DNA from: Dehalobacter restrictus DSM 9455
GTDB lineage: Bacteria > Bacillota > Desulfitobacteriia > Desulfitobacteriales > Syntrophobotulaceae
Direction of reading: 5' to 3'
Assembly (NCBI RefSeq): GCF_000512895.1
Contig: NZ_CP007033.1
Span: 1,084,001-1,148,000, forward strand
Length of the DNA stretch: 64,000 bases
The notes beneath the pieces are model-generated. The model worked only from the letters and a program-made list of their open reading frames with translations. It was not told the origin of the DNA and ran no database searches. The number at the start of each line of letters is the position of its first letter. Position 1 is the stretch's first letter. Below are positions 1-64,000 of this stretch, one piece after another. Both the position numbers and the translations under genes were made by a program.

Positions 1-663
1 ATGCAAGTTGCGCTCCCTTTGGCAGAATCCAATCAGCCCACCTTCGTTCCAAAACAGGTGATTGGCCTAACAGCACTTCTACTGGCCGGAACTGCCGTAG
101 TCCCCTCAAATCCTTATGCCCTGCAGGAAATTGCCTCCTTGCGTACTAAGATTACGGCAGCTCCTGCTAAAACGGTTGACGAAAGCCCTATGCAGACCGA
201 CAATATTAGAATCATGGAGGAAAAAGCTGGCGAGAGCAGCTTTTCTTGTGTAAATGTCAGTACCCTTTCCCTCATAGAAGCAAGCAAAGAAAAAGCAGAA
301 ATTCAGGCCGGTATCGTAGCTTCGGTACTAAACTGGAATGGGACTGCCTATAAATGGGGCGGCCGGTCGAGATCCGGTGTCGACTGTTCAGGGCTGGTTC
401 AAAGAGTATTTCTTGAGAATGGAATTCAACTTCCAAGGACATCGTATGAACAATTCAGAGAGGGGGTCGGAATACCCAAAACAAGATTAGAACCTGGTGA
501 TCTGATCTTTTTTCATACCAACGGAGCCGGAGCAAGTCATGTTGGAATCTATCTCGGTGATAACAAGTTTATTTCTGCGGCCAAGCATTGCGTTCAGGTT
601 TCTTCACTGGATGAACGTTACTGGGCGGAGCATTACCGGGGCAGCAGAAGAGTGATCGCATGA
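1..663 (+). CDS. NlpC/P60 family cell-wall hydrolase (possibly 5'-partial)
   Basis: A C-terminal NlpC/P60 papain-like domain is visible from about residue 105. It has the catalytic Cys129 in DCSGL, His180 in SHVGIYLG and a candidate third residue His196. This family cleaves peptidoglycan stem peptides outside the membrane. Residues 18-40 form a hydrophobic segment that could be an export signal or anchor, and residues 41-100 look like a linker. The frame is open from base 1, so the true start may lie upstream of the window. The next gene, serA-like, is separated by a strong promoter and a terminator-like hairpin, so the two are probably independent units. Confidence 0.85.
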   Translation: MQVALPLAESNQPTFVPKQVIGLTALLLAGTAVVPSNPYALQEIASLRTKITAAPAKTVDESPMQTDNIRIMEEKAGESSFSCVNVSTLSLIEASKEKAEIQAGIVASVLNWNGTAYKWGGRSRSGVDCSGLVQRVFLENGIQLPRTSYEQFREGVGIPKTRLEPGDLIFFHTNGAGASHVGIYLGDNKFISAAKHCVQVSSLDERYWAEHYRGSRRVIA

Positions 664-711
664 CACTGAGGACAGTCAGCTGCCAAGTATGTTGATTCAA
701 AAGACGGATTC

Positions 712-740
712 TTGACAGAAGAATCAATAAACTCTATAAT
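712..740 (+). promoter_or_regulatory. Consensus sigma-A promoter upstream of serA-like gene
   Basis: TTGACA (712-717) and TATAAT (735-740) are separated by exactly 17 bp, a perfect housekeeping match. The predicted start near 747 gives a leader of about 100 nt before the 847 ATG. Confidence 0.8.
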
Positions 741-785
741 CAAAATAACCTAAAATTTAGGCAAATCGCTGCAAGGGAAGGTATT

Positions 786-824
786 ACCTCTCGTCTCCAT
801 GGGGATGGGAGGTTTAGTTTATTT
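786..824 (+). terminator. Terminator-like hairpin in the serA leader
   Basis: A 12-bp stem (786-797 with 802-813, with G-U pairs) closes a CATG loop and is followed by a T-rich tail. It lies downstream of the 712-740 promoter and upstream of the 847 start, so it would act inside the leader as an attenuator. The arm sequence resembles the terminator arm of T-box leaders, but there is no room for a T-box stem I after the predicted start site. Confidence 0.6.
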
Positions 825-846
825 CAGATACTGGGGGTAGAGTCAG

Positions 847-2439
847 ATGAAGATTTTGGTGAATAACAAAGTGGCAGAGGCTGGAATTCAACTGCTGCGT
901 GAAGAACATGACGTGGATACATATTGTACATTATCTCAGGAAGAACTGATCAAAATGATTCCGAAATATGATGCTCTGGTCATCAGAGGCGATACGATTG
1001 TCAGCAGTGAAGTCATTGAAGCCGGCAGGAATTTGAAAGTAATCGGAAGGGCTGGTCTGGAAGTTGAGCATATCGATATTCAGGCAGCCACAAAGCAGGG
1101 GATTGTTGTCCTGAATGCCCCTCAGGGCAACAGTGCTTCTTCCATTGAATATACCATCGGGATGATCCTGGCTCTGGCCAGAAGGATTCCTCAGGCTTAT
1201 TCCTCTGTCAAGCGCGGAGAGTGGCAAAGACAGAAGTTCCTAGGAATGGAGCTGAAAGAAAAGGTCTTGGGCATCATCGGCCTGGGGCGGGTCGGCATGG
1301 GCGTGGCCAAGCGGGCCAAAGCGTTCGATATGAAAGTGATTGCCTATGACCCGTTTTTAAGTGATGATAAAGGCAGAGAGCTGGGGATTGAGCTGGTGGA
1401 TCTGGATGAGATCTTAAGTAAAGCAGATTACCTGACACTGCATATTCCGGCGACAGTTGACACGCGCAATCTGCTGAATAAAGATGCGTTTTCCAAAATG
1501 AAAAAGGGCATCAAGATTATTAACTGTGCCAGAGGCGGAATCATTGATGAGGAAGCTTTGATCTGGGCACTGCAGGAAGAGATTGTGTCCGGGGCAGCTT
1601 TGGATGCGTTTGCTGAAGAACCTCTTCAGCCAGATCATCCGCTGGTGAAGATGGAGAATGTGGTCTGCACTCCCAGGATTGCCTCCCGGACGCAGGAAGC
1701 TGAAAACGAGGTTGCGGTTTGCGCAGCCCGCGGCGTGCTCGCTGCGCTGAGATCCGAACCGGTTTCAACTTCACTGAATATTCCGCCTGTATCAAGAGAT
1801 GTCATGAATATGATCAAGCCTTACCTTCACTTGATGCAAAAAATGTGTGTTCTGGCTGTCAAACTGACTGAAGGAAGAATAAAAAACATTGAAGTCCGCT
1901 ATAATGGAGATATCAGCACTGCGGATACCAAAATGCTGACGTTGGCAGCCATAAAAGAGGTCTTAAATCCAATCCTTCAGGAAGAGGTCAATATTGTCAA
2001 CGCGCCTGAAGTTGCGAAAGAACGCGGCATAACCGTCAAGGAGATCAAAAGCAAAGAGGCACAAAGCTTTGTTGATCTGATCAGCATTACCGTTAAAACT
2101 GATTTGACTGAGCATAAGGTAGCAAGTACGCTTTTCGGCAAAAGTGAACAGCGGATTGTGGAGATCGACGATTTCAGGGTTGAAATAGATCCTTCGGGAT
2201 GGTTCCTGCTTATCTCACATGAGGATTATCCGGGAATGATCGGCAAAGTCGGGACTGTATTGGGTGAGCATAACATCAACATTACCAGTATGCAGGTTGG
2301 CAAAATCAGTTCCATGAGCAGAAACATTATGATTGTTGGTATTCAAACCGAAGCCGATTCGGAAGTCATCGGCAAATTGAAAGAGATTAAGGGAACCGAA
2401 AATGTTGAAGAGATTTTCTTCAATAAATATCTGTCCTAA
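847..2439 (+). CDS. serA: D-3-phosphoglycerate dehydrogenase-like protein (SerA family)
   Basis: The protein has 530 residues, the usual long SerA length: a D-2-hydroxyacid dehydrogenase core, an intervening domain, and a C-terminal ACT domain (from about residue 455) that normally binds serine. The Rossmann motif GIIGLGRVGMG is at about 142-152. The catalytic Arg229 (NCARGG) and Glu258 (FAEEP) are present. The family's catalytic His in the TPHLG motif is replaced by Arg277 (CTPRIAS), and the motif around residues 92-104 is also divergent. SerA normally oxidises 3-phosphoglycerate for serine synthesis. With the missing His this copy may have altered activity or substrate. An endonuclease IV-like gene follows after 12 bp. 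Confidence 0.8.
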   Translation: MKILVNNKVAEAGIQLLREEHDVDTYCTLSQEELIKMIPKYDALVIRGDTIVSSEVIEAGRNLKVIGRAGLEVEHIDIQAATKQGIVVLNAPQGNSASSIEYTIGMILALARRIPQAYSSVKRGEWQRQKFLGMELKEKVLGIIGLGRVGMGVAKRAKAFDMKVIAYDPFLSDDKGRELGIELVDLDEILSKADYLTLHIPATVDTRNLLNKDAFSKMKKGIKIINCARGGIIDEEALIWALQEEIVSGAALDAFAEEPLQPDHPLVKMENVVCTPRIASRTQEAENEVAVCAARGVLAALRSEPVSTSLNIPPVSRDVMNMIKPYLHLMQKMCVLAVKLTEGRIKNIEVRYNGDISTADTKMLTLAAIKEVLNPILQEEVNIVNAPEVAKERGITVKEIKSKEAQSFVDLISITVKTDLTEHKVASTLFGKSEQRIVEIDDFRVEIDPSGWFLLISHEDYPGMIGKVGTVLGEHNINITSMQVGKISSMSRNIMIVGIQTEADSEVIGKLKEIKGTENVEEIFFNKYLS

Positions 2440-2451
2440 GGGGAGATCGGC

Positions 2452-3291
2452 ATGAGCATCAAGTTTGGCACGGCCGGAGTGCCTTTGTCTTCCGCGGAAA
2501 CATCCACCGAGGCCGGAATCCTAAGAATCAGGGAACTTGGAATGGATGCGATGGAAGTCGAGTTCGTTCACGGGGTCAGAATGAAGGAAGATAAAGCGTT
2601 AAAGACCGGGGGAACTGCGAAAAAAGAACGCGTATCCCTGTCTTGTCATGCGCCTTACTATATCAACCTGAACTCCAGTGAAACGGAAAAAATTGAGGCA
2701 AGCAAAACAAGGATTATTCATACTGCCAGGATTGGCAGGATACTTGGGGCCGGAAGCATCGTCTTTCATCCGGCATTTTATTCCGGGGATACTTCGGCTA
2801 CCGTCTTAGCCAGAGTAGTCAAAGAACTCAGCGATGTCCGGCAGGAACTTGATCAGGAAGGCAATCAAGTCATCCTGAGGCCTGAAACGACAGGCAAACC
2901 CTCCCAGTTTGGCGATCTCGGTGAAACGATCAAAATAGCGCAGGAGGTTCCGGGTGTATTGCCCTGTATTGATTTCAGCCATCTGCATGCCAGAGCCAAT
3001 GGTCAATTCAATAGCTATGACGAGTTCTGCGCGATTCTTGAGCAGACAGCCGAAGGGCTTGGTGAGAAGTGGACAAGCAATGCGCATTTCCATATTTCCG
3101 GGATTGAATATGGTCCGAAAGGCGAAAAGAGACATCTCGTTTTGCAGGAAGCTGACCTGAAATACCGGGAAATCCTTAAAGCCTGCCTGAGCTTTGGCAT
3201 CCAGGGAACCGTGATTTGTGAAAGTCCGAAGCTTGAGGAGGATGCTCTGATCCTGCAAAAGACCTATCAGGAGCTAAAGGCGGAGCATTAA
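2452..3291 (+). CDS. Endonuclease IV-like TIM-barrel protein (AP endonuclease family 2)
   Basis: The 279 residues match the endonuclease IV / xylose-isomerase-like TIM-barrel family. Metal-site motifs are visible: SCHAPYYINL, an HP pair in VFHPAFYSG, RPETTGK, CIDFSHLHAR and HFHISG. Members cut DNA 5' of abasic sites using a metal cluster. It starts at an ATG after GGGGAGA, 12 bp behind the serA-like gene, so the two are probably co-transcribed. A terminator follows at 3370. It could be a repair enzyme (Nfo) or a paralogous sugar-isomerase-like protein; the conserved His/Asp/Glu set favours the nuclease. Confidence 0.8.
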   Translation: MSIKFGTAGVPLSSAETSTEAGILRIRELGMDAMEVEFVHGVRMKEDKALKTGGTAKKERVSLSCHAPYYINLNSSETEKIEASKTRIIHTARIGRILGAGSIVFHPAFYSGDTSATVLARVVKELSDVRQELDQEGNQVILRPETTGKPSQFGDLGETIKIAQEVPGVLPCIDFSHLHARANGQFNSYDEFCAILEQTAEGLGEKWTSNAHFHISGIEYGPKGEKRHLVLQEADLKYREILKACLSFGIQGTVICESPKLEEDALILQKTYQELKAEH

Positions 3292-3635
3292 CGAAGAATT
3301 TATTTGACCGTTTTGATAGGCTTAATTGCTTATAGGCAGACATATTGAAGAACAGAACTTAGGACGCTTACAGCCGTTTAGGGTATCCCCTGGACGGCTG
3401 TATTGTTTTGTTCACCTGCATATTGTTTTTTGAATCCAGGTTAATGTATTCTTTTGGACTTATGCAGAATACCACTATGATGATCAAATTTTGTTGAAAA
3501 TAGATAAATAAGCGCAATAGCATTTACATATATTTGATAATATGGCAATATATGAGATATTGATATTTATTGGAGGTGATATATGTAATATTAAAGAATT
3601 TAATCAAAAAGCAATTTTTTAAGGAGGAGAATAAA
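3292..3635. other. AT-rich intergenic stretch
   Basis: Besides the terminator at 3370, the only notable element is an isolated ATG-TAA start-stop codon pair (3583-3588) behind an excellent ribosome binding site (GGAGGTGAT, 3572-3580). The next true start, 3636, has its own AAGGAGGAG site. No other gene was seen. Confidence 0.6.
3370..3412 (+). terminator. Rho-independent terminator after the endonuclease IV-like gene
   Basis: ACAGCCGT (3370-3377) pairs with ACGGCTGT (3394-3401), and the arms are followed by ATTGTTTTGTT. Confidence 0.8.
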
Positions 3636-4385
3636 ATGTTTAAAGCAAAAAGGATGTTATGTCTTGTTCTGAGCTTATTAATGTTGATTTGTTTTACTAT
3701 ACCGGTTTATGCAATCGAGTCAACAAATAAAGTTATTCAACTTTCGCCAGATGCACAAACAGAAAAAATACTGGATAATGTTGAATTAATTATTAACACA
3801 GACAGTGCAACGTTAACTGTAAAGGATCATAAAGAGAAAGATGCAGGGCTAGAATCTTATACCGTTACCATTGACAAAGAAAATAATACGTATAAAGCTA
3901 GGAAAGCAACAGGTAAAGAATTAGAAAAAATTACAAGCACAATTGAAAGGAACAGTCCTTCTTCTAAGTCTTGTTTATCCAGTCGAGGATCATATTCTTT
4001 AAGAGTTGCTGCAACAACATTTGATCCTCCTGGGTATGTTCTATGCCAAACTTATAATGAGTTATATTGGTATAATGAAGGGACTACTAGTTATTTACAA
4101 AGCAGATATGAAGACTATTATGCGGCTAATCCATCACCTCCTGGTACACATTGGTACTGTAATGGTCTTTATTGGACAGGCTTAAGTCAGGGGGTGCCTT
4201 CAGTAACTAGCTCAAATACTGCTGATTTTTATAACTGGGACTTCATGTTACCTAATTATGCAACATATGTAAACCATAGCATAACTTGTCAAGGTGGTTG
4301 GAATGGGAGTGCTTATTATACGGCTTCAACTACAAGGAGTGGAGAGGATTATTTTTTATTAAGCTTTAATTACACGACATATTAA
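3636..4385 (+). CDS. Secreted protein of unknown function
   Basis: The start is ATG 3636, because AAGGAGGAG sits 7 bp upstream and the first 26 residues form a classic signal peptide (basic MFKAKR, hydrophobic core, then PVYA). The mature part is about 223 residues. It begins with a charged region and continues into a C-terminal half rich in Tyr, Trp, Ser, Thr and Asn. I do not recognise the family. The composition is like small extracellular proteins of Gram-positive bacteria. The gene is AT-rich compared with serA and stands alone between two terminators. Confidence 0.7.
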   Translation: MFKAKRMLCLVLSLLMLICFTIPVYAIESTNKVIQLSPDAQTEKILDNVELIINTDSATLTVKDHKEKDAGLESYTVTIDKENNTYKARKATGKELEKITSTIERNSPSSKSCLSSRGSYSLRVAATTFDPPGYVLCQTYNELYWYNEGTTSYLQSRYEDYYAANPSPPGTHWYCNGLYWTGLSQGVPSVTSSNTADFYNWDFMLPNYATYVNHSITCQGGWNGSAYYTASTTRSGEDYFLLSFNYTTY

Positions 4386-4420
4386 CTTTGGGTTTAATTG
4401 ATGTATCTAAATATTTTACC

Positions 4421-4450
4421 AAAAACCTTCATTTATTGGAGGTTTTTGAA
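4421..4450 (+). terminator. Terminator after the secreted protein
   Basis: An AAAAACCT arm and an AGGTTTTT arm flank a short AT loop. The run of T in the 3' arm is compatible with intrinsic termination. Confidence 0.6.
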
Positions 4451-4643
4451 TATAAACAATTGTTTAATTAATATTTCTTTCGGATTCAGCATTGAGTAAA
4501 CTGATCGTAACAGAGTTGTTAAAACCGTGGTCTTGAATCATAAGAAAATTATTTGATTCAATGTCGGCTATTCACGACAATATTGGAGTATAATCAATTA
4601 ACATTTTTTTATTTTTCTTTTCAATTTACGAGGAGGTAAGTCT

Positions 4644-5060
4644 ATGAAGTTTCCCTCTTATCGAATACAAAGTAATTATTATCAGAAAGTTGGAGCTTTA
4701 TTTGGAATTTGTGGCTCGGTAATATCTATTACATTATGGGTATTTATTATCTTTTTTGCGAAAGGACAACATACTTCGAAGCTATACATAATAACCCAAA
4801 TTCTACCTGGGATTGTAGGGATAGTATCTTCTGTTTTGAAAAAAGTATGGCCTTTAATCATAGTATTCTTAATCTTATTGCCATTAGGTTTATACATGAC
4901 AATGACCCCTAGTATTTTTAGGTATTTTGGATTAGCTCTAGCTTTTTATCTGTTCTCGATTATATTACTATTGGCTGGAAATAGGATAAGAAAGAAAAAG
5001 TTACCTGAATTTGAAGATCAAGATATCGTAATAGAACAAAATAACGATGATATTCATTAG
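4644..5060 (+). CDS. Small membrane protein, unknown function
   Basis: The 138 residues show about four hydrophobic spans (around 16-38, 48-62, 70-88 and 92-112) and an acidic tail ending in ENNDDIH-like sequence. ATG 4644 follows GAGGAGGTAAG, a strong ribosome binding site. I do not recognise a family. The reading frame is AT-rich like the neighbouring secreted protein, which suggests accessory DNA. Confidence 0.6.
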   Translation: MKFPSYRIQSNYYQKVGALFGICGSVISITLWVFIIFFAKGQHTSKLYIITQILPGIVGIVSSVLKKVWPLIIVFLILLPLGLYMTMTPSIFRYFGLALAFYLFSIILLLAGNRIRKKKLPEFEDQDIVIEQNNDDIH

Positions 5061-5159
5061 AAATCTTGACTTAGGGAAATAATGTAATTCCGACTATACC
5101 GCACCCCGTTGTCAAGACACATTTTGAAAATCTAAGGGAACACTGATTTAATCGACTGT

Positions 5160-5358
5160 GTCGCAGAAGAATAGTAAATTCAGGCGGAGGTGTTAGCAAA
5201 TAATTTAATAAACCTAATTATCAAAATCAACTAACCGATGAAAGCATACACTATAGATCAGTACCAGATGTTTCATTTTTTGGTGATGCCTCTAAAGGTG
5301 TAACTATATATTGCAGTAAATACGTAACAGTGAAAGTTATGCAGCGTCCCCTTTGGCG
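5160..5358 (+). pseudogene. Relic of a sedolisin (peptidase S53) gene
   Basis: Reading 5160-5358 in one frame gives SGGGVSK, an in-frame stop, then FNKPNYQ, and after a gap RSVPDVSFFGDASKGVTIYC. This order matches the C-terminal part of S53 serine-carboxyl peptidases, whose hallmark is SGGGVS...F..P.YQ...R.VPDVS..ADP.TGV.VY. There is no start, the catalytic segments are absent, and a TAA interrupts the match. It is therefore a decayed fragment of a secreted protease gene. The rest of 5061-5545 shows no gene. Confidence 0.6.
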
Positions 5359-5545
5359 TTTACGGATGGCCTAATGCTGCGGCCATGGATGCTTTTGCAA
5401 TGTTTTGCTCCTTACAGCGTCTTACATGGAATGAGTCCACTAGGACCAGTTTGAATACAGCCGATGTCATACTGCACATTAATAATTGTAATGTATATTT
5501 GACATTTATTAATATATATATTATTCTTATCTTGGAGGCGATGAC

Positions 5546-5755
5546 ATGGGTAGAAACATTAAAATCAAGGTTGCCCGCGCGGAGCTGGATATGACACAAA
5601 AGGCTCTGGCAGAGCAAGTTGGAATATCAAGGCAAACGATGAACGCCATCGAACAGGGCGAATATAATCCGACGATCAAGCTGTGCCGCGCCATCTGCAA
5701 AGCGCTGGGGAAAAGCCTGGATGAACTGTTTGGAGAGGAGAATGAAAATGCCTAA
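5546..5755 (+). CDS. XRE-family helix-turn-helix regulator (YozG-like)
   Basis: The 69 residues are one HTH_3 domain. The pattern MTQKALAEQVGISRQTMNAI, then EQGEYNPTIKLCRAICKALG, is typical of small single-domain repressors. ATG 5546 follows TTGGAGGCGATG. Its end overlaps the start of the next membrane gene by 8 bp, a layout commonly seen for small regulators paired with a transmembrane partner. It probably controls its own operon. Confidence 0.85.
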   Translation: MGRNIKIKVARAELDMTQKALAEQVGISRQTMNAIEQGEYNPTIKLCRAICKALGKSLDELFGEENENA

Positions 5756-6224
5756 AAACCTTCTGGATGAAATGCAGGAACAAAGATTACTGAAAATAGA
5801 GCATTACGGTGTATGGTTTTGCTTTTGGGCGCTGGGGGTGGCAATCATTGTTCAACAATTGTTGGGTTTGCCGTTTGTCCAATATGCTGGGGAGATGATC
5901 ATTTTCACGATCCTTGCTGTGTATCTGCTGGTTAGCTGCCTGAAAGCGGGGATATGGGACCGTCATTTGCGGCCCACGCTCAAAACGAACCTGATCATCA
6001 GCACGATTACGGCGATCGTGTTCAGCTCGGTAGTGACAGTCATGAAATATATCAGATATGAGGCTTGTCGCGAAAACCTATTTCTAACGTTGGGGATATT
6101 TGTCATTATAGCTGTTCAACTCTTTATTTTATGCTTTATCGCCTTGTGGCTGACCAGCCGCATTTATAAGAAAAGAAGAAATTGCTTGGAGGATAACTGC
6201 GAAATAGAGAAAAATGATCGATGA
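5748..6224 (+). CDS. Membrane protein partnered with XRE regulator
   Basis: It begins at ATG 5748 (MPKNLLDE), placed 7 bp after GGAGAGGAG inside the end of the regulator gene; ATG 5742 is an alternative. About four transmembrane segments are seen, then a basic and charged tail. This is the usual architecture of the small membrane proteins encoded with YozG-like regulators. The function is unknown. It runs convergently into the minus-strand HicB-like gene with a gap of only 27 bp. Confidence 0.7.
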   Translation: MPKNLLDEMQEQRLLKIEHYGVWFCFWALGVAIIVQQLLGLPFVQYAGEMIIFTILAVYLLVSCLKAGIWDRHLRPTLKTNLIISTITAIVFSSVVTVMKYIRYEACRENLFLTLGIFVIIAVQLFILCFIALWLTSRIYKKRRNCLEDNCEIEKNDR

Positions 6225-6251
6225 AATTACAGCCCGTAGATAGATTGTAAA

Positions 6252-6716
6252 TTAAAACGACCCGTCTTCATTCCCGAACACTTCAGATAAATCATGAGCG
6301 TTTTCAGGCAGCATGTCAATCCCCAGCTTTTCCCTCAATACCTCCCGCATGTTCTGCACAGACATCGGCTCGTCTTTTTTCCCTAATTGGAAAAGCCAGC
6401 TGGGAAACCCGATGACTTTTCTGGCGAATTTTGGGCCGAACATTCTCCGGTACTCCGGCAGACCGGCCGCTACCTGAACAACGACAGCGTCCGCCGCGAT
6501 TTCCCAGCCTGAAGTATCTGAAGCTTCTGGGATGTGCTCATACGCTTTGTCCATCCTATATAAATGATACTCCAGCCTGGGACCGGCCCAGTAATAGGCC
6601 TGGATAAAATCCTCTGCTTCGAAGCCGCAACCCGGCAAGTCCGGGAAAATAACCATATATTTGCCACTTATTTTATCTGGCTCAATAATGGCCGGGAAAA
6701 CATATTTGCTCTTCAT
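6252..6716 (-). CDS. HicB-like antitoxin-domain protein
   Basis: Residues after the chosen start (MKSKYVFPAIIEPD) fit the HicB-like fold: a strand, then a GKYMVIFPDLPGC motif and a helix, EAEDFIQAYYWAGPRLEYHL. The C-terminal half is not recognised. No HicA-type toxin gene lies beside it, so it may be a solitary regulator or part of a DUF3102 cassette. The frame extends upstream to 6791, overlapping the DUF3102 gene. The start at 6716 (or 6740) is preferred because the domain begins there. A short relic resembling its 3' end lies at 8506-8541. Confidence 0.65.
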   Translation of the reverse strand: MKSKYVFPAIIEPDKISGKYMVIFPDLPGCGFEAEDFIQAYYWAGPRLEYHLYRMDKAYEHIPEASDTSGWEIAADAVVVQVAAGLPEYRRMFGPKFARKVIGFPSWLFQLGKKDEPMSVQNMREVLREKLGIDMLPENAHDLSEVFGNEDGSF

Positions 6717-6729
6717 CTTCCACCATTCT

Positions 6730-7671
6730 TTACTGCGCATCTCCGCCGGGGTGAGCTTGCCTGCTCCACGTCTCGTCTTTAAGCCATACATTTAGAAGAT
6801 CGTGAACTTTATTCTTATAAATGATGTACGCCTCCTTGTCACTAGGGGCGATCTGGAGCAGCTTATGCTTTACTTCCTTCATGGTTTGATCCAAGTTTTC
6901 ACAGAGGAAGGCGATATGGTTGGCCCTGACTTTGAGCGACGTATTAATAAAGTTTGTTTTCATTCGCTCGTAGCCCTTGGCGGCTGAGCTTTTTTGGAGC
7001 GATTCCAGCGAATCATTCAGCTGTCTGGCCGTTTTAGCGAGTTCTTCTTTGGACGTCTTGACGTTCTCCAATTGGACCTTTAGATTGGCGAGTTCCGCTG
7101 TCAGCCCGGTGATGATACCGCTTTGGTCTTCCAATGCTTTCTGGAGATCTGTGTTCTCCTGCAGGGCTAGGTCTTTTTCCTGTAAGGCCTGGTCTTTTTC
7201 TTGCCGGGCCTGCGTCCGTTCCTTGACCGCTTTTCTGAGTTCCTGATTCGTCATGCCTTCGACATCCAGATCGACGATGAATTGCGCCCGTTCCTCCTTC
7301 GGGATACCTAAAAGAAGCACCGCCTGGCTGTAGTTCAAATTCGGATCCGGATCCGAATTTGAGGAGGTAAGCTGTCCGGCTCCGTACTCTGTGAAGATAC
7401 GCATCAGTTTATTGGCCCGGCTCTGGGAGAAATCGACCGACTCCTCCAGCCACTTGCCCCATTCTCCATGCTTAAGCAGGCCCTTGGCCTCCGTCAGCCG
7501 CCTTCCAATCTCGACAGCGGCGGCAAGGTAGATCCTCTCCGTCTGGTATTTGATCATGTTAATTTCAGCCGCAATGACATGCGGCGTGCGTTCGCTGATG
7601 ATATCTGTTGCTGTATTAGATACTGGATTAGTTACTGAATTAGTTATTGGATTAGTTACTGGATCAGTCAT
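6730..7671 (-). CDS. DUF3102-family protein with coiled coil
   Basis: The start at 7671 (MTDPVTNPITNS) is chosen because AAGGAG lies about 10 bp upstream. The frame opens ten codons earlier. An N-terminal Thr-Asn-Pro micro-repeat is followed by the DUF3102 signature IYLAAAVEIGRRLTEAKGLL and then GEWGKWLEESVDFSQSRANK. A heptad-rich coiled coil covers roughly residues 150-230. The C-terminus is helical and basic. DUF3102 proteins occur on plasmids, phages and accessory regions, and their biochemical role is unknown. It probably forms an operon with the HicB-like gene. Confidence 0.75.
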   Translation of the reverse strand: MTDPVTNPITNSVTNPVSNTATDIISERTPHVIAAEINMIKYQTERIYLAAAVEIGRRLTEAKGLLKHGEWGKWLEESVDFSQSRANKLMRIFTEYGAGQLTSSNSDPDPNLNYSQAVLLLGIPKEERAQFIVDLDVEGMTNQELRKAVKERTQARQEKDQALQEKDLALQENTDLQKALEDQSGIITGLTAELANLKVQLENVKTSKEELAKTARQLNDSLESLQKSSAAKGYERMKTNFINTSLKVRANHIAFLCENLDQTMKEVKHKLLQIAPSDKEAYIIYKNKVHDLLNVWLKDETWSRQAHPGGDAQ

Positions 7672-7799
7672 GATATCCACACTCCTTGGGGCTGATTTCA
7701 CTCATAGGATACGTGGCCAGGCTTAAAAGTGTGACAAGCTCAGTCGTCAGACTTTTTATTTTAGGAAAGTACCTTTTTTATTTCCCCAAATCTTTAACA

Positions 7800-7827
7800 T
7801 TGGACAATCTTTCTCATAGTATATAAG
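7800..7827 (+). promoter_or_regulatory. Promoter of the DUF1659/DUF2922 pair
   Basis: TTGGAC (7800-7805) and TATAAG (7822-7827) are 16 bp apart, upstream of the 7880 start and divergent from the DUF3102 gene. Confidence 0.5.
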
Positions 7828-7879
7828 GTCGGGAACGAACAAGCCCGGCTTATCATACTGTTGAAGGGAGGGATGAACC

Positions 7880-8104
7880 ATGGCAGTGACAGAAATAACG
7901 TTGGATTCGATCGTGTCAACAAAATACCAAACCGGGACTTTGCCGGCAGGCGGCCCGGTGACCCAGAAGAAAAGCCTGAATTATGTGAAGCCTACTGCCA
8001 CGAGTCAAGACATCTATGATGTTGTAGCGGCTCTATCCAGTCTGAGCCAGTATCCGCTGCTGAATGTTGTGCTCAGCAAAAACTGGGAGCTTACGAATGA
8101 ATAA
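7880..8104 (+). CDS. Small DUF1659-type protein
   Basis: The 74-residue protein has the ordering seen in DUF1659 proteins, ending in a helix with VVAALSSLSQYPLLNVVLSK. ATG 7880 follows GAAGGGAGG. DUF1659 and DUF2922 genes are regularly adjacent in Firmicutes, as here, which supports both calls. The function is not known. Confidence 0.7.
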   Translation: MAVTEITLDSIVSTKYQTGTLPAGGPVTQKKSLNYVKPTATSQDIYDVVAALSSLSQYPLLNVVLSKNWELTNE

Positions 8105-8182
8105 GCAGCGGGAAATCTATCTGAAAGACTAGCTAGCTAAAGTGTGAATGCCAAGGCGATTGTCAAGGCAAATCTTTAGGAG

Positions 8183-8431
8183 GTGATTGAAATCGCGATT
8201 ATTACAAGCAAGGTGTTAAAGCTAACGTTTCTTACCACCGGCGGCAAATCCTTCATTATTTCCGTCCCCCAGCCGAGGGAGAACCTGACGCTGGCTGAGG
8301 CCCAAACCGTGATGGAAACGGTTATAGCTAAAAATATAATTAACAGCTCCAGCGGTGAACTGGCCGCGATACGGGATATACGGGTGATTGACATGACTAC
8401 TAACGATCTATACGATCCACCGGTAGCGTAA
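8183..8431 (+). CDS. Small DUF2922-type protein
   Basis: The sequence VLKLTFLTTGGKSFIISVPQP, followed by LTLAEAQTVMETVIAKNI, is the DUF2922 pattern. The start is unclear. GTG 8183 lies inside the ribosome binding site AGGAGGTGAT, so translation may begin at a non-ATG codon a few codons later. It is the second gene of the DUF1659 pair. Function unknown. Confidence 0.65.
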   Translation: MIEIAIITSKVLKLTFLTTGGKSFIISVPQPRENLTLAEAQTVMETVIAKNIINSSSGELAAIRDIRVIDMTTNDLYDPPVA

Positions 8432-8446
8432 GCAATTTACCCATAG

Positions 8447-8500
8447 AAAAGGAGGCGCCTTTTGAACTGTACCCAGTTCTTAAGGCGCTGCCCCTTTCTT
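8447..8500. terminator. Long terminator hairpin after the DUF2922 gene
   Basis: The left arm (about 8448-8469, containing GGCGCCTT and GAACTG) pairs with a right arm (8474-8497, containing CAGTTC and AAGGCGC), followed by TTCTT. The symmetric AAAGG/CCTTT ends suggest it could work on both strands. Confidence 0.7.
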
Positions 8501-8505
8501 CGTTC

Positions 8506-8541
8506 TCTTCATTCCCAAACATCCCAGATAAATCATGAGCG
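8506..8541 (-). pseudogene. Fragment similar to the 3' end of the HicB-like gene
   Basis: The minus strand reads AHDLSGMFGNEEN, matching AHDLSEVFGNED at the C-terminus of the 6252-6716 gene. The underlying 36 bases are largely identical (6265-6300 against 8506-8541). There is no gene around it, so it is a remnant of a second copy or of a past rearrangement. Confidence 0.55.
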
Positions 8542-8646
8542 GCCAACTTACCCTCGTTGATATCCTGGATGGACAAAATGATACAAAATGAATGCTTTAG
8601 GCAGGAAAAATATGGAATATGTAGAATCGCTGTTGTTGGAGGGATC

Positions 8647-9774
8647 ATGATGAGGATAATTCAGGAAAAAATCTTTCGAGCAAGTATTTTGACCATTTCA
8701 GGGATAGGTAGTCAAAGACTGCGTCAGCTGATAGCCTATTTTGGGAGTGCTGCTGAAGCTCTGGAAGCGCCTGCCGGTGCTTTTTCCGAGTTAGTCCATC
8801 TCGTTTGGGTGCAAGAATTTCTGCAGCACAGAGCAGAACTTGATCCTGGAGCGTTTCAGGAAAGACTTCGGAGGGAAGGTATATCCTTGGTTATGCCGGG
8901 AGAGTCAGCGTACCCATATTTACTGGCCGAGTGTCCGGATGCGCCTGCCGTGTTGTTTTACAAAGGTGTGCTTCAGGCTCAGCAGGAGGGAATAGCGGTA
9001 GTGGGTGCGAGAAAGGCTTCATCCTATGGCAAAGCGGCGGCATCTTTTTTAGCCGGCGGGATTGCCGGAGAAGGTTATGCTGTGGTCAGTGGTCTGGCCC
9101 GAGGCATTGACACGGCGGCGCATCAAGGGGCGCTTGAAGCTGGTGGAATCACGTGGGCCTTTATGGCCGGAGGACTCGATACGATCTATCCACACGAAAA
9201 TACGAAGCTCGCAAATTCCATCATTGAAAAAGGCGCACTATTAAGTGAGTATCCACCGGGTATTCCGCCCGAGCCAGGACAGTTTCCGGCCAGGAACAGG
9301 CTGATCAGCGGTTCGTCCCGCGGCGTCATTGTGGTCGAAGCAGCTGAAAAAAGTGGCGCGCTGATTACAGCTGACTGTGCCCTGGAACAGGGACGGGAGG
9401 TGTACGCTGTTCCAGGTCCGATCTTCAGCGAGCTAAGCCGGGGAACACATCAGCTGCTGCGGATGGGCGCAAAAGTAACGGAGGACATGAGGGATGTACT
9501 GAGCGAACTGGCTCCGTTCACACCCGAAAGCAGGCTAGCAGAAGTTCCAGCATGTCTAGAAGGAATGACTCGGGTAAGGTCTAAGGGAATGATGCAAACA
9601 GAATCGAAATGGGCTGAAATCCTGGGGTGCTTAAGCGATGTCCCGCTGCATATTGACCGGTTGGCTGTCTTATGCCGGCTTCCGGCTCAGGACATTGCAC
9701 TGGGACTGCTGGAGCTCCAGCTTGCCGGAGAGATTTTGCAGCTGCCAGGCCAGCATTATGTCCTTCAACGTTAA
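8647..9774 (+). CDS. dprA: DNA processing protein DprA (Smf)
   Basis: The start at ATG 8647 (MMRIIQEK) follows TTGGAGGG; the frame runs 90 bp further upstream without a better site. An N-terminal helical region with TISGIGSQRLRQL precedes the Rossmann-like DprA domain with the signature SGLARGIDTAAHQGAL and then GGLDTIYPHEN, FPARNRLISG and SALITADCAL-like segments. A winged-helix C-terminus is present. DprA loads RecA on incoming single-stranded DNA. It precedes topA, the common Firmicutes order. Confidence 0.92.
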   Translation: MMRIIQEKIFRASILTISGIGSQRLRQLIAYFGSAAEALEAPAGAFSELVHLVWVQEFLQHRAELDPGAFQERLRREGISLVMPGESAYPYLLAECPDAPAVLFYKGVLQAQQEGIAVVGARKASSYGKAAASFLAGGIAGEGYAVVSGLARGIDTAAHQGALEAGGITWAFMAGGLDTIYPHENTKLANSIIEKGALLSEYPPGIPPEPGQFPARNRLISGSSRGVIVVEAAEKSGALITADCALEQGREVYAVPGPIFSELSRGTHQLLRMGAKVTEDMRDVLSELAPFTPESRLAEVPACLEGMTRVRSKGMMQTESKWAEILGCLSDVPLHIDRLAVLCRLPAQDIALGLLELQLAGEILQLPGQHYVLQR

Positions 9775-9810
9775 AAATGCTATTCATTTTTATAATATTT
9801 TGTTTTACCA

Positions 9811-9838
9811 TTGTGGTTTTAAAAATAAATGGTATAAT
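9811..9838 (+). promoter_or_regulatory. Promoter upstream of topA
   Basis: TTGTGG (9811-9816) and TATAAT (9833-9838) are 16 bp apart in the 198-bp dprA-topA gap. Confidence 0.55.
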
Positions 9839-9972
9839 TTGTGTTGCTATTTTTTTAAGGGTTAAATCAGAAACGATGCATAGGATTAAGGAAGATAAAT
9901 TCGTAATATTAATCAAATTTTAAACAATATAGATACAATAGAATTACATTGAGAGAAATCATGAGGTGAAGC

Positions 9973-12066
9973 ATGTCGAAAACTTTGGTTATCGTTGAAT
10001 CCCCGGCCAAGGCAAAATCTATCAGCAAATTCTTGTCTAAGAATTATACGGTCAAAGCTTCCATGGGGCATTTGCGGGATTTGCCAAAGAGCCAGATCGG
10101 GGTTGATGTCGATCATAATTATGAGCCGAAATACATTGCAATCAGAGGACGCGGCGATTTGGTCAAAGAGCTTAAAGCTGCAGCTAAAACTGCCGATCGT
10201 GTTTTGCTGGCGTCCGACCCCGACAGGGAAGGTGAAGCGATTGCCTGGCACTTGACGCACTTGCTCGGTCTGAATCCCGAAGAGTTGAGCAGGATCGAAT
10301 TTCATGAAATAACAAAACCAACGATTCAAAATGCCGTAAAGAATCCCCGTAAACTGGATATACATCTCGTAGATGCCCAGCAGGCGCGCAGGGTTTTGGA
10401 CAGACTGGTGGGCTACAAATTAAGCCCGCTTCTGTGGCGGAAAGTTAAAAAAGGTTTAAGTGCCGGACGTGTTCAATCTGTTGCGGTCAGAATGATCTGT
10501 GACAGAGAAGAAGAAATCCGCAACTTTGAACCGGAAGAGTACTGGACTCTGGATGCGGATTTTTTGTGTCGGGGCGGCAGTTTTGTTGCCAAACTGCTTC
10601 ATAAGCAGGGCAAAAAGATGACAATTTCGAGCCGCGAGCAGATGGAAGAAGTATTGCAGGAACTCCGGGCGGCCGCATTCACGGTCGGAGAGGTGAAAAC
10701 GAAGGAAAAACGAAAACAGCCGGCACCTCCTTTTACGACCAGCAGTCTTCAGCAGGAGGCCTACCGCAAATTAAACTTTACACCTAAAAAGACGATGATG
10801 CTGGCCCAGCAGCTCTATGAAGGACTTGATCTCGGGAAGACCGGTACGGTCGGATTAATTTCGTATATGCGTACGGACTCTGTCCGGATCGCCGACACTG
10901 CACAGGAAGAGGCCAAAGGTTTTATCATCGAGACTTACGGCGAAACCTATTATCCCGAGGAGCCGAGGAAATTTGCCAGCAAAGGCCGGACCCAGGAAGC
11001 GCACGAGGCAATCAGACCGACATCCGCTCTCAGAACGCCTGAATCCGTCAAAGGCTTTCTCGGACGAGAGCAGTTCAAGCTTTACCGGCTGATCTGGGAC
11101 CGTTTTGTCGCCAGTCAGATGAGTGCGGCGGTTTATGATACGATTACCGTAGACGTTCTGGCCGGTGATTACCTTTTAAGAGCCAATGCTTCAGCCGTGA
11201 AGTTTCCGGGATATCTCACTGTCTATGAAGAAAGCACCGATGAACCGGAAAAACTGGATAATGAGGAAAACTGCTTGAAAGGAGATCTCGCCATCGGGCA
11301 GAAGCTGCAGTTAAGGCAGCTTCAGGAGAAGCAGCATTTCACCGAACCCCCGGCGCGTTTTACTGAGGCAACCTTGGTCCGAAAAATGGAGGAAGAGGGG
11401 ATCGGGCGTCCGAGTACGTATGCGCCGACGATTGAAACGATTCAAACGAGGGGCTATGTAGCAAAGGAAGACAAGAAACTTGTTCCAACCGAACTAGGTG
11501 AAATTGTGATTAACTTGCTGAAAGAGCATTTTCCGGATATTGTCGACCAGGAGTTTACAGCCAACATGGAGGAGAAACTTGACGATATCGAAGACGGAAA
11601 ATCGGATTGGAAGAAAATTGTCGGAGAATTTTACGGCCCGTTTGCCGAGACACTTGATAAAGCTGAGCAGAAGATCGGCAAAATCAAAGTTGAGGATGAA
11701 GTTTCAGATGAGGTCTGTGAACTTTGCGGCAGGAATATGGTCATCAAGATGGGACGGTTCGGAAAGTTTTTGGCTTGCCCTGGTTTTCCTGACTGCCGGA
11801 ATGCGCGACCTTTACTCGAGGAAATCGGCGTGAACTGCCCGAAATGCGGAGAAAAACTTGTCGTCAGGAGATCGAAAAAAGGACGTAAGTTTTACGGCTG
11901 CAGCAAATACCCGGACTGTGATTTTATTTCCTGGGAGAAACCGGCACCTCACCCTTGTCCGGAGTGCGGCGGGGTAATGACCGAGAAAAGTACCAGAAAA
12001 AACAAAAAATATGTCTGCACCAATCATGACTGCAGGTTTACCGAAGAAATCAAGGAAACAGAATAA
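9973..12066 (+). CDS. topA: DNA topoisomerase I
   Basis: The 697-residue type IA topoisomerase starts with a Toprim domain (LVIVESPAKAKSI; catalytic acidic DPDREGEAIAWHL). The active-site Tyr is about residue 298 in GLISYMRTDSVRI. Three C-terminal Cys4 zinc ribbons are visible, beginning about residues 579, 616 and 655 (CELCGR, CPKCGE, CPECGG). It relaxes negative supercoils. ATG 9973 follows GAGGTGA. Confidence 0.97.
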   Translation: MSKTLVIVESPAKAKSISKFLSKNYTVKASMGHLRDLPKSQIGVDVDHNYEPKYIAIRGRGDLVKELKAAAKTADRVLLASDPDREGEAIAWHLTHLLGLNPEELSRIEFHEITKPTIQNAVKNPRKLDIHLVDAQQARRVLDRLVGYKLSPLLWRKVKKGLSAGRVQSVAVRMICDREEEIRNFEPEEYWTLDADFLCRGGSFVAKLLHKQGKKMTISSREQMEEVLQELRAAAFTVGEVKTKEKRKQPAPPFTTSSLQQEAYRKLNFTPKKTMMLAQQLYEGLDLGKTGTVGLISYMRTDSVRIADTAQEEAKGFIIETYGETYYPEEPRKFASKGRTQEAHEAIRPTSALRTPESVKGFLGREQFKLYRLIWDRFVASQMSAAVYDTITVDVLAGDYLLRANASAVKFPGYLTVYEESTDEPEKLDNEENCLKGDLAIGQKLQLRQLQEKQHFTEPPARFTEATLVRKMEEEGIGRPSTYAPTIETIQTRGYVAKEDKKLVPTELGEIVINLLKEHFPDIVDQEFTANMEEKLDDIEDGKSDWKKIVGEFYGPFAETLDKAEQKIGKIKVEDEVSDEVCELCGRNMVIKMGRFGKFLACPGFPDCRNARPLLEEIGVNCPKCGEKLVVRRSKKGRKFYGCSKYPDCDFISWEKPAPHPCPECGGVMTEKSTRKNKKYVCTNHDCRFTEEIKETE

Positions 12067-12109
12067 AAATAGAATCTAAGAACGATACTACACGACTAGG
12101 ATGGGTACT

Positions 12110-13420
12110 ATGGCAAAAGCGACAATCATTGGCGCGGGCCTTGCGGGGCCCGAAGCTGCCTGGCAGATGGCCCAGCGCGGGATTGACGTCGATCTTTATG
12201 AAATGCGTCCGCTGAAAAACACACCGGTTCATCAAACGGAACAATTTGCCGAGCTGGTCTGCAGCAATTCGCTGAGGGCTGCCGGCCTTGAAAATGCTGT
12301 CGGGCTGCTCAAGGAAGAAATGAGGCGTCTGAATTCGCTGATCATGGCGGCAGCAGACCAGACTTCTGTACCGGCCGGAGGGGCTTTAGCTGTTGACAGG
12401 AATCTTTTTGCGCAAATGGTTACCGATAAGATCTCCGGTCATCCGAATATTAATATCATCCGCGAGGAAGTGAAAGCGATTCCGGCGGACGAAAAAGTGA
12501 TCATTGCCACAGGGCCGCTGACAACGGATGAACTTGCTGCGGATATTCTGCGACTGACCGGGAAAGAGGCGTTGTCTTTCTTTGATGCGGCGGCACCGAT
12601 TGTCGATCTTGGGACCGTTGATCTGTCCAAAGCTTTTTGGGCATCCCGCTATGACAAAGGCGAGGCGGATTATCTGAATTGCCCGCTCAGCAAAGAAGCG
12701 TATGAAACTTTTTATGAGGCCCTGATTCAAGCCGAAGCTGCCGAGGTTCAGGGTTTTGAAAAAAATCTGGTGTTTGAAGGTTGTATGCCGATCGAGGTCA
12801 TGGCTCAGCGCGGGCCCATGACGATGGCGTTCGGGCCGTTAAAACCTGTCGGGATTATGAACCCGCATACCGGTAAACAACCGTTTGCTGTTGTTCAGCT
12901 GCGGAAAGAAAATATCCAGGGAAGCCTTTTGAATTTAGTTGGCTTCCAGACGCATTTAAAGTGGAGCGAACAAAAACGCGTGTTCAGGCTGATACCAGGC
13001 TTAGAACACGCTGAGTTCGTACGTTACGGCGTCATGCACAGGAATTCGTTCCTGAATGCGCCTGAAGTCCTAAATGCTGATTTTAGCTGCCGGGTGAAAC
13101 CGGATCTGTTTTTTGCCGGTCAGATTACAGGTGTGGAAGGCTATGTCGAATCAGCAGCCAGCGGGCTTTTAGCCGGATTGAATATGGCCCGCCTGCTGAA
13201 TGGACAGGATACGCTTGTCTTCCCGCCTGAAACAGCGCTTGGCGGACTCGCCCGCCATTTAGAAGGCTCACCCAGTGTTCATTTTCAGCCGATGAATATG
13301 AACTTTGGTCTAATCACTCCTCTTGGAGAACGAATCAAAGGAAAACGGGAAAAAAACGCAAGGTTATCGGCAAGGGCGCTGCACGAGCTGGAAAGATTCA
13401 TCGAAGAAAAACAACTCTAG
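12110..13420 (+). CDS. trmFO: Folate-dependent tRNA U54 methyltransferase TrmFO
   Basis: An N-terminal FAD-binding motif (ATIIGAGLAGPEAA) is followed by the conserved VCSNSLRA and GCMPIEVMAQRG segments of TrmFO. The enzyme makes 5-methyluridine at tRNA position 54 from methylene-tetrahydrofolate. ATG 12110 (MAKATIIG) is preferred over in-frame ATG 12101 because family members begin there. Position between topA and xerC is conserved in Firmicutes. A palindromic repeat (copy A) follows the gene. Confidence 0.95.
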   Translation: MAKATIIGAGLAGPEAAWQMAQRGIDVDLYEMRPLKNTPVHQTEQFAELVCSNSLRAAGLENAVGLLKEEMRRLNSLIMAAADQTSVPAGGALAVDRNLFAQMVTDKISGHPNINIIREEVKAIPADEKVIIATGPLTTDELAADILRLTGKEALSFFDAAAPIVDLGTVDLSKAFWASRYDKGEADYLNCPLSKEAYETFYEALIQAEAAEVQGFEKNLVFEGCMPIEVMAQRGPMTMAFGPLKPVGIMNPHTGKQPFAVVQLRKENIQGSLLNLVGFQTHLKWSEQKRVFRLIPGLEHAEFVRYGVMHRNSFLNAPEVLNADFSCRVKPDLFFAGQITGVEGYVESAASGLLAGLNMARLLNGQDTLVFPPETALGGLARHLEGSPSVHFQPMNMNFGLITPLGERIKGKREKNARLSARALHELERFIEEKQL

Positions 13421-13474
13421 AATAGGGTTTCAGAATAACGCTAACTCCAAAAAAGCTTATACTACTCCAGACAA

Positions 13475-13580
13475 GTCTCCGTAATGGATGTCCAGCGTCA
13501 AGCGGAGCATGGATTGCGCAGCGCGGCTTTTTGTGCCATGGATGGCACAACAGCCGAAAGCGGTCATCCATTACGGAGAC
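13475..13580 (+). repeat. Palindromic intergenic element, copy A
   Basis: Outer arms of 16 bp (13475-13490 and 13565-13580, GTCTCCGTAATGGATG) are perfectly complementary. The core contains an inner hairpin TGTGCC-ATGGAT-GGCACA (13532-13549) nested in GGCT/AGCC, plus the family core block CAGCGTCAAGCGGAGCAT. It is one of five full copies in this window, with no ORF. Confidence 0.85.
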
Positions 13581-13600
13581 TAACCCGAACCATAGGCTTT

Positions 13601-13640
13601 ACGGTCTACTACATTATAAAACGGTCTACTACATTATAAA
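13601..13640 (+). repeat. 20-bp tandem duplication before xerC
   Basis: ACGGTCTACTACATTATAAA occurs twice, perfectly and head to tail (13601-13620 and 13621-13640). It ends 5 bp before the xerC start codon and 20 bp after element A, so it lies in the promoter/leader of xerC. Confidence 0.9.
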
Positions 13641-13645
13641 TACGG

Positions 13646-14548
13646 GTGGTGAAACAGGTGCTGGCAGATAAGGCCCTTGATTTGTTCTCCGCTTACCTCA
13701 AAACCAGAAATTCCTCCGAACTGACGCTTGCCGCTTATCAGAGTGATATCATTCAGTTCATGGAATTCTCTGCCCATGAACTCGGAATTGAAACCGAAAG
13801 TCTTGAAGTTAACCAGATTGATAAATATATTGTCCGCAGTTACATTGGTCAGATGACGGAAAGGGAACTGAAAAGAAAAAGCATTGCTCGAAAAATCGCT
13901 GCAATGCGTTCTTTTTTTAAATTTCTCTGCCGTGAAGAAATTGTCAGCCAGAACCCTGTACAGAAAATTGCAACGCCCAAAGTCGGCAAAAATCTCCCGC
14001 GTTTTCTTTTCCAGGAGCATATGGAAAAGCTTCTGGAAGCTTCAAATCAGGATGAAAAGAACGGACTGCGCGACCAGGTGATTGTCGAACTGCTTTATGG
14101 TTCAGGACTTAGAGTAAGCGAGCTTGTCAACTTGAATAAACCGGATGTGGATCTTGATGGCAGCCTGATCAGGGTGTTCGGGAAAGGGAAAAAGGAGCGG
14201 ATCGTTCCTTTGACGGAACCGGCGGAAGAGGCAATCAAAAGATACCTACTGCAGCGGGATGATCAACAGGAAGCGCTGATTTTAAACTACAAAGATATGC
14301 GGCTAAGTTCGCGCTCAGTGCGCCGGATCCTGGACAAACTGGAGAAAACCGCTAAGCTTAATCAGCATGTTCATCCGCATATGCTCCGTCATACATTTGC
14401 AACGCACCTGCTGGAGGGCGGCGCGGATTTAAGAAGTGTTCAGGAGCTGCTGGGGCATAAAAAATTGTCTTCAACCCAGATTTACACGCACCTGTCCAGG
14501 GAAAAACTTCGGAGCGTCTACCTGAAAGCTCATCCGAGAGCAAAATGA
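13646..14548 (+). CDS. xerC: Tyrosine recombinase XerC
   Basis: The 300-residue protein has an N-terminal SAM-like DNA-binding domain and a C-terminal phage-integrase catalytic domain. Visible catalytic residues are Arg156 (GSGLRVSEL), the HMLRHTFATHLL box, and nucleophile Tyr280 in IYTHLS. It resolves chromosome dimers at dif with XerD. The gene order trmFO-xerC-hslVU-codY supports XerC. GTG 13646 or GTG 13649 is the start, with only a weak ribosome binding site formed just after the tandem duplication. Confidence 0.93.
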   Translation: MVKQVLADKALDLFSAYLKTRNSSELTLAAYQSDIIQFMEFSAHELGIETESLEVNQIDKYIVRSYIGQMTERELKRKSIARKIAAMRSFFKFLCREEIVSQNPVQKIATPKVGKNLPRFLFQEHMEKLLEASNQDEKNGLRDQVIVELLYGSGLRVSELVNLNKPDVDLDGSLIRVFGKGKKERIVPLTEPAEEAIKRYLLQRDDQQEALILNYKDMRLSSRSVRRILDKLEKTAKLNQHVHPHMLRHTFATHLLEGGADLRSVQELLGHKKLSSTQIYTHLSREKLRSVYLKAHPRAK

Positions 14549-14598
14549 AGTAATATTTAGAATATTCATAAAAGCTACTGCATTTTTGAAAATTACCC

Positions 14599-14627
14599 TT
14601 GACTCTTCAGAAAATAATAAGTACACT
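14599..14627 (+). promoter_or_regulatory. Promoter of hslVU-codY with an overlapping CodY-like box
   Basis: TTGACT (14599-14604) and TACACT (14622-14627) are 17 bp apart. Bases 14602-14616 (ACTCTTCAGAAAATA) match 12 of 15 positions of the CodY consensus AATTTTCWGAAAATT. codY itself is the third gene downstream, so autoregulation is plausible. Confidence 0.5.
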
Positions 14628-14650
14628 GCAAATTGAGGGGGAACATATTC

Positions 14651-15193
14651 ATGTTTCATGCAACGACGATTATCGCAATCAAAAAGGAATCAAAAGTGGC
14701 TATTGCAGGTGACGGCCAGGTTACCATGGGACAAGCGACAGTGATGAAGCATACGGCCCGTAAGATTCGCCGTTTGTATCAAGGAAAAGTCTTGGCGGGA
14801 TTTGCTGGTTCTGTGGCCGATGCTTTTACGCTTTTCGAAAAATTCGAAGGAAAGCTCGAGGAATATCACGGCAATTTGCAGAGAGCGTCTGTGGAGTTGG
14901 CCAAAGAATGGCGGACGGACAGGATGCTCAGAAACCTTGAGGCATTGCTGATCGTGGCCGATAAAAATACGATTTTGCTGATTTCCGGCTCAGGGGAAGT
15001 CATTGAGCCTGACGACGGTATTGCCGCGATTGGATCAGGCGGGAATTACGCGCTGGCTGCGGCGCGCGCCCTGAATACACATACGGATCTTAACGCGGGA
15101 GAGCTTGTCAGGGAAGCCATGAAAGTGGCTGCCTCTATTTGTGTTTATACCAATGAAAATATTGTCGTGGAAGAACTGGAGGACGTGGACTGA
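14651..15193 (+). CDS. hslV: ATP-dependent protease peptidase subunit HslV (ClpQ)
   Basis: Start ATG 14651 (MFHATTI) follows GAGGGGGA. The frame also opens at TTG 14633, but the HATTI context matches Bacillus ClpQ, where the N-terminal nucleophile is exposed by processing. [11 protein letters not shown] and the [14 protein letters not shown] block are family signatures. The peptidase pairs with HslU to degrade unfolded proteins. Its stop overlaps the hslU start by 1 bp. Confidence 0.95.
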
Positions 15194-16575
15194 TGGAACA
15201 GCTTACACCAAAGGAAATCGTCGCCGAACTGGATAAATATATCGTTGGGCAAAAACAGGCCAAAAGAGCCGTAGCCATTGCCCTGCGCAACAGATACCGC
15301 CGCTCGCTTCTGCCTGCAGCCCTGCAGGAGGATGTTCTTCCGAAGAATATTTTAATGATCGGGCCTACGGGGGTGGGCAAGACAGAGATTGCCCGGCGCC
15401 TGGCTAAGCTCGTCAAGGCTCCGTTTACCAAAGTGGAAGCCACGAAGTTTACCGAAGTCGGCTATGTCGGCAGGGACGTTGAATCGATTATCCGGGATTT
15501 GACCGAGATCGCTTTACGCATGGTCAAAAGCGAAAAAATGCAAGAAGTTGAAGCTCAGGCTGAGGTGAACGCGGAGAAACGTCTTTTAACAATACTTGTC
15601 CCGGGCAAAAAGAAAGAATCATCCAATATTAATCCATTTCAGTATTTATTCAACCAGGATAATGAACCGGAAAAAGAAAGCCCTGCTTCTCCGGAAGTAG
15701 AAAAAGACAGGGAATTCCTCAAAGAAAAGCTTCAAAAAGGAGAGCTCGAGGAGCATACCCTTGAGATCGAAGTTGAAGAAAGTTCTCAATATACGGATAT
15801 GCTTGGTGCTTCAGGCATGGAGCTCGGCGTCAACATTCAGGACATGATGGCCGGAATGTTTCCGAAGAAACGCAAAAAACGCAAAGTAACAGTCAAAGAA
15901 GCCCGCAGAATTCTAGCTCAGGAAGAGGCTCAGAATCTGATTGACCAAGATGAGGCGGTGCAGGAAGCCATTCGTCGGACAGAGCAGGAAGGCATTGTTT
16001 TTATCGACGAAATTGATAAGATTGCCGGCAAGGAATCTTCAGGCGGTCCTGATGTTTCCCGCGGTGGGGTTCAGCGAGATATTCTGCCGCTGATTGAAGG
16101 ATCCACCGTAATGACCAAGTACGGTCCTGTCCGTACGGATCATATTCTGTTTATTGCTGCAGGCGCTTTCCACGTAGCGAAACCTTCCGATCTGATACCG
16201 GAACTCCAGGGAAGACTGCCGATCCGTGTCGAGCTGGAATCGTTGAGTGTTGCAGATTTTAAACGGATTCTGATTGAACCGCAGGCTTCACTGATTAAAC
16301 AGTATGGCGCACTGCTCTCTACAGAGGGCATAGACGTCATTTTTTCCGAGAATGCGATTGAAGAAATAGCCCAGATCGCTTACAATGTCAACGCTTACAC
16401 GGAAAATATCGGGGCACGGAGACTGCATACCATCGTCGAAAAAGTCTTGGAGGAGCTTTCGTTCGAAGCTTCAGAACTGCCGGAGGATTATTCCATCACC
16501 ATTAACCGGGAGTATATCCAGAAACGGGTCGGCGATGTTGCGAAGAATCAGGATCTGTCAAATTATATTCTTTAA
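15193..16575 (+). CDS. hslU: ATPase subunit HslU (ClpY)
   Basis: The 460-residue AAA+ unfoldase has Walker [10 protein letters not shown] and Walker [12 protein letters not shown]. The inserted I-domain lies in the middle and is Lys/Glu-rich, with EYTDM-like and KKRKKRKV stretches. The C-terminal tail ends in DLSNYIL, the motif that docks on HslV. It is translationally coupled to hslV. Confidence 0.97.
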
Positions 16576-16658
16576 AAATCGTATTTGTTTCAAAATTATT
16601 AACATCCATATAGTTCAAGTTTTTGAGTTCTAAGTACCAAGAATAAGGGGGGTAACCT

Positions 16659-17450
16659 GTGGAAATTTTACTAGAAAAGACCAGGAAAATTAGCGGACTC
16701 ATTCAGCGTGCTGCCGGAAAACCTGTGGATTTTGCCGAGATGGCCAAGGTACTGAGTCAGGAGATCGCTGCCAACTGTTATATTGTCGGACGCAGAGGAA
16801 AAATTCTGAGCTATAGCTTCATAGGAGATTTCCACTGCGGGGAAATGGAACAAATCGTTCTTCATACGGAAAGATTTCCGGAAAGCTACAATGAAGGTCT
16901 GCTAAAAACAACAGAAACAAAAGCAAACACAACGCAAGTTGCGAATGCCTGTGTATTCAGCAAACATCATGAGTGTGTTTTCGGCAATAAGATGACAACG
17001 GTTGTGCCTATCCTTGGAGGTGGCGATAGGGTTGGGACGCTCGTTCTGGCCAAGTTTGGCGAGCAGTTCCGGCCGGAGGATCTGATCCTTGCTGAATATG
17101 GCGCTACCGTGATTGGTATGGAAATCCTACGGGTCAAGGCTGAGTATGCAGAGGAAGAAGCACGCAAGAAAGCTGCAGTCCAAATTGCGGTGGGAACACT
17201 GTCTTACTCGGAACTCGAGGCAGTTGAGCATATTTTTGCTGAACTGGGCGGTGGCGAGGGGCTGCTGGTAGCCAGCAAAATTGCCGACAGGGTTGGCATT
17301 ACCCGTTCGGTAATTGTCAACGCGCTGCGCAAGTTTGAATCAGCAGGCGTGATTGAATCAAAGTCTCTCGGAATGAAAGGCACGTATATCAAGGTTCTGA
17401 ATGACTATCTGCTGGACGAGCTGGATAAGTACATTAAACGGCATCGTTAA
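16659..17450 (+). CDS. codY: Global regulator CodY
   Basis: The 263 residues have an N-terminal GAF domain (branched-chain amino-acid sensing) and a C-terminal winged helix-turn-helix with [20 protein letters not shown] and [13 protein letters not shown], which is the CodY signature. It represses genes when GTP and isoleucine are plentiful. The start is GTG 16659 behind AAGGGGGGTAA. The gene follows hslU after 83 bp, as in Bacillus. Confidence 0.96.
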
Positions 17451-17462
17451 AGAGAAGGGTAA

Positions 17463-17927
17463 ATGATTATGGATGCGCAAGAATATGGTTACCGCATGAA
17501 ACCTTTGGTAATTCCGGGAGTGCTATATATCATCCTATATCCGTTGCTGATCGGAGGGATACTGTTTTTGTATACCTTGCCAGAGCTTTATTTGCTGATC
17601 CTTTCCGGAATTTATGCAGTTTCGATTCTCTTGATCCTGTTGATCTGGTTGACGGCGAAAACGAAACGGATTGTTATTGATGATCAGGCGATCATCTTCC
17701 GGTCCTTGTTCCGAAAAAAGACATTTGAACCGAAAGATATCCGTAAAGCCTCATTCTTTTGGACCAAAAACAATGAAGAAATTGTGCTGCTTAAAGCCGG
17801 GAATAATAAAGTATATTACCTTACTGATCTTTATTTCCCCTATAATGAACTGCTTACAGATTTAGAGGAGTTTATCATCTCTCATAATATCCGGTCCAAT
17901 CTGGCCGCCCATTACGGGATTAATTAA
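17463..17927 (+). CDS. Two-TM membrane protein with PH-like C-terminal half
   Basis: Two hydrophobic spans (about residues 15-38 and 43-63) are followed by a beta-rich soluble half that starts AKTKRIVIDDQAIIFRSLF. That layout resembles bacterial PH-domain membrane proteins. ATG 17463 or 17469 is possible. The gene is close behind codY, but no functional link is known to me. Confidence 0.6.
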   Translation: MIMDAQEYGYRMKPLVIPGVLYIILYPLLIGGILFLYTLPELYLLILSGIYAVSILLILLIWLTAKTKRIVIDDQAIIFRSLFRKKTFEPKDIRKASFFWTKNNEEIVLLKAGNNKVYYLTDLYFPYNELLTDLEEFIISHNIRSNLAAHYGIN

Positions 17928-17929
17928 AG

Positions 17930-17958
17930 TTGCATTCGGGAGTAGGGTATGATATTCT
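17930..17958 (+). promoter_or_regulatory. Promoter of rpsB
   Basis: TTGCAT (17930-17935) and TATTCT (17953-17958) are 17 bp apart, giving a leader of about 120 nt before rpsB. Confidence 0.5.
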
Positions 17959-18006
17959 ATTCGCAGTGTGATTTTTTGGAGTACACACGCAGTGGGACTT
18001 AGCGTA

Positions 18007-18047
18007 CAGGTTCTTTGCGCAAGCAAAGGGTACCAGGAATGAACCTG
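18007..18047 (+). promoter_or_regulatory. Structured rpsB leader
   Basis: CAGGTTC (18007-18013) pairs with GAACCTG (18041-18047), enclosing a CTTTGC-GCAA-GCAAAG hairpin (18013-18028) with a GNRA-type loop. It lies 40 bp before the rpsB start and could serve S2 autoregulation, which is known for other bacterial rpsB leaders. Confidence 0.5.
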
Positions 18048-18086
18048 CGGAGGAAAAAAACAAATGAAGAGAGGAGGTGTAACACA

Positions 18087-18824
18087 ATGGCTGTAATTTC
18101 TATGAAGCAACTCTTAGAAGCCGGTGTACACTTCGGGCACCAGACCCGCCGCTGGAATCCTAAAATGGCTCGTTACATTTTTACGGAGAGAAATGGTATC
18201 TATATCATTGACCTTCAGAAAACCGTTAAAAAAGTTGACGAGGCCTTCAATTTTATCCGGGATGCCGCAGTAAACGGCGGAACTGTGCTGTTTGTAGGTA
18301 CAAAAAAGCAGGCTCAGGAATCTGTGAAAGAAGAAGCTGAACGTTGCGGCATGTATTTCGTTAACGAGCGCTGGCTCGGCGGAATGCTGACGAACTTCCA
18401 GACGATTCAAAAGAGAGTTCAGAGACTGCATCAGCTCGAAAGAATGGAAGCAGAAGGCGTTTTTGAAGTTCTTCCTAAGAAGGAAGTCGCTGCGCTGCGC
18501 CATGAAATGGGTAAGCTGGAAAGATTCCTTGGCGGCATCAAAAACATGAAAAAACTTCCTGATGTTTTATTCATCGTTGATCCGCGCAAAGAAAGAATTG
18601 CCGTTGCTGAGGCAAGAAGATTAAATATTCCGATCGTAGGAATTGTCGATACCAACTGTGATCCTGACGAGATCGATGTTGTGATTCCTGCCAATGATGA
18701 CGCGATCCGGGCTGTAAAACTGCTCACCGCGAAAATGGCTGATGCCATCATCGAAGGACAACAGGGAAGTCTTGACAATACCGAAGAAGTTGAAGAGAGC
18801 AATCAAACCGAAGACGAAGAATAG
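18087..18824 (+). CDS. rpsB: 30S ribosomal protein S2
   Basis: Start ATG 18087 ([19 protein letters not shown]) follows GAGGAGGTG. The frame is open from 18015 but the family begins here. The product of 245 residues carries the S2 signatures [13 protein letters not shown] and WLGGMLTNF. The acidic tail ends in [13 protein letters not shown]. It heads the rpsB-tsf-pyrH-frr cluster. Confidence 0.97.
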
Positions 18825-18828
18825 TTAA

Positions 18829-18880
18829 TAAAACAGGGTGAGATTGGGGTATGTTCTTCATGACTTACCCTGTTTTTATA
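18829..18880 (+). terminator. Hairpin between rpsB and tsf
   Basis: AAACAGGGT (18831-18839) pairs with ACCCTGTTT (18867-18875), extendable to 12 bp with a wobble pair, and is followed by TTAT. It resembles an intrinsic terminator that would reduce read-through into tsf. Confidence 0.65.
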
Positions 18881-18916
18881 TGTGTCGTGAAGTATTCAAT
18901 AAAGGAGGGTTACCGT

Positions 18917-19570
18917 ATGGCTGAAGTTACTTCTTCTCAGGTGAAAGAACTCAGGGAAAGAACCGGAGCCGGAATGATGGACTGCAAAAAGGCATTGACC
19001 GAATGTAATGCCGATATGGACAAAGCGATAGATTTCTTAAGAGAAAAAGGGCTGGCTGCTGCTGCGAAAAAAGAAGGACGAATTGCTGCCGAAGGGACTG
19101 TAGAAGCCTACATTCATGGGGGCGGTAGAATTGGTGTTTTGCTCGAATTAAACTGCGAAACCGACTTTGTGTCCCGTGGAGATGAATTTAAGCAGCTGAC
19201 TAAGGATATTGCGATGCAGATCGCCGCAGCTAAACCGCTTTATGTCAATAAAGAAGATGTTCCGGCTGACGTTGTTGCCCATGAAAAAGAAATATTTAGG
19301 GCTCAGGCATTGAATGAAGGGAAACCGGAAAAAATCGTCGACAAGATGGTTGACGGTCGCATAGAGAAGTTCTATAAGGAAGTTTGTCTTGTAGAACAGC
19401 CTTTTATCAAGGACCCCGATGTTTTAGTCAAAGACCTGATCATGGCTAAGATTGCCAAGATCGGTGAGAAAATAGCTATTCGCAGATTTACCCGCTATGA
19501 GTTGGGTGAAGGAATTGAAAAGCGCCAGGATAATTTTGCCGATGAAGTCATGAAAGAAATAAATCGATAA
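18917..19570 (+). CDS. tsf: Elongation factor Ts
   Basis: ATG 18917 ([20 protein letters not shown]) follows GGAGGGTTACC, a far better start than the frame opening at 18851. The [12 protein letters not shown] and [10 protein letters not shown] motifs are diagnostic. The protein has 217 residues, shorter than E. coli EF-Ts (283), with a reduced second core domain as in several Gram-positive and thermophilic species. It exchanges nucleotide on EF-Tu. Confidence 0.97.
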
Positions 19571-19596
19571 GAGAACACTTCGGTGTTCTCTTTTTT
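19571..19596 (+). terminator. Terminator after tsf
   Basis: GAGAACAC with a TTCGG-type loop pairs with GTGTTCTC and is followed by six T. A textbook intrinsic terminator. Confidence 0.92.
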
Positions 19597-19699
19597 AGGG
19601 GGATCAGAAAGGTTCATTGCTTTCTATTATATCTAAGTGCAGCGGACAAGAGGATTTTTATCTTTGGTGTAGAAATAAACTAAGTACGGAGGTTCGTTT

Positions 19700-20416
19700 A
19701 TGACAGATGCACGTTACCGCCGCATAGTGTTGAAACTAAGCGGAGAAGCACTTGCCGGGGAGCAGGGTTTTGGAATTGCGCACAGCATGCTGGAGTCTGT
19801 TGCCAGACAGATTTCTGAAGTTCAGAAGCTTGGTGTGGAAATGGCACTGGTCGTTGGCGGAGGAAATATTTGGCGGGGCATCGCCGGGAGTTCTCAGGGA
19901 ATAGACCGGACAACTGCTGATTATATGGGAATGCTCGCTACTGTAATGAATGCCCTAGCGCTGCAGGATGTTCTGGAACAACACAATATTGTCACGAGAG
20001 TATTGTCGGCGATTGAGATGAGGCAGGTAGCAGAACCTTATATCAGAAGAAGAGCGATCCGCCATATGGAAAAGGGCCGTATTATCATTTTTGCAGCAGG
20101 GACAGGCAATCCCTATTTTTCGACAGATACGACGGCGGCTTTGCGGGCTGCGGAGATTGAAGCAGACGTTATTTTAATGGCCAAACAGGTTGACGGCGTA
20201 TTTGACAGTGATCCGATGAAGAATCCTGATGCCAAAAAATTTGAAAGACTGACCTATCTTGATGTGCTCAGCAAAGGGCTGGGTGTGATGGACTCGACAG
20301 CAACTTCGTTGTGTATGGACAATGACATTCCAATCATTGTTTTTAACTTGAAAGAAAATGGCAATATTATTAAAGCACTTAAGGGAGAACCGATAGGTAC
20401 CTATGTAGGGAGGTAA
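19700..20416 (+). CDS. pyrH: Uridylate kinase
   Basis: The 238 residues match bacterial UMP kinase (amino-acid kinase fold): [13 protein letters not shown], the GGGNIWRG box, [13 protein letters not shown] and [13 protein letters not shown]. It phosphorylates UMP to UDP. ATG 19700 follows GGAGGTT. frr begins 6 bp after its stop codon, so the two are co-transcribed. Confidence 0.97.
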
Positions 20417-20422
20417 CGAAAA

Positions 20423-20980
20423 ATGCTCAATGATTTTCTGAATGACGCTGAAGAAAAAATGCATAAAACAGAGGAGGTACTCAAGAAGGACCTCGCATCT
20501 GTCAGGGCAGGAAGGGCGAATCCGGCAGTTCTGGACAAAGTTTCTGTTGATTATTACGGGACTCCTACCCCGATTAACCAGCTGGCCAATGTCTCAGTTC
20601 CTGACCCACGGATGATCACCATTCAGCCCTGGGATAAATCTTCGATTAAGGATATTGAGAAGGCGATTCTTAAATCCGATCTTGGACTTACGCCTTCGAA
20701 TGACGGCATGGTCATCAGGCTAAATATTCCGCAATTGACAGCGGAACGCCGTGCAGAGATTGTCAAGACGGTTAAGAAGAAAGCGGAAGATGCTAAGGTT
20801 GCTGTCCGGAATATCAGACGGGAGCTTATTGATGATATAAAACAGCTCGAGAAGGACAAAACTGTCTCTGAGGACGATTCTAAAAAAGGACAGGAAAAAG
20901 CGCAGAAACTTACCGATAAAACTGTGAAGGATATTGACGAGATCCTCGAGAAAAAAGAAAAAGAAATTATGGAAGTGTAG
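20423..20980 (+). CDS. frr: Ribosome recycling factor
   Basis: The 185-residue protein has the RRF signatures [26 protein letters not shown] and the C-terminal charged helices. With EF-G it splits post-termination ribosomes. ATG 20423 follows GGGAGGTAACG. A short ORF begins right after its stop. Confidence 0.97.
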
Positions 20981-20981
20981 C

Positions 20982-21173
20982 GTGTTGCGCTGGCTCGGAA
21001 AAAAGTGGGACGACGTTGAAGGGGAATTGACACAAGAAAGCGCGAATTTCTGTTATGAGATAACCAGCCCTGTAGGAAAGGCTGTTCCCTGTGGAGATTT
21101 ACGTGTGGCCAGAATAAGTTGTACCAATGGTTATTTGAAATTTATTCTAATCCATGATAGATTTATAAGGTAG
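20982..21173 (+). CDS. Small conserved-looking protein between frr and uppS
   Basis: A 63-codon frame starts at GTG 20982 (or TTG 20985), immediately after the frr stop. It reads VLRWLGKKWDDVEGELTQES and ends with Cys-containing FCYEITSPVGKAVPCGDLRV and HDRFIR. It looks like a folded small protein rather than random sequence (balanced composition, no low complexity). A hairpin follows it. I do not recognise a family, and the ribosome binding site is weak (GGAAGTG), so translational coupling with frr is likely. Confidence 0.55.
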   Translation: MLRWLGKKWDDVEGELTQESANFCYEITSPVGKAVPCGDLRVARISCTNGYLKFILIHDRFIR

Positions 21174-21183
21174 TTTTTTATTT

Positions 21184-21209
21184 GGCCCCCTACGGAACAG
21201 GGGGTCTTT
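21184..21209 (+). terminator. Hairpin before uppS
   Basis: CCCCCT (21186-21191) pairs with AGGGGG (21199-21204), followed by TCTTT. A weak terminator or attenuator between the frr unit and uppS. Confidence 0.55.
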
Positions 21210-21279
21210 CCGCAGCCGTTCCAGTATCTTGTCAGCTCTAAAATGCATGACATGGTACTAAGTACAGATATAAAGAGGA

Positions 21280-22047
21280 ATGCTTGTGATAATGTGGAAA
21301 AAAGACAGTGGAGATGTTCAGCTGAAAAACATTGATATGAAAAGAATCCCTCGACATCTGGCAATCATTATGGACGGAAACGGAAGATGGGCCCAGCAGA
21401 AAGGATTGCCTCGTTCTGTCGGTCACCGGGCCGGAGTAGAAGCACTGCGGGAGGTCGTCAGGGGCAGTGATGAGCTTGGAATCAAATATCTGACCGTATA
21501 TGCTTTTTCGACCGAGAACTGGAAAAGGCCGCAGTCGGAGATCGGGATTCTTATGTCGCTCTTGAAGGAGTATATCCGCAAAGAGCTTGCGGAGCTGCAT
21601 GCGAACAATGTTAAGATATGCATTTTCGGGCAGGAAGAAGATATACCGAAGGATGTCCTGAAGGCTTATAACGAGGCTTGTGAAAAAACAAAGAACAATA
21701 CCGGATTAGTGCTGAATGTAGCTCTGAATTACGGAAGCAGGATCGAAATCCTCAAAGCAGTCAAGGAAGTTGCGCAGGAGGTCCAAAGCGGAGCGTTGAA
21801 TGTTCAGCAAATTACCGAGGAAATATTTGAAAAGCATTTGTATACGAAAGATTGTCCTGATCCGGAGCTTCTTGTCAGGACTTCAGGTGAAATGCGCTTA
21901 AGCAATTATCTGCTCTGGCAGGCCGCCTATTCAGAAATCGTGATTGTGAATGAATGCTGGCCGGATTTTAACAGAGCATTATTATTTGAAACGATTCGGA
22001 TTTTTCAAAACCGGGAACGCAGGTTTGGCGGCGTAAAAGAAGGTTGA
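21280..22047 (+). CDS. uppS: Undecaprenyl diphosphate synthase
   Basis: The cis-prenyltransferase motif IIMDGNGRWAQQKG with its catalytic Asp is present, followed by VYAFSTENWKRP and the RTSGEMRLSNYLLWQ block. The enzyme builds the C55 lipid carrier for cell-wall synthesis. The start is uncertain: ATG 21280, GTG 21286 or ATG 21292, since AAGAGGAA lies very close to 21280. cdsA starts 10 bp after the stop. Confidence 0.96.
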   Translation: MLVIMWKKDSGDVQLKNIDMKRIPRHLAIIMDGNGRWAQQKGLPRSVGHRAGVEALREVVRGSDELGIKYLTVYAFSTENWKRPQSEIGILMSLLKEYIRKELAELHANNVKICIFGQEEDIPKDVLKAYNEACEKTKNNTGLVLNVALNYGSRIEILKAVKEVAQEVQSGALNVQQITEEIFEKHLYTKDCPDPELLVRTSGEMRLSNYLLWQAAYSEIVIVNECWPDFNRALLFETIRIFQNRERRFGGVKEG

Positions 22048-22057
22048 GGGATAGAAA

Positions 22058-22840
22058 ATGGTTAAGAGAATCTTGAGTGCTCTGATCGGAGCCCCCCTTT
22101 TATTGGTTTTAACTTGGCTCGGAGGATGGTATTTGTCCATTGCTGTTGTGATTCTCGCTTTACTTGGACTTAAAGAGTTTTTGCAGATTGGACAAAAAGC
22201 CGGTTTAGTAAACAAGTTATGGCCAGCGGTCGTGTACAGCATCTTGTGGCTGGCTATTTTTCTTCTTGGCCGCACGGAATGGATGCTGCCGCTGGCGATC
22301 ATATGGTTCATGCTGACATTTGGAAGTTATGCGCTGCGCTATCCAAATCAGTCTTTAGCGTCTTCAACGTATTATTTTCTGGCGCTGATTTATCCGGTCT
22401 TTCTGTTTACCTATCTCTACTCCTTAAGAGAATTTGGCGTTTCTTGGTGTTTTCTTGTTTTCTTACTGGTCTGGCTCACAGATACCGGAGCTTTTTTTGT
22501 CGGCAATACGTTTGGCAAAAGAAAGCTTGCCCCGAAAGTCAGCCCGAACAAGACAGTCGAAGGGGCTGTTGGCGGCCTGGTGATGGCTTTAGCCTGCGGT
22601 TTTGTTTTCTGGTTGATTACCAAGCAAGCAACGCTCCCGGCTATCCTTGTCCTGTCACTCTTGACCGGCATTGCCTCCCAGATCGGTGATCTTTTTGAAT
22701 CCGCACTGAAACGGACTGCCGGGGTGAAGGATTCCGGCAGGCTGATCCCAGGCCATGGCGGTATCCTGGATCGCTTTGACAGCTTTTTGTTTGCGCTGCC
22801 ATTGGTGTTTTTTTCTATTAACCTAGGATTGGTGGGATAA
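22058..22840 (+). CDS. cdsA: Phosphatidate cytidylyltransferase
   Basis: This 260-residue multi-spanning membrane protein carries the CdsA C-terminal signature, from GNTFGKRKLAPKVSPNKTVE to LKRTAGVKDSGRLIPGHGGI. It converts phosphatidate and CTP to CDP-diacylglycerol. It lies in the conserved uppS-cdsA-dxr-rseP order, interrupted only by the AI-2E transporter gene that starts 2 bp after it. Confidence 0.95.
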   Translation: MVKRILSALIGAPLLLVLTWLGGWYLSIAVVILALLGLKEFLQIGQKAGLVNKLWPAVVYSILWLAIFLLGRTEWMLPLAIIWFMLTFGSYALRYPNQSLASSTYYFLALIYPVFLFTYLYSLREFGVSWCFLVFLLVWLTDTGAFFVGNTFGKRKLAPKVSPNKTVEGAVGGLVMALACGFVFWLITKQATLPAILVLSLLTGIASQIGDLFESALKRTAGVKDSGRLIPGHGGILDRFDSFLFALPLVFFSINLGLVG

Positions 22841-22842
22841 GC

Positions 22843-23946
22843 ATGAACGATACGACCAAGAACTCCCTAAGGGTGAATCTGAACAGGTTGGTTATGATTG
22901 CAGCTGCATTACTCGGCCTGAAACTTTTTACCTATACGATCGTCGAGTTTTTCCCTGTCTTTGGCTCAACGCTTGGAACAGTGGTCTCGGCTCTGTTGCC
23001 CTTTATTTTGGCATTTATCATTTCTTTTCTGCTGGAACCGCTTATATTAAAACTGATTAATGTGCTCAAAATCAAGAGAACCTACGCATCTTTGGTTGTA
23101 GTTGTCCTGGTTTTAATTATATTTGTGCTGCTGCTGGTTTTGTTCGGGAGCCGGATATACCGCGAGTTAGCCGAATTATATACCGCTTTTCCGATGATTT
23201 ATCAGCAGACCTTGGCAATGCTGACAGAAAAGATCGGCTTAGTTCAGCAGTTTATTCAGCTGAATCCTGAGATCAACAGTGCGATTCAGTCCAATATGGA
23301 AAAAATACTCGCGGCACTCCAGGTCATTCTTAAAAACGGCAGTCTTGGCTTGCTGAATTTTCTGGGTGCGCTGCCGGGCTTGATGTTTGTGATTGTGATT
23401 ACAACTGTAGCAACACTGCTGACGAGCATGAGTTTTCCGGCCGTTAAGGAATGGCTGTTTGGCAGGGTAAAAGGGAAATATCTTGGCAGAACCAGACAAA
23501 TTGCTGCAGACCTTGGTTCAGCACTGGTAGGATTCTTAAGAGCTCAGACCTTTCTTGTCTGCATCACATTCGCTGTGATCACAATTGGACTGTTGATCAT
23601 CGGTAATAGCTATGCCTTTACGCTTGGCATTCTGGCCGGCCTGCTCGATCTGATACCGGTTATCGGACCGGCCCTCATATTTATCCCGTGGATCCTGGTG
23701 CTGCTTTTTACCGGCAGTATTGCCTCAGCAGTCAAACTCTTGGTCATCTACCTTGCCGCTACAGTGATCCGGCAGGCCCTGGAACCAAAGATTTTGTCTC
23801 AAAATATCGGGCTGCATCCGCTAGCCACCCTGATGTCCATGTATATTGGATTGAATCTTTTCGGAGCAGTAGGACTGATCATCGGCCCCGCTCTGGTCGT
23901 CATGTATGAAGCCGTCAGGAAAGCCGGCTTTTTTAAGGGAGAGTAG
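22843..23946 (+). CDS. AI-2E family (PerM/YtvI-like) membrane transporter
   Basis: The 367 residues show about eight hydrophobic spans and the AI-2E family C-terminal motif region ILAGLLDLIPVIGPALIFIP. Family members export diverse small molecules or act as antiporters; the substrate here cannot be deduced. Its insertion between cdsA and dxr is not universal and suggests a lineage-specific addition. Confidence 0.85.
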   Translation: MNDTTKNSLRVNLNRLVMIAAALLGLKLFTYTIVEFFPVFGSTLGTVVSALLPFILAFIISFLLEPLILKLINVLKIKRTYASLVVVVLVLIIFVLLLVLFGSRIYRELAELYTAFPMIYQQTLAMLTEKIGLVQQFIQLNPEINSAIQSNMEKILAALQVILKNGSLGLLNFLGALPGLMFVIVITTVATLLTSMSFPAVKEWLFGRVKGKYLGRTRQIAADLGSALVGFLRAQTFLVCITFAVITIGLLIIGNSYAFTLGILAGLLDLIPVIGPALIFIPWILVLLFTGSIASAVKLLVIYLAATVIRQALEPKILSQNIGLHPLATLMSMYIGLNLFGAVGLIIGPALVVMYEAVRKAGFFKGE

Positions 23947-24061
23947 CAAAGCTATTCTCTAACCTAGATAGATTATGTACTAGGTAGACCATCGCTATTT
24001 TTAAGTAAAACTTAAGCATGATGAATTAAGCTAGATTGAAATTTGAATTGGAGATATCAAA

Positions 24062-25210
24062 GTGAAAATAATTTCGGTCTTAGGTTCCACCGGTTCAATT
24101 GGCACGCAGACACTGGATGTGGTCAGAAACTCGGAAGGAAAATTAGCTGTCTATGCTTTGTCGGCCAATTCTCGGGCCGACCTTTTTGAACAGCAGATCC
24201 GCGAGTTCAGGCCGAGGATTGCCGTAATGATGCAGGAAGAAAAAGCACTTTACCTGAAACAACAGGTTGTTGACCTGCCTGTTAAGGTGCTGGTAGGTAT
24301 GGAGGGACTGCTTGAGGCAGCGACTGCAGCAGAGGTTGACACGGTTGTGACCGCAGTCAGCGGCAGTATTGGTCTTGAACCTACACTGGCTGCACTGAAC
24401 GCAGGAAAAAATATTGCGCTGGCCAACAAAGAAACGCTCGTTGCCGCAGGGGAACTTGTAATGCAGACAGCAGAACGGAACGGCTGTTCCATCATTCCTG
24501 TTGACAGTGAGCACTCTGCTGTGTTCCAGTGTCTCAGCGGCAACGAAAATGCAGTTAAGAAAATCATTCTGACTGCTTCAGGCGGCCCTTTCAGAGGATG
24601 GAGCAGGGAAAGGCTGGCTGAGGTAACACCGGTAATGGCGCTGAAACATCCGAACTGGAATATGGGCGCCAAGATCACCATTGATTCGGCAACCATGATG
24701 AACAAAGGTTTGGAAGTTATTGAGGCAAAATTTCTTTTCGGCGTAGATTATGACCAAATTGATGTCTTGGTTCATCCTCAGAGCATTGTTCACTCGATGG
24801 TTGAATTCCGTGACGGCACTGTTCTTGCCCAGCTTGGCATACCGGATATGCGCATTCCGATTCAGTATGCGCTGACCTATCCCGAACGCTGGGAAAACCG
24901 TTTGCCGGAACTTTCGCTTGCCGGAAAGAGCTTAACGTTTGAGAAGCCCGATTTGGCTGCTTTCCCATTTTTGAAATTCGCTTGTTCCTGCGGTCAGACG
25001 GGAGGGACACTTCCTGCTGTCATGAATGCTGCCAACGAAATCTGTGTACATGCTTTCTTGGCAGGACGCATAAAATATCTTGAGATGCACGAACTTGTGG
25101 AACGCACTTGTCAGGCCCATCAGGTTCTGGAGATAAAGGACCTGGATACCGTACTGACTGCGGACAGATGGGCTAGGGAGTATGCTGCATCACAAATAAA
25201 TTTGGGTTGA
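24062..25210 (+). CDS. dxr: 1-deoxy-D-xylulose 5-phosphate reductoisomerase
   Basis: The GTG-started 382-residue enzyme has an N-terminal NADPH motif (SVLGSTGSIGTQTLDVV), the acidic metal site DSEHSAVFQCL, and the AS-T-NKGLEVIEA type block SATMMNKGLEVIEAKFLF. It performs the first committed step of the MEP isoprenoid pathway. With ispG downstream it shows the organism uses the MEP pathway. rseP starts 1 bp after its stop. Confidence 0.97.
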   Translation: MKIISVLGSTGSIGTQTLDVVRNSEGKLAVYALSANSRADLFEQQIREFRPRIAVMMQEEKALYLKQQVVDLPVKVLVGMEGLLEAATAAEVDTVVTAVSGSIGLEPTLAALNAGKNIALANKETLVAAGELVMQTAERNGCSIIPVDSEHSAVFQCLSGNENAVKKIILTASGGPFRGWSRERLAEVTPVMALKHPNWNMGAKITIDSATMMNKGLEVIEAKFLFGVDYDQIDVLVHPQSIVHSMVEFRDGTVLAQLGIPDMRIPIQYALTYPERWENRLPELSLAGKSLTFEKPDLAAFPFLKFACSCGQTGGTLPAVMNAANEICVHAFLAGRIKYLEMHELVERTCQAHQVLEIKDLDTVLTADRWAREYAASQINLG

Positions 25211-25211
25211 G

Positions 25212-26291
25212 GTGAATGGTTTGTTTGAAATATTGAAAACGGTAATTGCTTTTATCGTAATATTTGGCGTTTTGGTATTTGTGCATGAATTTGGGCATTT
25301 TATCATAGCCAAGAGATCGGGGATCAAAGTGCTGGAATTTGCTTTTGGCATTGGGCCAAAGCTTTTTGGGTTCCAGGGTAAGGAAACGCTTTACTCCGTC
25401 AGGATACTGCCTCTGGGAGGGTTTTGCAGATTCTTAAGTGCTGAAGAAGTCGAAGAAAGCGATCAGGTCAGCAGGGAGGAACTGTTGGCCCGAAGTTTTG
25501 AAAGCAAATCAATCTGGAAGAGAATGGCCGTCATTGTGGCCGGACCGCTCATGAACTTCATCCTCGGTGCGGTGCTTTTTGTGGTTGCTTTTGCCTTTTT
25601 TGGTGTAGCCGTAGCCGATAACCAGAACCTAATCGGTGAGGTGTCACTGGGTAAACCTGCAGCCACGGCGGGACTCGCCGCCGGAGACAGAATTATTGCG
25701 ATCAATGGCACAGAGACTCCAGACTGGAATTCTGTAACGCAGCAAATTCACACCAACCCCGGAGAAAAGATGTCGTTTGCCGTAGAAAAAGCGGATACGA
25801 AACAAATTGTCACGATTGAGATTACCCCGGCCTATGATCAGGAGCTTGGAAAAGGATTGATCGGGATTGCGCCTTCTTATACCATGCAGAAAGTATCCGT
25901 CCTGAAATCCATTCAATATGGTTTTCTGCAGACGGTAGAGTTTACTAGACAACTCGTCCTTTATCTGATTCATATGATTACCGGTAAGGCGCCGGTTGAA
26001 CTTTCGGGTCCGATTGGTGTTGCCCAGGTCATCGGGGAAGGCGTAAAACAGGGCATGTCATCGCTATTTACCCTGGCTGCTGTGCTCAGCATCAACTTTG
26101 GTGTATTAAATATTCTGCCGCTGCCGGCGCTCGATGGCGGTCAGCTGGCCGTGATGACTTTTGAAGGAATCCGGCGTAAGCCTTTAAGTATCGAAAAGAA
26201 AGGCTGGATTCAGCTGACAGGCTTTGCGCTGCTCATTGCGCTGATGATCGCGGTGACGTATCAGGATATACTGAGGATTGTTACGAAGTAG
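25212..26291 (+). CDS. rseP: RIP metalloprotease RseP (site-2 protease family)
   Basis: The HEFGH zinc motif is near the N-terminus (FVHEFGHFIIAKR). One PDZ domain lies in the middle (around LAAGDRIIAINGTETPDWN), and the LNILPLPALDGG motif provides the third zinc ligand. The protein cleaves membrane-embedded anti-sigma factors or signal peptides. The start is GTG 25212, coupled to dxr. Confidence 0.95.
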   Translation: MNGLFEILKTVIAFIVIFGVLVFVHEFGHFIIAKRSGIKVLEFAFGIGPKLFGFQGKETLYSVRILPLGGFCRFLSAEEVEESDQVSREELLARSFESKSIWKRMAVIVAGPLMNFILGAVLFVVAFAFFGVAVADNQNLIGEVSLGKPAATAGLAAGDRIIAINGTETPDWNSVTQQIHTNPGEKMSFAVEKADTKQIVTIEITPAYDQELGKGLIGIAPSYTMQKVSVLKSIQYGFLQTVEFTRQLVLYLIHMITGKAPVELSGPIGVAQVIGEGVKQGMSSLFTLAAVLSINFGVLNILPLPALDGGQLAVMTFEGIRRKPLSIEKKGWIQLTGFALLIALMIAVTYQDILRIVTK

Positions 26292-26372
26292 ACTTTTTTG
26301 GTTTAAGAAAAGCGGATATGTCTCTATAGCGTTTGAATTATGAATGTTATTTGAAACCCTATTGTTTGGGCA

Positions 26373-26479
26373 AGGCTGCGGGCCACAATATCGCTTTTCG
26401 GCCGTTGTGTCCTCCTTGACACAAAAGCCGCGCTACGCAATCCTTGCTCCGCTCACAGCGAAACTGTGGCCCGTAGCCT
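26373..26479 (-). repeat. Palindromic intergenic element, copy B
   Basis: Arms of 17 bp (26373-26389 and 26463-26479) pair except for one G-T wobble and one A-C mismatch. Read on the minus strand it carries the family core, with the inner hairpin TGTGTC-AAGGAG-GACACA. It lies in opposite orientation to copy C, 325 bp away in the same gap. The rest of the 26292-26949 gap shows no gene. Confidence 0.85.
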
Positions 26480-26804
26480 GATTTTTAGGGTAATTGGCAT
26501 GACTTATACGGAAGTTGCAGTTCTTCTATGTAGAGAATACAATTATAGTTCTCTTGCTGGGAATTCATACTAGATTTTAATCACGAATAAAAAGCGTGTT
26601 TATCTGATTTGATTTAAGCACGGATTATTCTTTAGCCTTTAAGTTCCCAACGCTATGCAAACGAATGACGTTAGCTAGGTCAATCATCATCTGAATGCAT
26701 CCAATCGATGATATCAGAGCGCTTGAAGGAGCTTGGCAGGCTTCTTCTTCATAGAGATACTTTCTGGCTCCTTGATCTAGCTTGCAAATTAAACTTAAGA
26801 ATTA

Positions 26805-26908
26805 GTCTGGGGGCCACAGTTCCGCTGTCAGCGGAGCACGATGCGGAGCGCGGCTTTTTGTGCCACGGAGGGCACAACAGCCGAGAAGCGGCATTGTGGC
26901 CCACAGAC
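26805..26908 (+). repeat. Palindromic intergenic element, copy C
   Basis: Arms GTCTGGGGGCCACAGT (26805-26820) and 26893-26908 pair with one mismatch and one wobble. The core inner hairpin is TGTGCC-ACGGAG-GGCACA. It ends about 40 bp before the ispG start, so it would lie in the ispG leader if transcribed. Confidence 0.85.
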
Positions 26909-26949
26909 TAGCCCAAGATAAACTACGTCAAAATAGGAGGGTTAATCGA

Positions 26950-28029
26950 TTGAAACGTAGGATTACGCGAGAAGTGAAAATCGGATCGGTGGCGATTGGC
27001 GGTAGTAATCCGGTCGTGATTCAGTCGATGACCAATACGGATACCCGGGATGTTCAAGCCACCCTCAATCAGATCAGGCACTTGGCTGGCATTGGCTGTG
27101 AGATTATCCGGATAGCTGTCTTAAATGAGCAGGCTGCGCTTGCATTGAAAGACATCTGCAGCCTAAGTCCGATCCCGGTAGTTGCGGATATTCACTTTGA
27201 CTACCGGCTTGCACTTAAAGCTGTTGCAAATGGGGTTCATGGACTCCGGATCAATCCGGGAAATATTGGTGAGCGCTGGAAAGTACAAGAGGTGATCAAC
27301 GCGGTCCGCGAAAGAAACATCCCGATCCGGATCGGAGTCAATACCGGATCTCTGGAAAAGGAAATCCTTGAGAAATACGGCGGACCGACCGCGGAAGGGA
27401 TGGTCGAAAGCGCTTTGGGCCATGTCGGCATCCTGGAACAGGAAAACTATCATCATATCAAGATCTCCCTGAAATCGTCCCATGTTCCGTTGATGATTGA
27501 CGCTTACCGCATGATTGCCCATCGGGTGGACTATCCGCTGCATGTCGGGGTAACCGAAGCCGGTACGGTCAGATCCGGGGTGGTAAAGTCTGCAATCGGC
27601 ATAGGAACACTTCTGGCTGAAGGCATCGGCGATACGATCAGAGTCTCACTGACAGGCGATCCTGCAGCAGAGATTCCGGTTGCCCAGCAGATTCTGCGGG
27701 TACTGGATCTTAAGAAAGGCGGATTCGAATTAATCAGTTGTCCGACCTGCGGCAGGACTCAGGTGGATTTAGTTCATCTGGCAGAGGAAGTAGAACAGAG
27801 ACTTGAAGCTTTACCGGCACCATCCAAGAGCGTATCCATAGCCGTGATGGGCTGTGTGGTCAATGGCCCTGGGGAAGCCCGGGAAGCCGATTTTGGCATT
27901 GCAGGAGGAAAAGGCAGGGGGCTGCTTTTTGCACGGGGTGAGGTCATCGCACAGCTGCCTGAAGATGAATTAGTGCCGGCTTTGATGGAGAAAATCGAAG
28001 ACGATTTAAGTCTATCAGAAAAACACTAA
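26950..28029 (+). CDS. ispG: 4-hydroxy-3-methylbut-2-en-1-yl diphosphate synthase
   Basis: The start is TTG 26950 (LKRRITREVKIG). AGGAGGG lies 8 bp upstream, while the longer frame from 26860 runs through repeat C. The 359-residue enzyme has the TIM-barrel signature VVIQSMTNTDTRDV and the 4Fe-4S ligands in CPTCGRTQVDL and GCVVNGPGEAREAD. It is a MEP-pathway step with dxr. A 12-bp inverted repeat covers its 3' end. Confidence 0.96.
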   Translation: MKRRITREVKIGSVAIGGSNPVVIQSMTNTDTRDVQATLNQIRHLAGIGCEIIRIAVLNEQAALALKDICSLSPIPVVADIHFDYRLALKAVANGVHGLRINPGNIGERWKVQEVINAVRERNIPIRIGVNTGSLEKEILEKYGGPTAEGMVESALGHVGILEQENYHHIKISLKSSHVPLMIDAYRMIAHRVDYPLHVGVTEAGTVRSGVVKSAIGIGTLLAEGIGDTIRVSLTGDPAAEIPVAQQILRVLDLKKGGFELISCPTCGRTQVDLVHLAEEVEQRLEALPAPSKSVSIAVMGCVVNGPGEAREADFGIAGGKGRGLLFARGEVIAQLPEDELVPALMEKIEDDLSLSEKH

Positions 28030-28050
28030 ACATTTTCTGATAGATCTTTA
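28011..28050 (+). terminator. Terminator overlapping the ispG 3' end
   Basis: TCTATCAGAAAA (28011-28022) and TTTTCTGATAGA (28033-28044) are perfect inverted repeats. The last ispG codons lie in the 5' arm and loop, and TCTTT follows. Confidence 0.7.
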
Positions 28051-28157
28051 AAAATAAATCAGCGGTTTTCCGGTTGTTTAATCCTGTGTGAAAATGGTAA
28101 TATTGAAGAGCAAGAACTTTTTAAGAGCAAGCACTTGTTGAAAGGAAGAAATAAACA

Positions 28158-29882
28158 ATGAAAGTTAGCCAATTATTGAATCCGACCTTGCGGGAAGTGC
28201 CTGCAGAAGCCGAAGTGATCAGTCACCAGCTCATGCTGAGAGCCGGATTTATCCGCAAAGCTGCAGCCGGGATTTATACATATCTTCCTCTGGGACTCAG
28301 AGTAATTAAAAAGATCGAGCAAATCGTGCGCGAAGAGATGGATGCCAAAGGCGGGCAGGAAGTCATGCTGCCGATTGTCCAGCCGGCTGAGCTGTGGAAA
28401 GAAACCGGACGCTGGGATGTCTATGGTCCGGAGATGTTCCGATTAAAAGACCGGCATGACCGGGAATTCTGTCTCGGACCCACGCATGAAGAAGTCATCA
28501 CCGACTTGGTCAGAAGTGAAGTCCGTTCCTACAAACAGCTGCCGCTCCTTCTGTACCAGATTCAAAATAAATACCGTGATGAAAGAAGACCACGTTTCGG
28601 ACTGATGCGCGGCAGAGAATTTATCATGAAGGACTTATATTCTTTTGACAGGGATCCTGAAGGTTCCAGGGAAAGCTACCGCAAGATGTATGAGGCTTAT
28701 GAACGGATTTTTACGCGCTGTGGGCTGACTTTCCGTGCTGTCGAGGCAGATGCCGGTGCGATTGGCGGAACAGGCGGAACCCATGAATTTATGGTGCTGG
28801 CCGAATCCGGAGAGGCTGCGGTGGTATTCTGTCCAGATTGCGATTATGCCGCCAATGTCGAGAAAGCTGAATGTCTGCCGCATCCAGACACTGATCAGGA
28901 TATTCTGGCAGGCCGGACAGGTGAGGTTCATACCCCCAATATTAAAACGATTGACCAGCTGGCTGATTTCTTAAAAATCAACAAGTCTTCTCTGATAAAA
29001 ACGCTTTTGTATAAAGGCGACGACCGTTTTATACTTGTCCTGGTTAGGGGAGACCGGGAAGTCAATGAAATCAAGGTCAATAATATGCTCGGACCGTTCC
29101 TGAACCTCAGAATGGCTGACCCGGAGGAAGTCCGAGAGGTTTTCAACTGCGAGCACGGGTTCATCGGACCGGTTGGACTTAAGGATGTCTATGTTGCCGC
29201 AGACCTTGAAGTAGCTGAGATGAAACAGGGAGTCTGCGGAGCCAATAAAAAAGATTATCATCTGCTCGGTGTTGCTTGCGGAAAGGATTTTATTCCTGCC
29301 AAAATAGCAGACCTCAGAATGGTAACGCCGGGTGAACCCTGCCCGAAATGCCAGGGACGGCTCCAGGAAGCCCGTGGGATTGAAGTCGGACAAGTCTTCA
29401 ACCTTGGCACGAAATACAGTCAGGCCCTTCAGGCAACCTACCTCGACGATACTGGTAAGGAAAAGGTCTGCTATATGGGCTGCTATGGGATAGGCGTCAG
29501 CAGAACAATGGCTGCCGCCATTGAGCAGAATTATGATGAGAACGGAATTATCTGGCCGATGCCGATTGCCCCGTATCATTGTATTATCGTCCCGGTTTCC
29601 TTAAAGGACGAAAATGTCGTTGCCACTGCTGAACGGCTTTATGAAGAATTAAAAGCCCTCGGAATCGAGACAGTATACGATGACAGGGACGAACGTCCCG
29701 GCGTAAAATTCAAGGATGCGGATCTCGTCGGATATCCTCTAAGACTGACCATCGGCGCTAAAGCACTCGCTGAAGGCAAAGTTGAACTGTACAACAGAAG
29801 CACCCGGCAAGTTGAGCTGGTTGAGGCGGACCGCGTTTGCAGTCTTGTAACAGAAATTATCAAAGAAGCCTGTCGTGTCTAG
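28158..29882 (+). CDS. proS: Prolyl-tRNA synthetase (bacterial type with editing insertion)
   Basis: The 574-residue class II enzyme has motif 1 PVxQPxxLW-like [12 protein letters not shown], motif 2 [16 protein letters not shown], and motif 3 [13 protein letters not shown] middle insertion (about residues 230-400) is the bacterial Ala-tRNA(Pro) editing domain. The C-terminal anticodon-binding domain carries [11 protein letters not shown]. It charges tRNA-Pro. No T-box was seen in the 128-bp upstream gap. Confidence 0.97.
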
Positions 29883-29950
29883 AGCCACGTTTTCAAAATC
29901 TTACACAAATTGTTGATTATTGAGTATTAAAAAACCGTTATGTATGGCAG

Positions 29951-30073
29951 GTCTGGGGGCCACAATACCGCTTTTCGGCCGTTGCGTCTTCCTTGACGCG
30001 TCGCTCCTTGCCATCCATGGCCGTCAAAAGGCCGTGCTTCGCCATCCAGGCGCGGGAACTGTGGCCCCCAGAC
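29951..30073 (-). repeat. Palindromic intergenic element, copy D (long variant)
   Basis: Arms 29951-29966 and 30058-30073 pair with one mismatch. On the minus strand it shows the family end block ACGGCCGAAAAGCGG and the inner hairpin GCGTC-AAGGAA-GACGC, whose bases differ from the other copies but still pair. The middle is longer than in copies A, C and E. Confidence 0.8.
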
Positions 30074-30209
30074 TGATCTTAGGGTTATTCAAGCAAGTCT
30101 GCATGTCAGAATGTAGATTATTCTTGAGAATTTATTAAAAGAAAAGAACAGTGTACTCGTTATACTTCTCAAAGTTACATGCTTAATTTAAGCAAACATT
30201 ATAATCTTA

Positions 30210-30253
30210 TTATCCAAAGATTATCCAAAGATTATCCAAAGATTATCCAAAGA
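30210..30253 (+). repeat. Four tandem 11-bp repeats
   Basis: TTATCCAAAGA occurs four times head to tail without mismatch, ending 4 bp before element E. Confidence 0.92.
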
Positions 30254-30257
30254 TTCA

Positions 30258-30363
30258 GTCTGTGTGCCACAATTCCAGCGTCAAGCGGAGCATGGAGTGC
30301 GAAGCGCGGCCTTTTGTGTCATGGATGACACAACGGCCGAAAGCGGATTTGTGGCATACAGAC
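30258..30363 (+). repeat. Palindromic intergenic element, copy E
   Basis: Arms start GTCTGTGTGCCACAA (30258-) and end at 30363, pairing with one wobble. The core matches copy A closely (CAGCGTCAAGCGGAGCATGGA), with the inner hairpin TGTGTC-ATGGAT-GACACA nested in CGGCC/GGCCG. It is in opposite orientation to D. The 29883-30445 gap holds no gene besides these repeats. Confidence 0.85.
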
Positions 30364-30374
30364 CAACCCCAAAT

Positions 30375-30398
30375 AAGTTACATAGTAAGTTACATAGT
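30375..30398 (+). repeat. 12-bp tandem duplication after element E
   Basis: AAGTTACATAGT occurs twice in a row (30375-30386, 30387-30398), about 50 bp before polC. Confidence 0.85.
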
Positions 30399-30445
30399 AA
30401 TATGCAGTGATGTGAAATTGCGTTTGGATACAGAGGAGGCATTCA

Positions 30446-33400
30446 TTGGTGTTAAATGCGGCAGTCAAACTGGAAGCAACACCGTTTTATCAGGAACTAC
30501 CAAGTGATGTCAGCATGAGGCTGGATACTTTTCTAAATTACATACTGCTGGAGAGGGTGGAGATTGTTCCTGAACAAAGAAAGTGGATACTCCATCTTTC
30601 TTTATCCTGTCCGGTCCAGGAAGAGATTCTGGGCCTCTTAACTGAATCCCTAAAGAAAAGATTAAATAGTGGGAACGAAAATAACGGAATCACGATTGAG
30701 ATAAAAACAAAAATGTCTCCCGATTTTACCCTAGAGATGCTTTGTCAAGAACATTGGCTGCAAATCATCCAGGATATTCACGAGAAAGTGCCTTCCCTTA
30801 AGGTCTGGCTGAATGCTTCCGTAAAATACGAGGTTGTTAATAACAGATTGACCTTCTTCGTTCCGAGCATGATGGCGATGGAATATTGTCAGTTGAAACA
30901 GGATAGTCTGGAAAGCTTCTTTCAGCAGAAATATGGTATGGAGGCAAGAATTTTCTGGGAAATTGAAGAGACTGCTGCTGAAGAAGAAATCTATTTTGAC
31001 GCGGAAAAAGAAGAGCAGAAGTATGTAGAGGAAATCCTGTCCAAAAAGTCTGAAGAGAAAAAAGAGAAGAAAGAGCAGAATGCTGTTTTGCTTGGCAGAG
31101 AGATAAAGGGTACGCCGGCTCCGTTAGCCGATATTCATGACGAGGAGAAACAGGTCATTGTAGAGGGTGAGGTCTGCGAAACAGAAATCAGACGATTAAA
31201 AAGCGGACGTCAATTATTGTCGTTCGGGTTGACAGACAAGACAAACTCAATAGGCTGCAAACTGTTCTTTGACGAAGGGAAAAAACCTCTGGAAATCAAC
31301 AAAGGTGACTGGCTCAGAGTGAAAGGGGCCGTGCAGTTCGATCGTTATACGACCGAGCTGACGTTGATGCCAAGGGATATGATGACTGTTTCGAAGACGT
31401 CCAAGCCGGATCTTGCGGAAGAGAAACGGGTTGAACTGCATCTGCACACCAAGCATTCGGAAATGGATGGTGTTTCATCGATCCAAAACATGGTGAAGCG
31501 AGCCGGTGAATGGGGACATACCGCGATTGCTGTAACAGACCACGGGGTCGTTCAGGCTTTCCCGGATGCAGCTGAAGCCGGGAAAAAGTACGGTGTCAAA
31601 ATCATCTATGGCATGGAAGGCTATTTGGTCGAGGATGCTGGAACTAATCCGGTCGAGTTGAGCCGCAGCCGTTCTTTTCATATTATTATTCTGGCTAAGG
31701 ATTATATCGGCTTAAAAAATCTGTATAAACTTGTTACCGCTTCCCATATGGAGTATTTTTACAGACGTCCCCGCATTCCACGTTCACTGCTTGATGCCCA
31801 CAGGGAAGGTTTGATCCTTGGTTCGGCCTGCGAATCAGGAGAACTGATGCGGGCAATCTTGCAAAAAAAAGATGCGGCAGAAATCAAAAAAATTGCTTTG
31901 TATTACGATTATCTGGAAATCCAGCCGCTGGGGAACAATCAGTTTATGCTGAAAAACGGTGAGGTTTCCAGTGAACAAGAATTGATCGATATTAATCGGC
32001 GCATTGTCTCTCTTAGCAAGGAACTTGGTATTCCTGTCGCGGCTACCTGTGACGTCCATTTTCTTGATAAGGAAGATGAAGTTTACCGAAGAATTTTGAT
32101 GGCCGGGAAAGGCTTTGCCGATGCCGATGAGCAGGCTCCGCTGTATTTCAGGTCAACGGATGAAATGCTCAAGGAATTTGCTTATCTTGATGAAGAGGAT
32201 GCCTATCGGGCGGTAGTTGCAACACCGAGAATGATTGCTGAACAGGTCGCTGAAATCAAACCGTTCCCGGACGACTTTTTTGAACCGAAGATTGAAGGCG
32301 CTGCCGATAAAATCCGGGATATGACGATGACCAGAGCGTATGAGCTGTACGGCAATCCTTTGCCGGAAATGGTTCAGAAAACCTTAAATAAGGAACTGGA
32401 TTCCATTATCGGCAACGGTTTTGCTGTGTTGTACCTGATTGCGCATCTGCTCGTAAAAAGATCGAACGAGGATGGTTATCTGGTCGGATCAAGGGGTTCC
32501 GTCGGTTCATCACTCGTCGCAACTTTTACCGGCATCACGGAGGTCAATCCGCTTCCGCCACACTATCGTTGTGCTAACCCGGAGTGTCTTTATTCAGAGT
32601 TTGTGACGGACGGAATCGCCGGAGCAGGTGTGGATCTGCCGGATAAAATATGTCCGCAGTGCGGCAGGGAACTGGTCAAAGACGGACATGACATCCCGTT
32701 TGAAACCTTCCTGGGCTTTAAAGGAGACAAGGTTCCTGATATCGATCTAAATTTCTCGGGAGAATATCAGCCCAGAGCTATGAAATACACCGAGGAGATA
32801 TTTGGCAAGGAAAATGTTTTTCGGGCCGGAACGATCTCCACGATTGCTGAAAAAACTGCCTATGGTTTTGTGAAAAATTACCTTGAAGAAAGAAAGGTCA
32901 AATATAACCAGACAGAACTGAACCGGCTGGTTAACGGCTGTACGGGCGTAAAAAGAACAACAGGACAGCACCCGGGAGGATTAATGGTTATCCCGAAAGA
33001 ATGCGATGTCTTTGATTTTACCCCGCTGCAAAGGCCAGCTAACGACACCTCCTCAGATATTATTACGACCCACTTCGACTACCATTCCATCTCCGGGCGT
33101 TTAACCAAACTGGACCTGCTCGGTCATGACGATCCGACGTCGATTAAAATGCTGGAGGACCTGACAGGGCTTGATGCCAAGAAAATCCGACTCGATGACA
33201 CGCAAACCCTCTCACTTTTTTCGAGTACGGATGCGCTTGACGTGACTGCGGAGGAAATCGGGTCCACGACCGGAACACTCGGTATCCCGGAATTTGGTAC
33301 AAAATTTGTAAGACAGATGCTGGAAGACACCAAACCTTCAAGCTTTTCCCATTTGGTCAGAATATCCGGACTTTCCCATGGTACGAATGTCTGGGTTGGC

Positions 33401-34162
33401 AATGCCCAGGACCTTGTCTTAAACGGTACAGCTGACATCTCCAACATTATTGCCTGCCGTGATGACATTATGATCTATTTGATTCAGATGGGACTTAATT
33501 CCAGCCATGCCTTTAAAATTATGGAGTCGGTCCGCAAGGGTAAAGGACTCAAAGATGAAGATATTGAGGCTATGAAAAAACAAAATGTTCCGGATTGGTA
33601 TATTGACTCTTGTCAGAAGATCAGCTATATGTTTCCGAAGGCCCATGCTGTAGCTTATGTGACAATGGCTTTCAGGATCGCTTGGTTTAAGATCAATTAT
33701 CCTGAAGCGTTTTATGCCACATTTTTTACCGTCAGGGCAGATGAGTTTGATGCGGAACTGATCTGCAGCGGTGTGAAAAAGTGCCGGGAGGCTATCAAAG
33801 AAATTGCCGCCAAAGGCAACAATGCAACGGCTAAGGACAAGAACCTGCAGACGATCCTTGAGATTGTGGTGGAAATGTACTGCCGGAAGATTAAGCTGCG
33901 CAAGGTTAATCTGTGGGAATCAGATGCGGTACGTTTTCAGGTAACACCTGATGGGCTCCTGCCGCCACTGTCATCCCTGCAGGGAGTCGGTGAAACGGCT
34001 GCGGCGAGTTTGGTCAAACTCAGGGAACATGGAACGATCAAATCTGTCGAAGATATCCAGGCCCGATCCAACGGAAAGATCAGCAAAACCGTCATTGAAA
34101 CGCTTCAGCAGCACGGGTGTCTGGAAGGGCTGCCCGATAAAAATCAGCTGAGTTTGTTTTAA
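30446..34162 (+). CDS. polC: DNA polymerase III alpha subunit PolC, lacking the embedded exonuclease
   Basis: An N-terminal domain is followed by an OB-fold (about residues 230-315, from VIVEGEVCETEIRRLKSGRQ), a PHP domain (VELHLHTKHSEMDG), and the C-family polymerase core (GSRGSVGSSLVATFTG, a Cys4 zinc site, PDIDLNFSGEYQP). PHP sequence continues uninterrupted from GMEGYLVEDAG into SRSFHIIILAKDYIGLKN, the place where Bacillus PolC carries its DEDD exonuclease. Length is 1238 against about 1437 residues, so the difference fits loss of that domain. TTG 30446 or GTG 30449 is the start, after GAGGAGG. It is the replicative polymerase. Confidence 0.93.
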   Translation: MVLNAAVKLEATPFYQELPSDVSMRLDTFLNYILLERVEIVPEQRKWILHLSLSCPVQEEILGLLTESLKKRLNSGNENNGITIEIKTKMSPDFTLEMLCQEHWLQIIQDIHEKVPSLKVWLNASVKYEVVNNRLTFFVPSMMAMEYCQLKQDSLESFFQQKYGMEARIFWEIEETAAEEEIYFDAEKEEQKYVEEILSKKSEEKKEKKEQNAVLLGREIKGTPAPLADIHDEEKQVIVEGEVCETEIRRLKSGRQLLSFGLTDKTNSIGCKLFFDEGKKPLEINKGDWLRVKGAVQFDRYTTELTLMPRDMMTVSKTSKPDLAEEKRVELHLHTKHSEMDGVSSIQNMVKRAGEWGHTAIAVTDHGVVQAFPDAAEAGKKYGVKIIYGMEGYLVEDAGTNPVELSRSRSFHIIILAKDYIGLKNLYKLVTASHMEYFYRRPRIPRSLLDAHREGLILGSACESGELMRAILQKKDAAEIKKIALYYDYLEIQPLGNNQFMLKNGEVSSEQELIDINRRIVSLSKELGIPVAATCDVHFLDKEDEVYRRILMAGKGFADADEQAPLYFRSTDEMLKEFAYLDEEDAYRAVVATPRMIAEQVAEIKPFPDDFFEPKIEGAADKIRDMTMTRAYELYGNPLPEMVQKTLNKELDSIIGNGFAVLYLIAHLLVKRSNEDGYLVGSRGSVGSSLVATFTGITEVNPLPPHYRCANPECLYSEFVTDGIAGAGVDLPDKICPQCGRELVKDGHDIPFETFLGFKGDKVPDIDLNFSGEYQPRAMKYTEEIFGKENVFRAGTISTIAEKTAYGFVKNYLEERKVKYNQTELNRLVNGCTGVKRTTGQHPGGLMVIPKECDVFDFTPLQRPANDTSSDIITTHFDYHSISGRLTKLDLLGHDDPTSIKMLEDLTGLDAKKIRLDDTQTLSLFSSTDALDVTAEEIGSTTGTLGIPEFGTKFVRQMLEDTKPSSFSHLVRISGLSHGTNVWVGNAQDLVLNGTADISNIIACRDDIMIYLIQMGLNSSHAFKIMESVRKGKGLKDEDIEAMKKQNVPDWYIDSCQKISYMFPKAHAVAYVTMAFRIAWFKINYPEAFYATFFTVRADEFDAELICSGVKKCREAIKEIAAKGNNATAKDKNLQTILEIVVEMYCRKIKLRKVNLWESDAVRFQVTPDGLLPPLSSLQGVGETAAASLVKLREHGTIKSVEDIQARSNGKISKTVIETLQQHGCLEGLPDKNQLSLF

Positions 34163-34179
34163 ACTGGACATTAGGAATA

Positions 34180-34208
34180 TTGCAGACGGAAACAGTATAT
34201 GATATAGT
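34180..34208 (+). promoter_or_regulatory. Promoter of the rimP-nusA-infB operon
   Basis: TTGCAG (34180-34185) and TATAGT (34203-34208) are 17 bp apart, downstream of polC. Confidence 0.5.
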
Positions 34209-34245
34209 AAAAGCAGGAATTTTATTCTAAGCAGATTTTTGGTTC

Positions 34246-34273
34246 AGAGTGGGGATTACCCACTCTTTCATTT
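34246..34273 (+). terminator. Terminator-like hairpin in the rimP leader
   Basis: AGAGTGGG (34246-34253) pairs with CCCACTCT (34259-34266), followed by TTCATTT. It is downstream of the predicted 34180-34208 promoter, so it may attenuate the operon as well as end polC transcripts. Confidence 0.7.
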
Positions 34274-34320
34274 GGTATGATGAAAAAATAAAAAATGCTT
34301 AACTCTAAAAGGAGTACACG

Positions 34321-34779
34321 ATGAGCAATTCTATTCTAAACAAAGTTAGAAGTTTGGCAGAGCCACTCGTAATGGAGCTGGGACTGGAATTCGTCGATGT
34401 CGAGTATGTTAAGGAAGGTGCTTACTGGTATCTGCGATTATATATTGATAAGGAAGGCGGAGTAGAGATTGACGACTGTGCCGAGGTAAGCCATCAAATT
34501 AATGAGGTTCTGGATAAAGAAAACCCGATTCCTCAGGCCTATATGCTGGAAGTCTCTTCTCCCGGAATTGAGAGACCGCTTAAAAAGAGAGAAGATTATA
34601 TTAAATATACAGGAAAGCTTGTCAGTATTAATACGACAGAAGTGTTTGAGGGATACAGCCGCTTTACCGGAAATTTAAAAGGACTGGCTGATGACCAGGT
34701 TATCCTAGAATATGAGGGGCGGAAGATTGCCATTCCTTTGTCGCTAATTGAAAAGGCCCATCTTACTTTTGATTTTTAA
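34321..34779 (+). CDS. rimP: Ribosome maturation factor RimP
   Basis: The 152 residues fit RimP: VMELGLEFVDVEYVKEG, then the conserved VSSPGIERPLKKREDY block. It assists 30S assembly. It heads the nusA operon, as in most Firmicutes. ATG 34321 follows AAGGAGT. Confidence 0.95.
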   Translation: MSNSILNKVRSLAEPLVMELGLEFVDVEYVKEGAYWYLRLYIDKEGGVEIDDCAEVSHQINEVLDKENPIPQAYMLEVSSPGIERPLKKREDYIKYTGKLVSINTTEVFEGYSRFTGNLKGLADDQVILEYEGRKIAIPLSLIEKAHLTFDF

Positions 34780-34806
34780 AATGATTTTGAGGAGGGATTC
34801 AGACAG

Positions 34807-36279
34807 ATGAACATGGAGTTCATTGAGGCAATTCACGAATTAGAAAAAGAAAAAGGTATTTCGACAGAGATATTGTTTGAAGCGATTGAAGCTGCTCTGA
34901 TATCGGCATATAAAAAGAACTTTTCCTCTTTACAGAATGTAAGGATCCATATAGACCGCTTGAATGGAGAAATTAAAGTATATGCCCGCAAAAACGTTGT
35001 GGAAATTGCGGATGATCCTCGCACCCAAATATCATTAGAAGAAGCTAAAAAAATGGACCCGAACTATTCAACTGAAGATATTGTTGAATTTGAAGTCACC
35101 CCGCGTGACTTTGGCCGCATCGCAGCGCAGACTGCTAAGCAGGTTGTTGTCCAAAGAATACGTGAGGCTGAACGTGGATTAATATACGATGAATATATTA
35201 ATCGCGAGGGAGATATTGTCACCGGTATTGTCCAACGCTATGAACAGCGTAACGTCATTGTGGATCTTGGCAAGGTGGAGGCCGTACTGCCTGCCTCAGA
35301 GCAGAATCCCGGAGTAAACTACCAGCCTTTTGAAAGAATCAAGGCCTATGTTGTTGAAGTGAAGAAAACGACCAAAGGCCCCCAAATTTTACTTTCCCGC
35401 ACCCATCCAGGACTGATCAAACGATTGTTTGAGCTGGAAGTTCCGGAGATTCACGATGGAATTGTAGAAATCAAAGCAGTTGCAAGGGAAGCAGGTGCAC
35501 GCTCTAAAATTGCCGTTTACTCGAAAGACAAAAACGTTGATCCGGTTGGAGCGTGTGTTGGACCAAAGGGCAGCAGGGTACAGAATATTGTGAATGAACT
35601 GAAAGGCGAAAAAATGGACATCATCAACTGGTCGGCTGATCCGATTGATTTTGTCTCCAATGCGCTTTCCCCGGCCAGAGTCCTGGGTGTTTATCCGCGG
35701 TATGAAGACAAGGTAACGTTGGTGGTCGTGCCGGACTATCAATTATCCCTCGCTATCGGGAAAGAAGGACAGAACGCCAGACTGGCTGCAAAGCTGACCG
35801 GCTGGAAAATCGATATTAAGAACGAAACGCAGGCGCTCGCTCAGAATTTGATCCCGGAAGACAGCTATCAGGATGAAGAATATGAGAGTGAGTACTATGA
35901 ACAGGCGTATGAACCCTATGAAGAAGGAGAATATACAGATTATGAAGACGAACCCTACGGCGATTATGTAGAAGGCGAGTATGAAGAATCTGAAGAAGAA
36001 TATCAGGAATATGATGAAGGCTATCAGGACTACACAGAAGAAGGATACGATGAATATGGTGACGGGAGTTATCAGGAGGACGAGGATAGCCAATACTACG
36101 ATGAATACGATGAATCTGCAGAATATGACGGCGATGAAAATGCCCGAAATGAAAACAGTGATGCTGATGTGTCATATTCAGAATTAGAATCACCTGCTAA
36201 TGAAGCTTCCCAAGTAGATGAACAGCAGGAAGCAGAGAAACCCAAGAAAAAGGCCAAATCTTCAAGCAAGAAAAAATAG
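34807..36279 (+). CDS. nusA: Transcription factor NusA with an acidic, Tyr-rich tail
   Basis: The N-terminal polymerase-binding domain, the S1 domain (about residues 135-200) and two KH domains (VGPKGSRVQNIV, IGKEGQNARLAAKL) are in order. After about residue 355 an unusual ~135-residue tail follows, dense in Glu, Tyr and Asp (EEYESEYYEQ-like), ending in a Lys run. NusA modulates pausing and termination. The tail is much longer than in Bacillus NusA and has no recognised domain. Confidence 0.95.
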   Translation: MNMEFIEAIHELEKEKGISTEILFEAIEAALISAYKKNFSSLQNVRIHIDRLNGEIKVYARKNVVEIADDPRTQISLEEAKKMDPNYSTEDIVEFEVTPRDFGRIAAQTAKQVVVQRIREAERGLIYDEYINREGDIVTGIVQRYEQRNVIVDLGKVEAVLPASEQNPGVNYQPFERIKAYVVEVKKTTKGPQILLSRTHPGLIKRLFELEVPEIHDGIVEIKAVAREAGARSKIAVYSKDKNVDPVGACVGPKGSRVQNIVNELKGEKMDIINWSADPIDFVSNALSPARVLGVYPRYEDKVTLVVVPDYQLSLAIGKEGQNARLAAKLTGWKIDIKNETQALAQNLIPEDSYQDEEYESEYYEQAYEPYEEGEYTDYEDEPYGDYVEGEYEESEEEYQEYDEGYQDYTEEGYDEYGDGSYQEDEDSQYYDEYDESAEYDGDENARNENSDADVSYSELESPANEASQVDEQQEAEKPKKKAKSSSKKK

Positions 36280-36317
36280 GCTTCAGTGACCAAAAGTAAT
36301 TCCTGAAAGGTGAGAAA

Positions 36318-36584
36318 ATGAAGGTACGAAAAATCCCTCTGCGCATGTGTCTTGGCTGCCAGGAAATGAAACCAAAAAAAGAATTATTGAGAATCGTGAA
36401 AACATCTGAGGGAGTATTGGAATTTGATCCTTCTTCCAAGAAAAATGGGCGTGGAGCTTACCTTTGCCAGTGTCCAGATTGTCTGATAAAAGCTCTGAAA
36501 CAAAACCGTTTTGAAAAAACTTTTGGCATCAAACCGACCAAAGAGATGCTGGCCGAAATTGAAAGGCAGATGAATTCTTCTTGA
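36318..36584 (+). CDS. ylxR: YlxR family RNA-binding protein (RnpM)
   Basis: RKIPLRMCLGCQEMKPKKEL at the N-terminus and GRGAYLC are the YlxR signatures. Homologues bind RNase P RNA and modulate its activity. The stop overlaps the start of the L7Ae-family gene (TTGA), so the pair is translationally coupled. Confidence 0.92.
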   Translation: MKVRKIPLRMCLGCQEMKPKKELLRIVKTSEGVLEFDPSSKKNGRGAYLCQCPDCLIKALKQNRFEKTFGIKPTKEMLAEIERQMNSS

Positions 36585-36898
36585 CACCAAAAATATTATC
36601 ATTGCTTGGAATGGCAAGGAGAGCCGGGAAAATTTCTTCCGGAGAATCACAGGTTGAAGCATTCTTAAAAAAACAAAAGGGCTCGTTATTGATTATTGCA
36701 GAAGATTCACCGGGCTCTATCACCAAGTACACGCAATGGGCCGATGATCTTCATATTCCGGTTATGATCTGCAGCACGAAACAAGAACTCGGGACGGCTG
36801 TCGGATTATCACCAAGAGCACTTATACTGATTATGGATGACGGTTTCGCCAAAGCAATCATCAGGTTGGGGGACACACCTGAAAATGAGCGGGTTTAA
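36581..36898 (+). CDS. ylxQ: L7Ae-family ribosomal protein YlxQ
   Basis: The 105-residue L7Ae/L30e/S12e fold begins ILSLLGMARRAGKISSGE and continues with LIIAEDSPGS. It is predicted to bind kink-turn RNA. The start is TTG 36581, overlapping the ylxR stop. Its place between ylxR and infB is conserved. Confidence 0.9.
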   Translation: MTPKILSLLGMARRAGKISSGESQVEAFLKKQKGSLLIIAEDSPGSITKYTQWADDLHIPVMICSTKQELGTAVGLSPRALILIMDDGFAKAIIRLGDTPENERV

Positions 36899-36973
36899 AT
36901 GTTTTAATGTCCCCAGTAAGAGATAAGGAGTTGAAAGGTTATATTTCTATTTTCGTTTTTGGGGGGTGACAAT

Positions 36974-39900
36974 GTGACCAATATTCGAGTTCACGAACTG
37001 GCTAAAGAATTGAATATATCCAGCAAGGCTTTAATGGAAAAGTTTAATGATATTGGGGTACCAGTGAAAAACCACTTAAGTGCGGTATCCACGGAGGAAG
37101 TTGAAAAAGTTAAAAAAGCGCTGACCAAGACAGGCGAATCACAGCAAAAAGAAGTAAGCAAGCCGGTTAAGGCTGCCGGGGCTGAGGAAAAAGTCCCTGC
37201 CAGAAAAAGGACCGAAGAAGATATTCCCCCGGAAAGCTTCAGAGATGCAGAAGGTCACAAAAAAAGTCAGGATCAAAGACCGTCAGGTGAGATGAGACCG
37301 CAGGGTCAAAGACCGCCAGGCGAGATGAGACCGCAGGGCCAAAGACCGCCAGGTGAGATGAGACCGCAGGGCCAAAGACCGCCAGGCGAGATGAGACCGC
37401 AGGGCCAAAGACCGCCAGGCGAGATGAGACCGCAGGGCCAAAGACCGCCAGGCGAGATGAGACCGCAGGGCCAAAGACCGCCAGGCGAGATGAGACCGCA
37501 GGGCCAAAGACCGCCAGGCGAGATGAGACCGCAGGGCCAAAGACCGCCAGGCGAGATGAGACCGCAGGGCCAAAGACCGCCAGGCGAGATGAGACCGCAG
37601 GGCCAAAGACCGCCAGGCGAGATGAGACCGCAGGGCCAAAGACCGCCAGGCGAGATGAGACCGCAGGGCCAAAGACCGCCAGGCGAGATGAGACCGCAGG
37701 GCCAAAGACCGCCAGGTGAGATGAGACCGCAGGGTCAAAGACCGCCAGGTGAGATGAGACCGCAGGGCCAAAGACCGCCAGGTGAATTCAGACCGCAGGG
37801 TCAAAGACCGCCGGGTGAGATGAGACCGCAGGGCCAAAGACCGCCGGGTGAATTCAGACCGCAGGGCCAAAGACCGCCAGGTGAATTCAGACCGCAGGGC
37901 CAAAGACCGCCAGGTGAATTCAGACCGCAGGGCCAAAGACCGCCAGGCGAGATGAGACCGCAGGGTCAAAGACCACCAGGAGAATTCAGACCGCAGGGTC
38001 AAAGACCGCCGATGAGCGGTGACCGGCCGTATGCGCCGAGACCGCAGGGTGATTTCCGTCCATCACAGCGTCCTGCAGGTGATGACCGGAGACCGCAGGG
38101 CGGCGGACGTCCGTTCTCCGACACAGGAAGAAGACCTTCCCAGGGACAGCGTCCGGGAGCAGATAAAAAAGCCCCTACAAACTCAGAGGATCAAGATTGA
38201 AGGAAAATCCGTTGAGCTTACTGTCGCCGAGCAGCCGGTAAAACGCCAGCCACCGGAGAAAAAGAAAGCCCATGAGAATAAAGAGTTTTTATTTGATAAA
38301 CGGCGCAATGATGAAAAAGATTTTTCTTCCATCTTAAGAAAAAATGACCGGAATCAACCAAATCGGAACCAACCCAATAAGATGGTTAAAGAAGTGGTTC
38401 CCAAGCATATTATTATTCCTGAGTCCTTGTCAGTTCAGGAACTGGCGCTCAGAATGAGCCGCAAAGCCGGTGAAGTCATCAAGGAATTAATGAAGCTTGG
38501 TGTTATGGCGACCATCAATCAGGAAATTGATGCTGATACAGCAACGATTGTCGCTACTGAAATGGGCATGACGCTTGAGGTTAGAGCCGAAAAATCCATG
38601 GCAGTCATTGAGGAAGTAGAAGATGATGCGTCCACGCTCAAATTCCGTCCTCCGGTTGTCACGGTCATGGGCCACGTCGACCATGGAAAAACATCTTTGC
38701 TCGATGCGATTCGTTCCGCCAATGTCACCGAATCTGAAGCTGGTGGGATTACGCAGCATATCGGTGCTTATCAGGTAGAAATTAAAAATCAAAAAATTAC
38801 TTTCCTGGATACTCCTGGTCACGAGGCTTTTACAGCCATGAGAGCGAGAGGGGCCCAGGTCACAGATATTGCCATACTGGTTGTTGCTGCGGATGATGGT
38901 GTCATGCCCCAGACTGTGGAAGCGATCAACCATGCCAAAGCGGCCAATGTCCCCATCATTGTTGCTATCAATAAAATTGATAAAGAAAATGCCAATCCGG
39001 ACCGTGTCAAACAGGAACTGACCGAGTACGGCTTAGTTGTTGAAGAATGGGGCGGGGATACGATCACGGTACCGGTCTCAGCCAAAGCTAGACTCAACAT
39101 TGACACTCTGCTGGAAATGGTCCTGCTTGTTGCAGAGATGAAAGATCTGAAAGCTAATCCGAACCGGAAGGCAACCGGAACCGTTATTGAAGCGAAGCTC
39201 GATAAAGGCAAGGGGCCTGTAGCAACTGTCCTGGTATCCAAAGGTACGCTGAATATCGGTGACATTATTGTTGCCGGGCATTCCTTTGGCCGAATCAGGG
39301 GGATGGTTGACGACAAAGGCCGCAGAGTAAAAAAAGCGGGACCTTCCATGCCTGTGGAGGTTCAGGGATTGTCTGAAGTTCCGCCGGCGGGAGAAATCTT
39401 CAACGTTGTTAACGATGAGAAACTCGCCCGCAGCGTTACCGAAGCCAGAATGGATGAGAAAAAAGCGGAAGAAGTCAAACAAAAATCTAGGATTAGCCTT
39501 GATGATCTTTTCGATAAGATCAAAGAAGGCGAAGTCAAAGATTTGAATATCATTATTAAAGCTGACGTTCAGGGCTCTGTCGAAGCTATTAAGCAGTCTC
39601 TGGACAAGCTGACGACCTCAGAAGTACGCGTAAACATCATTCACGGCGGAGTCGGTGCGATCAGTGAATCCGACGTGATGCTCGCTGCTGCTTCCAATGC
39701 GATCATTATTGGCTTTAATGTCAGACATGATTCCAACACAAAATCGACAGCAGAACTCCAGGGTGTGGACATCAGGATGTACAGAGTCATCTATGATGCG
39801 ATTGATGACATTAAGGCAGCGATGGAGGGCCTGCTCGAACCGACCTTCAAGGAAGTCATACAGGGTAAAGCGGAAGTCCGTCAGATTTTCAAGGTGCCAA

Positions 39901-40148
39901 AGGCTGGAACTGTCGCTGGAAGCTATATAACTGACGGCAAGATTCATCGGTCGGATAAGATCAGGGTAATCAGAGATGGAGTTGTCGTTCACGAGGGAGA
40001 CCTGGAATCTCTGAGACGTTTCAAGGATGATGCCAAGGAAGTTGCGGAAGGATACGAATGCGGGATTGGCTTAAAGAACTTCAATGATCTTAAAGAAGGA
40101 GATATCTTGGAAGCCTTTACGATGGAGGAAGTTAAAAGAGAGCTCTAG
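36974..40148 (+). CDS. infB: Translation initiation factor IF-2, with apparent frame break at about 38165-38170
   Basis: GTG 36974 ([15 protein letters not shown]) begins the IF2 N-terminal helical subdomain. Then 22 copies of an 11-residue repeat follow (37277-38002). The first frame stops at 38200. The second frame carries the rest: a second IF2N domain ([18 protein letters not shown]), the GTPase with [16 protein letters not shown] and NKID, and the C-terminal IF2 domains to 40148. Joining them needs the removal of one base. Five instead of six A at 38165-38170 would make one 1057-residue protein. This may be a sequencing error, a real mutation tolerated by internal initiation, or slippage. 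Confidence 0.85.
37277..38002 (+). repeat. 22 tandem 33-bp repeats inside infB
   Basis: The 726-bp block equals exactly 22 units of 33 bp, encoding [11 protein letters not shown], with RPSGEM in the first unit and EF replacing EM in later units. Central units are identical at the DNA level, so the array is young and its copy number may vary between strains or be mis-assembled. Confidence 0.95.
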
Positions 40149-40170
40149 ACCAGCATTGGAGGTTTTCTGA

Positions 40171-40545
40171 ATGGCTAAACACAGGGCTTTTCGCCTGGCA
40201 GAATCGATCAAAGCAGAAGTGGCACAAATGATCCGGGAGGATATCAAAGACCCGCGGCTTGGATTCGTGACCGTCACGGATGTGGAGGTAGCTGACGATT
40301 TAAGGCATGCCAAAATATTCGTCAGCGTATTGGGAACAGAAGAAGAAATGAAAAGCAGTTTAGATGTTTTAAATAAAGCATCCGGATATCTGCGCAGCGA
40401 ACTGGGTAAAATCATCAGCCTGCGCTATTTTCCCGAGATCACTTTCAAGTATGATCAGTCTATCGAACATGGCGCCCATATTTCCAAGCTGCTTCGTGAG
40501 GTTGGCGCGAAAGGTGAATCCAGCGATGGACAAGACGACGAATAA
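40171..40545 (+). CDS. rbfA: Ribosome-binding factor A
   Basis: The KH-like 124-residue protein has the RbfA signatures RLAESIKAEVAQMIRED, DPRLGFVTVTDVEVADD and the late PEITFKYDQSIEHG. It matures 16S rRNA. It follows infB by 22 bp and overlaps nrnA by 20 bp. Confidence 0.95.
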   Translation: MAKHRAFRLAESIKAEVAQMIREDIKDPRLGFVTVTDVEVADDLRHAKIFVSVLGTEEEMKSSLDVLNKASGYLRSELGKIISLRYFPEITFKYDQSIEHGAHISKLLREVGAKGESSDGQDDE

Positions 40546-41521
40546 GGTGATCTCAGAACTGGCTAAAAAATTGGATACAATCTCCGAGGCTGCACTGCTT
40601 ACGCATATATCCCCGGATGGGGACTGCATTGGTTCAATGCTTGCTTTGGGGATTGCCTTAGAAGGTCTGAACAAAAAAATATGTTATTATAATCCTGGGT
40701 TTCTGCCGGTGAATTTGAAGTTTCTTCCGGGTGTGGACAAGATATGTTCTGTTCTGCCTCCGGAAGAGTTTCCAGAAACCCTTATTTTTATTGACTGCGC
40801 TGAAGCGGAAAGGGCGTACAGTGGTCTTTGCCCGGAGTTTCTTCAGGGGAAAACGGTGATTAATATCGATCATCATATTTCCAATAACGGTTTTGGTACG
40901 GTTAATTGGATTGACGCCGGCGCAGCCGCCACAGGTGAAATGATTTTTCACCTGCTGGGTGAAATGGGAGTTTCCATGACCAAAGAAATTGCAGAGAATC
41001 TCTATACTGCGATCATCACGGATACAGGCAGATTCAGCTACAGCAATACCACAGTCGAAAGTTTCAGGATTGCTGCGGAATTGCTCAAAACAGGCCTTGA
41101 TCTTGTTCAGATCAACAATATACTGTTTGAACAGAAAAGCTTGGCTCAGACCAGACTGCTGCAAAAAGCACTGACGAACCTGGAACTTCATCAGCAGGGA
41201 ACGATGGCTGTCATTGTTCTGACCAGAGAAGACTTTGAAGAAACAGGTGCAGATGAGAGCTTGAGTGAAGGCTTGGTGAACTATGCACGCAATATTGAAA
41301 AGGTGGAAGCTGCTGCGCTGTTAAAAGAAATTGCCCCGGATGAAATCAAAGTCAGTTTCCGATCCAATACCTGGCTTGATGTAAATCAAGTTGCGAGCCG
41401 GTTCGGCGGAGGCGGACACCGGCGGGCATCAGGCTGTTCTATTAATGGAACAATGGGTCAAGCCAGGCAAATGATTGTATCCGCACTTGAGGAGGCCCTG
41501 AACGTTGGACGGGATCATTAA
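40526..41521 (+). CDS. nrnA: Bifunctional oligoribonuclease / PAP phosphatase NrnA
   Basis: Start ATG 40526 (MDKTTNKVISELAKKL) overlaps the rbfA 3' end; the upstream frame to 40451 is shadow sequence. The DHH motif set THISPDGDCIGS, FIDCAE, NIDHHISN and the DHHA1 motif GGGGHRRASGC are visible. It degrades nano-RNA and 3'-phosphoadenosine 5'-phosphate. Its stop lies 17 bp inside truB. Confidence 0.95.
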   Translation: MDKTTNKVISELAKKLDTISEAALLTHISPDGDCIGSMLALGIALEGLNKKICYYNPGFLPVNLKFLPGVDKICSVLPPEEFPETLIFIDCAEAERAYSGLCPEFLQGKTVINIDHHISNNGFGTVNWIDAGAAATGEMIFHLLGEMGVSMTKEIAENLYTAIITDTGRFSYSNTTVESFRIAAELLKTGLDLVQINNILFEQKSLAQTRLLQKALTNLELHQQGTMAVIVLTREDFEETGADESLSEGLVNYARNIEKVEAAALLKEIAPDEIKVSFRSNTWLDVNQVASRFGGGGHRRASGCSINGTMGQARQMIVSALEEALNVGRDH

Positions 41522-42389
41522 TGTTTTAAAACCTGTTGGCATGACCTCCACAGACGTTGTTAGGTGGCTGCTTCGAAAAACAAAAGCCGGCAAGGCAGGC
41601 CATATTGGGACGCTGGATCCCGGAGCTACCGGGGTGCTTCCGATTTGCCTTGGCAAGGCAACGCGGCTGGCAGAATACCATAGCGACCAGGGAAAAAGTT
41701 ATAGAGCTGAGATTACACTCGGAATCACGACAGATACGCAGGATACTTTCGGACAGGAACTATCGAGGATTGTGCCTATAGTATCACGAGAGCAATTTGT
41801 AAATACACTGGAGAATTTTCTTGGTGTCATTGAACAAGAACCACCGATGTATTCCGCTGTCAGAAAAAATGGCAGGCGTCTGTACGAATATGCCCGCCAG
41901 GGGATCGATGTTGCAAGAGAAAAAAGACAGGTTGAGATCAAGCGGCTGGATCTGGTGGAATGGCATGAAGAGAAGTTTCCAAGAGTTCTATTCGATGTGG
42001 AATGCTCCAAAGGAACGTATATACGCACTTTATGTCACGATATTGGCGCTGCCCTGGGTTGCGGTGCACATATGTCCTTTTTGCTTAGATTAAGCGCAGG
42101 CAAGTTTACGCTGGATTCCACCTACACACTGGAAGAGATTGACCAGGCGCTTGCCGACGGCGATGAACACATGCTCCTGGCTCCGGAATGGGGACTCACA
42201 CTGCCAAAGGCAAGTATACCGGCCTATCGGCTTGCCGCTTTCCGAAACGGGCTTTCTACCGGAGGGGATCTTGTTAATGCTGAAGTGTACGGGGAACAGC
42301 TTCCTGTTCAGGTATTTTGTGAGGGACGTTTTATTGGCGTAGGGAATTGGGAAAACGGATGTTTATGCCCCAATAAGGTCATGGGTTAG
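41505..42389 (+). CDS. truB: tRNA pseudouridine55 synthase
   Basis: TTG 41505 (MDGIINVLKPVGMTS) overlaps nrnA. The catalytic Asp lies in GHIGTLDPGATGVLP, and the GTYIRTLCHDIG segment is diagnostic. It forms pseudouridine 55 in the T-loop. It is followed by ribF as in many bacteria. Confidence 0.96.
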   Translation: MDGIINVLKPVGMTSTDVVRWLLRKTKAGKAGHIGTLDPGATGVLPICLGKATRLAEYHSDQGKSYRAEITLGITTDTQDTFGQELSRIVPIVSREQFVNTLENFLGVIEQEPPMYSAVRKNGRRLYEYARQGIDVAREKRQVEIKRLDLVEWHEEKFPRVLFDVECSKGTYIRTLCHDIGAALGCGAHMSFLLRLSAGKFTLDSTYTLEEIDQALADGDEHMLLAPEWGLTLPKASIPAYRLAAFRNGLSTGGDLVNAEVYGEQLPVQVFCEGRFIGVGNWENGCLCPNKVMG

Positions 42390-42423
42390 CAAAGGTTAAC
42401 AAGGTACTAGGGGGTAAAGGTTT

Positions 42424-43368
42424 TTGGAAGTTTGCACTTTGATTCCGGGACAAAAATTTGAGCCGACTGTGCTTGCTCTGGGGAATTTTGACGGTATACA
42501 CCTAGGACACCAGGAGCTGTTGAAGGACGGCTTGGAGAAAGCACGTTCACTGAAGACATTGTTTTCAGTTTTACTTTTTGATCCCCATCCGCTGAAGGTA
42601 CTTCATCCAGATAGAAAACTGGAATTGATTACTGGCAAGGATGAGAAAATTATGCTATTTGAGAAATTTGGCGTAGACAAAGTGTTCTTATTGCCTTTCT
42701 CTCTGGAATTTGCCGAGACAACACCGCAGGAATTCGTTGAAAATATTCTGCTGAAAATCGGGGTCGTTCATGTTACCGTTGGTTTCAACTACTCCTTCGG
42801 CTGTCATGGCAAAGGAAAACCTGGCGACCTCGAAAAGTTTGGTGAAGCTTACAATTTTGGGGTAAGTGTTGTCCAAGCCCAGATGCTTGACGACAGAGTG
42901 ATTTCTTCGACCGAAATCAGACGTGCACTTCTGAACGGGGATATCGATCTAGCCAAGTCGATGATGGGACGCGCACCTACGATTATCGGAACGGTGGTTC
43001 ACGGTGACGGGCGGGGCAGAGATATTGGATTTCCGACAGCCAACATAGAGACGCATGAGGACTTGCTAATCCCGAAAAATGGTGTGTATGCCGTTACTGC
43101 AGAAATTGACGGTAGGATCTACGGCGGGATGATGAATATCGGGATTGTACCGACCTTTAAAACCGGCCAGGAGAAGATCATTGAAATCCATTTTTTTGAT
43201 TTTCACGGAGATTTATATCGGAAGGACTTATTTATAGATATTCAGGCCAGACTGCGCGCTGAAAAGAAATTCAGCGGAGTCAGGGAAATCACAGAGCAAC
43301 TCGGCAAAGACATGGAAGCGGCAAAACAAAAGCTGCAAAAACAAAACTTTACAAAATTTATGGAATAA
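42424..43368 (+). CDS. ribF: Bifunctional riboflavin kinase / FAD synthetase
   Basis: The N-terminal FMN adenylyltransferase domain has LALGNFDGIHLGHQELL. The C-terminal riboflavin kinase domain has RGRDIGFPTANIE and GVYAVTAEIDG. The start is TTG 42424 behind AGGGGGTAAAG. It makes FMN and FAD. Confidence 0.96.
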   Translation: MEVCTLIPGQKFEPTVLALGNFDGIHLGHQELLKDGLEKARSLKTLFSVLLFDPHPLKVLHPDRKLELITGKDEKIMLFEKFGVDKVFLLPFSLEFAETTPQEFVENILLKIGVVHVTVGFNYSFGCHGKGKPGDLEKFGEAYNFGVSVVQAQMLDDRVISSTEIRRALLNGDIDLAKSMMGRAPTIIGTVVHGDGRGRDIGFPTANIETHEDLLIPKNGVYAVTAEIDGRIYGGMMNIGIVPTFKTGQEKIIEIHFFDFHGDLYRKDLFIDIQARLRAEKKFSGVREITEQLGKDMEAAKQKLQKQNFTKFME

Positions 43369-43463
43369 GTTAAAATGACAAAGGTAACCGCTGACTGGGT
43401 TCGACGAATCTCCACCGTCTTACTTGGCAGCAGGCGCTTAAAAAATATGGAGGTGCAGAACCA

Positions 43464-43730
43464 ATGCTTACACCGGAGAAAAAGAAGGATATCATTGCGA
43501 AGTTTCAGCAGCATGAAGGAGACACAGGTTCACCCGAGGTTCAGATCGCTCTTCTCACTACAAGAATCAGTGAGTTGACAGAACACTTCAAGACCCATAA
43601 GAAAGATCATCATTCCCGCCGGGGTCTTTTTAAATTGATTGGACAACGCCGTGCAATGCTGAACTACCTCAAGAAATCCGATTTTAACCGTTACCGCACA
43701 GTAGTCACAGAACTCGGCTTACGTCACTAA
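43464..43730 (+). CDS. rpsO: 30S ribosomal protein S15
   Basis: The 88-residue S15 has [17 protein letters not shown] and the [15 protein letters not shown] block. ATG 43464 follows GGAGGTGC. A terminator follows, then pnp; in many bacteria rpsO and pnp are neighbours and share RNA-level control. Confidence 0.97.
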
Positions 43731-43780
43731 AAGCCATCGAAAATATTTTGGTCATTCAATTTATATGTTGATATTTACAG

Positions 43781-43808
43781 GAGCGTGTTCAGCGCTCTTT
43801 GTATTTAT
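43781..43808 (+). terminator. Terminator after rpsO
   Basis: GAGCG (43781-43785) pairs with CGCTC (43793-43797) and is followed by TTTGTATTTAT. The stem is short, so efficiency is uncertain. Confidence 0.55.
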
Positions 43809-43949
43809 GTATTAGGGTATTTATCCTTAAGAAAAATTGTCCGGATTGTTTTTTTTGTTCGGGTGCAGGAAATAATAAATAATATGTCGAACACATTCCG
43901 GATATAAAAAATTGTGAATAAAAGAAGCGTATTTAAGGAGGTTTCCAAA

Positions 43950-46088
43950 GTGACTCAAGAAGTCTTGGAACGCTCGCTACAGGTTGGAGGCAGAAACCTG
44001 TCGTTTGAAACCGGTATCATAGGTCGTCAAGCCGGTGGGGCAATTTATGCCAGATATGGAGACACAGTCATATCTGCATTTGCAACGACCAGTTCTAAAC
44101 CACGAGAAGGGATCGACTTTTTCCCTTTGACTGTTGATTTGGAAGAACGTTTTTATGCCGTAGGAAAGATTCCCGGTGGATTCATCAAAAGAGAAGGCAG
44201 ACCTAGTGAGAGGTCCATATTGTCGTCAAGACTGATAGACAGACCGGTCCGTCCGCTTTTCCCGGACGGTTACCGCAACGATGTACAGATCAGTGCGATG
44301 GTCATGTCCGTCGATCAGGACTGTGCACCGGACGTAACGGCTATCAACGCAGTTTCGGCTGCGCTCACGATTTCCGATATTCCTTTTCTGGGTCCTATTG
44401 CCGCCGTGGTTGTCGGGCTTGTCGACGGCGAGTTTGTCGTTAACCCGACGGTAGCCCAAGCGGAAATCAGCAAAATGCAGCTGACTGTTGCTGGAACCAA
44501 AGATGCGATTATGATGGTCGAGGCTGGTGCCAAGGAAGTTCCCGAGGATCAGATGCTCGAAGCGATCATGTTTGCGCACGAAGAAATTAAAAAGATAGCA
44601 GAATTCATTGAGAGATACAGGGAAGCAGCCCTGGAAGTGGGACTTGCCAAGGCTAAAAGAGAAGTCACTCCGGTCGAGATCCCTGCGGAAATATCCGAAA
44701 AGGTCCTGGCGTGGGGTCATGACAAGCTCGATCAGGCTATCCGTATTGAAGAAAAACTGGCCCGCCAGGAAGCTGTTGACAAGGTCAAAGCAGACGCGCT
44801 CGAAGTTTTCGCCGAGGAATTTCCTGAGGACTTAAAATTAGTTACGAAAATATTGGATGACCTGACCCATAAAATTATCCGCAAGCTGATTACCCACGAA
44901 CATATCAGACCTGATGGCCGTGCTTTGGATGAGATCAGACCGATTACGATTGAAGTCGGACGTCTGCCGAGAACACACGGCACCGGTTTGTTTACGCGCG
45001 GACAGACACAGGTACTCACGGTTGCGACATTAGGAGCTGCCGGTGATGAGCAAATCATCGACGGTCTGGGATTGGAAGATTCCAAACGTTATATGCATCA
45101 TTATAATTTCCCGGCCTTCAGTGTCGGCGAAGTCCGTCCGAACAGGGGACCGGGCAGACGTGAGATTGGTCACGGCGCTTTGGCTGAACGTGCCCTGCTG
45201 CCGATGATTCCTCCGGAAAGTGAATTCCCGTATACGCTGCGTCTGGTTTCCGAAGTATTGGAATCCAACGGATCGAGCTCCATGGCTTCCGTCTGCGGCA
45301 GCACACTCGCTCTAATGGATGCTGGGGTTCCGATTAAGGCTCCGGTAGCTGGGATTGCGATGGGATTGATCAAAGAAGAAGACCATTTTGCGATTCTTAC
45401 CGATATTCAGGGTTTAGAAGACCACGACGGTGATATGGACTTTAAAGTAGCCGGTACTGCCGAGGGCATTACAGCACTGCAGATGGATATCAAGATCAAA
45501 GGCGTCAACCGTGAAATCCTCGCTCAGGCTCTGGCTCAGGCCAAGGCTGGCAGGATGTTCATCCTGGATAAAATGCTGCAGGTCCTGCCGCAGCCCAGAC
45601 CGAATCTCTCGCCATTTGCACCGCGAATTATTACCTTTACCATTCATCCTGACAAAATCAGAGATGTCATCGGACCAGGCGGCAAGATCATTAAGAAGAT
45701 CGTAGAAGAAACCAAGGTCAAGATCGATATCGAAGATGACGGACAGGTATTTATTGCTGCGGTTGACGGTGAAGCCGGAGACAAGGCAGCTGAGATTATT
45801 CGCTCTTTGACGCGGGACATTGAAGTCGGGAAGATCTACAAAGGCAAAGTTGTCCGGATCATGGATTTTGGCGCCTTTGTCGAAGTCATTCCAGGTGTGC
45901 TTGGACTTCCGGGAAAAGACGGCCTTGTGCATATCTCCCAGCTCGATGTGAACCGCGTGAACAAAGTAGAAGATGTCGTCAAACTTGGCGACGAGATCAT
46001 CGTCAAGGCTACCGGCATTGACAAGCAGGGCAGATTGAACCTGTCCCGTAAAGAAGCTCTCGGACAGAGCCAGGGCCAGAAAGAATAA
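43950..46088 (+). CDS. pnp: Polynucleotide phosphorylase
   Basis: The start is GTG 43950 ([17 protein letters not shown]), since AAGGAGG lies 8 bp upstream; the frame also opens at GTG 43914. Two RNase PH domains (the second with [11 protein letters not shown]), then a KH domain ([11 protein letters not shown]) and an S1 domain ([12 protein letters not shown]) are in order. It degrades RNA 3' to 5'. The length of 712 residues is normal. Confidence 0.97.
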
Positions 46089-46151
46089 GGAATTTTTGCG
46101 AGCTTAGGCCTGCAATCATTAATTAACAAAGCTGACTAACTTCAGCTTACA

Positions 46152-46184
46152 GAAGGCGTCTCATATAATTGAGGCGTCTTTTTT
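46152..46184 (+). terminator. Terminator after pnp
   Basis: GAAGGCGTCTC pairs with GAGGCGTCTTT through 11 bp that include wobble pairs, followed by a T run. Confidence 0.75.
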
Positions 46185-46214
46185 CTATCTGGGCGTTATG
46201 GTACTGAAATTAAT

Positions 46215-46250
46215 GTCTCCGTAATGCATAACCAGCGTCAAGCGGAGCAC
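46215..46250 (+). repeat. Truncated palindromic element, copy F
   Basis: It starts with GTCTCCGTAATG, the same arm as copy A, and continues with CAGCGTCAAGCGGAGCA, then stops. There is no 3' arm, so it is a decayed or partly deleted copy. Confidence 0.7.
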
Positions 46251-46331
46251 CCGCCTCAAATAAGTATTTAATAGTCAATATAGAATAACGTCTGTATTAC
46301 TTCTCATCGTCATATTAATGTAGGGGAGGGG

Positions 46332-47093
46332 ATGCAGATGTCATTTTTTCCTCTGACTAAGATCAAATTTAAAGTAATTACCCTGCTGGTTGTGTTTATC
46401 GGTCTTACCTTGATGCAAAGCCGGGTCGTTGGAGTCAGCAACCAGAATTTGCCTGTTCCGATCGATCAAGTTCAGACAGATAATAAAATCATTGCGCTGA
46501 CAATCAATGTCGATTGGGGGGAATCGTATATCCCGGAAATACTGGATATCCTCGACCGTTATCAGGCCAAGGCAACTTTTTTTGTGACGGGGAAATGGGC
46601 CGCCAAACATCCCGAACTCATTCAGCAGATTGCAGCAAAAGGCCATTTGCTCGGCAATCACAGCTATTCCCATCCGCATCCGGACAACCTGACTGTGGTT
46701 CAAAATAAAGAAGAGTTAAGCAAGACGGAAAATATAATTAAAGAAGTGACCGGGTGCAAAACAATATACTATGCCCCTCCGTATGGGGAAAAAGGGAAAA
46801 ATGGACTTCAGGCAGCAGATGAACTGGGCTATACGACCATCCTCTGGACGCTGGACACGATTGACTGGAAGCTGGAGAGCACGCCGGAACTGATAACCCA
46901 GAGAATTCTGGATCCTAAAATACGATATGGCGTAAAACCGGAGAAAAAAGGTGCCATTGTCCTGATGCATCCCAAGAAAAATACAGTCAAGGCGTTGCCC
47001 GATATCTTAGCCGGTTTAAAAAATGAAGGTTTTAGTTTCGTAACGATAGAAAAATTAATAACAACTGGATTAACAGGAAATACTACTCCTTGA
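46332..47093 (+). CDS. Polysaccharide deacetylase family protein (YlxY/PdaB-like)
   Basis: The N-terminal hydrophobic segment (residues 14-30) could be a signal or anchor. The NodB-homology domain has the metal-binding HSYSHPHP motif and the KATFFVTGKW and APPYGEKG motifs. Motif 1 reads NVDWGE rather than the usual FDDG, keeping only one Asp, so activity may be altered. In Bacillus ylxY sits between pnp and mlpA, matching this context. It probably acts on peptidoglycan during sporulation. Confidence 0.85.
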   Translation: MQMSFFPLTKIKFKVITLLVVFIGLTLMQSRVVGVSNQNLPVPIDQVQTDNKIIALTINVDWGESYIPEILDILDRYQAKATFFVTGKWAAKHPELIQQIAAKGHLLGNHSYSHPHPDNLTVVQNKEELSKTENIIKEVTGCKTIYYAPPYGEKGKNGLQAADELGYTTILWTLDTIDWKLESTPELITQRILDPKIRYGVKPEKKGAIVLMHPKKNTVKALPDILAGLKNEGFSFVTIEKLITTGLTGNTTP

Positions 47094-47115
47094 GCAAAAT
47101 GAAGGGGTGGTACAA

Positions 47116-48315
47116 TTGAAAAAAAGATTCTTGGGCATAATTCTGAGTTTGCTGACCATGATGCTGACAGCAGGCAGTCCTCTATATGCCCAAAATACCA
47201 GGTTGTCCGGAGAAATGACGATCGAGACGTCCAGTTTATCCAGCGGAAAATGGACGCTTCCATATGTAACAGCGCATTCGGCAGTGCTGCTTGACGCGGA
47301 AACAGGAGAGCTACTATATGACAGAGACGGGAATGTCCAACGGCCACCCGCCAGCACCACCAAGATTATGACCGCAATCCTGGCTCTGGAGCTGACAGAG
47401 CCTGAGGAGATAACCACGGTCAGTGAGAAAGCAGGCGGTGTTGGGGAATCTTCTATCTATCTGGACAAGGGGGACAAGATTAAGATTGGAGAGTTGCTGG
47501 AAGGGGCGCTCTTAAGCTCCGGCAATGATGCGTGTGTCGCGCTCGCTGAAAAGACCGCGGGAAGCCAGGATGAGTTCATCCGGCTGATGAATCAGAAAGC
47601 AGCCTCACTGGGCGCTTATCGCACAAATTTTGTAAATCCGAACGGTCTGCCCGATCCAAATCATTATTCCACGGCGTTTGACCTGGCCCTCATCACCAGA
47701 TATGCGATGAATGCCCCTCAATTTGCCGAAATTGTAAGCCAAAAATATTCAGTCATTAACTTTGAGGAGCCCCGTAAGTCTCAAAATGCCAAAAACACCA
47801 ATAAACTTCTGTGGAATTACCCTTTGGCGGATGGTGTAAAAACGGGAACGACCAATGCAGCCGGGAAATGCCTGGTCGCGTCAGCCAGTAAAGACGGGCG
47901 GAGACTGATCTGCGTTGTACTGAATGCCCCGGATCGTTTCGGAGATGCCCAAAGACTTCTGCAATGGGGCTTTGATTATACCGGAATCATTGAAATAGGG
48001 AAAAAAGGGGACGTTGCAGGCAACTTTCCGATTTCAGATACGGAAATTCCGCTGGTTCTAAGCGAAGATATCCGGCTCTGTCTTGAAAAAGACATGATCA
48101 AAGGCCTTAAAATGCAGATAAACCTAAGGACGGAAATTGACTATCCAATTAAAGAGGGAGACATTTTGGGTCATTATCAAATTTATGCAGAGAATAAACT
48201 TCTTAAAGAAGTACCGCTCCTGGCACAGCATGATGGGGAAAACCCAGGTAATCTTCCCGGAAAAGTCCGAATCTTTGTGGACGATTTACTGGATTTCTTT
48301 TCTAAGAAAGGATAA
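47116..48315 (+). CDS. D-alanyl-D-alanine carboxypeptidase (DacF/PBP5-like)
   Basis: TTG 47116 (LKKRFLGIILSLL) is the likely start: GAAGGGG is 8 bp or more upstream, and a signal peptide follows directly. GTG 47107 is possible. The three penicillin-binding motifs are visible: STTK in PPASTTKIM, SGN in LSSGNDACVAL and KTG in DGVKTGTTNAAG. The C-terminal beta domain is present. It trims peptidoglycan cross-link donors. Location among sporulation-linked genes suggests DacF, but this is an inference. Confidence 0.9.
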   Translation: MKKRFLGIILSLLTMMLTAGSPLYAQNTRLSGEMTIETSSLSSGKWTLPYVTAHSAVLLDAETGELLYDRDGNVQRPPASTTKIMTAILALELTEPEEITTVSEKAGGVGESSIYLDKGDKIKIGELLEGALLSSGNDACVALAEKTAGSQDEFIRLMNQKAASLGAYRTNFVNPNGLPDPNHYSTAFDLALITRYAMNAPQFAEIVSQKYSVINFEEPRKSQNAKNTNKLLWNYPLADGVKTGTTNAAGKCLVASASKDGRRLICVVLNAPDRFGDAQRLLQWGFDYTGIIEIGKKGDVAGNFPISDTEIPLVLSEDIRLCLEKDMIKGLKMQINLRTEIDYPIKEGDILGHYQIYAENKLLKEVPLLAQHDGENPGNLPGKVRIFVDDLLDFFSKKG

Positions 48316-48356
48316 ACTAAATAGAGCGTTATCAAAGTGCTTAAGGAGGAAGATCA

Positions 48357-49619
48357 TTGCATCGAAAACACGTATTGCCTAACGGGGTCCGAATCATCAC
48401 CGAAGAGATTGATTATGTCCGTTCCGTGGCGATTGGGATCTGGGTCGGAACAGGATCCCGCAATGAAACGGAAGGGTATGAAGGTATTTCTCATTTCATT
48501 GAACATATGTTTTTCAAAGGAACCGTAAAACGAAGTGCACGTCAGCTTGCAGAATCTCTGGAAGCAGTCGGCGGCCAGATTAATGCGTTTACGACCAAGG
48601 AGCTTACCTGTTATTATGCCAAAGTGCTCGATGAGGACATCTCACTGGCGATTGATGTCTTAAGTGATATGTTTTTTAACTCTCTCTTTGATCCGAAGGA
48701 GATGGATAAAGAAAAAAATGTTGTCATTGAAGAAATCAAAATGTATCAGGATTCTCCGGATGAGCTGATCCATGATCTCTTTTCCCAGTATGTCTGGCAT
48801 AAAGACCCGCTGGGCAAACCGATCCTCGGTATTGAAGAAACCATTCATGGTTTAAGCAGTGAGAAGGTCAGGCATTATCTAGAGACGCACTATACACCTG
48901 ATCAGGTCGTCATTGCGGTAGCCGGAAAAATCAAGCATGAGGATATCATCCGCCAGCTAGCCATGTTCGGTGATTTTCAGAGACAAAGAACAGATTCCAT
49001 CAAGGAAAACCCTCAGGGGACGACCTTCCGAAAAACAATGGGCAAAGATACCGAGCAGATGCACCTGATTGTCGGGGTTCCGGGTCTTGGGCAGGATCAT
49101 GAGGATATCTATGTGATGCATGTGATCAACAGCATCTTAGGTGGAGGGCTTAGTTCACGCCTTTTTCAGGAAATCAGGGAACAGAGAGGTCTGGCTTATT
49201 CCGTCTATTCCTATCACTCCACCTATGCCGACACCGGTCTGTTTGCGGTGTATGCAGGCACGAGCCCCGGGAATACGGATGAAGTCATCAAATGCATTCT
49301 CGATGAATTGAATAAATTAAAAAGAGAAGGATTAACTGAAGAGGAACTCATGAAAACGAAAGCCCAGATCAAGGGCAACCTTTATTTGGGGCTAGAATCT
49401 GTCAGTAGTAGAATGAGCAGACTCGGCAAAACAGAGCTGTCTTTCGGCGAAGTAAAAACACCGGAAGAGGCAGTCGAAAAACTGGAAAAGGTCACCACGG
49501 CCGATATTACGAGAGTGATGGAGCGTCTCTGGCAGAAAGACAAAATCAGCATCCTCACGCTGGGACAGAAGGATTATCATTCGGATATTGAAAAACTAGT
49601 TGATGAAGCCTTTGCCTAA
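48357..49619 (+). CDS. mlpA: M16 family zinc peptidase (MlpA-like)
   Basis: TTG 48357 follows AAGGAGGAAG. The inverted zinc motif HxxEH appears as SHFIEHMFFKGT, with the distal Glu in VIEEIKMYQDSPDEL. The C-terminal M16 half has GGGLSSRLFQEIREQRGLAYS. It matches Bacillus MlpA (YmxG) by position after ylxY and before ymxH, though here dut and an accessory island intervene. Confidence 0.92.
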   Translation: MHRKHVLPNGVRIITEEIDYVRSVAIGIWVGTGSRNETEGYEGISHFIEHMFFKGTVKRSARQLAESLEAVGGQINAFTTKELTCYYAKVLDEDISLAIDVLSDMFFNSLFDPKEMDKEKNVVIEEIKMYQDSPDELIHDLFSQYVWHKDPLGKPILGIEETIHGLSSEKVRHYLETHYTPDQVVIAVAGKIKHEDIIRQLAMFGDFQRQRTDSIKENPQGTTFRKTMGKDTEQMHLIVGVPGLGQDHEDIYVMHVINSILGGGLSSRLFQEIREQRGLAYSVYSYHSTYADTGLFAVYAGTSPGNTDEVIKCILDELNKLKREGLTEEELMKTKAQIKGNLYLGLESVSSRMSRLGKTELSFGEVKTPEEAVEKLEKVTTADITRVMERLWQKDKISILTLGQKDYHSDIEKLVDEAFA

Positions 49620-49696
49620 TTACTAGGTGAAAAGACAGAATGAAGAAATAAAAGAGATAAAAACAGATAAAGGAATAAAGAAGAGGAAAAATTAGG

Positions 49697-50158
49697 ATGG
49701 AAGAAACGGTTAAAGTTAGATTTAAACGAATTTCGGCCGGGGATACCCAAAAGCCTGAAATACCATTGTATGCAACCGCGGGGGCTGCCGGCGCAGATCT
49801 ATATGCCTGTCTGGACCAGAAAATGGTGGTGCGACCAGGGGAAAGAGTGAGAGTCCCGACCGGTATCGCTATAGAGCTGCCAGGTCCGCAAATCGCAGCT
49901 TTTGTATTTGCCCGCAGCGGCCTAGCGGATAAAAAAGGGCTTACCTTGAGTAACGGTGTCGGTGTTATTGATTCTGATTTCCGGGGTGAAATCAAAGTAT
50001 TAATGATCAATCTCGGGCAGGAAGACGTTACGATCAGCAACGGCGATCGAATTGCCCAGATCGCATTTATACCCGTCTGTAGGACTGCTTTTTACGAAGT
50101 AGAAGACCTTGGGGATACAGCCAGAGGTGAAGGGGGCTTTGGGTCGACGGGAGTCTAA
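49697..50158 (+). CDS. dut: Deoxyuridine 5'-triphosphate nucleotidohydrolase
   Basis: The 153-residue dUTPase has motif 1 AGAAGADLYAC, motif 3 NGVGVIDSDFRGE, the ARSGLADKKG segment and the C-terminal GGFGSTG arm. It lowers dUTP pools and supplies dUMP. ATG 49697 follows GAGGAAAAATTAGG. A strong terminator follows, marking the left edge of the accessory island. Confidence 0.96.
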   Translation: MEETVKVRFKRISAGDTQKPEIPLYATAGAAGADLYACLDQKMVVRPGERVRVPTGIAIELPGPQIAAFVFARSGLADKKGLTLSNGVGVIDSDFRGEIKVLMINLGQEDVTISNGDRIAQIAFIPVCRTAFYEVEDLGDTARGEGGFGSTGV

Positions 50159-50203
50159 GAATTATGTGAACAAGACGAAGCATAAATAAAAAATAATTAG
50201 GTA

Positions 50204-50236
50204 ACGACCCTCTTAGTATGGGTCGTATTTTTTTTA
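50204..50236 (+). terminator. Terminator after dut
   Basis: ACGACCC (50204-50210) pairs with GGGTCGT (50220-50226), followed by A and nine T. Confidence 0.9.
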
Positions 50237-50347
50237 CTAAGTTTCTGAGAATATAAGAGGCCGTTAAAGAAGGATATACCATATTTGCATAGAATTGTAA
50301 AAGATATATGGATATTTTTACATTATAGTTGTTGGAAGGTGATTTTG

Positions 50348-51085
50348 TTGTATAAAGCCGTTATTGTAGAAGATGATGTATTTTTTCGGCAGAAACTCGC
50401 AACGGTGATTTCCTCCACTTTAGATATTGAAGTCGTCTGCACATTTTCCAGCGGGGAAGAGTTCCTGATGCAAATCAACAAAATGCATCCTGATATTCTG
50501 TTTTTGGATATTGGTTTGCCAGGAATCTCCGGAATACAGGTAGCTGAATTAGTCAGGGAGGATTATCCGTACATGGAGATCATCCTGATCACAGCGGATG
50601 AACATTATCTCCAAGAGGCTGTACGCCTTTATGCCTCCGACTTCATCACCAAACCACTGGATATCGCAAGACTGAACCAAACGATGAGCAGAATTATGAA
50701 AAAGTCATTGATTCCAGGCTTACTGATTGAATTAAAAACGACTGATTCAGTGGAGATATTAAGGCAGGAGGAGATTTGTTTTGTGGAAGCAATGGCGAAA
50801 AAGAGTATCATTTATACCATGAAAAAAACCCTCACCTGTCTTCATCTGATACGGGAATTAGAGGAACGTTTGGATAAAAGACAGTTCTTTAGAAGCAATC
50901 GCTCCTATTTAGTCAATCTGCGATGGATTGATGCGGTCAGACCAACCTCCAGAACAACTTTTCAAATTACTTTTCAAGGTATAAAAGAAAGCGCTTATCT
51001 TCAAAAGAAACGCTATCCAGAATTCCGGGAACGTTTGAAACTATTTTTAGGAGAAGGTGGACAGAGTCAATGGCGCAGCGTTTAA
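50348..51085 (+). CDS. LytTR-family response regulator (AgrA-like)
   Basis: The N-terminal receiver has the acidic pocket VEDD and phospho-acceptor Asp54 in LFLDIGLPG, with the conserved Lys in FITKPLD. The C-terminal LytTR domain shows FFRSNRSYLVNL. TTG 50348 (or 50345) is the start, behind GGAAGGTGAT. It opens the agr-type operon and overlaps the next gene by 16 bp. It is expected to bind direct repeats spaced 21 bp, and candidates lie at 52883-52914 and 54652-54683. Confidence 0.88.
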   Translation: MYKAVIVEDDVFFRQKLATVISSTLDIEVVCTFSSGEEFLMQINKMHPDILFLDIGLPGISGIQVAELVREDYPYMEIILITADEHYLQEAVRLYASDFITKPLDIARLNQTMSRIMKKSLIPGLLIELKTTDSVEILRQEEICFVEAMAKKSIIYTMKKTLTCLHLIRELEERLDKRQFFRSNRSYLVNLRWIDAVRPTSRTTFQITFQGIKESAYLQKKRYPEFRERLKLFLGEGGQSQWRSV

Positions 51086-51570
51086 TAGAGATTATTATTT
51101 TTTCGATTCCTGAATCTATTGTGATCCTTTATTTAGCTTTTAGTATATTGGGTAAGAAAATTAACATGCTTAAAATGATAGAAATGGGATCCGTACTCGG
51201 GGTTGCTGTGTATATCTCACGTTGGATAACGGGAAGTTTTATCTTAAATATTGTAATATCCGCGTTAATGATTATTTTCCTTCTAAAGACCTTGGCCTCA
51301 ATCCCGGTTTTTGAAGCGGCAGCCGTCGGTTTATTAGCTATTTCTTCGTATTTATCGATCGAATTTGTCAATGTGAAGACCTGGCAGATTTTTTCAGGTG
51401 TCAGCCCAAATTTGATCGAAGAAGATTTACTTCTTAAAATTGTCTGGTTCATCCCCCAAATCCTTGTGATGTTGGGACTTCAGTTGCTCATCGGGCATTT
51501 TACCCGAAATAAAAAAACAATAAACCGAAAAAGTTCAAAGGAATTCAGGCATGAAGATCAATATTTATAA
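51070..51570 (+). CDS. Polytopic membrane protein of the agr locus (possible AgrC sensor half)
   Basis: The 166 residues contain about five hydrophobic spans, ending in a basic tail (RNKKTINRKSSKEF). No catalytic motif is seen. It lies between the response regulator and the kinase, overlapping both (16 bp and 20 bp). The usual AgrC has a single polytopic sensor fused to the kinase. Here this protein and the following kinase could together replace it. Confidence 0.6.
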   Translation: MAQRLIEIIIFSIPESIVILYLAFSILGKKINMLKMIEMGSVLGVAVYISRWITGSFILNIVISALMIIFLLKTLASIPVFEAAAVGLLAISSYLSIEFVNVKTWQIFSGVSPNLIEEDLLLKIVWFIPQILVMLGLQLLIGHFTRNKKTINRKSSKEFRHEDQYL

Positions 51571-52414
51571 AATATCTATTTTTGTTTTCGTTATACAGGC
51601 TCTATTCACCGTGATTCTGCTGAACAATGGTTATATGAAAAGTTATTCCTTCCTTCAGCCTGTGCATGCAGAATTACTGGAGTTGATTTTTGGCTTTATC
51701 ATTATTTTATTAAATTTAGTTGCCGTAGTTGTTGTCAAATCTTTGTACATGAAAGGGCTGGAAGATGAGAAACTGAAGTCAACTGAAATAAAATATGCCA
51801 ACCTGATTGAGCAAAATCGCATTTACCGTCAGCATCATCATGATTTGAAAAACCATCTCACCGTCATTCATGGCTTACTGAGTCTTGAAAAATACACTGA
51901 ATTAAGTGAATACCTGGATTCTTACATTCACTCTATAAACGATGTTTTATTGAAGGTCGATACAGGCGTTGATGAAATGGATATCCTTTTTACTTCTGAA
52001 ATTCAAGAAGCGAAGCATAAAAATATTGAAGTCAATTTAGTCCTGAAAACGAAAATCAAATGCAGCAAAAGGCATGTTCTAGATCTTGTAGGGATATTAG
52101 GGAATCTATTCAACAATGCAATAGAAGCCGTTCAGGAATTGGATCTTTCTTCCAGAAAAATCAGTATTATTTTTTACCAAGATCCCTTAGAATACACATT
52201 CCAATTCATTAATCCAATGTCTGCGACAAACGCCAACTCTGATAGACTTTTTGTAAAAGAAGGTTTTAGTACCAAAGGAGAAGACAGGGGACAAGGTTTA
52301 GCGATCGTAAGTAAGCTTGTTGAGCGATTGGATGGCAGTATAAACATTGACACTGCCAATCATCAATTTAGAATCATGGTAGAAATCCCCAAACATAACC
52401 TGGAGGAAGGGTGA
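51551..52414 (+). CDS. GHKL sensor histidine kinase (AgrC-like)
   Basis: Two N-terminal transmembrane spans (about 8-25 and 43-63) are followed by the dimerisation helix with QHHHDLKNHLTVIHG, whose phospho-acceptor is probably His97. The ATP-binding domain has the N-box GNLFNNAIEAVQ and GQGLAIV. This is the HPK10-like kinase class used by agr systems. ATG 51551 follows AAAGGA. Its sensor part has only two spans, unlike Staphylococcus AgrC. Confidence 0.85.
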   Translation: MKINIYKISIFVFVIQALFTVILLNNGYMKSYSFLQPVHAELLELIFGFIIILLNLVAVVVVKSLYMKGLEDEKLKSTEIKYANLIEQNRIYRQHHHDLKNHLTVIHGLLSLEKYTELSEYLDSYIHSINDVLLKVDTGVDEMDILFTSEIQEAKHKNIEVNLVLKTKIKCSKRHVLDLVGILGNLFNNAIEAVQELDLSSRKISIIFYQDPLEYTFQFINPMSATNANSDRLFVKEGFSTKGEDRGQGLAIVSKLVERLDGSINIDTANHQFRIMVEIPKHNLEEG

Positions 52415-52418
52415 GAAA

Positions 52419-52871
52419 TTGTTCAGTTTAGAGGAGATTGCTCATCATCTGACTGCAAATATGACTAAAGACAGCACGATGGATACTGCTCAAAAAGCGA
52501 AAATAGAATACGGATTATCCTTGACACTTGGCGTGATGATCGAATTTGTTTTGACGGTAGGTATATCCGCTTTTTTAGGGTCAACTGTTTATACACTCGT
52601 AATAATGCTTTCAGCTTTAGTTTTAAGGGTGTTTACCGGCGGGTCCCATTGCTCCAGTTACCGGCGTTGTCTTGTGTTTACAATACTAATTTTTGTCGGT
52701 TTATCATTAATTACCAAAATAATTGCAGTCAATACTCCTTTCAATGGAATAATTGAAATGTTCTTATTCCCTGCGATTATCGGCATAGCCGTTCAGGGAT
52801 TTATGTTGACTGGCATCGGTAAAAAGTTTGTAACAGCCAGTGATAGGGGCATGCAAAGAATGAAGATTTAA
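52419..52871 (+). CDS. agrB: AgrB-like peptide-processing membrane protease
   Basis: The 150-residue protein starts at TTG 52419. It has the AgrB signature RVFTGGSHCSSYRRC, where His77 and Cys84 occupy exactly the positions of the catalytic pair of S. aureus AgrB. Several membrane spans follow. It cleaves and cyclises the AgrD precursor. At 150 residues it is shorter than S. aureus AgrB (189). Its last ~40 codons (from 52752) belong to a duplicated segment that recurs at 54522. Confidence 0.9.
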   Translation: MFSLEEIAHHLTANMTKDSTMDTAQKAKIEYGLSLTLGVMIEFVLTVGISAFLGSTVYTLVIMLSALVLRVFTGGSHCSSYRRCLVFTILIFVGLSLITKIIAVNTPFNGIIEMFLFPAIIGIAVQGFMLTGIGKKFVTASDRGMQRMKI

Positions 52872-53112
52872 TCTGAGATGTCATTTCATTCCATCAAATG
52901 ATAATTTCATTCCAAAATCAACCATCCATTGTATATTTCATATAAACTATGACTACAGCATCCAAAAATATACAAAGGAGTTGAAAGGTATGGGGACTAC
53001 GAAGAAATTCAGATTTTCAATTATTTTACCCGTATTGGCGTTTATCGGGGCTATCGGGATCATAACGCCGAATTGCCTGGGATGGTTTTATGAACCGAAG
53101 AGACCTAAAAAG
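52752..53112 (+). repeat. Duplicated segment, copy 1 (agrB 3' end plus agrD)
   Basis: About 360 bp nearly identical to 54522-54881, covering the end of agrB, the intergenic repeats and agrD. Confidence 0.9.
52883..52946 (+). promoter_or_regulatory. Candidate LytTR-regulator binding site and promoter of agrD copy 1
   Basis: ATTTCATTCCA occurs at 52883-52893 and 52904-52914, with a 21-bp period. A TATAAA (-10 candidate) lies at 52941-52946, and the -35 region at about 52918-52923 is poor, consistent with an activator-dependent promoter. Confidence 0.55.
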
Positions 53113-53121
53113 CTGAATTAA
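52990..53121 (+). CDS. agrD: AgrD-like autoinducing peptide precursor, copy 1
   Basis: A 43-residue ORF with an amphipathic basic N-terminus (MGTTKKFRF), a hydrophobic helix, then PNCLGWFYEPKRPK. The order Cys, aromatic pair, then (Q/E)P..P matches AgrD peptides of clostridia, in which a five-residue thiolactone ring forms between Cys and the fifth residue. By analogy the ring would be Cys29-Leu-Gly-Trp-Phe33. ATG 52990 is preceded by AAAGGAGTTGAAAGG. Confidence 0.85.
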   Translation: MGTTKKFRFSIILPVLAFIGAIGIITPNCLGWFYEPKRPKKLN

Positions 53122-53168
53122 GAAAAAGTACATTTACAATTTACTTTATTAAAGGAGGTAAAGATACA

Positions 53169-53708
53169 ATGAAAAGAACAAAAAGAACAATGTTTACATT
53201 TGCTTTTGTTCTTCTACTTTTATTAGGCTTACAAGTTCCGACATATGCAGCACAAGACGGACAAATAAGAAAAGTTACTACTGGTGGAGTTAATATGCGT
53301 TCAGGACCTGGTAGTTCATATTCAGTTATAATGACATTGTCTCAAGGTGAAGCACTTGCTTACCAAAGCACAAGTGGCGATTGGGATTATTTTAAAGGAT
53401 GGAAGTATACAACAAGTTCTATCGTAAATGGTTATGTCCCTTCCGGGTCTGCTGTATCGTTTACTTTAGCAACAGCCAAATATGCTTTAAGCATTTATTC
53501 ATCAGAAAGCGACTCAAGTTATGTTGGTTATGATGTACCTGCAAATGCGTATCTAAATGTTGATACAATGGCGTTCAACAGTTATTCCAATCTCTACTAT
53601 CTAAGATTAACATCGTATGTTTCCGGAGGAACTTTGAATTATCAAAACGGGTATGTTCACACTAATTTTAGAACGTCTTCACCGTCAAATTATTATATAA
53701 ACATATAG
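53169..53708 (+). CDS. Secreted SH3b-domain protein
   Basis: A signal peptide (residues 1-28, ending TYAAQD) precedes a bacterial SH3 domain, recognised by VNMRSGPGSSYSVI and the glycine/tyrosine pattern. The C-terminal half repeats a similar beta-rich layout and is Ser/Tyr-rich. SH3b domains bind cell-wall peptides. ATG 53169 follows AAAGGAGGTAAAG. It lies between the two agrD copies and is a plausible quorum-controlled product. Confidence 0.8.
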   Translation: MKRTKRTMFTFAFVLLLLLGLQVPTYAAQDGQIRKVTTGGVNMRSGPGSSYSVIMTLSQGEALAYQSTSGDWDYFKGWKYTTSSIVNGYVPSGSAVSFTLATAKYALSIYSSESDSSYVGYDVPANAYLNVDTMAFNSYSNLYYLRLTSYVSGGTLNYQNGYVHTNFRTSSPSNYYINI

Positions 53709-53733
53709 TTTTTTAAAAGAAGGAGGGATTTAC

Positions 53734-54300
53734 ATGAAATTTTCGTTTAACAAAATAGCTATTGTATTAACAATAGTCGCGATCATGTTAATCGGGAGTA
53801 TAGCTGTTTATGCAAGTAGTAATATACAATCACCCAAGATTGCTTCAATAACCAAGGTAGAACCAAATAAAGTCCTTCGTGGCACTTGGAATTTAACTGT
53901 GACAGAAATAGCATTTTATCCAGGAAGCACAGTTCCAGATCAAAAGGGTGCGTCTATTACAATTAAGATGGACAATGTTGATGGACCAGGGAAATCTTTT
54001 CTGCCAACTGGCTTCATTACTGCTTTAGTCGGAGAAAGTGGCAAAGTTTATGAATTGGACACGAATCATCCGTTTGATAAATTATATACCTCTAGTCAAG
54101 ATGCTATGAAAATGGAAGCGAAAGAAAAGGGGATGAATTACGAACCGGGAGTCTTTAAAATTAAAGCACACTTGATGGTTGATAGAAGCGAAAAAAACAT
54201 TTCCAAAGTAATCTATCAAAATGAGAAAGGAGAAAAAATAGAAATACCTATTCAAGGGATTACGCCGGTAGATGTTCAGCCTAATTCAGACGCAAAATAA
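53734..54300 (+). CDS. Secreted or anchored protein, unknown function
   Basis: Residues 1-27 form a signal peptide or anchor ending in IAVYASS. The 160-residue remainder is beta-strand-like, with no family I recognise. ATG 53734 follows GAAGGAGGGA. It is followed by a terminator, and both it and the SH3b gene are framed by the duplicated agr segments. Confidence 0.65.
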   Translation: MKFSFNKIAIVLTIVAIMLIGSIAVYASSNIQSPKIASITKVEPNKVLRGTWNLTVTEIAFYPGSTVPDQKGASITIKMDNVDGPGKSFLPTGFITALVGESGKVYELDTNHPFDKLYTSSQDAMKMEAKEKGMNYEPGVFKIKAHLMVDRSEKNISKVIYQNEKGEKIEIPIQGITPVDVQPNSDAK

Positions 54301-54314
54301 ATAAAGTAGGAAGA

Positions 54315-54344
54315 AAGGCTGCGGATTTGAACGTAGCCTTTTTT
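54315..54344 (+). terminator. Terminator after the 53734-54300 gene
   Basis: AAGGCTGCG (54315-54323) pairs with CGTAGCCTT (54332-54340), followed by T run. Confidence 0.85.
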
Positions 54345-54521
54345 AACAAGCACTATTATCATGAGTTCGTACATGTTCATGTCTGGGAGGAAAGCGTGAG
54401 AAAAAAGTGACCTTTTCTCGATAAAACGGGCACTGGGTTTTCTAACGAATTCTCATGAACTCTCAATATTTCGATTTGGAAGCAGAAGACCGCCCTCGCC
54501 GGGTGGCAGAAGGCCATTGTC

Positions 54522-54640
54522 ATTGAAATGTGCTTATCGCCTGCGATTATCGGCATAACCGTTCAGGGATTTATGTTGACTGGTATTGGCAAAAAGTTTG
54601 TAACAGCCAGTGATAGGGGCATGCAAAGAATGAGATTTAA
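54522..54640 (+). pseudogene. Truncated second copy of the agrB 3' end
   Basis: It repeats the agrB C-terminal region (IGITVQGFMLTGIGKKFV) but has no N-terminal catalytic part. One A is missing relative to copy 1 near 54631, so the frame runs through the original stop site. It shows the duplication junction at about 54522 and cannot encode a protease. Confidence 0.85.
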
Positions 54641-54651
54641 TCTCAGATGTT

Positions 54652-54683
54652 ATTTCATTCCATCAAATGATAATTTCATTCCA
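54652..54683 (+). promoter_or_regulatory. Candidate LytTR binding site upstream of agrD copy 2
   Basis: The two ATTTCATTCCA repeats are retained exactly, 21 bp apart, showing the control region was duplicated with agrD. Confidence 0.55.
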
Positions 54684-54758
54684 AAATCAACCATCCATTG
54701 TATATTTCATATAAACTATGACTACAGCATCCAAAAATATACAAAGGAGTTGAAAGGT

Positions 54759-54890
54759 ATGGGGACTACGAAGAAATTCAGATTTTCAATTATTTTACCC
54801 GTATTGGCGTTTATCGGGGCTATCGGGATCATAACGCCCAATTGCCTAGGATGGTTCTATGAACCGAACAGACCCAAAGAGTTAAGGTAA
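54759..54890 (+). CDS. agrD: AgrD-like autoinducing peptide precursor, copy 2
   Basis: 43 residues, the same as copy 1 through Pro36, including the predicted ring CLGWF. It differs only after the ring (EPNRPKELR instead of EPKRPKKLN). Both copies therefore predict the same signal, with changes limited to the C-terminal recognition tail that AgrB removes. It has the same AAAGGAGTTGAAAGG ribosome binding site. Confidence 0.8.
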   Translation: MGTTKKFRFSIILPVLAFIGAIGIITPNCLGWFYEPNRPKELR

Positions 54891-54998
54891 ACACTACAAT
54901 CTAGGGCGCTTGATACAAAAGAAGTTTTGTTGTCAATTTATGGAGAAAGTATCTGAATAGTAGATCCTGTTTTTGAATAATGGAAAGAGGTGATAAAC

Positions 54999-55445
54999 AT
55001 GAATAAAAAGAAACTAGTTTCAAGGATTGGATTATGTGTTGGAGCATTAGCCCTCGTATTGATTGTGGGGTATTCGGGAAGCGCTTTTTCCGATAGCAAT
55101 AACAAGTATTTAGATAAAGAATACTCCGTCAAAGAATCAATTCAAAGATCTTTTGACTTGGACAATCAAGGCCTAAAGCCAATTTATTTAAGAGATCTAT
55201 TTGATGATAGCATTGCAACAGAAAGTGATGAAGTTAGATCAAAGCTTATTTCATGTTATAAAATGCTACGTCAAGAAAATGAGATTGCCCAAGGAGACTT
55301 TAAGCCCATATTTTACCTGGACGGAAAAGAAAAAGTATTTATAGGGGTATTGCATCCGAATGATAGCATTACTCTTACCGAATTTGATATATCAAAAGAT
55401 AAACCTGAAAAAATCGATAAAAAGGTAAAGGAGGCAGCGAAATAA
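54999..55445 (+). CDS. Exported protein, unknown function
   Basis: ATG 54999 (MNKKKLVSRIGL) follows AAAGAGGTGAT. An N-terminal hydrophobic segment (residues 10-30) ends in SGSAFSDS, so it is exported or anchored. The rest is a charged helical domain with EYSVKESIQRSFDL. No family is recognised. The next secreted gene starts 1 bp after its stop, so the two form an operon. Confidence 0.6.
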   Translation: MNKKKLVSRIGLCVGALALVLIVGYSGSAFSDSNNKYLDKEYSVKESIQRSFDLDNQGLKPIYLRDLFDDSIATESDEVRSKLISCYKMLRQENEIAQGDFKPIFYLDGKEKVFIGVLHPNDSITLTEFDISKDKPEKIDKKVKEAAK

Positions 55446-55446
55446 G

Positions 55447-55809
55447 ATGAAAAAGAAGCTAATTCCTTTATTAACTTTAACTATTATCTTATGTTCTTCA
55501 GTAGCAGCTTACGCTGTAACAATGTCAGGTAGCTCTTCAATTCAAACTGGATATATCAATATGACCTGCACATCAACTACCACTACAAGTGAATCGTGGG
55601 CGAAATGGGTTTTAAACGATTTTTATCAAGATGGCATACTTCGGAATAACAGTGAAAATAGTAATTTGACTGGAACGTCTGTATCTACTTCATGTAATGC
55701 ACTTAATATTCCAGGAACTCAAGTTTGGGAATGCTATGGGGAACATGGAATAGGTCTTGATGACGGCACTGAATTAATTAAATATTCATATGCAACTAAG
55801 AATTGGTAA
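55447..55809 (+). CDS. Small secreted protein, unknown function
   Basis: A signal peptide (MKKKLIPLLTLTIILC, then VAAYA) precedes about 95 residues rich in Ser, Thr and Asn, with three Cys. The composition resembles secreted peptides such as bacteriocin-like proteins, but no motif proves it. It directly follows the 54999 gene. Confidence 0.6.
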   Translation: MKKKLIPLLTLTIILCSSVAAYAVTMSGSSSIQTGYINMTCTSTTTTSESWAKWVLNDFYQDGILRNNSENSNLTGTSVSTSCNALNIPGTQVWECYGEHGIGLDDGTELIKYSYATKNW

Positions 55810-56147
55810 AGAATACCACGAAATACACCATTCAAACGAAAACATATGATACAGTGGAAGCTGTATTACAGGGAAAATAACATTATAGAAAAATCTAATG
55901 TTTAATATTTTTAACTAGTACAGAAGTATAGATTTCAGAGCTGATAAAAATTAATTATATGACTACTTTTAGTCTACTGCTTACGCCTGATAATGGTTAC
56001 GGCAGTAGGCTGTTTTCTAATGTATCTAGTTCAATTCATTCTTTCAATATTTATCATATCTGGGAGGAAAGGATATGCATTTTTCGACGTCGTCGTCTTT
56101 GGGACAAACCTGAGCGTATAAAACGAAGACTCCATGATGTCAACCGA
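55810..56147. other. Intergenic stretch before the IS66 element
   Basis: An inverted repeat CTACTGC/GCAGTAG around 55975-56010 is followed by GCTGTTTTC and may terminate transcription. A weak frame (55959-56222) crosses the IS end and is not credible as a gene. Nothing else was seen. Confidence 0.5.
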
Positions 56148-56165
56148 TTTCCCACGAGAATGTTT
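56148..56165 (+). repeat. Left half of an interrupted perfect palindrome
   Basis: TTTCCCACGAGAATGTTT pairs with its exact complement at 58724-58741. The IS66 element sits in the 7-nt loop. Confidence 0.85.
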
Positions 56166-56237
56166 TTCCGCTGTAACCGTCAAATAAGCGGGTGTATAGA
56201 AATAGAGCAAAGAACAGTGTAAACTGAAATCTTTGCT

Positions 56238-57773
56238 CTATTTGCAGATAGCTTGAATTTTCGGATTCCACGGAAGATAACTTTCAAGAATCTCTGGATA
56301 CTGCCCAAACGGTTCACCCGGTAAGCGATCAAAAATATAATCAAGGTATTTGTATGGGCTTAATCCATTAGCCTTGGCGCTTTCCACTATGCTGTAGACT
56401 GCAGCACTAGCCTCGGCACCTTTGGGACTGCCACTAAATAGCCAATTCTTGCGGCCAATTGTAAAAGGCCGAATGCAATTTTCAGCGAGATTATTGGAAA
56501 TTGAGCAATTTCCATCCTTCAGGTAATTTATCAGATCTGGTTTACGGCTTAAGTCATAATTTATTGCCTGGCTCAGTTTGGATTTTGGTAGAACTTTATC
56601 CGCAGTGGAATCAGCCCATTCCCAAAAAGCATCAAGTACCGGTACTTCCTGCTCCAGTCGCTTAAGTCTTCGTTCATCACTTGTCAGATTCTCCAGTGTT
56701 TTTTCTATCTCAAAAAGCTTATTGCAATAATTTATTCCTTGACCCGAAAGGGTATCATCCGGTCCGCGAATATCCTTCGGCAGGGCATCAACGAAGTTTC
56801 TTCTCAGATGCGACCAGCAAAGGCAGCGGGTAATGCGCTCAACTTTTTGGTAACCACTGTAGGCATCCGTATGTAAAAATCCCGTAAATCCTTTAAGAAA
56901 CTCCTGCGGGTAAATTCCATTTCTTCCTGGCTCATACTCAAATATTCGAATGGGATGTCCCGCATCTTTTGCTGTAGTGTATACCCACATATAGGAATCG
57001 CTCGTATTCTTCCGGCCTTCTTCATTCATGACCTGTACAGGTGTTTCATCGGCATGTAGATAGCGTTCCTTAAGAAGTTCAGTATGCATCAGGTTTAGGA
57101 TGGGGCTAAGCCAGTCACGGGATGCGACCATAATCCAATTCGCCATGGTTGCGCGGCTTAAAGACAAACCGAGTGTCTTCCATTCTTTTTCCTGCCGATA
57201 TAGCGGCATAGCATTTACGAATTTCTGATGCATGACCCAAGCTACTGTGGAAGATGTCGCCAGAGAGTGTTGAATAACGGGATCTGGCATTGGGGATTTT
57301 TCCATATAGGGCAAACCATTTTTGCGGCAGCTACGGCATTCGAAGGTCTCCCGGTAAACATCGATCACTTTCAGTTTAGCCGGAATATATTCTACCTCTG
57401 TACGTACGAACTCTTCGCCTACCGAGACCAAAGCTGTGCTGCATGTCTCACAGAAGCGTTCTTCTTCGACAAGCGTGCAGAGTTTCTTCTCATGCGGCAG
57501 GTTTTCTAAAAGCTCCATTCGCCCATCTTTTGCTTTTTTTCTCTGGTACCCATTAACTCTTTTTAAGTCAGGTTCTTTAACCTTTGGATCGGATTCCATT
57601 TCCGCTTCATTAAAAAGAGACATCTGTCCTAAAGATAGGGCGGATGTCTTCTCTGAACTGCGGCCATATAGTTTGCGTGTAAGATGGTGAACAGTTTCCA
57701 GGAGAAGTCTGTTTTCCTTCTCCAATTCGGATATGCGATTTTCCAGAGTCTTAATCTCTTGAGACGTACTCAT
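56238..57773 (-). CDS. tnpC: IS66 transposase TnpC
   Basis: 511 residues. An N-terminal leucine-rich coil (ISELEKENRLLLETVHHLTR) precedes a zinc-finger-like Cys region, then the DDE transposase: HADETPVQV, HTDAYSGYQ, and Glu in NNLAENCIRPFTIGRKNW. This is the main recombinase of the element. Confidence 0.95.
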   Translation of the reverse strand: MSTSQEIKTLENRISELEKENRLLLETVHHLTRKLYGRSSEKTSALSLGQMSLFNEAEMESDPKVKEPDLKRVNGYQRKKAKDGRMELLENLPHEKKLCTLVEEERFCETCSTALVSVGEEFVRTEVEYIPAKLKVIDVYRETFECRSCRKNGLPYMEKSPMPDPVIQHSLATSSTVAWVMHQKFVNAMPLYRQEKEWKTLGLSLSRATMANWIMVASRDWLSPILNLMHTELLKERYLHADETPVQVMNEEGRKNTSDSYMWVYTTAKDAGHPIRIFEYEPGRNGIYPQEFLKGFTGFLHTDAYSGYQKVERITRCLCWSHLRRNFVDALPKDIRGPDDTLSGQGINYCNKLFEIEKTLENLTSDERRLKRLEQEVPVLDAFWEWADSTADKVLPKSKLSQAINYDLSRKPDLINYLKDGNCSISNNLAENCIRPFTIGRKNWLFSGSPKGAEASAAVYSIVESAKANGLSPYKYLDYIFDRLPGEPFGQYPEILESYLPWNPKIQAICK

Positions 57774-57873
57774 TAATCACAAAATCCTTTACGTTTTTAC
57801 TGTAATAATTGTACCATAAAAATGCCGAAGAATCCAGTATTTATGCGGATTTTCGGCACTGCTAGCACTAATT

Positions 57874-58236
57874 TTACAGAGAAAAACACTGCTCGGTATT
57901 GAGTTTTTTTACAGCCCTGGGCTGGTCAATGGACAGCCCTTCCATAAGCCAGCGAAATTCCTGGACAGTGACGCTGCGGACAGCCTCAGCATTCCTCGGC
58001 CACTTAAATTTGCCGGTTTCCAGCCGCTTGTACAATAACACGAAGCCATCGCCTTCCCAATAAAGCGCTTTGAGCCGGTCATGACGGTGTCCACAGAATA
58101 GAAATAAGCTGTTTTGAAATGGGTTTAATTGAAAGTTCTGCTGGACGAGAGCGGCCAGCCCGTTAATGGATTTGCGCATGTCGGTATACCCGCAAGCGAT
58201 ATAAATTTTCTCTGCTTTGGATATATCACCGAACAT
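57874..58236 (-). CDS. tnpB: IS66 accessory protein TnpB (Orf2)
   Basis: The 120 residues match IS66 Orf2: YIACGYTDMRKSINGLAALV and the KALYWEGDGFVLLYKRLE block. It overlaps tnpA by 11 bp, typical coupling in IS66 elements. Confidence 0.95.
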   Translation of the reverse strand: MFGDISKAEKIYIACGYTDMRKSINGLAALVQQNFQLNPFQNSLFLFCGHRHDRLKALYWEGDGFVLLYKRLETGKFKWPRNAEAVRSVTVQEFRWLMEGLSIDQPRAVKKLNTEQCFSL

Positions 58237-58594
58237 TTTGAAGGGCCCTCAAGGTGTTTTCAATCAAGGTCTGAGATGCGTTGTTATGGATTTCCAAAGT
58301 CATAGCATCACAACGAATGATGATATCCGGAAATACTTGCCGATCGGCAGACTCAGCAGCAACTCGCGCGATCGGAATATTTAGCGGCACAATGGAGTTG
58401 TTTCCTTCATTCATTGAAGGGAGGGCTTCGCAGGCAGCCTTACGGATACGCCTTAGCCAATAAAAGTATGTGGTCTCCTTGATGTTATGCTCAGCGCACC
58501 AGCAAGTTACTGTTTGACCACTACTTCGGCATTCGCGGATTTGCTGGGTCCATTGACTCAGTCGGTATTGCTGTGCAACTTTCCTGGTGTCCAA
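58226..58594 (-). CDS. tnpA: IS66 protein TnpA (Orf1)
   Basis: The helix-turn-helix region WTQQIRECRSSGQTVTCWCA, then HNIKETTYFYWLRRIRK, is typical of IS66 Orf1. The start is TTG 58594, placed 7 bp after AAAGGAGG; the frame also opens at 58612 inside that site. Confidence 0.9.
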   Translation of the reverse strand: MDTRKVAQQYRLSQWTQQIRECRSSGQTVTCWCAEHNIKETTYFYWLRRIRKAACEALPSMNEGNNSIVPLNIPIARVAAESADRQVFPDIIIRCDAMTLEIHNNASQTLIENTLRALQNVR

Positions 58595-58723
58595 CCCTAA
58601 GCCTCCTTTCAAAGTTTTTACAGTTTACTTGAAAAACTTTGAATTACTTTAACTTAGAGTTTATTGTCCCATAATCCCATAGGAGTTTCTATACACTGTC
58701 TCCTTTGACGCTTACTTTCCGCT

Positions 58724-58741
58724 AAACATTCTCGTGGGAAA
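58724..58741 (+). repeat. Right half of the interrupted palindrome
   Basis: AAACATTCTCGTGGGAAA, exact complement of 56148-56165. The reconstructed pre-insertion site is an 18-bp stem with a 7-nt loop. Confidence 0.85.
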
Positions 58742-58755
58742 GTTAAGTTAATTAA

Positions 58756-59967
58756 TTATTGCTTAAGCCTTTTCGGCTTTTTCAAAAAGAAAGTCAAAAA
58801 GACTGCTAACAAACATAGGATACACGAAATGGTAAACGCAAGTGAATAGCTTTTTGTGGCATCGGCGATTCGGGCTGCCATTAGGGGGCCAAAGACACCC
58901 CCGACACCCCAGGCAGTAAAGACAAAACCATAATTTACTCCGGCATGTTTTGTACCAAAATAGTCATAGGTTGCTGATGGGAAGAGTGAAAGCAAAGAAC
59001 CGTAGCCTAATCCTGCAATCGCTGCACCCAACGCAATTAATACCGGAGTATTGTAAGTGCTGAAAGCGAGCATGTTGAGTGCCTGGATCAAAAAGAAAAT
59101 ACGCATCGACCAGGAACGCCCTATTTTATCGGAAAGCCAACCGGCAATAACCCTGCCGGAGGCATTGAAAACGGCCAGTAAAGCGACCATCGCGTACCCC
59201 CAGGAAATACCGGCCTGCGTCTTGGCAATTGAAGAAAGCTGGCTGATGATCATCAGCCCGGCGCTGGCTCCTGCCGCATACATCACCCAAAGCAGATAGA
59301 ATTCCCGTCTTATAAGCATTTGCTGCCAGTTTAGGCCTCCTGTCGAGGCAGTAGCCGCTGAAGGGGAAGCCGTACTGCTCTGAGATTGGCCACTTAAAGT
59401 GGAAGGGACAGTCAGCAGCTGGGCAAGCAAAACAATAATTAGTAAGAACAGGATCCCTTCAATACGGAAGGTGCTCTCTATGCCAAACTTTCTCAGCAAT
59501 GCATTGGTTAATGGTGCGATATAAAGAGAAGCCAAACCAAAGCCGGCAACAACGACACCCGAGATCAGACCTTTTTTCTCTGGGGGAAACCATTTGACTG
59601 CGGCAGGTGTCGCAGCCGAGTATCCGAGACCGATCCCCATCCCGGCAATTAAACCGAAAGTAACGATCAGCATGGTCAGTGAGTGCGTAAAGCTGCTCAG
59701 GATTAAGCCACTGCCTGCCATGATTCCGCCAAGGGCAGCAATCCAGCGGGGGCCGTACCGGTCTTGAAGATATCCGCCGGGAACCATCATCAAGGCAAAC
59801 ACTGCGCAGGCGACCATATACGGAACAGAAGCCGCTGTCTTAGTCCAGTGAAATTGCTCAATCAGGGCAGCTGCAAAGACGCTCCAGGTGTAAAGGACAC
59901 CAAGGGCCAAATTAATACCTGTTCCGGCCAAAGTAACTGTCCAACCTTGTTTCGCTCTGTTCATCAT
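58756..59967 (-). CDS. MFS transporter of the oxalate/formate antiporter (OFA) type
   Basis: The start MMNRAKQGWTVTLAG is at 59967, behind GAAAGGAAGAT; the frame continues upstream to 60153 without a good site. About twelve membrane spans follow, with the OFA-family N-terminus LALGVLYTWSVFAAALIEQF and GGYLQDRYGPR, the MFS loop motif. Family members exchange carboxylates such as oxalate and formate. The substrate here is unknown. Confidence 0.88.
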   Translation of the reverse strand: MMNRAKQGWTVTLAGTGINLALGVLYTWSVFAAALIEQFHWTKTAASVPYMVACAVFALMMVPGGYLQDRYGPRWIAALGGIMAGSGLILSSFTHSLTMLIVTFGLIAGMGIGLGYSAATPAAVKWFPPEKKGLISGVVVAGFGLASLYIAPLTNALLRKFGIESTFRIEGILFLLIIVLLAQLLTVPSTLSGQSQSSTASPSAATASTGGLNWQQMLIRREFYLLWVMYAAGASAGLMIISQLSSIAKTQAGISWGYAMVALLAVFNASGRVIAGWLSDKIGRSWSMRIFFLIQALNMLAFSTYNTPVLIALGAAIAGLGYGSLLSLFPSATYDYFGTKHAGVNYGFVFTAWGVGGVFGPLMAARIADATKSYSLAFTISCILCLLAVFLTFFLKKPKRLKQ

Positions 59968-60177
59968 TATCTTCCTTTCTTTATCTGTCCGTCGATCCTG
60001 ATAGAATCCGGCCAGCGTTATCTTTTTACGTATCTTATCAGAAAAGAGATCGAAGGTTTGTGATTCTGACTGCAAAAGCAGTATTCCGCACGTCAACGGA
60101 AGATAATAAAGCGTTACCCGTTTACGGAAGAATAATGCCGTTTTTTCCCTCATAGATATGCTTAGGGGGGATTCCTA

Positions 60178-60201
60178 ATGAAAGCCCTGAAGCGTTTATG
60201 A
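60178..60201 (+). CDS. Seven-codon upstream ORF
   Basis: ATG 60178 encodes MKALKRL and stops at TGA 60199-60201, overlapping the ATG of the next gene (ATGA). A strong GGGGGGATT site precedes it. The next gene lacks its own good ribosome binding site, so coupling is likely. Confidence 0.4.
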   Translation: MKALKRL

Positions 60202-60512
60202 GTATTCTATATAGTGTTCTGCTGGCGCTCGGGATTGCTGTATCATTGAGAACCAGAGTAAAAGTCATGATGTGGAGGTCTCCTGAGGCACCTAATCGTT
60301 TGGCCAAAGCCATTACCCAGCTGGTCGGGACTGCGGGTGGAATTTATATTTCTTTGGAACTGCTACTGACCTTTCTAGGAATACCAGAAAACATCTGGAA
60401 TCCCTCATCGGTTTATTTTATAAAGCCACTGGCTGTTTTTTCGCTGATCATTGCGATACTGCAGCCCTATGGTCAAAAAATATGGGAAACGGTCCGGGGC
60501 AGGAGTGTGTAA
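60198..60512 (+). CDS. Small membrane protein before ymxH
   Basis: The 104 residues have three hydrophobic segments (about 1-16, 38-58 and 75-90), and I do not recognise a family. It begins in the ATGA overlap with the seven-codon ORF and lies directly before the ymxH-type gene, so it may be part of that operon. Confidence 0.6.
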   Translation: MSILYSVLLALGIAVSLRTRVKVMMWRSPEAPNRLAKAITQLVGTAGGIYISLELLLTFLGIPENIWNPSSVYFIKPLAVFSLIIAILQPYGQKIWETVRGRSV

Positions 60513-60513
60513 T

Positions 60514-60765
60514 ATGCTTTTAAGTGAACTGTCAGGAAAAGAAATTATTAATCTTCATGATGGCGCGAAGCTCGGTTCAATTGGTGAGAGTGATATTAAA
60601 ATTAGCCCCGAAGGAAAAATCGAGGCAATCATCATCGATTCAAGAGCGGGATACGGAAGATTCTTTAATAAGAACAGTGAAAAAGAAGGCGGGTATGTGG
60701 TCGTCCCCTGGAAAGCCATTAAAAAAGTAGGCAGTGAAGTGATCATCGTAGATATCGATATGTAG
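60514..60765 (+). CDS. ymxH: YlmC/YmxH-family PRC-barrel protein
   Basis: ATG 60514 begins MLLSELSGKEIINLHDGAKL, and the product is 83 residues with a PRC-barrel-like pattern (IEAIIIDSRAG, then VVVPWKAIKKVG). In Bacillus ymxH lies between mlpA and dpaA. Here the same neighbours are present with an inserted island, which supports the call. It is regarded as sporulation-associated; the mechanism is unknown. Confidence 0.88.
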   Translation: MLLSELSGKEIINLHDGAKLGSIGESDIKISPEGKIEAIIIDSRAGYGRFFNKNSEKEGGYVVVPWKAIKKVGSEVIIVDIDM

Positions 60766-60768
60766 GAC

Positions 60769-60818
60769 CGCTCTTTGCCGTCCGTGGCATCGCGGCATTA
60801 GGCCATCCGTGGCCATCG
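60769..60818. repeat. Degenerate palindromic-element fragment, copy G
   Basis: CCGCTCTTTGCCGTCCGTGG resembles the CGCTCCTTGCCATCCATGG block of copy D. Only this block is recognisable, so this is a weak match. Confidence 0.4.
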
Positions 60819-60819
60819 T

Positions 60820-60848
60820 TTGACAGGTTTCTATTGATATAATAGAAT
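60820..60848 (+). promoter_or_regulatory. Promoter of dapB
   Basis: TTGACA (60820-60825) and TAGAAT (60843-60848) are 17 bp apart. Confidence 0.65.
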
Positions 60849-60860
60849 AAGAAGTGTATT

Positions 60861-60892
60861 AAACCCCGAAAGGCTTCTGGCGCGGGGTTTTA
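60861..60892 (+). terminator. Hairpin in the dapB leader
   Basis: AAACCCCG (60861-60868) pairs with CGGGGTTT (60883-60890), followed by only one further T. It is downstream of the predicted dapB promoter, so it may attenuate dapB rather than end ymxH transcripts. Confidence 0.5.
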
Positions 60893-60918
60893 CGTTATCG
60901 TATTCAGGAGGGGTATAT

Positions 60919-61722
60919 TTGGACAAAATACGCGTATTTGTTGCCGGAGCATGTGGCAAAGTGGGCATGGAAACAGTCAGGACAATACGTCTGCAGAACG
61001 ATATGGAGCTTGCAGGGGTATCAGATATTCAGAATCAAGGAAAGGATATTGGATTAGTCCTTGGACAGCAGCCATTCGACCTACAGATTTCCGGCCAGAT
61101 GGAAATAGAAAAATTAAAAGAACTGCAAGTAGATATTCTCGTTGATTTTACGAATCCCCAATCAGTATTTTCCAATGCCAAAACTGCAATTAAAGCGGGG
61201 GTTGTTCCTGTTATTGGGGCGACTGGGTTGGACGGTCACGAAATCAGTGAATTGGAGGATCTCTCCAAAGCGACCGGCACAGGGGTTTTTATTGCACCGA
61301 ATTTTGCGCTTGGCGCAATCCTGATGATGAAGTTTGCGAAAGAAACCGCGAAATACTTTCATCATGTCGATATCATTGAATATCATCATGATCAGAAGCT
61401 GGATGCACCTTCCGGCACTGCTTTGAAAACCGCGGATATGATCTCTGAGATCCGGGAACCGATCATCCAGGGACATCCGAACGAATATGAGAAAATACCC
61501 GGTGCTCGGGGCGGAGACCTGAATGGCATTCACATCCATTCCATCCGTTTACCGGGACTGATCGCCCATCAGGAAGTCATTTTCGGAGGGTCAGGACAGA
61601 CGCTCACGATCCGTCATGACGCGTATACACGGGAAACCTACATGCCCGGGGTGATACTGGCCATTCGCAAAGCATATAAGCTGACCGGACTTGTTATCGG
61701 ACTGGAGAATTTCCTGGATTAG
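60919..61722 (+). CDS. dapB: 4-hydroxy-tetrahydrodipicolinate reductase
   Basis: TTG 60919 behind CAGGAGGGG starts a 267-residue enzyme with the NAD(P) motif VAGACGKVGMETV, the HHDQKLDAPSGTAL catalytic block and the GSGQTLTIRHDA tail. It acts in lysine and dipicolinate synthesis. dpaA follows after 77 bp. Confidence 0.96.
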   Translation: MDKIRVFVAGACGKVGMETVRTIRLQNDMELAGVSDIQNQGKDIGLVLGQQPFDLQISGQMEIEKLKELQVDILVDFTNPQSVFSNAKTAIKAGVVPVIGATGLDGHEISELEDLSKATGTGVFIAPNFALGAILMMKFAKETAKYFHHVDIIEYHHDQKLDAPSGTALKTADMISEIREPIIQGHPNEYEKIPGARGGDLNGIHIHSIRLPGLIAHQEVIFGGSGQTLTIRHDAYTRETYMPGVILAIRKAYKLTGLVIGLENFLD

Positions 61723-61728
61723 GTTAAG

Positions 61729-61757
61729 CACCGCGTTTCTCGGCTGCTCATATACTG
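61729..61757 (+). promoter_or_regulatory. Sigma-K-like promoter of dpaAB
   Basis: CACC (61729-61732, matching the mACm -35) and CATATACTG (61749-61757, 8 of 9 of CATANNNTA form) are 16 bp apart. dpaAB (spoVF) is transcribed by sigma-K in the mother cell of Bacillus, which fits. Confidence 0.55.
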
Positions 61758-61786
61758 GATAGTAGTTAACTGGACACTATCCAGTA
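61753..61786 (+). promoter_or_regulatory. 11-bp dyad overlapping the dpaA start region
   Basis: TACTGGATAGT (61753-61763) and ACTATCCAGTA (61776-61786) are perfect inverted repeats with a 12-nt loop. The left arm overlaps the -10, and the right arm abuts the AAGGAGG site. Confidence 0.6.
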
Positions 61787-61799
61787 AGGAGGCATAAAC

Positions 61800-62747
61800 A
61801 TGAATGCGGTACTTGAAGGAGTTCGCCTGGCAGTAATCGGCGGGGATGATAGAGAAATATTTCTTGTCCCCGAGCTGCAAAAGTGTGGTGCGAAGATCAT
61901 CGGGCTCGGTCTGGAAAAGTCTCCGCTTGGAGACAGCATTGAGCATGCCAAATCTTTTACCGAGATTATCGCTAAAGCAGATGCGCTTATCTTACCTATG
62001 TTTGGCACAGATGCGCGGGGCCTGATCAAAGCAAAGTATTCTAATTCTCCGATCATCTTAAATAATGAAGTTCTGGAATTGATTCCGCCCGGTGTTCCGC
62101 TTTTTATAGGCTGGGCCCGTCCTGCCCTGATCAGCGCAGCCCAAAAGATGAACATAGACCTCGTGGAAATAGCAAACCGTAATGAAATTGTCATCTTGAA
62201 TTCGATACCTTCAGCCGAGGGGGCGGTTCAGATGGCAATGGAGGCTACCACGATCACCATTCACAGCAGTGAAAGCTTTGTTTTGGGTCTTGGCCGCTGC
62301 GGCATGACACTGGTGAATCTACTGAAGGGAATGGGAGCAAAGGTTACGTGTGTTGCACGTAAGCCCTCAGACCTGGCCCGGGCTGTAGAGATGGGAGTGC
62401 GTGCTATCGGTTTTTCTGATCTTGAAAAGGAAATCAACAGGGCGGAAATCGTTTTCAATACCGTACCAGCTCTGATTCTCGGCAGAGATCTGCTGAACAA
62501 AATGTCCCGGGAAACCGTCATTATTGATATTGCCTCTATTCCGGGAGGTATTGACTTTGAATATGCCCAGATGCTTGGGATTAAGGCTCAGCTTGCCCCT
62601 GGCCTGCCCGGTATTGTCGCGCCAAAGACCGCCGGAAAAATGCTGGCGAAGCTTTATCCGCCTCTGATTCTTGAGCACCTTGTACCTGCTGCAGATGCAG
62701 CCACTGCTGCTGCAGTCCGGAAGGGGGTGCCCAAAAATGAGATTTGA
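61800..62747 (+). CDS. dpaA: Dipicolinate synthase subunit A
   Basis: The 315-residue protein has an N-terminal domain starting LAVIGGDDREIFLVPEL and a C-terminal NAD(P)-binding domain with VLGLGRCGMTLVNLL. It makes dipicolinate, the spore core solute, from dihydrodipicolinate with DpaB. ATG 61800 follows AAGGAGG. The end overlaps dpaB by 11 bp. Confidence 0.94.
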   Translation: MNAVLEGVRLAVIGGDDREIFLVPELQKCGAKIIGLGLEKSPLGDSIEHAKSFTEIIAKADALILPMFGTDARGLIKAKYSNSPIILNNEVLELIPPGVPLFIGWARPALISAAQKMNIDLVEIANRNEIVILNSIPSAEGAVQMAMEATTITIHSSESFVLGLGRCGMTLVNLLKGMGAKVTCVARKPSDLARAVEMGVRAIGFSDLEKEINRAEIVFNTVPALILGRDLLNKMSRETVIIDIASIPGGIDFEYAQMLGIKAQLAPGLPGIVAPKTAGKMLAKLYPPLILEHLVPAADAATAAAVRKGVPKNEI

Positions 62748-63333
62748 AAAGCTGCACATCGGTTTTGCGCTGACCGGTTCCCATTGTACCCTTGGCCGGG
62801 TCATGGGGGTGATCAGACAACTTGTCGAAGAAGGAGCAGATATAACGCCGATTGTTTCGGAGTCCGTTAATACAGTGGATACGAGATTCGGGGATGCAAC
62901 GTACTGGAAAGCTAGACTGAAAGAGATTACAGGAAAAGACCCGATCGGAACTATCCCGGAGGCAGAACCGATCGGTCCGGGCAAGCTTTTTGATTGTATG
63001 GTTATTGCGCCCTGTACCGGGAATACACTTGCCAAACTCGCTAACGGCATCACTGATACACCCGTCTTAATGGCTACTAAAGCACACTTGCGCAACTTAG
63101 GCCCCGTGGTAATTGCTATATCTACAAATGACGGGTTAGGGGTTAACGCTAAAAATATCGGAGCCTTACTCTCAGCTAAGAATATCTACCTGGTGCCTTT
63201 TGGTCAGGACAGCCCGCTCAAAAAGACCAATTCTCTCGTTGCCCAGATGGATAAAATACCGGACACAATACTGCTGGCCTGCCAGGGAAAACAAATTGAA
63301 CCGCTCCTGGTAGAAATTTCTTCTTCTGAGTAG
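62737..63333 (+). CDS. dpaB: Dipicolinate synthase subunit B (flavoprotein)
   Basis: ATG 62737 (MRFEKLHIGFALTGSHCT) overlaps the dpaA end. The flavoprotein fold has the TGSHCTLGR phosphate-binding loop and the IAPCTGNTLAKLANGITDTP block. It completes dipicolinate synthase. The presence of dpaAB shows that the organism can form spores. Confidence 0.94.
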   Translation: MRFEKLHIGFALTGSHCTLGRVMGVIRQLVEEGADITPIVSESVNTVDTRFGDATYWKARLKEITGKDPIGTIPEAEPIGPGKLFDCMVIAPCTGNTLAKLANGITDTPVLMATKAHLRNLGPVVIAISTNDGLGVNAKNIGALLSAKNIYLVPFGQDSPLKKTNSLVAQMDKIPDTILLACQGKQIEPLLVEISSSE

Positions 63334-63443
63334 CCAAAATATTTAGTATCCTATGAGAGAATAATGATTTATACTATATTAATACCTAGTTGTTGAAAGT
63401 GAATTGTCAGAATTATTGAATATTCATGTTTAGGAGGATCTCA

Positions 63444-64000
63444 ATGCCAAATATTGCAATTGTCGGAGCAACGGGTGTCGTTGGTCAGGAATTTTTGAAA
63501 ATTCTTGCTGAACGGAAGTTTCCGGTGGATGAGCTTCGCTTGCTTGCGACGAAAAGATCAAGCGGATCACGGATTTCCTGGCAGGGAAAAGAAATAGAAG
63601 TACAAGAAACAACGAATCAGAGCTTTCAAGGCATTGATATCGCCTTATTTGCGGGTGGTTCCGCCAGTACGGAGTATGCGCCGGCCGCAGTCCAGAGCGG
63701 AGCAGTCGTTATTGACAACAGCAGTGCTTTTCGGCTAAATCCGGATGTTCCTCTGGTTGTACCTGAAGTCAACCCCGAAGATGTCAAATGGCATAAAGGG
63801 ATTATCGCCAATCCGAACTGTTCCACGATTATCATGGTCGTGGCACTAAAACCGCTCGAAGCGCTTTCGCGAATTAAACGTATTGTGGTATCCACATATC
63901 AGGCAGTTTCCGGCGCGGGCAAAGAAGGGATTATTGAACTGGAGGAACAGGTGAAGTCGTGGAGCAACGGGAAAAAAATCACGGATATTGATACTTTCCC
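63444..64000 (+). CDS. asd: Aspartate-semialdehyde dehydrogenase (3'-partial)
   Basis: ATG 63444 follows TTTAGGAGG. MPNIAIVGATGVVGQEFLKI is the NADP motif, and Cys in IANPNCSTI is the active-site nucleophile. The gene runs off the window end. It supplies the semialdehyde for lysine, threonine and dipicolinate, completing the dapB-dpaA-dpaB-asd group. Confidence 0.95.
   Translation, partial: MPNIAIVGATGVVGQEFLKILAERKFPVDELRLLATKRSSGSRISWQGKEIEVQETTNQSFQGIDIALFAGGSASTEYAPAAVQSGAVVIDNSSAFRLNPDVPLVVPEVNPEDVKWHKGIIANPNCSTIIMVVALKPLEALSRIKRIVVSTYQAVSGAGKEGIIELEEQVKSWSNGKKITDIDTF

Follow-up and report, generated by a model that had tools for sequence, protein, structure and literature searches.

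A repeated signal-gene head in the Agr locus of Dehalobacter restrictus suggests that a new signal-controlled operon arose when the signal gene was copied along with its switch

Agr systems are usually drawn with one signal gene in one operon and a regulator that acts elsewhere. The agrBDCA systems of Listeria monocytogenes and Staphylococcus aureus contain genes for AgrB, AgrD, a GHKL kinase and a LytTR regulator, as does the locus of Dehalobacter restrictus described here, and the Listeria peptide CFMFV, with its five-residue ring, is a precedent for the ring CLGWF predicted in this species (PMC4916163). The two layouts differ, however, in that D. restrictus has the order agrA-sensor-kinase-agrB-agrD, that its AgrB is short and its AgrC apparently split, and that agrD is copied before a second cargo operon. 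A second agrD without its own agrB is likewise found in Clostridium autoethanogenum, where the AgrB of the other locus is presumed to process the product (PMC8748961). In that species agrD1 and agrD2 predict different rings, are each served by an agrC of their own and lie in separate operons, whereas in D. restrictus the ring is the same and the copies, which share one control system, lead cargo genes. The orphan AgrD Clo1313_2818 of Clostridium thermocellum is encoded away from any agr operon and its mature cyclic pentapeptide was still detected; it is a single gene, for which no duplicated control region or cargo was described (PMC5322536). In Clostridium acetobutylicum, the Agr effector gene CA_C0082 lies directly downstream of the agr cluster, like the cargo here, and the available part of that report describes no copying of agrD before further effectors (PMC10301443). 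Orphan agrD genes (PMC8748961, PMC5322536) and effectors beside agr (PMC10301443) are already known. For a layout with a repeated head, no description was found in the open-access literature, to which the search was confined, and its novelty is provisional.

D. restrictus is an organohalide-respiring bacterium that is used in bioremediation, and the locus points to an Agr system in such an organism; in three genome papers on Dehalobacter, a keyword search gave no mention of quorum sensing. The D. restrictus genome is a single contig of 2,943,336 bases, of which a stretch of 64,000 nucleotides (G000:C1:1084001-1148000), hereafter the window, was analysed. The locus (Table 1) runs from an agrA-like LytTR regulator through a 166-aa membrane protein, a GHKL kinase, a short agrB, agrD1 and cargo genes A1 and A2 to an agrB fragment, agrD2 and cargo genes B1 and B2, after which follow genes that we take to be IS66-like from their sequence features. 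The TTG start of agrA at 50348 was set from its relatives; the open reading frame opens at 50285. Of the components of an Agr system, AgrB, AgrD and the LytTR regulator are present, and an AgrC with its polytopic sensor domain in one protein is not. The kinase matches the AgrC profile NF046015 only from profile position 138, so that the first part of the sensor domain is missing, and the missing part appears to be encoded as a separate protein: the 166-aa protein shows homology (E 2e-10) to a single fused kinase of 476 aa from G020 (L021 108-1538), over that kinase's residues 9-136. AgrC thus appears to be split into a 166-aa sensor and a 287-aa kinase, a form that recurs in the relatives read.

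AgrB carries the equivalents of the S. aureus peptidase residues R70, G75, H77 and C84, which are invariant in the alignment (A2) and whose roles are described in that species (PMC10196373). It is not of standard length (about 190-210 aa, with a basic cytoplasmic loop, K129-131 of S. aureus) but belongs to a group of short AgrBs of 145-154 aa (window 52419-52871, L037, L038, L039, L040, L034 and L035). Approximately 45-65 central residues between alignment columns 118 and 181, the region of the basic loop among them, are absent from all seven short AgrBs aligned, and these columns are wholly or partly filled in the canonical AgrBs and in a relative from another family (G043, L077 668-1261). 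Because this relative is longer, the short AgrB looks like the result of an internal deletion that was kept across the family. Elsewhere, the genome carries a second short agrB, which is 60% identical and next to which no agrD was found (L034 5971-6435; L035 7645-8265; L036). It occupies the same place across Dehalobacter species, adjoining a cobT-like gene and a gene for a 161-aa exported protein.

Table 1. Features of the Agr locus and its two output units (window coordinates).
Feature	Position	Strand	Basis
agrA-like response regulator with LytTR DNA-binding domain	50348..51085	+	Pfam Response_reg 1.9e-22, LytTR 3.8e-18
166-aa membrane protein, proposed sensor half of split AgrC	51070..51570	+	homology (E 2e-10), operon conservation
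287-aa GHKL histidine kinase, AgrC-like	51551..52414	+	NF046015 AgrC, HATPase_c_5 3.1e-16
agrB, short form, 150 aa, only complete agrB of the locus	52419..52871	+	Pfam AgrB 7.4e-23
Repeat copy 1: agrB 3' end, LytTR-type repeat, agrD1	52752..53121	+	
LytTR-type direct repeat, copy 1, TTTCATTCC-N12-TTTCATTCC	52884..52913	+	exact pattern
agrD1, predicted ring CLGWF	52990..53121	+	TIGR04223 6.1e-07
Cargo A1, secreted protein with SH3_3 domain	53169..53708	+	SH3_3 4.6e-07, signal-like N-terminus
Cargo A2, exported 188-aa protein	53734..54300	+	relatives in 14 other genomes, E <= 0.05
Terminator-like hairpin closing unit A	54311..54344	+	-19 kcal/mol, z -5.2
Remnant of one end of IS3-like element, abutting copy 2	54409..54516	+	82% identity
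Repeat copy 2: agrB 3' fragment without active site, LytTR-type repeat, agrD2	54522..54890	+	
LytTR-type direct repeat, copy 2, identical to copy 1	54653..54682	+	exact pattern
agrD2, predicted ring CLGWF, three tail substitutions	54759..54890	+	TIGR04223 3.4e-06
Cargo B1, exported 148-aa protein	54999..55445	+	signal-like N-terminus
Cargo B2, secreted 120-aa protein, no known family	55447..55809	+	relatives in G034 (E 2e-15), G043 (3.5e-12)
Terminator-like hairpin closing unit B	55970..56011	+	-21 kcal/mol, z -4.0; scanner match 55999-56013

The starting point of the analysis was the claim that a segment with the end of agrB, control repeats and agrD is present twice, 1.77 kb apart. This is indeed the case, with a start-to-start distance of 1769-1770 nt and two repeat families, one of 112 nt at 94% and one of 258 nt at 95%. 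The agrB end is duplicated to the extent that copy 2 holds a fragment encoding aa 111-149 of 150; the catalytic His and Cys are absent from it and it has a 1-nt deletion. That copy 2 is an assembly error was ruled out, as the copies differ by 5% and have different neighbours in a finished genome (PMC3910700). An RNA element at the junction was rejected as well, there being no Rfam match. The 20 differences over 370 aligned columns are unevenly spread: 10 lie in the first 131 columns and 10 in the last 52, with the 187 columns between them free of differences, and a run of this kind was not obtained in any of 20,000 random placements (P < 5e-5). The identical 187-bp core, between flanks that differ by 8-19%, contains the first 27 codons of agrD together with the LytTR-type repeat, promoter region and ribosome-binding site that precede them. 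Judged against relatives, the agrB fragment in copy 2 is the derived one and is decaying, and of the changes that can be polarised the majority are derived in copy 2; the agrD tails have changed in both copies. D. restrictus itself is represented in these comparisons by a single genome.

Binding sites of AgrA and other LytTR regulators are 9-bp direct repeats 12 bp apart. In D. restrictus, the candidate direct-repeat AgrA site upstream of regulated promoters is provided by the control repeats, which have the form TTTCATTCC-N12-TTTCATTCC and sit 77 nt upstream of each agrD. This exact pattern occurs at two sites in the 2.94-Mb genome, one before each agrD. With one mismatch, the sole extra site lies inside a GntR-like open reading frame, and with up to three mismatches the pattern is no commoner in the genome than a reversed control; the idea of a large regulon under this box was rejected on these counts. 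A repeat with a 21-bp period is present at the same place upstream of agrD in the five relatives examined (G006, G008, G010, G011 and G012). More widely, of 24 agrD genes from several families, 15 are preceded, mostly at a distance of 72-86 nt, by a 9-N12-9 repeat with no more than one mismatch, where 200 shuffles gave a mean of 0.43 and a maximum of 3 for the same 24 genes. From the position of the boxes and the LytTR domain of the regulator, we infer that AgrA binds both. The original prediction had proposed that a second agrD might decouple the control of the signal. Since the two copies do not differ in LytTR-type repeat, promoter region or ribosome-binding site, control is duplicated rather than decoupled.

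Each head is followed by a pair of cargo genes and a terminator-like hairpin, that of unit A carrying a U run. No homology was found between cargo pairs A and B. The idea that the cargo consists of known defence or bacteriocin proteins was dropped, since, apart from the SH3 domain, nothing in Pfam, NCBIfam or PADLOC was matched; B2 has no match in Pfam, NCBIfam or PADLOC, nor a plasmid match. Both pairs also occur elsewhere in the order, A1 with A2 in two genomes (G043 and G003; L118, L121) and B1 with B2 in three (G043, G061 and G028; L111, L113, L114), in each case with no agr gene in the surrounding DNA read. In relatives with a single agrD, this gene precedes other secreted proteins, such as an M10-type metalloprotease (G006) and an M23 peptidase (G010). 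By a crude rule, an exported-type N-terminus was assigned to 14 of the 22 first genes after agrD and to 50 of 266 other open reading frames. Since the secreted proteins after agrD differ between relatives, agrD heads a variable slot for secreted cargo, of which the D. restrictus genome has two.

The probable explanation, in our judgement, is that the Agr locus gained a quorum-controlled operon by the copying of a unit of 3' remnant, AgrA box and agrD before new cargo. The locus would then carry two parallel output operons, each composed of an AgrA-type repeat with promoter region, an agrD gene, an unrelated secreted pair and a terminator-like hairpin. The second head would have arisen by copying of the segment from the agrB 3' end through agrD, so that the quorum control of pair A would extend to cargo pair B. 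The signal gene would travel with the promoter, which lies between it and agrB: copying an AgrA-controlled promoter from between the upstream gene and agrD to a place before new genes would copy agrD too, and the recombination would leave a 3' stump of the upstream gene. Both precursors would be processed to one predicted cyclic pentapeptide, CLGWF, either by the AgrB of the locus or by the orphan AgrB. The split AgrC and AgrA would detect this signal and in turn activate expression of both units. The D. restrictus signal gene, in other words, heads each output operon and would have been copied with it, a concrete and testable route by which a quorum regulon may grow.

Both 43-residue precursors score above the AgrD cut-off of TIGR04223 (29.5 and 27.1 bits versus 19) and contain the same predicted ring, C29-L-G-W-F33. 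An AgrD is defined here by an amphipathic leader, a Cys/Ser ring and a Pro-x-x-Pro tail, and C29, P36 and P39 are invariant in the alignment (A1). The three protein differences, K37N, K41E and N43R, all lie C-terminal to the ring, in the tail that AgrB would remove, as had been foreseen. AgrB recognises this tail, and in S. aureus cleavage requires D33 and E34 of the tail (PMC10196373). It is conceivable, at a very low probability, that the tail changes alter the handling of AgrD2 by AgrB and thereby its timing or product, which would make the two precursors functionally different. Against this, Y34, P36 and P39, which are common to relatives, and E35 are unchanged in both copies, and tails vary freely among relatives. 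By analogy, E35, P36 and P39 correspond to the tail features required in S. aureus (PMC10196373) and to the Pro-x-x-Pro motif (PMC8748961). The coding sequences of agrD1 and agrD2 are separated by 6 synonymous and 4 nonsynonymous changes (pS 0.208, pN 0.040; pN/pS 0.19, Fisher P 0.009), and the pooled pN/pS is 0.16 over nine agrD pairs, some of which have a member in common. The agrD genes are under purifying selection, which suggests that the extra signal genes are in use, at least for a time. What had been proposed for the two genes is borne out for the ring, the tail and the single complete agrB of the locus, not for the genome as a whole, given the second short agrB, nor for decoupling; the cargo pairs, the recurrence of the layout and the other short AgrB had gone unnoticed.

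Mobile DNA lies close to the second head. The IS3-like remnant next to copy 2 resembles one end of an IS3-like, transposase-like element at G000:C1:2415307, and the IS66-like element lies 3' of the locus. Together with the decay of the agrB fragment in copy 2, this would fit a chance partial duplication, an IS-linked by-product in which the second agrD and promoter have no role and gene conversion keeps the copies alike. The identical tract between diverged flanks has the look of a gene-conversion footprint, and gene conversion alone could account for the identity of the core. We nevertheless regard this as rather unlikely, because the changes in agrD spare the ring and are mostly synonymous, copy 2 is followed by an intact cargo pair and hairpin, and the same layout is found in other families with a different upstream gene. 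A variant of the copying route would be that the whole operon was duplicated and its front then lost. This is hinted at by an 18-mer, TCATRTCTGGGAGGAAAG, that follows each cargo pair (window 54377-54394 and 56054-56071) and for which no better alignment was found when 455 random pairs of regions from the window were compared. It resembles a ribosome-binding site with the beginning of a gene since lost, and the two units may thus have had a downstream flank in common, although nothing similar to this flank occurs upstream of agrA.

Three other Dehalobacter species (L104, L105, L106) have a clean empty site, in which window position 50151 is joined to about 58741-58775; the 8.6 kb absent there take in the complete agr locus with its two cargo pairs, plus the IS66-like element. 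In G006, the operon is found at the same place with 68-71% nucleotide identity, which is similar to its flanks. Horizontal transfer of the locus was considered and set aside, as this position and flank-like divergence are better fitted by vertical descent with loss in the three other species. With a close AgrD profile, two close agrD genes in tandem were found only in D. restrictus among 74 genomes of the order, a singularity that does not hold in a wider census of the phylum.

This census, made with TIGR04223 over 398 genomes, gives lower bounds for tandem and repeated agrD genes among the matches listed. In G130, two agrD genes encode an identical protein 3.3 kb apart and a piece of agrA (residues 171-241) precedes the second; in G375, the ring CWFHF occurs twice and agrA residues 143-239 precede the second agrD; and in G361, an agrA 3' fragment accompanies an agrD copy (all among the matches listed). 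At least five agrD genes, all with the ring CWFHW, are present in G142, two of them in full operons and three not, and G100 has at least four CWFHW genes, three of which are preceded by agrA fragments (82-226, 82-240 and 201-235). This CWFHW family may represent one lineage rather than many independent events. Tandem copies in G291 and G364 have one ring each and different exported proteins downstream (among the matches listed). G406 has at least three copies with the ring SIWIL and no clear cargo, and the rings of the tandem copies in G158 differ (SIWFL/SMWFL, among the matches listed); no gene of at least 100 aa lies within 650 nt after the tandem copies of these two genomes. The second agrD copy in L137 is without its N-terminus and looks broken. 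As some extra copies look broken, keeping the signal gene is not always needed. The donor of the 3' remnant is whichever gene precedes agrD, namely agrB in Dehalobacter and agrA in the others, a difference that argues for at least two separate origins of the layout, of which the agrD pair in D. restrictus is one instance.

Among the matches listed, nearly all tandem agrD copies elsewhere also have the same ring, and the separate agr loci of these genomes have other rings, so that ring sharing is a property of the repeated copies. Ring identity in D. restrictus and elsewhere, and purifying selection on agrD, would also be expected if two agrD genes had been selected for more peptide from one AgrB, with the cargo incidental. 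A higher signal dose is possible, but as the driving force we consider it improbable: in most readable cases the exported proteins that follow the copies differ, a gain in dosage by itself would not require a box, a hairpin and new cargo every time, and AgrB processing rather than agrD copy number may limit output. The copying of a head before new cargo remains our preferred reading, and we give even chances to its extension, a distributed autoinducer, in which each Agr-controlled operon in several Bacillota lineages begins with its own copy of the signal gene, spread as 3' remnant of the upstream gene, AgrA box and agrD. If so, switching on any output would also feed the signal, and output and signal production are predicted to be wired together operon by operon. 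For genome mining, a head of remnant, box and agrD offers a handle that flags candidate quorum-controlled secreted proteins.

Signal divergence is unusually small for an Agr system. The predicted ring CLGWF is common to several genera and to another family (G043), and G008 has CFGWF (L037, L039, L041, L042, L077 and the window). The D. restrictus genome contains a second complete agrB-agrD pair (L043 5767-6473; G000:C1:877.8-878.5 kb), with an AgrB of standard length and the ring CGYWA, which is conserved in other Dehalobacter species beside a hemolysin-III-like gene.
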